16,473 bases of DNA, from assembly GCA_013812565.1 (NCBI GenBank), contig JACCTF010000693.1, forward strand, positions 1-16,473, in the 5' to 3' direction. Source of the stretch: Pyrinomonadaceae bacterium (lineage in GTDB: Bacteria > Acidobacteriota > Blastocatellia > Pyrinomonadales > Pyrinomonadaceae). The position numbers were made by a program, and so were the translations under genes. The notes below the pieces were generated by a model. The model did not search any database, had not been told where the DNA came from, and worked only from the letters and a program-made list of their open reading frames with translations. Positions 1-16,473 of the stretch are shown here, piece by piece (positions within the stretch are counted from its first letter, which is position 1; each line of letters starts with the position of its first letter).

Positions 1-2
1 GG

Positions 3-401
3 AATCAAGGATGGTATCCGCGTGGCGGCGAACGGGCCGCCTTCGGTCAGCAGAGCATCGAAGCGGGTTATACAGCCGAAGCGTGTTCGACCGCTTACGA
101 GATTACCGGAAAGACCCGCTATCTCGATTTAGCCAGGGCCGCCATCGAATGGTTCGTCGGAAGAAACCGCTTCGGAACGCGTCTCTACGATTTGGCAACG
201 GGGGCATGCACCGATGGACTAGACCAGCATGGGATGAGCATGAATCAAGGAGCCGAATCGGTGATCTGTTGCTTGCTCGGTCTGCTCGCCGTCTCGCGGC
301 AGCACGAAAAAGAACTCGAATCGGCAGCGCTCGCAACCGTTGGCGCAAGCGCCGCTGCCACCGTGGCAGCAGGCAGCATAGATGTTATAAAAGCAAAGTG
401 A
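3..401 (+). CDS. C-terminal part of a probable (alpha/alpha)6-barrel glycosyltransferase or glycosidase-associated protein (5' truncated)
   Basis: The gene enters from the left edge in the third frame and ends at TGA 399-401, so only about 132 C-terminal residues are visible. They read like the end of an alpha-toroid domain: a WYPRGGERA segment, helix pairs around AEACSTAYEITGKTRYLDLA and AAIEWFVGRNRFG, then a DGLDQHG...NQGAES segment. The NQGAES motif followed by a hydrophobic helix is typical of the barrel-type proteins that sit beside GH130 and GT4 genes. The last 30 or so residues are low-complexity Ala/Val. The stop codon lies at the edge of a heptad-repeat element, so the final residues may be repeat-derived. 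It is probably co-transcribed with the GH130 gene 103 nt downstream. The family assignment rests on context plus short motifs and is only moderate. Confidence 0.6.
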   Translation, partial: NQGWYPRGGERAAFGQQSIEAGYTAEACSTAYEITGKTRYLDLARAAIEWFVGRNRFGTRLYDLATGACTDGLDQHGMSMNQGAESVICCLLGLLAVSRQHEKELESAALATVGASAAATVAAGSIDVIKAK

Positions 402-467
402 TGTGTAACTTGATGTGATCAGTAGTGACTTACTTGTCCCTTGTCGCTTGTTACTTGCCACTTGGAA
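395..467. repeat. Heptad-repeat element A (CTTGNNN words)
   Basis: From 433 to 467 five consecutive 7-nt words all start with CTTG (first CTTGTCC, last CTTGGAA). Upstream, AAGTGATGTGTAAC at 396-409 is a partial inverted match to 452-465 (about 10 of 14). The TGA stop of the upstream gene (399-401) lies inside that left part. The element fills most of the space between the truncated gene and the GH130 gene. Confidence 0.6.
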
Positions 468-504
468 ATTTTTGAAATCATCAAGGCTTTTGGAGACTTA
501 GTGG

Positions 505-1458
505 ATGAAGAATAACCATTTCAAGGAGTTGTTTCGTCGCCATGAAAACAACCCGATCCTGACGGCCGCGCAGTGGCCGTATCGCGCCAATAGCGTTTTC
601 AATGCGGGGGCGACGCGGTTGCAAAACGGCGAGACGTTGCTTCTCGTGCGCGTCGAAGATCGACGCGGCATCTCGCATTTAACGGCGGCGAGAAGCACGG
701 ACGGCATCACCGACTGGCGCATCGATCCGCAACCGACGCTGCTGCCGGACCCGGAGAACTACCCGGAAGAAGTGTGGGGCATCGAAGACCCGCGCATCAC
801 CTGGATTGAAGAACTCAAACGTTACATGGTCGCTTACACCTCTTACTCGACCAGCGGGCCGCTCGTCTCGCTGGCGATGACAAACGACTTTCGCGAGTTC
901 GACCGCAAGGGCGTCGTAATGCCGCCGGAAGACAAGGACGCCGCACTGTTTCCCCGGCGCTTCGACGGGCGCTGGGCGCTCATCCATCGTCCCGTCTCCA
1001 ATTTCCCGGCCAGCAAAGCCAACATCTGGATCTCCTACTCAACTGATCTTAAACACTGGGGCGATTCCACCGTGATGCTCGAAGCGCGCCGCGGCGCATG
1101 GTGGGACGCGAACAAGATCGGACTATCGCCGCCGCCCATTGAAACGCCCGAAGGGTGGTTGATCATCTATCACGGCGTGCGCATCACTCCGGCCGGATGT
1201 ATCTATCGCTTGGGGCTGGCGCTCTTAGATCTTGATAACCCGGCGCAGGTCATTCAGCGCGGCGATGAATGGGTGATGGGGCCGGTCGAACCCTATGAGC
1301 GTTCGGGCGATGTGGGCGACGTGGTGTTCCCATGCGGCTGGACGCACAACACCGAGACAGGCGAACTGCGGCTCTATTACGGAGCCGCCGATTCTTCAAT
1401 CGCACTGGCAACCGGCAACACCAATGAGTTGCTTGATTGGCTAAAGACGAATAGTTAG
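505..1458 (+). CDS. Glycoside hydrolase family 130 protein (beta-mannoside phosphorylase/hydrolase type)
   Basis: This 317-residue protein has the full five-bladed propeller signature of GH130. In order: NPIL (16-19), VFNAGA (31-36), RVEDRRGISHL (49-59), GIEDPRIT (92-99), a KDAALFPRR segment (144-152), HRP (161-163), a PPPIETPEGWLIIYHG segment (209-224), and YYGAAD near 291-296. Asp95 in GIEDPR matches the conserved catalytic acid of the family. GH130 enzymes act on beta-mannosides, mostly by phosphorolysis to mannose 1-phosphate, though some members are hydrolases; the sequence alone does not decide which. The start at 505 has GGAG at 492-495, a good ribosome binding site. There is no signal peptide, so it is cytoplasmic. 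The GT4 and phosphomannose isomerase cupin downstream suggest mannose-containing glycan turnover or storage. Confidence 0.9.
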   Translation: MKNNHFKELFRRHENNPILTAAQWPYRANSVFNAGATRLQNGETLLLVRVEDRRGISHLTAARSTDGITDWRIDPQPTLLPDPENYPEEVWGIEDPRITWIEELKRYMVAYTSYSTSGPLVSLAMTNDFREFDRKGVVMPPEDKDAALFPRRFDGRWALIHRPVSNFPASKANIWISYSTDLKHWGDSTVMLEARRGAWWDANKIGLSPPPIETPEGWLIIYHGVRITPAGCIYRLGLALLDLDNPAQVIQRGDEWVMGPVEPYERSGDVGDVVFPCGWTHNTETGELRLYYGAADSSIALATGNTNELLDWLKTNS

Positions 1459-1460
1459 AG

Positions 1461-1591
1461 GTCAGATGTCAGATGCCAGATGTCAGTAAAGAGGCAGAAC
1501 TCAGGATACAGGATAAGAGCCGTGCCTTTCCTTCTGAGTCCTGAATCCTGTCTGCACTGACATCTGGCATCTGACATCCGGCATCTGTTCT
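1461..1591. repeat. Heptad-repeat element B, nested double hairpin
   Basis: The outer arms, 1465-1487 and 1556-1578, are a perfect 23-bp inverted repeat built of words like GTCAGAT and GCCAGAT. The inner arms, 1502-1514 and 1538-1550, use another word (CAGGATA type) and pair 11 of 13 plus one G-T. The right side keeps 7-nt phase from 1536 to 1591. The element starts 2 nt after the GH130 stop and ends 1 nt before the GT4 start, so it is the whole intergenic region. It could act as a terminator or attenuator. Confidence 0.75.
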
Positions 1592-1592
1592 C

Positions 1593-2642
1593 ATGCGTAT
1601 AGCAATGCTGGCACCAATTTCATGGCGTGTTCCGCCCAGGCATTACGGGCCGTGGGAGCGCGTCGTGTCGCTGCTGACCGAGGGGCTTGTTGAGCGTGGG
1701 CTTGATGTCACGCTCTTTGCCACGGCTGATTCATTAACAGGCGCGCGGCTCGTCGGGGTTTGCCCCAGGCCTTATTCGGAAGACCCGCAGATTGACGCGA
1801 AGGTCTGGGAGTGCCTTCATATTTCGGAAGTGTTCGAGCGCGCCGATGAGTTTGATCTGATCCATAATCAGTTCGATTTTCTCCCGCTCAGCTACAGCAA
1901 ATTAACAAAGACTCCGGTGCTGACGACGATCCACGGGTTTTCGTCGGAACGGATCAAGCCGGTTTACGAAAAATACAACCGGCACGTTTACTACATTTCA
2001 ATTAGCGATGCCGACCGCGACCCGCGCCTTCAGTATGTTGCCACCGTCTATCACGGCATCCCGATGGATGAGTTTACGCTGCGGATAAAGTCGGATGAGT
2101 ATCTCTTGTTCTTCGGACGCATACACCCGGACAAAGGCGCGGCTGAAGCCATCGAGGTGGCCCGGCGTGCCAATCGTCCGCTCGTCATCGCCGGAGTCAT
2201 CCAGGATCAAAGCTACTATGAAACGGAAGTTGCGCCGCATGTGGACGGGGAGCGCGTGCGGTACATCGGATCGGTTGGGCCAGACCAGCGTGATGAAGTG
2301 CTCGGGCGTGCTTTTGCGCTGCTGCACTTGATTAACTTCAGGGAGCCGTTCGGCCTTAGCATGGTTGAAGCGATGGCCTGCGGCACACCCGTTATCGCGC
2401 GAAGTTTCGGTTCGATTCCAGAGATCATCAGGGATGGCGAGAACGGATTCATTATTGACACAATAGATCAAGCCGTTCGCGCGCTTGGGCAAGTGAATCA
2501 GTTGAACCGTGCTTTCGTACGCCGGAGCATTGCCGAACGGTTCAGCCGCGAGCGAATGGTTGACGAATACATACAAGTTTATGAGGAGGTGCTAAAACAG
2601 CATGCCGGAAACAAACAAACAAGAAACGTCGCCGCTTTATGA
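1593..2642 (+). CDS. GT4-family glycosyltransferase
   Basis: A 349-residue GT-B fold glycosyltransferase of family 4. The N-terminal Rossmann domain opens with MRIAMLAPISWRVPP and has the glycine-type acceptor loop (HYGPWERVV, 17-25). The C-terminal nucleotide-sugar domain begins near YLLFFGRIHPDKG (170-182). The retaining-GT E-x7-E motif is E251 and E259 in EPFGLSMVEAMACGTPVIA, followed by GSIPEII (273-279) and GENGFI. It has no signal peptide. It should transfer a sugar from a nucleotide-diphosphate donor; donor and acceptor cannot be read from sequence, though GH130 and PMI neighbours suggest mannose chemistry. No Shine-Dalgarno precedes the ATG; instead the leader is the right arm of a large inverted repeat. 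The 3' end overlaps the cupin gene by 41 nt in another frame. Confidence 0.9.
   Translation: MRIAMLAPISWRVPPRHYGPWERVVSLLTEGLVERGLDVTLFATADSLTGARLVGVCPRPYSEDPQIDAKVWECLHISEVFERADEFDLIHNQFDFLPLSYSKLTKTPVLTTIHGFSSERIKPVYEKYNRHVYYISISDADRDPRLQYVATVYHGIPMDEFTLRIKSDEYLLFFGRIHPDKGAAEAIEVARRANRPLVIAGVIQDQSYYETEVAPHVDGERVRYIGSVGPDQRDEVLGRAFALLHLINFREPFGLSMVEAMACGTPVIARSFGSIPEIIRDGENGFIIDTIDQAVRALGQVNQLNRAFVRRSIAERFSRERMVDEYIQVYEEVLKQHAGNKQTRNVAAL
2584..2590 (+). promoter_or_regulatory. Ribosome binding site AGGAGGT inside the GT4 coding region
   Basis: A near-perfect Shine-Dalgarno lies 11 nt upstream of the ATG at 2602, within the end of the GT4 gene. It fixes the cupin start despite the 41-nt overlap. 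Confidence 0.8.
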
Positions 2643-2970
2643 CGAGCGCCCGTGGGGTTCGTTCACTGTGCTCGATGAAGGACAAGGCTACAAAGTTAAG
2701 CGCATCGAAGTCCTGCCCGGCAAGCGCCTCAGTTACCAGAAACACGCTCACCGCGCTGAACACTGGATGATGGTTGCAGGCATTGGCAAAATCACCCTTG
2801 AGGGCCGCGAAGTCATCGTGCCGACAGGTGAAACAATCGACATCCCACTCGGCGCAGCGCACCGGATCGAAAACCCCGGCGACGAGAAACTTATCTTCAT
2901 CGAGATCCAGCGCGGCGACTACCTCGGCGAAGATGACATCGTGCGTATGCAGGACGACTTCGGCCGCTAA
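2602..2970 (+). CDS. Stand-alone cupin of the type II mannose-6-phosphate isomerase family
   Basis: A 122-residue single cupin matching the C-terminal isomerase half of ManC/AlgA-type bifunctional enzymes, here without the guanylyltransferase domain. Visible signatures are RPWGSF (16-21), KRIEVLPGKRLSYQKHAHRA (33-52), EHWMMVAG (53-60), a metal-site His at 87 (AAHRIENPG), EIQRGDYLGEDDIVR (101-115) and the terminal DDFGR. Likely metal ligands are Gln46, His48, Glu53 and His87. The family interconverts fructose 6-phosphate and mannose 6-phosphate, which would supply mannose units for the neighbouring glycosyltransferase; a regulatory or other sugar-phosphate role is also possible for a lone cupin. 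It is translationally coupled to the GT4 gene by overlap. Confidence 0.88.
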   Translation: MPETNKQETSPLYDERPWGSFTVLDEGQGYKVKRIEVLPGKRLSYQKHAHRAEHWMMVAGIGKITLEGREVIVPTGETIDIPLGAAHRIENPGDEKLIFIEIQRGDYLGEDDIVRMQDDFGR

Positions 2971-2975
2971 AAACA

Positions 2976-3036
2976 GGTTCAAGGTTCAAGGTCAGATGCG
3001 CCTTCCGGCCTTGAACTTTGAACCTTGAACCTTGAA
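2976..3036. repeat. Heptad-repeat element C (GGTTCAA words), likely bidirectional terminator
   Basis: The left arm is two GGTTCAA words plus GG (2976-2991). The right arm is four in-phase words of CCTTGAA type (3009-3036). Positions 2976-2991 pair with 3009-3024 over 16 bp with one G-T, leaving a 17-nt loop; an alternative 15-bp pairing uses 3023-3037. It sits between two convergent genes and contains the minus-strand gene's stop. Confidence 0.75.
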
Positions 3037-4376
3037 CTTTTCGAGGCGAGCATGATGCGAAGGTCGCGCACGTTCGTGCCGGATGGGCCGGTCATCACGG
3101 CGTCGCCGAGATTTGCGAAGAAGGTATAGGCGTCGCTTGCATCAAGGAAATTCTGTGCGTCGAGGTTGAGTGTATGTGCCCGATGAAGCGTGGTGCTGTC
3201 GGAGAGCGCGCCGGCTGCCGGGCTGTTGCCGTCAACTCCGTCGGTGCCCGCGCTGAGGGCGACTATCTGTAGAGTTTCGAAGTCGGATCGATGCGCTTGT
3301 CCGGTCATTTCAAAGGCGCAACGCAGCGCAGTCTCAACATTACGCCCGCCCAAGCCAGGGCCTCGTACCGGACACGCAAACTCGCCGCCGGAGATCGAAC
3401 AAACAACTTGCCCGCGCCCCGCGCGCACGTACAAGTCGAGGAGTCGGGAGACGAGCATCCGGCAACCTTCAACGATGGGCTGTTCGACTATGTCGCGCTC
3501 TATCTCGACGGTGAAGCCGCGCGCATGTGCTGCCGCGGCAGCCTGCTTCATCGCGCGCTCGTTGTCGAGCAGAACGTAATGTCGGCGTCGTGAACGAACG
3601 TTATGTTCGCTCGCGCGGGTGTCCGGCTGGTTGATGGTTTGAAAGATTGACTGTGGTAGACGGGCTGCAAGTTTATAACGCTCGATCACCGAAGCTGCAT
3701 CGACTGCCGCAGCGGGCGGAACAAGCGTTAAGCCCGAAGCAACATTTGCTTCATCGCCTTGATTGGTGTCTGAAATAATCAGAGTGACTTGGTGCGCGTG
3801 TGGAGCATGATCACTGAGCTTGCCGCCTTTGACTGCTGAGAAATGGCGACGCACCGCGTTAATCTCAGCGATGGTCGCACCGCAGGACGTAAGCACGCGG
3901 TTCGCTTCGCGCAACTCGGCGAGCGTCGTCTGCGCAGAGCGCGGCCACTCAAGCATGGCTGAGCCGCCGCCGGAGATGAGGAAGATGACCAGCGCGGATG
4001 CATCGGCTTGTCGGAGAAGATCGAACGAAGCTTGTGCTGCCGCAAGACTCGCTTCGTTCGGCGTCGGGTGGCCGCCCGCAAAAACGCGCCAGCGATTGGA
4101 AATGTGAAGCTCCGTCGGGACGGTTGAAACAACTCCGCCTGCGAGTTCGTCGCCGAGCACAGAGTCGAGCGCCACGGCCATCGAACCAGCAGCTTTGCCA
4201 ACAGCAATCGCATAGATTGCCGAGCAAGCGCCCGTGTCAAACTCTTGATCAACGACTGTGAGCCGCGAACCCGCAAGCCGCACCGCCTCGCGTACGGCTC
4301 GCCCGGCGTCTACGCTCTGGAGCGCTTCAGTGAAGATTTCGCGCGCGGCCGAACGAAGATCCAACCCGTCATCCAT
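2979..4376 (-). CDS. Glycerate 2-kinase, MOFRL/DUF4147 family
   Basis: A 465-residue protein of the GckA/TtuD class, which phosphorylates D-glycerate to 2-phosphoglycerate using ATP. The N-terminal DUF4147 domain shows AIAVGKAAGSMA (56-67, with the conserved Lys61), GGHPTPNEAS (101-110), LISGGGSAM (133-141) and EINAVRRHFSAVKGGKL (171-187). The MOFRL domain shows SISGGEF (327-333), GPGLGGRN (339-346), LSAGTDGVDG (374-383) and TGPSGTNVRDL (429-439). The family SDVPGDD motif is altered here to SDTNQGD. An AGGTGG ribosome site precedes the ATG. Residues from about 445 to 465 follow the natural end (DLRIMLA) and are encoded by the adjacent heptad repeat, so the tail is probably non-functional. It would feed glycerate into glycolysis or serine and glyoxylate metabolism. 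Confidence 0.9.
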   Translation of the reverse strand: MDDGLDLRSAAREIFTEALQSVDAGRAVREAVRLAGSRLTVVDQEFDTGACSAIYAIAVGKAAGSMAVALDSVLGDELAGGVVSTVPTELHISNRWRVFAGGHPTPNEASLAAAQASFDLLRQADASALVIFLISGGGSAMLEWPRSAQTTLAELREANRVLTSCGATIAEINAVRRHFSAVKGGKLSDHAPHAHQVTLIISDTNQGDEANVASGLTLVPPAAAVDAASVIERYKLAARLPQSIFQTINQPDTRASEHNVRSRRRHYVLLDNERAMKQAAAAAHARGFTVEIERDIVEQPIVEGCRMLVSRLLDLYVRAGRGQVVCSISGGEFACPVRGPGLGGRNVETALRCAFEMTGQAHRSDFETLQIVALSAGTDGVDGNSPAAGALSDSTTLHRAHTLNLDAQNFLDASDAYTFFANLGDAVMTGPSGTNVRDLRIMLASKSSRFKVQSSRPEGASDLEP

Positions 4377-4403
4377 TGCTGCTCAGTCCACCTTATTACT
4401 CAA

Positions 4404-4577
4404 AAGTGACAAGTGACGAGTAAACAGTGACAAGACAGAAGCGATGAGTGATGACTGCTTGTGCTTGAAACTCCGCGCTCTTTTTGACTTTGCTTCCCTG
4501 TCGTGAGATTAGCTGATACCGCATTCGTAATTCGTACTTACCTTTCTTGTCACTCGTCACTGTTTACCTGTCACTTC
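4404..4577. repeat. Heptad-repeat element D (AAGTGAC words) with opposed arms
   Basis: Positions 4404-4452 hold seven in-phase words related to AAGTGAC, and 4523-4577 hold about eight in-phase words ending in complementary GTCACTT-type words. Positions 4411-4431 pair with 4556-4576 (19 Watson-Crick plus one G-T of 21). The word order is partly permuted between the arms. The element fills the 208 nt between the ComEA-like gene and the glycerate kinase gene. Confidence 0.7.
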
Positions 4578-4584
4578 TGTATTA

Positions 4585-4947
4585 TCAGTCTACCTTAATA
4601 AAGGAGCGCAGTTCGTTGAAGCGTCGCTCGCTGATGCCGCGTACCATCATCAGGTGTTCCACACGCCGAAAGCGGCCATAGCGTTTGCGGTGCTCAATGA
4701 TGCGTTGTGCGATCTGGCTGCCCACGCCCGGCAGTCTTTCAAGATTGCCTGCGGATGCCGTGTTGATAGAGACGCACGGCTCGCTCGCTGTTTCGCTTTG
4801 AAGCCGACACGGCACAATTCCATTTCCTTTGAAAGACTCGGCACGGCGCGACGCTGTAACGCAAGACAAGCCTTCCGCAGCAATAGTGCTGCAAAAAAGC
4901 ACAATGCAAACCGAGCGCTTGCTTCCCGGAGGAAGAATGCCTGCCAT
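4585..4947 (-). CDS. ComEA-like helix-hairpin-helix protein
   Basis: The C-terminal 60 residues form a (HhH)2 domain of ComEA/competence type: SINTAS, then LERLPGVGSQIAQRIIEHR and YGRFRRVEHLMMVRGISERR. In this family the domain binds DNA non-specifically. The N-terminus from the ATG at 4947 (MAGILPPGSKRSVCIV) carries a short hydrophobic stretch ending AAEGLSC, which could be a signal anchor or a weak lipobox, so the HhH domain may be outside the membrane. A TTG at 5004 would add 19 residues; neither start has a clear Shine-Dalgarno. The middle region is not recognisable. A role in DNA uptake is plausible but unproven, and no other competence gene is visible nearby. Confidence 0.75.
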   Translation of the reverse strand: MAGILPPGSKRSVCIVLFCSTIAAEGLSCVTASRRAESFKGNGIVPCRLQSETASEPCVSINTASAGNLERLPGVGSQIAQRIIEHRKRYGRFRRVEHLMMVRGISERRFNELRSFIKVD

Positions 4948-5053
4948 CTGAGTGTAAACTGGTGACGCCGAACGAGTTAGAACATCTGCCACGAGCGTGT
5001 GCAAAATGCTAGAAGTCTAAACAATTCAGGAACTTGTAACCTCAAAGAGGGGG

Positions 5054-5088
5054 TTTTCCACAGACTTTTCCACAGCCTCTGTGGAAAA
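5054..5088. promoter_or_regulatory. Hairpin with three DnaA-box-like TTTTCCACA copies
   Basis: TTTTCCACAG occurs at 5054-5063 and 5066-5075, and inverted (CTGTGGAAAA) at 5079-5088. The last two form a perfect 10-bp stem with a 3-nt CCT loop. The site lies 58 nt past the ftsK stop and may serve as its terminator. The nonamer differs by one base from the classical DnaA box TTATCCACA. Confidence 0.45.
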
Positions 5089-5158
5089 CGATGAACGCGG
5101 AACAATGAAGTGATACATGCCATCTTCTTATTCATCCTTCCGCCTTCATCCTTCATCC
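5089..5158. repeat. Heptad-repeat element E (TTCATCC words), ten words in one phase
   Basis: The whole 70 nt divides into ten heptads. Words 1-3 are CGATGAA, CGCGGAA and CAATGAA; words 7-10 are TTCATCC three times with TTCCGCC second. Arms 5089-5109 and 5131-5151 pair 17 of 21 positions around a 21-nt loop, with C-C mismatches at 5089/5151, 5096/5144 and 5103/5137, one per heptad. The ftsK stop codon is at 5146-5148, inside word 9. Confidence 0.75.
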
Positions 5159-7851
5159 GTCTCAAGGTCGTCCCAATGGGCGAGGGTCTCATAGGCGCGG
5201 CCGAGCACTGAGCGGGGGCGTGCGCCATCGGTCGGACCGATGAAGCCTTCGCGCTCCATCGCATCGAGGATCGCGGCGGCGCGTCCGTACCCGATGCGCA
5301 AACGTCTCTGCAACACGGAGGTCGAAGCGCGTTTCATTTCGACGCAGATGCGTAAGGCCGCTTCAAAAAGCTCATCGCGTTCACTGCTCGTCGACCCACC
5401 GTCGTTTGCTTCTTCTTCTGATTGCGTAATCGTTTCATCATAGACCGGCTGCCCTTGCGCTTTTACGTGCGCGACGATTTTGTTGACCTCTGTTTCTTCG
5501 AGGTAGGCTCCGTGCACACGGATGAGACGCGATGTACCCGGCGGCAGAAAGAGCATGTCGCCGCGACCGAGAAGTTGTTCCGAGCCGTTGGCATCGAGAA
5601 TGGTGCGCGAGTCAACCTTGGAGGAGACGCGAAATGAGATGCGCGAAGGGAAGTTGGCTTTGATAAGTCCGGTGATCACATCCACGCTCGGGCGCTGTGT
5701 GGCGAGGATAAGGTGAATGCCGACGGCGCGTGCCATCTGCGCGAGCCGCGTAATCGATTCTTCGACTTCGTGGCCGGAGACCATCATCAGGTCGGCGAGT
5801 TCGTCGATGATGATGACGAGATAAGGCAGAGGCTTCCACGGCTGCCCCGCTTCGTCGAAGTCACGAGCACTGTTGCGGCGCGTTGCCTCCTGGTTGAATC
5901 CGTCGATGTTGCGCACGCCCCACTTCGCGAGGTTGCGGTAGCGATCCTCCATCTCCCGCACCGCCCATTTAAGCGCGCTCGCCGCACGCTTCGGATCAGT
6001 GATGATCGGCGTCGCCAGGTGCGGAACGTCCGCATAGAGACCAAGTTCCAAACGCTTCGGGTCGATCATGATGAACTTTACTTCATCGGGCTTGGCTTTG
6101 TAGAGGATCGAGACCACCAGCGAGTTGAGACACACACTCTTGCCGGTCCCCGTCGCGCCGGCGATCAACAGGTGCGGCATCTTAACGAGGTCTGCCACGT
6201 AGTTTAGGCCATCGATGGTTTTGCCGAGCGCGAGCGTGAGCTTCGACTGTGACTCTCGAAACTGTCTTGAGTCAATCACCTCACGCAAGAAGATCGTTTC
6301 GCGATGGAGGTTCGGCACCTCGATGCCGACGTGCGGCTTGCCGGGCATACGCTCGATGCGGATCGATTCGGCTTTGAGCGCGAGGCATAGATCATCGACG
6401 AGACCCGTGACGCGCGAGTATTTGACGCCGGGATCGGGTTTGAATTCGTATGTGGTGACGACCGGCCCAGGGCAGATGTGCTTGATCTGGCCGGTGACGT
6501 TGAACTCCCGGCACTTCTCTGCGAGGTGCGTGGCGAGGCCGAGCAGTTCATCATCGTCTTGCTCGCGGCGCAGCGGTGCGGCGTGAAGAAACTCAAGGCT
6601 CGGCAGCTTGAAATCCGTGGGCACGGTGCGCTCCGCAGAACGCATACCGGCGGTCGCTTCCGCGCGACGGTCGCTGCGGCCGAAGCCTTCGCTCGCTGAC
6701 GCCTTGTCAGCATTGGTGCGAACGACGGAAGCATCTCGCAGCATCGCTTCAACCGCTTCAACGTCCGCTGCTTGTTCATCATCTGCTGCTGTCGGTGGTG
6801 ATGGTGAAGGCGCGACCGCCGTGCGTTTTGCCGGAGCGGATAATTGCTTGGTGAGTGAGCCATTTTGATTTGCAGCGACTTCCGGGTCAACCTCCTGGTC
6901 AACTTCGTTATTAGCTTCGCTGTGCGGTGGGGCGAAATCTGTTGAACGAATCGTCGCAGGCGCTTTGTAAACCGATACGATTGGCGGGACTGCCTGTGCG
7001 GATCCGCCAGCGGCAGCGGCTGATCGTTTAATCGCGATTGATGAAGCGATGTCAGGCGCGTTCGGCGGTTGCTCTGACGGAGCGGTTTCGCGCATAAACT
7101 CGGCGACGCGCTCGGCTCCAGTCTGGTCGCGCCGTTTCTTCTCCGCTTCCTGAATCTTAACTTGTTCGCCGCGCTTCGCTTGGCGCACTTCGCCGTGCTG
7201 CTGCGCCATCTCACGCCGCTTCGTCCACCATGTTTGAACTTTTTGGGGAAGGTCATAAAAGAAGGTGAGACGATGCGCGAACTCTGGAGCAAGACGCTCG
7301 TAAGCGTGGGCGAACGAGAAGTTGGTGGCAAGCAGCAAGCTTGTTGCCACCAGCGCAAGCAGCAAGACACTGGCGCCAACCGTGTGGAAGACGCCGGCTA
7401 ATACCTGGGCGATGACTTCTCCGATAAGGCCGCCCGCTTGGAAACTGGCATCATGCAGAGGGCCAATCCTTGAAAGAGCCAGGAGTGCCGCCGCCGCCAG
7501 CACAAGGACGACGAGGCCGGCAACGCGCGGGAGCGGGGCATGAATACGCTTGATGCGGAAGCGCCGCCAGGCGGTAACTATCAGCAGCACCGGCACGAGA
7601 GCCGCCGCGAGGCCGAAGGTTTGAAACAGCGCGGCGGCGATGTTAGCTCCAATTGTGCCGACGAGATTGTGTATCTCATCCTGCCCGGCGGAGTTCCATG
7701 AGGGATCGTTCGGATTGTATGAGACAAGCGCGAGCGCGACCAGCAAGCTCGCGGCGAAAAGCGCTATCGCCACGATCTCGTTACGCCTGGTGTTATGCGG
7801 CGGCGTACCCGCTGCCGTTCGCGCTCGCGCACCCTCATGTGTGGTAGCCAT
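5146..7851 (-). CDS. ftsK: DNA translocase FtsK/SpoIIIE
   Basis: A 901-residue FtsK. The N-terminal membrane domain has about four helices (roughly 25-45, 65-95, 108-128, 140-175). A charged, Pro/Ala-rich linker spans about 210-430. The motor domain follows with Walker A GATGTGKS (565-572), FIMIDPKRLEL (593-603), Walker B VIIIDELADL (679-688) and LATQRPSVDVITG (716-728). The gamma winged-helix domain (about 827-890, RLRIGYGRAAAILDAME) would read the polar DNA motifs. Anchored at the septum, it pumps chromosome ends apart and activates XerCD dimer resolution. The length is normal. It starts 56 nt after prfB, so an lnt-prfB-ftsK transcript is likely. The last residues come from the heptad element at its 3' end. 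Confidence 0.96.
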   Translation of the reverse strand: MATTHEGARARTAAGTPPHNTRRNEIVAIALFAASLLVALALVSYNPNDPSWNSAGQDEIHNLVGTIGANIAAALFQTFGLAAALVPVLLIVTAWRRFRIKRIHAPLPRVAGLVVLVLAAAALLALSRIGPLHDASFQAGGLIGEVIAQVLAGVFHTVGASVLLLALVATSLLLATNFSFAHAYERLAPEFAHRLTFFYDLPQKVQTWWTKRREMAQQHGEVRQAKRGEQVKIQEAEKKRRDQTGAERVAEFMRETAPSEQPPNAPDIASSIAIKRSAAAAGGSAQAVPPIVSVYKAPATIRSTDFAPPHSEANNEVDQEVDPEVAANQNGSLTKQLSAPAKRTAVAPSPSPPTAADDEQAADVEAVEAMLRDASVVRTNADKASASEGFGRSDRRAEATAGMRSAERTVPTDFKLPSLEFLHAAPLRREQDDDELLGLATHLAEKCREFNVTGQIKHICPGPVVTTYEFKPDPGVKYSRVTGLVDDLCLALKAESIRIERMPGKPHVGIEVPNLHRETIFLREVIDSRQFRESQSKLTLALGKTIDGLNYVADLVKMPHLLIAGATGTGKSVCLNSLVVSILYKAKPDEVKFIMIDPKRLELGLYADVPHLATPIITDPKRAASALKWAVREMEDRYRNLAKWGVRNIDGFNQEATRRNSARDFDEAGQPWKPLPYLVIIIDELADLMMVSGHEVEESITRLAQMARAVGIHLILATQRPSVDVITGLIKANFPSRISFRVSSKVDSRTILDANGSEQLLGRGDMLFLPPGTSRLIRVHGAYLEETEVNKIVAHVKAQGQPVYDETITQSEEEANDGGSTSSERDELFEAALRICVEMKRASTSVLQRRLRIGYGRAAAILDAMEREGFIGPTDGARPRSVLGRAYETLAHWDDLETDEG

Positions 7852-7907
7852 AAGTTGCTTTCGCTACTCCAGTGCTTTCACGCTCATTTAAATCAGTGTC
7901 CCGGCTC

Positions 7908-9018
7908 TCATGCGGCGCGGCGCGCGAGCAAGTGAGCTTTGATGAAGTCGTCGATGTCGCCGTCGAGCACGCGGTCAACATCGCCGCGTTCAAGTTTGGT
8001 ACGCGCGTCTTTGACGAGACGATAGGGCGCAAGCACGTAGTTGCGTATCTGTGAGCCAAAGGAGATGTCGGCTTTGTTGGCTTCAAGCTCGGCGGTCTCG
8101 GCGCGCCGCTTCTCAAGTTCAAGTTCGTAGAGCCGTGCACGCAGCACCTGCATCGCGACGGCGCGGTTCTGGTGTTGCGAACGTTGGTTCTGACATGACA
8201 CAACAATATTCGTTGGAATGTGTGTGATGCGCACAGCGGAATCCGTTGTGTTGATGTGCTGTCCGCCCGCGCCGGTTGCGCGGTAGGTGTCAACGCGCAG
8301 ATCTTTGTCGTTGATTTCAACCTCGATGGTTTCATCGACCTCGGGATAAACGAAGAGCGAGGCGAAGGAGGTGTGACGACGCGCCGCTTGATCAAAGGGC
8401 GAGATGCGAACCAATCGATGCACGCCCGCTTCGGCGGAAAGCAAGCCATAAGCGTACTCGCCTTCAACACGGAAGGTAACTCCCTTTACTCCCGCTTCTT
8501 CACCCGGCTGGTAATCCAGTATCTCGGACTTGAAACTCCGCCGCTCAGCCCACTTCAAGTACATGCGCAGGAGCATCTCGGCCCAGTCCTGTGATTCTGT
8601 GCCGCCCGCGCCGGGATGAATGGTGCAGATCGCGTTGCGCCCGTCGTTCTCGCCGGAGAGGAGCATTTCGATCTCGGCTTGACTCACCTCTTGTTCGAGT
8701 CGTTCGACCAGCGCTTCAAGCTCGCGCAAGGAATCTGTATCTTGTTCGGCGAACTCCAGGAGCACGTTCATGTCATCACGCGATGATTCAAATTGCGCTT
8801 GACGGTTGACCGTCCGCTCTAGTTGACTGCGATGTTGCAAAAGCTTTTGCGCCGCTTCCTGGTCGTTCCAGAAATCCTGTGCCGAAGCTTGCTCCTCAAT
8901 GCGCGTCAGTTCCGCGCGCTTGACTGCAACATCAAAGAAACCTCCCGAGTTGTTCGATTCGTGTGCTCAACTCTTCAACCCTCGTGCGTGCGTCGTGTAT
9001 CGTTAAAGCCTCAATCAT
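7908..9018 (-). CDS. prfB: Peptide chain release factor 2, with programmed +1 frameshift
   Basis: Translation starts at ATG 9018 (GAGG about 10 nt before it) and runs 28 codons to an in-frame TGA at 8932-8934. The site reads GGGAGG, TTT, CTT, TGA, which has the E. coli RF2 layout of an internal Shine-Dalgarno, a CTT slip codon and TGA. Slipping +1 continues as DVAVKRAELTRIEEQ and gives a 369-residue product, the normal length. SPF (206-208) decodes UGA/UAA stops and GGQ (251-253) in TGAGGQHIN releases the peptide; both fall one residue from their E. coli positions. The frameshift makes RF2 synthesis autoregulated by RF2 level. An annotation of only the long frame would lose the first 59 residues. 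Confidence 0.96.
8930..8946 (-). promoter_or_regulatory. prfB: prfB programmed +1 frameshift site
   Basis: On the minus strand the site is GGGAGG then TTT CTT TGA T. The internal Shine-Dalgarno is separated from CTT by 3 nt, as in E. coli. The codon-29 TGA lies at 8934-8932. Confidence 0.95.
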
Positions 9019-9032
9019 CTCTTTCTTGCCTC

Positions 9033-9088
9033 GATAGTGTGATAGTGATGAGTTATGAGTAAGAACAAGTTTTTAACTCATCACTTAT
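9033..9088. repeat. Heptad-repeat element F between lnt and prfB
   Basis: Eight in-phase heptads on the minus strand, including ACTCATA, ACTCATC, ACTATCA and CACTATC. ATGAGTT near 9075-9081 matches inverted copies near 9047-9060, giving an 11-bp stem (AGTGATGAGTT with its complement). The lnt stop codon (9081-9083) lies in the stem, and the prfB ribosome site follows directly, so the element forms the prfB leader. Confidence 0.65.
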
Positions 9089-10718
9089 TACGGCGTGTGG
9101 TGAGCGAAGCCGCCCATATCAAAAAGCTGATCACGGCGCAGGCTGCCGGAAATACCTCACCGTAATTTGTATAGAATGTTTTGCTGTTTGAGGCGCGACT
9201 CACCGTCCAGGTGCGCGCCTCAGGAGTAAAGCTTGCGGTCGTGTCGCTGACTTCACCGCGCGGAGAGACAAAGGCGCTGATGCCTGTGTTGGTCACGCGG
9301 AGCACGGGCCGGGCCGTTTCGACTGCGCGAAAGACTGCGTTTGCCAGATGCTGTCGCATCACTGCGGTGCGTCCCAAGTAACCGTCATTGGAGATGTTAA
9401 TCAGAACGTCGGCTCCCTGCGCGGCGTAGTTTCTGGTGAGAGAGGGGAACGCTGAATCGTAGCAGATAAAGACGCCGGCGCGTGCCGCGTTAAGTGAATC
9501 ACCAAGTGGCATCAGGGGTAGTCGATCACCCGGAACAAATCCCCCGACGATGCCGCTCACTGCGTTAGCGCCCGGTATCCAATGAGGCAACGGTACAAAC
9601 TCGCCGAACGGCAGCAAATGAATCTTATCATAACGCGCGACCGGCAGACCTCGTTCATTTATCATCATCGCAGAGTTGTGCGTGCCGCCATCGGCAGACG
9701 GCTCAAGCGAGTTGAACAGCACCGATGTTTGGTTCCTTTGTGCGAAGCGGGTTAGCAACTCGCGAAACTCCGTATCGTGCGCGTAAGAAAAGTTCATCGG
9801 CGATTCTGACCAGATGACAACTCGCGCCAGTTGCTTCTGCGTGGCTTGTTTCGCCTCCCACTTCCAAAGTTCACCTTCGCTCATCATCAAATGACGGTTG
9901 ATCAGCATCGCTGTCTCCGCCGCCGACCGATTAAACTTCATCGGCACATTCGGCTGCACTGCAACCACCACTGCGATTGGTTCGCGCGTCGCAGGCAGGT
10001 CGCTCACCATTAGGCTCGAAAGAATCACGAGCGCGACGGCTCCAACCATGAGCGCGACAATCCTCACTGCGCGTTTCGTTCTCTCTAGTATCCAATAAGC
10101 GAAGGCCGCGTTAACCGCGACGATCAGAAAGCCAATTAGATAAACGCCGCCCCAGCGTGCCGCTTGAATCAACGACGGAACATAAGCTTGCGAGTAACCG
10201 ATGGCGTTCCATAGCTGACCCGTGAGCGCGAAACGCGCCCATTCAAACGACGCCCACAGGAAGGGAGCTGCGACAAGCCCGCGTGTGCCGAAGCGAAGGC
10301 AGACAAACGCGAGCGCCGCGCAGCAGATGGCCGGGAAGAATCCAAGCACCAGCGCCGCAGGCACAAGCAGCGGGTACGCGATCCACGCCGGAATTCCTCC
10401 GTAATGAATCATCGAGTGCGTTAGCCAGTAGCACGAGATGTAGAAGAAGAAGGTGCCGGTGGCCCACCCCAGCACGAATGCGCGCCCCATGTGCGGCTTT
10501 CTTACGAGGGCGATAAAAAGCGGCGTGAGTCCCACCCAGGCGAGCGCCCACCAATCGAAATTGGGAAACGAGAAGATCAGCAGCCAAGCTGACAGCGCGG
10601 CCAGCGCCCACTCCATGAGCGTCGGCGCATCTACGGCCCGCGCAAGCAGTAGTCGTGCGCGCTTCCAACGGTTCTCTCTTTCTCTGCTTATGTTATTAAG
10701 AGCAACTGTGTCTTGCAC
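9081..10718 (-). CDS. lnt: Apolipoprotein N-acyltransferase
   Basis: A 545-residue membrane enzyme that adds the third acyl chain to diacylglyceryl lipoproteins. About seven hydrophobic segments occupy residues 33-240, followed by the periplasmic nitrilase domain and a last helix at 523-540. The nitrilase triad is visible: Glu305 in VIWSESPMNF, Lys365 in YDKIHLLPFGEFVP (with Glu373) and Cys419 in GVFICYDSAFP. NISNDGYLGRT and RAVETARPVLRVTNTGIS also fit. The residue after CY is Asp420, where E. coli Lnt has Glu. The start used is a GTG at 10718 without a clear Shine-Dalgarno; about 30 polar residues precede the first helix, so a later start is possible. It lies 62 nt upstream of prfB. Confidence 0.95.
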   Translation of the reverse strand: MQDTVALNNISRERENRWKRARLLLARAVDAPTLMEWALAALSAWLLIFSFPNFDWWALAWVGLTPLFIALVRKPHMGRAFVLGWATGTFFFYISCYWLTHSMIHYGGIPAWIAYPLLVPAALVLGFFPAICCAALAFVCLRFGTRGLVAAPFLWASFEWARFALTGQLWNAIGYSQAYVPSLIQAARWGGVYLIGFLIVAVNAAFAYWILERTKRAVRIVALMVGAVALVILSSLMVSDLPATREPIAVVVAVQPNVPMKFNRSAAETAMLINRHLMMSEGELWKWEAKQATQKQLARVVIWSESPMNFSYAHDTEFRELLTRFAQRNQTSVLFNSLEPSADGGTHNSAMMINERGLPVARYDKIHLLPFGEFVPLPHWIPGANAVSGIVGGFVPGDRLPLMPLGDSLNAARAGVFICYDSAFPSLTRNYAAQGADVLINISNDGYLGRTAVMRQHLANAVFRAVETARPVLRVTNTGISAFVSPRGEVSDTTASFTPEARTWTVSRASNSKTFYTNYGEVFPAACAVISFLIWAASLTTRRNK

Positions 10719-11003
10719 GGATGTAAGTTTAACAGAGACCTTTGACTTGCGTCATCGCCCTGTCCAACTCGGCAATCAACTCAACCTAACTTATGACAGC
10801 CGCCGCAAAAGCGGTTCGCCCCGTTGTGCAAAATCGTATATCGAGTGGCGTGCACAAACAGAAAACGTCACCCTTAGAGTGACAAATTTTGTCGAAGACA
10901 AATTGTTCACAGTCCTCTTTGTTCGCTGGGCGAATACTCGCACAAAGCAGAGGTTGAATAACAGACTTCAGTAAAGCAAAAATTATCAACCGTAAACGCA
11001 GGA

Positions 11004-11028
11004 GAACCCGGCGGATTAGGCCGGGTTC
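11004..11028. terminator. 9-bp GC-rich hairpin, possible terminator
   Basis: GAACCCGGC (11004-11012) pairs perfectly with GCCGGGTTC (11020-11028) around a 7-nt loop. There is no immediate T-run on either strand, so a factor-independent terminator is only one option. Confidence 0.5.
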
Positions 11029-11180
11029 ACGTATAAGGTAGGAAGATAGGCTGGGATGCTCGGTAGGAGACTGGCGCAGCGGCAGGCCACGCTCAGAGGA
11101 GTGATGGCGGCGGGGTCACAGGCTTTGGTGAGCTTTGTGCTTGCCGGTGATAAGTAGTGCACATCATGTGCCACGGGAGA

Positions 11181-11222
11181 GGGGCAGTGGGCAGTAAGAA
11201 GAAAGCAGGGGGCAGTAACAGA
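11181..11222. repeat. Heptad-repeat element G (NNNNCAG words)
   Basis: Six consecutive heptads, four of which end in GCAG (GGGGCAG first and fifth, TGGGCAG second). There is no opposed arm, so this is a tandem-only version of the family. Confidence 0.6.
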
Positions 11223-11244
11223 CAATGTGCTTTTCGCTAGGTCA

Positions 11245-11321
11245 CGTCAGGCTTTTCTGCCGCCTAAGCGGGGGCGACCCATGACCCCCACTCAACTGTC
11301 GCTTCGGCGACGCGCCTGACG
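11245..11321. other. 77-nt multi-stem element (candidate structured RNA or palindromic repeat)
   Basis: The outer stem is CGTCAGGC (11245-11252) with GCCTGACG (11314-11321), 8 bp perfect. Inside are CCGC/GCGG (11260-11271), GGGGG/CCCCC (11270-11274 and 11285-11289, 10-nt loop) and GTCGC-TTCG-GCGAC (11298-11311). The first two share bases, so one of them must open. It lies 76 nt past the nfeD-like stop. I do not recognise the family. Confidence 0.5.
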
Positions 11322-11396
11322 ATTGATCATTGCCGACCGTATCCTCAAGGGCACGGCTAAATTCAACTGCCGCGCACGCGGCTCGGATAGTTGCAC

Positions 11397-11738
11397 TCAG
11401 GAACCATTATTTGTCTTCACATCTTTCTGCCTTCTGTCCACGGCCCATTCCTCATCTACTTCCAGTAGATGCGCGCTCGTTCCCACGATGCGAACGTTGT
11501 TGTGGCCGCGTGCGATGTTCGCTCCGCTGCGCGAGCGTGCGCGCCATAGTTCGCCGCGCACAAGCACCGCGCCCTCCGGCTTAAGTGGAGTCTCGACAGA
11601 AGCAAGGCTGCCGATAAGGGCAACTTCTACTTGCGACGCTTTTCGCCGTCTCAACACCACGGCCAGCGTAGCAAGCGCGATGAGCAATCCACCCGTCGCT
11701 ACCGACACTGCGGCGAAGATGAACGAGGAAGTCGGCAT
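11397..11738 (-). CDS. Short NfeD-like membrane protein with C-terminal OB domain
   Basis: A 113-residue protein with one transmembrane helix (about 8-30) followed by a basic stop-transfer RRRK and an OB-fold of the NfeD C-terminal type: LIGSLASVETPLKPEGAV (41-58), GELWRARS (62-69), IARGHNNVRIVG (75-86) and LLEV (91-94). NfeD proteins usually pair with SPFH/stomatin proteins in membrane organisation or proteolysis; no such partner is visible here. The last 15 or so residues, past EVDEE, look repeat-derived. The start ATG at 11738 has no clear Shine-Dalgarno, but an in-frame stop shortly upstream leaves no earlier usual start. It is downstream of the TPR gene beyond a strong hairpin, so it is probably transcribed separately. 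Confidence 0.75.
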   Translation of the reverse strand: MPTSSFIFAAVSVATGGLLIALATLAVVLRRRKASQVEVALIGSLASVETPLKPEGAVLVRGELWRARSRSGANIARGHNNVRIVGTSAHLLEVDEEWAVDRRQKDVKTNNGS

Positions 11739-11788
11739 TCTGATAATGAGATTTGATTAAACAAGAGTTCGCCGCCAGTAAAGTGGTA

Positions 11789-11822
11789 AGCGGGACGGTT
11801 GCAACCCGGCAACCGTCCCGCT
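11789..11822. terminator. Perfect 14-bp hairpin downstream of the TPR gene
   Basis: Arms 11789-11802 (AGCGGGACGGTTGC) and 11809-11822 are perfectly complementary around a 6-nt loop. It lies about 130 nt past the TPR stop and 51 nt before the NfeD-like start on the minus strand. It lacks a T-run on the minus strand but is very stable; it may be a terminator or a dispersed palindrome. Confidence 0.6.
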
Positions 11823-11899
11823 CGAGAGCGGCTATTAAGATGAGCTGACATGAATCGTGGATTGATCACCACGCGTGAGAAAGAGAAGCGAGCAATGGT

Positions 11900-11941
11900 C
11901 TGAACCGCCTCCTGACTAACCTCTGACCTCCAACCTTTTTC
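11900..11941. repeat. Heptad-repeat element H
   Basis: Six in-phase heptads; GACTAAC, CTCTGAC and CTCCAAC (11914-11934) are the closest relatives. There is no opposed arm. It ends about 10 nt from the TPR gene stop at 11951. Confidence 0.5.
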
Positions 11942-11950
11942 TCATCAAAG

Positions 11951-13717
11951 CTACCTCGCGCCGGTCTCGACTTGGCGAAGCAGCGCCACGGCTTCTTGGT
12001 TGTTGGTATCTATCTGCATCGCACTGCGTGCATACGTCAAGGCCATCCCACGGTCGCCGCGTTCAAGGAAAATGCGCCCGAGAAGAATGTGGGCGTCGAT
12101 CAATTTGGGATCCCAGAAGATGGCCGTTCGCAGCACACTGACCGCAGCATCTTGATCGCCGCGCCGCAGGTTAATGCGACCGATTGTTAAATGAGCTTCG
12201 GCATTCATTGGCTCGACTGTGAGCGTGCGGCGTAATTCTTGCAGCGCTTCATCGTCGCGCCCAGCCTGGTATAACTCGCGCGCTTTGGTGAGCAACTCCT
12301 GCGCGGTCGTGCCTGGAGTTTCCTCCTTCTCCTTCCGTATCTTGTTGACGAGCGCCTCGTAGTAGCCGGATCGGTTGAAATTCATTAGCAGGCGCGGCGA
12401 AATTTCATTCACCGTTTGTGACTTCTGCCACTCGGTTTGCCACGTTGCGTAAGCGGGTAGATAAAGCCGCGCTTGATTGTCGGCGGCAACCGCAGCTTCG
12501 GCGCGGTTCGTTTTCTCCAGCGCCTTAGCAAACAGAAAATAGGCTTGCCCGTCTTGCGGAGTGGCTTCAATCACCGGACTTAGTTGCTCCGCCGCTTCCC
12601 CATACTTGCCGGAAAGAAAAAGCGCGTGGGCATAGTTGAACCGCGCGAGCGAATCTTCAGGGGTAGACTCCACGGCGCGCTCAAGAAATGTTAACGCTTG
12701 TTTAAGCAGCCGCGCGCGCTCCTCAGGCTTCTTCTCTTCCCGCGCGGCTTGGACGGAGATTGCGCCGACATTGTTGTAAACACCCGTCAGCGGCACATCC
12801 GCGGCGAGCGGCAACAGCGTACCGAGGGCGCTTACCAAATCTTTCATCTGCCAGTAAGCAACACCTCCGTAGAAAGCCGCTTCCGGGTAGTGTCGATCAC
12901 GGTTCTGAAGCTTCGAAAAATACTCCGCCGCGCGCTTCCAATCGTACTGTCTAAAATAGAGGTGACCGAGTTCGTAGGCGGCCTGTGAATAGGTCGCTCC
13001 GGCGTTGGCGCGCGCATACTCGCGCAAGGCGTTTTGCAAATAAGCGACGCGCTTTTCTCCGTCCTCGGTCATTGCACCTTTGACATAACTCTCGAAGGCG
13101 CGCGGCGGAATCTTGGTTGTGCGCTCGACAAACTGCATCAGCGAGAAGGGAAGCGCTTTATCGCGCTGGTAAAGTATCTGGTAGGCGAGACGCCCCTGCA
13201 TGTTCTGCAATGTTTGAAGTGGACCACCGAAGTTATACTGAATGGGGGACCATCGTCCGTCGGCCGCCAGTTCGCCCGTTAATCTTCCCTCGCCAACTTT
13301 GATGACGCGGGCCGTACCACTGACCTCTGCCGGAGCCTGCTCGCCTTGTGCCGGGGTGATGCTGTAAGTGCCGAGTACGACAAGAGTCGCTTTAGCCTCA
13401 CGCGCGATCTTGATGGCTGTGGCACGCGACGGTAAGGTTGTGACCGGAAGGCGCAAACGCTGGTAGGTCAGTTCACGCTCATCGCTTGAGACAACAATTA
13501 CGCCCGGCACATTCAAAAGCTCAGAGAGCGCGTCGGCGAAGCTCTCACCGATCCAGTTGTACTCTCTGGAAGTTGAGGTGTTCTCAAAGGGCAGCGCAAT
13601 GACAACATCGTTTGCGCCGGCGGTTTGTGCGGAAGAGCCTGCGGAAATAAAGAGGATCGAGGATAGCAAGGTAACTGCTATCAGAATTGAGCGAACAAAA
13701 AGCAATTGGTGTTTCAT
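11951..13717 (-). CDS. Exported TPR-repeat protein with N-terminal TolB/FlgO-like domain
   Basis: From the ATG at 13717 the protein is 588 residues and begins with a classical signal peptide (MKHQLLFVRS, a hydrophobic core, then SSAQTAG). The next part, VVIALPFENTSTSREYNWIG, through SERELTYQRL-like segments to ATLVVLGTYS, resembles the alpha/beta domain of TolB-N/FlgO-type proteins. At least six TPR-like helix pairs follow, for example QAAYELGHLYFRQYDWKRAA, SLARFNYAHALFLSGKYGEA and AEAHLTIGRINLRRGDQDAA. It is probably a periplasmic or outer-membrane scaffold of unknown target. An upstream ATG at 13750 would add 11 residues (MLTKAQERLHI), but it abuts the tRNA terminator hairpin and spoils the signal peptide start. 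No clear Shine-Dalgarno supports either start. Confidence 0.85.
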   Translation of the reverse strand: MKHQLLFVRSILIAVTLLSSILFISAGSSAQTAGANDVVIALPFENTSTSREYNWIGESFADALSELLNVPGVIVVSSDERELTYQRLRLPVTTLPSRATAIKIAREAKATLVVLGTYSITPAQGEQAPAEVSGTARVIKVGEGRLTGELAADGRWSPIQYNFGGPLQTLQNMQGRLAYQILYQRDKALPFSLMQFVERTTKIPPRAFESYVKGAMTEDGEKRVAYLQNALREYARANAGATYSQAAYELGHLYFRQYDWKRAAEYFSKLQNRDRHYPEAAFYGGVAYWQMKDLVSALGTLLPLAADVPLTGVYNNVGAISVQAAREEKKPEERARLLKQALTFLERAVESTPEDSLARFNYAHALFLSGKYGEAAEQLSPVIEATPQDGQAYFLFAKALEKTNRAEAAVAADNQARLYLPAYATWQTEWQKSQTVNEISPRLLMNFNRSGYYEALVNKIRKEKEETPGTTAQELLTKARELYQAGRDDEALQELRRTLTVEPMNAEAHLTIGRINLRRGDQDAAVSVLRTAIFWDPKLIDAHILLGRIFLERGDRGMALTYARSAMQIDTNNQEAVALLRQVETGAR

Positions 13718-13750
13718 AATATGTAAACGCTCTTGGGCCTTGGTTAACAT

Positions 13751-13798
13751 GAAAAGGTCATCAGCGCTCTATTACCGGACCGCGCTGATGACCTTTTC
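13751..13798 (-). terminator. Terminator of tRNA-Glu, 17-bp stem
   Basis: GAAAAGGTCATCAGCGC (13751-13767) is perfectly complementary to 13782-13798, with a 14-nt loop. On the minus strand the stem ends CCTTTTC, a usual A/T-edged intrinsic terminator. It lies 37 nt past the tRNA 3' end and directly abuts the first possible TPR start. Confidence 0.8.
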
Positions 13799-13834
13799 GA
13801 ACTCAAAGCACGAAGCGACAAAGCGCTGGAATCT

Positions 13835-13910
13835 TGGTATCCCGTACGGGATTCGAACCCGTGTTTCAGCCTTGAAAGGGCCGTGTCCTAGGCCTCTGGA
13901 CGAACGGGAC
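13835..13910 (-). tRNA. tRNA-Glu (anticodon TTC)
   Basis: 76 nt with CCA encoded (13835-13837). The acceptor stem GTCCCGT pairs with ACGGGAT (first pair G-T). The T-arm contains GGTTCGAATCC. The anticodon loop CTTTCAA places TTC at 13874-13876. All four arms are intact. Confidence 0.97.
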
Positions 13911-13935
13911 AGGATGACTTCACCGAAGCGAACTC

Positions 13936-13964
13936 AAACTAGCTCACATACGAGGATGTGTCAA
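13936..13964 (-). promoter_or_regulatory. Promoter of tRNA-Glu
   Basis: On the minus strand a consensus -35 TTGACA (13964-13959), a 17-nt spacer and a weak -10 TAGTTT (13941-13936) predict a start near 13928, about 18 nt before the tRNA. Confidence 0.65.
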
Positions 13965-14207
13965 CCGCACGCGGTTCTCACGGTCAACCATCGTCGCACG
14001 AGCGCTTTGATGATCTTTCTGCGGCAAAAGGATGCGCCGCGAAACCACCCTTCGTCGTCGGTTGGCTTTTCGTAAGCTGATTTAATCGTTATGGCAACAG
14101 TTGGTCAGTCAGTGTCCCACATCAAACCTACCGGATTGTGACAGCAAACCAAATTAACTTCATAGAACCGTGACCTGGCCTTCACGCAAAACATTAACTC
14201 AGACGGC
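13965..14207. other. Intergenic region between tRNA-Glu and the radical SAM gene
   Basis: No gene is seen. Small imperfect hairpins occur (AACCG/CGGTT near 13963-13976 and GCGGC/GCCGC near 14022-14040). Otherwise nothing is recognised. Confidence 0.5.
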
Positions 14208-14213
14208 TACAAT
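14208..14213 (+). promoter_or_regulatory. Putative -10 box placed for a leaderless transcript
   Basis: TACAAT ends 8 nt before the ATG at 14221, so transcription would begin at or next to the start codon. No Shine-Dalgarno precedes the ATG. The -35 at proper distance (around 14185-14190) is poor. Confidence 0.45.
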
Positions 14214-14220
14214 ATAAATT

Positions 14221-15342
14221 ATGCAAACATTGATGAAGGAAGACTGCGGCGAGGAAGATCGTGAGACGGAAGAATGCAACGCTACCAACCGGTTACTACA
14301 GGTGAGCACGATCTACCATGAGCCGAATGTGATGGAGTACAAACGGGGTCGTGAAATTCTCGGACGATACCCGGAGGCGACGCGCATCAAGGTTCCTTCA
14401 CACTGGAACATTCCCATCCTTCACGGCAACGAAGGATCAATCGAACGCTGGACCGAGATCAAGCGCACGGTGCTTGTCCTCGGAGTTAAGAAGTCGCTGC
14501 AATGCACGCCCTACGCGCGTAGTTGTGACTTCGTTGCGCCCTCGCACGCTTCGGGGTGCGCAATGGCTTGCTCGTACTGCTATGTACCTCGCCGTAAGGG
14601 GTTTGCTAATCCGATCAGCGTTTTCGTCAATATCGAGCAGATCTGCCTCCACATCGAGCGACACGCAACCAAGCAGGGCCAGAAACCGAAAGCCACTCAA
14701 GCCGACGAGCGTTTGTGGGTCTATGAACTCGGCACCAACAGCGATTGCTCGGTTGACGCTTTGATCGGCGACAACATACGCGACTTGATTGAGTTGTTCC
14801 GCCGCCTGCCAAACGCCAAAGCGACATTTGCCACCAAGTACGTGAACCGTGATCTGCTGGGCTACGATCCACAGGGCAAGACGCGCATCCGGTTCAGCTT
14901 GTTGCCACCGCGGGTGGCGCGCGTGGTTGACGTGCGCACATCAACCGTCGCCGAGCGCATCGGAGCGATGAATGACTTTGTCGAAGCTGGTTATGAAGTA
15001 AATATAAACTTTGGCCCGGTGATCTACTATGACAACTGGCTCGAAGAATACGCCGAGTTGTTCGAGATGATCGACGAAGCGCTTTCCGCGCAGACCAAAC
15101 AGCAACTCGCGGCAGAGGTTATCTTTCTCACACACAACGAGAGATTGCACGAAGTTAACATGGGCTGGCATCCGCAGGCGGAGAAGCTTCTCTGGCGGCC
15201 AGACTTGCAGGAGAGAAAGGTCTCAGAGACCGGCGGCGAGAACGTGCGTTATAAACTCAGTATCAAGCGCGGCTTGGTCGAAGACTTTTGCCGGTTGCTT
15301 ACAGAGCGTTTGCCATACTGCCGCGTGAGGTATGCGTTCTGA
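14221..15342 (+). CDS. Spore photoproduct lyase-family radical SAM protein
   Basis: A 373-residue radical SAM enzyme. The iron-sulfur cluster cysteines are C113, C117 and C120 in GCAMACSYCYVPRR, the CX3CX2C spacing of SplB rather than the more common CX3CX2C-phi variants; Tyr119 and Tyr121 match the tyrosines at this site in B. subtilis SPL. Homology to SPL continues along the chain: YHEPNVMEYKRG (32-43), VLGVKKSL (86-93), FVNIEQI (135-141), ATKYVNRDLL (204-213), KTRIRFSL (220-227), AERIGAMNDFVEAGY (244-258) and RYKLSIKRG (343-351). SPL itself repairs the spore thymine photoproduct, but this organism need not sporulate, and such homologues are known in non-spore-formers with unclear substrates. 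No Cys aligns with SPL Cys141; the nearest is C176. Confidence 0.88.
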   Translation: MQTLMKEDCGEEDRETEECNATNRLLQVSTIYHEPNVMEYKRGREILGRYPEATRIKVPSHWNIPILHGNEGSIERWTEIKRTVLVLGVKKSLQCTPYARSCDFVAPSHASGCAMACSYCYVPRRKGFANPISVFVNIEQICLHIERHATKQGQKPKATQADERLWVYELGTNSDCSVDALIGDNIRDLIELFRRLPNAKATFATKYVNRDLLGYDPQGKTRIRFSLLPPRVARVVDVRTSTVAERIGAMNDFVEAGYEVNINFGPVIYYDNWLEEYAELFEMIDEALSAQTKQQLAAEVIFLTHNERLHEVNMGWHPQAEKLLWRPDLQERKVSETGGENVRYKLSIKRGLVEDFCRLLTERLPYCRVRYAF

Positions 15343-15370
15343 GTTGTGCAAGTGGCAGAGATCGGTTCCG

Positions 15371-15646
15371 CTAGAGAGGAACTGCCTCGCCGTGGCGGTT
15401 ATCTTGGTGCTGCATCCATCCGAAAAGGAACAACTGTTGACATATAAATGCTCTCAATATACTCTCTCCGCCATCTTGAAAGAGCAGGTTCACTTTGCCC
15501 GTATCCAACGTGTCTGACGACGGATTAGCTTTGTTGTTCTGCGCTTCAGTCCCTTCTGCTTTATGGATTAGCTCCATCGCCAAATACCAGCGCTGATGGA
15601 GGATCGTTGACAACGTCGCACCGGTTATAGCTTTCGCATAGTGCAT
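15371..15646 (-). CDS. Possible small hypothetical protein, 91 residues
   Basis: The reading frame starts at ATG 15646 with AAGGA 8 nt upstream on the minus strand, a good ribosome site, and does not overlap another gene. The product begins MHYAKAITGATLSTILHQRW and has no signal peptide, clear membrane helix or known motif. It is convergent with the radical SAM gene, 28 nt from its stop. It could be a real lineage-specific gene or chance; codon use is not clearly either. Confidence 0.3.
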   Translation of the reverse strand: MHYAKAITGATLSTILHQRWYLAMELIHKAEGTEAQNNKANPSSDTLDTGKVNLLFQDGGESILRAFICQQLFLFGWMQHQDNRHGEAVPL

Positions 15647-15846
15647 CGCTTTCCTTGAAAGTTGATGTGGCTGTCAAGGTGTAACAAGGGCTCGGTGTTT
15701 AACCTTAAAACACCAATCTCAATCCGCCTGTGTCAAATAGGCTGGGGCGAATCAGCACGTATGAAGCACTCGGAGATTATTAACGCGCGCGACATTGTTA
15801 AAGGTATTACAGCAAAGCGTCTGACGCAGACAAGCAGTTGGTAAAT

Positions 15847-16045
15847 TTTCTACACAAAAAAAGGATTTAATAGCTTGAGAAAAAAGTCGTAAGTGAGTGT
15901 ATGCTGTCCGGTGTAGAAACCTATGGCAAGTATAAGTGAGCGATTCAGACGATGTTCCAAATTTTGGGGTTGAGCATATCCCCGAAAGTTTTGCTCCTTA
16001 AATTATTAAGGTAATGAGTAAAGCGTCCACTATGGTGACGTTTAC
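15847..16045 (+). promoter_or_regulatory. Putative actA promoter and structured leader
   Basis: A possible promoter is TTGAGA (15875-15880), a long 19-nt spacer and TATGCT (15900-15905). It is flanked by the 9-bp inverted repeat TTTCTACAC (15847-15855) and GTGTAGAAA (15911-15919). Downstream come an 8-bp stem (15962-15969 with 15980-15987), a 6-bp stem CCTTAA/TTAAGG (15996-16011) and a 9-bp stem with one bulge (16018-16027 with 16037-16045). No known riboswitch is recognised. Confidence 0.35.
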
Positions 16046-16083
16046 ATCCTGAGATTTTGCTGAGTTGAGCTGAAGGTACGTCG

Positions 16084-16473
16084 ATGCCGCAAATCTTCCC
16101 ACGCAGTACAAACGCATTATCAAAACTGAGCATTGGGGGTGGTCTCCTCCTCGCAGTGGTCGCGCTCTTAACAATCGGTGCTATTGATCGATCTTCCTAC
16201 AACACTGGCGTTGGTGTTGAAATCCAGCAACCCGTGCAGTTCAGCCATAAGCATCACAGCGGTGACGATGGCATTGACTGCCGCTACTGCCACGCGTCAG
16301 CGGAGTATTCTTCGAACGCCGGCATCCCGCCCACTAAAACCTGCATGAATTGCCACACGCAGATCTGGGCTGATAGCCCGTACTTAGAGCCGGTGCGTGA
16401 AAGCTGGCGTACAAAGCAGCCGATCAAGTGGAACTATGTTCATGACCTGCCCGACTACGTCTACTTCAACCAC
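16084..16473 (+). CDS. actA: Alternative complex III multihaem cytochrome c subunit ActA (3' truncated)
   Basis: The first 130 residues are visible; the frame is open at the window end. An N-terminal anchor (about 15-35, SIGGGLLLAVVALLTIGAI) is followed by FSHKHH (53-58) and two c-type haem sites, CRYCH (66-70) and CMNCH (87-91). The segments GIPPTKTCMNCH, SPYLEPVRESW and VHDLPDYVYFNH fit ActA of alternative complex III, where this membrane-anchored pentahaem subunit passes electrons from quinol oxidation toward a periplasmic acceptor. GAAGG at 16072-16076, 7 nt before the ATG, supports the start. The remaining haem sites and the actB-F genes would be expected beyond the edge. Confidence 0.88.
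   Translation, partial: MPQIFPRSTNALSKLSIGGGLLLAVVALLTIGAIDRSSYNTGVGVEIQQPVQFSHKHHSGDDGIDCRYCHASAEYSSNAGIPPTKTCMNCHTQIWADSPYLEPVRESWRTKQPIKWNYVHDLPDYVYFNH

Follow-up and report, generated by a model that had tools for sequence, protein, structure and literature searches.

Heptanucleotide hairpins between genes of a Pyrinomonadaceae bacterium as probable gene-less members of a mobile-element family with IVP genes

The hairpins lying between genes in a 16,473-nucleotide stretch of Pyrinomonadaceae DNA (contig JACCTF010000693.1; hereafter the window) are very probably gene-less, MITE-like members of a family of small mobile elements. Copies that carry a gene, about 420–570 bp long where measured, begin with an array of a 7-nt word, continue with a PF05635/TIGR02436 four-helix-bundle gene (IVP/S23), and end with an inverted array whose word is identical or similar. 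The data show an association of IVP genes with such arrays, homology of dispersed copies that stops near the arm ends, arms common to IVP elements and gene-less hairpins of one genome, 5-bp target duplications at two plasmid sites, and purifying selection on IVP in three pairs.

Each window locus was scored by its lag-7 identity against 2000 dinucleotide shuffles and by a fold z-score. In the pooled intergenic DNA of the window, lag-7 identity was 0.353, whereas other lags gave 0.24–0.28, the harmonics at 14 and 21 excepted. The original prediction was that eight intergenic stretches divide into 7-nt words in phase. At five of them (433, 1461, 2976, 4404, and 5089) lag-7 identity was above every one of the shuffles, but the signal at 9033, 11181, and 11900 was marginal. 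Long opposed arms had been described at five loci, with a weak pair at the first, and the fold z-scores agreed: they were negative at 1461, 2976, 4404, 5089, and 9033 (−2.8 to −9.5), and five palindromes were therefore counted, as originally described. The 433 locus gave only −1.2, and the fold test revealed no hairpin at 11181 or 11900. We conclude that palindromic intergenic elements with a 7-nt period are real and go beyond simple slippage.

The individual elements were as follows. Positions 433–467 hold a CTTGNNN array with the weak hairpin just mentioned (lag 7 0.75, 0/2000 shuffles). The element at 1454–1591 (lag 7 0.55 for 1461–1591, 0/2000; fold z −9.5) is a nested double hairpin that takes up all the space from the stop codon of one gene (1458) to the start codon of the next (1593); its outer GTCAGAT arms lie at 1454–1486 and 1557–1587, and its inner arms, read by eye, at about 1499–1515 and about 1534–1551 (CAGGATA/CAGGATT). 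A hairpin with GGTTCAA arms occupies 2975–3040, at convergent gene ends (lag 7 0.67 for 2976–3036, 0/2000; fold z −7.0), and at 4404–4577 AAGTGAC arms enclose a loop of about 100 nt (lag 7 0.46, 0/2000; fold z −3.5). The hairpin at 5086–5158 (lag 7 0.54 for 5089–5158, 0/2000; fold z −5.1) is a mosaic of two word subfamilies, its left arm being mostly of the GAACGAT type and its right arm of the GAAGGAT type. A short hairpin with the word ACTCATA lies at 9033–9088 (80/2000 shuffles; fold z −2.8). The remaining two are arrays lacking a hairpin, GGGCAGT at 11181–11222 (26/2000) and a weak CCTCTGA array at 11900–11941 (55/2000; fold z +0.35). The former is abutted by a second dispersed repeat (10992–11184), 98% identical to C631:3097–3289. 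Most window elements adjoin start or stop codons. An Rfam search of the window matched a tRNA only, with no rRNA match.

When the window was searched against its own genome, a 5.3-Mb assembly, relatives were found for the loci at 1461, 2976, 4404, 5089, and 9033, several with the loop in common. Two copies (L237 and L238) share with the 1454–1591 element its outer arms and much of its inner part; five copies of the 2975–3040 hairpin were aligned; two others (L236 and L239) share much of the loop of 4404–4577; and 9033–9088 has matches at C1030 and C591. The original prediction of a different word at each locus thus holds inside the window but is misleading, because five of the eight loci have these relatives; the impression arose because the window holds single members of several families. 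The family of 5086–5158 (the AAGGATG family) comprises 13 copies, 12 of them beyond the window, with common arms and loop ends and with flanks that look unrelated. As read by us from the alignment, the arm type is set in nearly every heptad: seven copies have two GAAGGAT arms, four have mostly GAACGAT in both, and two, including the window copy, are mixed.

Relatives were gathered through a glycosyltransferase search, with Pyrinomonas and Pyrinomonadaceae among its named hits, and the own genome and 45 relatives were sampled. The samples were not random, some being centred on genes found earlier, and they include the window itself. They yielded 276 period-7 segments with 123 distinct words, GTCAGTT and CAGTTTT types being frequent; the own genome contributed 19 segments with 13 words. 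In many cases one array was followed by a loop and then by its reverse complement. Density ranged from 71 segments per 100 kb in G015 down to none in 9–20 kb samples from 15 genomes, so that the excess of 7-nt periodicity expected in relatives was seen in many genomes but was lacking from those 15 samples. Control periods of 5, 6, 8, 10, 11, and 13 gave means of 0–10 segments per 100 kb. In 80 kb of G015 there were 57 segments at period 7 and 0–7 at periods 5, 6, and 8–13; this genome has two hairpin families and one period-8 family, all multicopy. Genes of another relative, G029, were predicted with a home-made caller, which probably misses some.

In the relatives, some arms about 350–400 bp apart enclose a small gene, and PF05635 (23S_rRNA_IVP) matches were found inside such pairs. 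Taking the best IVP locus per genome and counting period-7 arrays within 250 bp, we found arrays on both sides of 24 of 30 IVP loci and on at least one side of 27; random windows treated likewise had them on both sides in 3 of 2300 cases and on at least one side in 186. Arrays framing IVP genes also occur in several other bacterial groups. Among 30 loci from such groups, two-sided arrays were present at period 7 in nine and at period 8 in four; these came from Chloroflexota, Planctomycetota, Desulfobacterota, and Eisenbacteria, the last with a single locus, at which the arms lack complementarity. Four of four Myxococcota loci examined had no two-sided 7- or 8-nt arrays. Five of these 30 loci were below the family cut-off, none with same-period arrays on both sides, and were left out of the combined set. 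That set of 78 loci, which contains the earlier 30 and the orthologous pairs L311/L320, L313/L318, and L263/L265, had arrays of period 7 or 8 on both sides at 58 loci, on at least one side at 70, and on neither side at 8. The median arm length is 4.6 units, and at some of the 58 two-sided loci the left and right words are not complementary. The 5′ arm of the coding strand is the purine-richer at 40 of the 58 (p 0.005).

The association held in narrower samples. In four heptad-rich genomes, arrays stood on both sides of all 15 IVP loci tested, out of a list of 21; two of the 15 also appear in the counts above. Among 12 IVP genes of cyanobacterial plasmids (from 44 records, all from the best 16), arrays of many words stood on both sides of 10 and on at least one side of all 12. 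Protein genes border all 12 of these annotated plasmid copies, some of which are inside gene runs; sites include those between cas6 and cas4 and between cas10 and a cmr3-family gene. Other results count against the mobile-element reading. Across genomes, hairpin density followed IVP number only poorly (rho 0.25, p 0.10, n = 46); densities per 100 kb were 30, 5.8, 5, 0, 0, 0, and 0 in the seven genomes lacking an IVP, while the 39 others had a median of 16.1. In G001, which is 88% complete, no IVP was detected, yet 20 kb held six period-7 segments, hairpins included.

Gene-bearing and gene-less copies are joined by their arms. The window's genome has three IVP genes above the family cut-off, one of them frame-broken, and arrays flank all three. 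An arm of one (L302) matches sister copies of the 5086 family at 35 of 35 (L222) and 32 of 32 nt, and the window copy at 22 of 23; the arms of another (L301) correspond to those of an approximately 80-bp hairpin in L124. G015 has two IVP genes, and their arms likewise agree with two of its abundant hairpin families. Over 18 genomes, 50 of 201 hairpin segments bear a word found in IVP arms of their own genome, 23 of the 50 coming from G015; permuting the genomes gave a mean of 13.0 matches and a maximum of 43, and 0 of 5000 permutations reached the observed count. In nine of the 18 genomes, where some of the IVPs were examined, no hairpin word occurred in the examined arms (for example, 0/14 in G002 and 0/15 in G023). 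Of 69 arm words, 27 belonged to a shared vocabulary, whereas shuffling gave a mean of 6.3 and at most 15. Nostoc plasmids show a shortened IVP (L381) and a gene-less hairpin (L385) in positions that are occupied in relatives by a complete IVP element. The window hairpins are themselves free of genes. Like MITEs, five of the eight window loci are short, gene-less, and multicopy with inverted ends, and the 5086 family has ends in common with L302, a gene-carrying element of the same genome.

Evidence for movement came from comparisons of gene-bearing copies. Two elements on different contigs of one genome (L309 and L313) are 83.5% identical over 534 bp, the match beginning and stopping no more than about 20 nt from where the arms end, and two on different plasmids at different sites (L376 and L377) have a main match of 419 bp. 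L376 is a 428-bp insertion with GTAAT on either side relative to three empty plasmids that are 97–98% identical; L377 is a 418-bp insertion with TTCTA on either side relative to more distant relatives (about 90% identical). Plasmids of rep_cluster_1671 include occupied as well as empty forms of the first site. Such 5-bp target duplications are limited to these two cases, both of them IVP-bearing copies on cyanobacterial plasmids; a third plasmid site (L369 compared with L383 and L384) gave no clean empty site. The IVP evolves under purifying selection in the three pairs with measurable dS (dN/dS 0.072, 0.071, and 0.043; one copy is truncated); synonymous change was saturated in three further pairs.

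Words also changed at a fixed site. At one orthologous site in two genomes that are about 85% identical where alignable (G009 15940 and G033 49335), a GTCCAAA-type hairpin faces a CAAGTTT-type hairpin, with a different loop. Both arms differ together, a pattern that the original check of orthologous loci was designed to look for; at other sites shared by these genomes the word was the same or similar. This turnover, and the change of nearly all heptads of an arm together in the AAGGATG family, would also be expected if local mutation alone, by slippage in 7-nt steps and strand switching in hairpins, had built the repeats in place without mobility. PMC4679880, in the part available, mentions a previous suggestion that DNA polymerase makes contact over a length of 7 nt. 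We consider local mutation very improbable as the whole account, which is strained by the empty sites and by loops common to copies at unrelated sites; the halt of homology near the arms, the target duplications, the IVP link, and the existence of period-8 families also speak against it. Polymerase-footprint slippage as sole cause is likewise disfavoured by the common loops, the period-8 families, and the empty sites. Local mutation survives as the word-rewriting step in the mobile-element model. The common generating process originally proposed fared unevenly: the elements are dispersed and tied to IVP, and words recur both inside one genome and across genomes, grouped in families, but a copying process that rewrites nearly every arm heptad is still needed, and templated copying may fit the step in which the word changes along the whole arm.

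Two further explanations are very unlikely to account for the arrays. If a global regulator that binds DNA or RNA recognised these sites and they were retained for gene control, as proposed for Geobacter repeats (PMC2700814) and for TAACTGA repeats (PMC4679880) in the portions available, their position next to stop and start codons and their pairing on opposite strands would be natural, but the many words, the turnover at an orthologous site, the unrelated flanks, and the IVP genes inside the arms would not. Mobilisation of REP/REPIN-like elements by RAYT (Y1_Tnp) transposases draws some strength from RAYT-family matches in 49 of 60 genomes and from a correlation of RAYT number with hairpin density that is weak yet better than that of IVP number (rho 0.32, p 0.028, n = 46). 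However, control RAYT genes had arrays on both sides in only 1 of 20 cases, and G008 and G013, with 9 and 13 RAYT matches, had no period-7 segment in 20-kb samples; RAYT as the mobiliser was disfavoured.

Cyanobacterial STRRs are intergenic tandem heptanucleotides. The original contrast with them, that they reuse a few words, holds poorly: 10 of the 12 cyanobacterial IVP genes have the architecture described here, with many words. The present elements do not reuse a few words: the 276 segments from 46 genomes show 123 different words, and the 19 from the own genome show 13. The available text of PMC4679880 describes tandem heptamer arrays from cyanobacteria and Beggiatoaceae, TAACTGA repeats included, and TCAGTTA-type units were found here too; that text mentions neither an IVP link nor inverted pairs with locus-specific words. 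The GGGNATC heptamers of Xanthomonas and Nostoc, in the available part of PMC4692102, form arrays like those here, and two Xanthomonas genomes contain 70 and 75 pairs in inverted orientation, but they have a single word and are discussed as G-quadruplex sequences. Sites in Geobacter metallireducens, according to the accessible text of PMC2700814, fall into multicopy classes of three to five tandem 7- to 9-nt units, with opposite-strand pairs at variable distance, as here; they are read there as binding global regulators, and no IVP gene is named. REPINs with RAYT, as presented in the accessible part of PMC3116915, are likewise miniature mobile bacterial DNA, but differ in that RAYT genes mostly lack heptad arrays.

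A further related system is the 23S rRNA intervening sequence (IVS). As described in the available part of PMC4990558, an IVS of 428 nt, much like the plasmid insertions here, has an IVP gene within a long stem of terminal inverted repeats; IVSs are considered mobile by some, by a mechanism unknown to that source, and the accessible text of PMC11270868 also reports an IVS with S23 in rRNA. The gene-bearing form here encodes IVP/S23 and has stem-forming terminal inverted repeats at 58 of 78 loci, not all with closely matching words. Unlike the IVS, its ends are arrays of 7- or 8-nt words, gene-less copies are abundant, 5-bp target duplications were found at two loci, and the plasmid copies lie between protein genes rather than in a 23S rRNA helix. 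A literature search outside subscription papers found no paper, in the text available, that joins IVP and the arrays. The link connects two unknowns, the heptanucleotide repeats of cyanobacteria and other bacteria and the TIGR02436 family of 'four helix bundle' proteins. For the repeats it offers a probable origin, for the proteins a role that can be tested, and it introduces a mobile element whose ends have no fixed sequence.

If the hairpins belong to such a mobile-element family, a putative recombinase acting in trans may insert the element between genes. The IVP ring, a pentamer in a solved relative, may bind the repeated word, about four to five units per arm, as DNA or as an RNA stem; the stem may also let RNase III excise the insert from transcripts, as in 23S rRNA intervening sequences. 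The word would be rewritten in concert along an arm, so that lineages and many loci would acquire their own word. More broadly, and only tentatively, this could be a class of elements recognised by repetition, in which the IVP ring binds four to five copies of its own word, arrays are re-copied so that a whole end changes, and most bacterial heptanucleotide repeats (cyanobacterial STRRs and those of Xanthomonas, Geobacter, and Beggiatoa) are its ends or gene-less remnants.

Both PF05635 and TIGR02436 were above the cut-off for L301 and L302 of the own genome and also for L309 and L263. The solved relatives 2gsc and 2rld have five chains each, and the available text of PMC4990558 describes the solved S23 protein of Xanthomonas campestris (2gsc, XCC0516) as a pentameric ring. 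If each subunit of such a ring read one repeat, arms of four to five units would be expected. The IVP, which has no known catalytic site, could be cargo of the element. Words were within one change in 4 of 7 pairs of loci whose proteins are above 70% identical, in 22 of 56 pairs at 60–70%, and in only 0.4–2.6% of pairs below 50%. Because the Mantel correlation was only −0.12 (3/2000), this correspondence may reflect shared descent and not coevolution. Two of the four IVPs matched Avd of diversity-generating retroelements weakly, below the cut-off, a likeness also stated in the available part of PMC10053308.

Judged by eye, the loops of other palindromes held nested hairpins at window positions 1499–1551 (the inner part of the double hairpin at 1454–1591) and at loci L223 and L228, as if hairpin tips might serve as insertion targets; this hairpin-in-loop nesting resembles the placement of the 23S rRNA intervening sequence in rRNA helices. 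The period-7 hairpins at window 5086–5158 and L220 were mosaics, with one word subfamily in the left arm and the other in the right, as though recombination had perhaps taken place within the loop.

No gene matching PF05635 or TIGR02436, the small intervening-sequence protein (IVP), was detected in the related genome G001, yet typical period-7 hairpins were present there at L198. IVP elements, in which this gene lies between inverted 7-nt-word arrays, were contained in runs of CRISPR genes at L368, L372, and L374, with cas6/cas4 or cas10/cmr3-family neighbours. Beside the own-genome IVP locus L301, the translation of one gene reads like that of cas1.

A further dispersed repeat, at window 10992–11184, adjoins the period-7 array at 11181–11222. 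When the window was searched against its own genome, this repeat was 98% identical to contig C631 positions 3097–3289, and positions 10990–11119 matched contig C60 with 78% identity. The relative G015 contains a palindromic repeat of period 8, built from CTTTGCGC units, at L162 (14147–14268) and at more than 25 other places.

In the region of about 8840–8990 of the window, on the minus strand, an open frame has a late start. Its translation reads like peptide release factor 2, and the late start looks as if a programmed frameshift might lie upstream.
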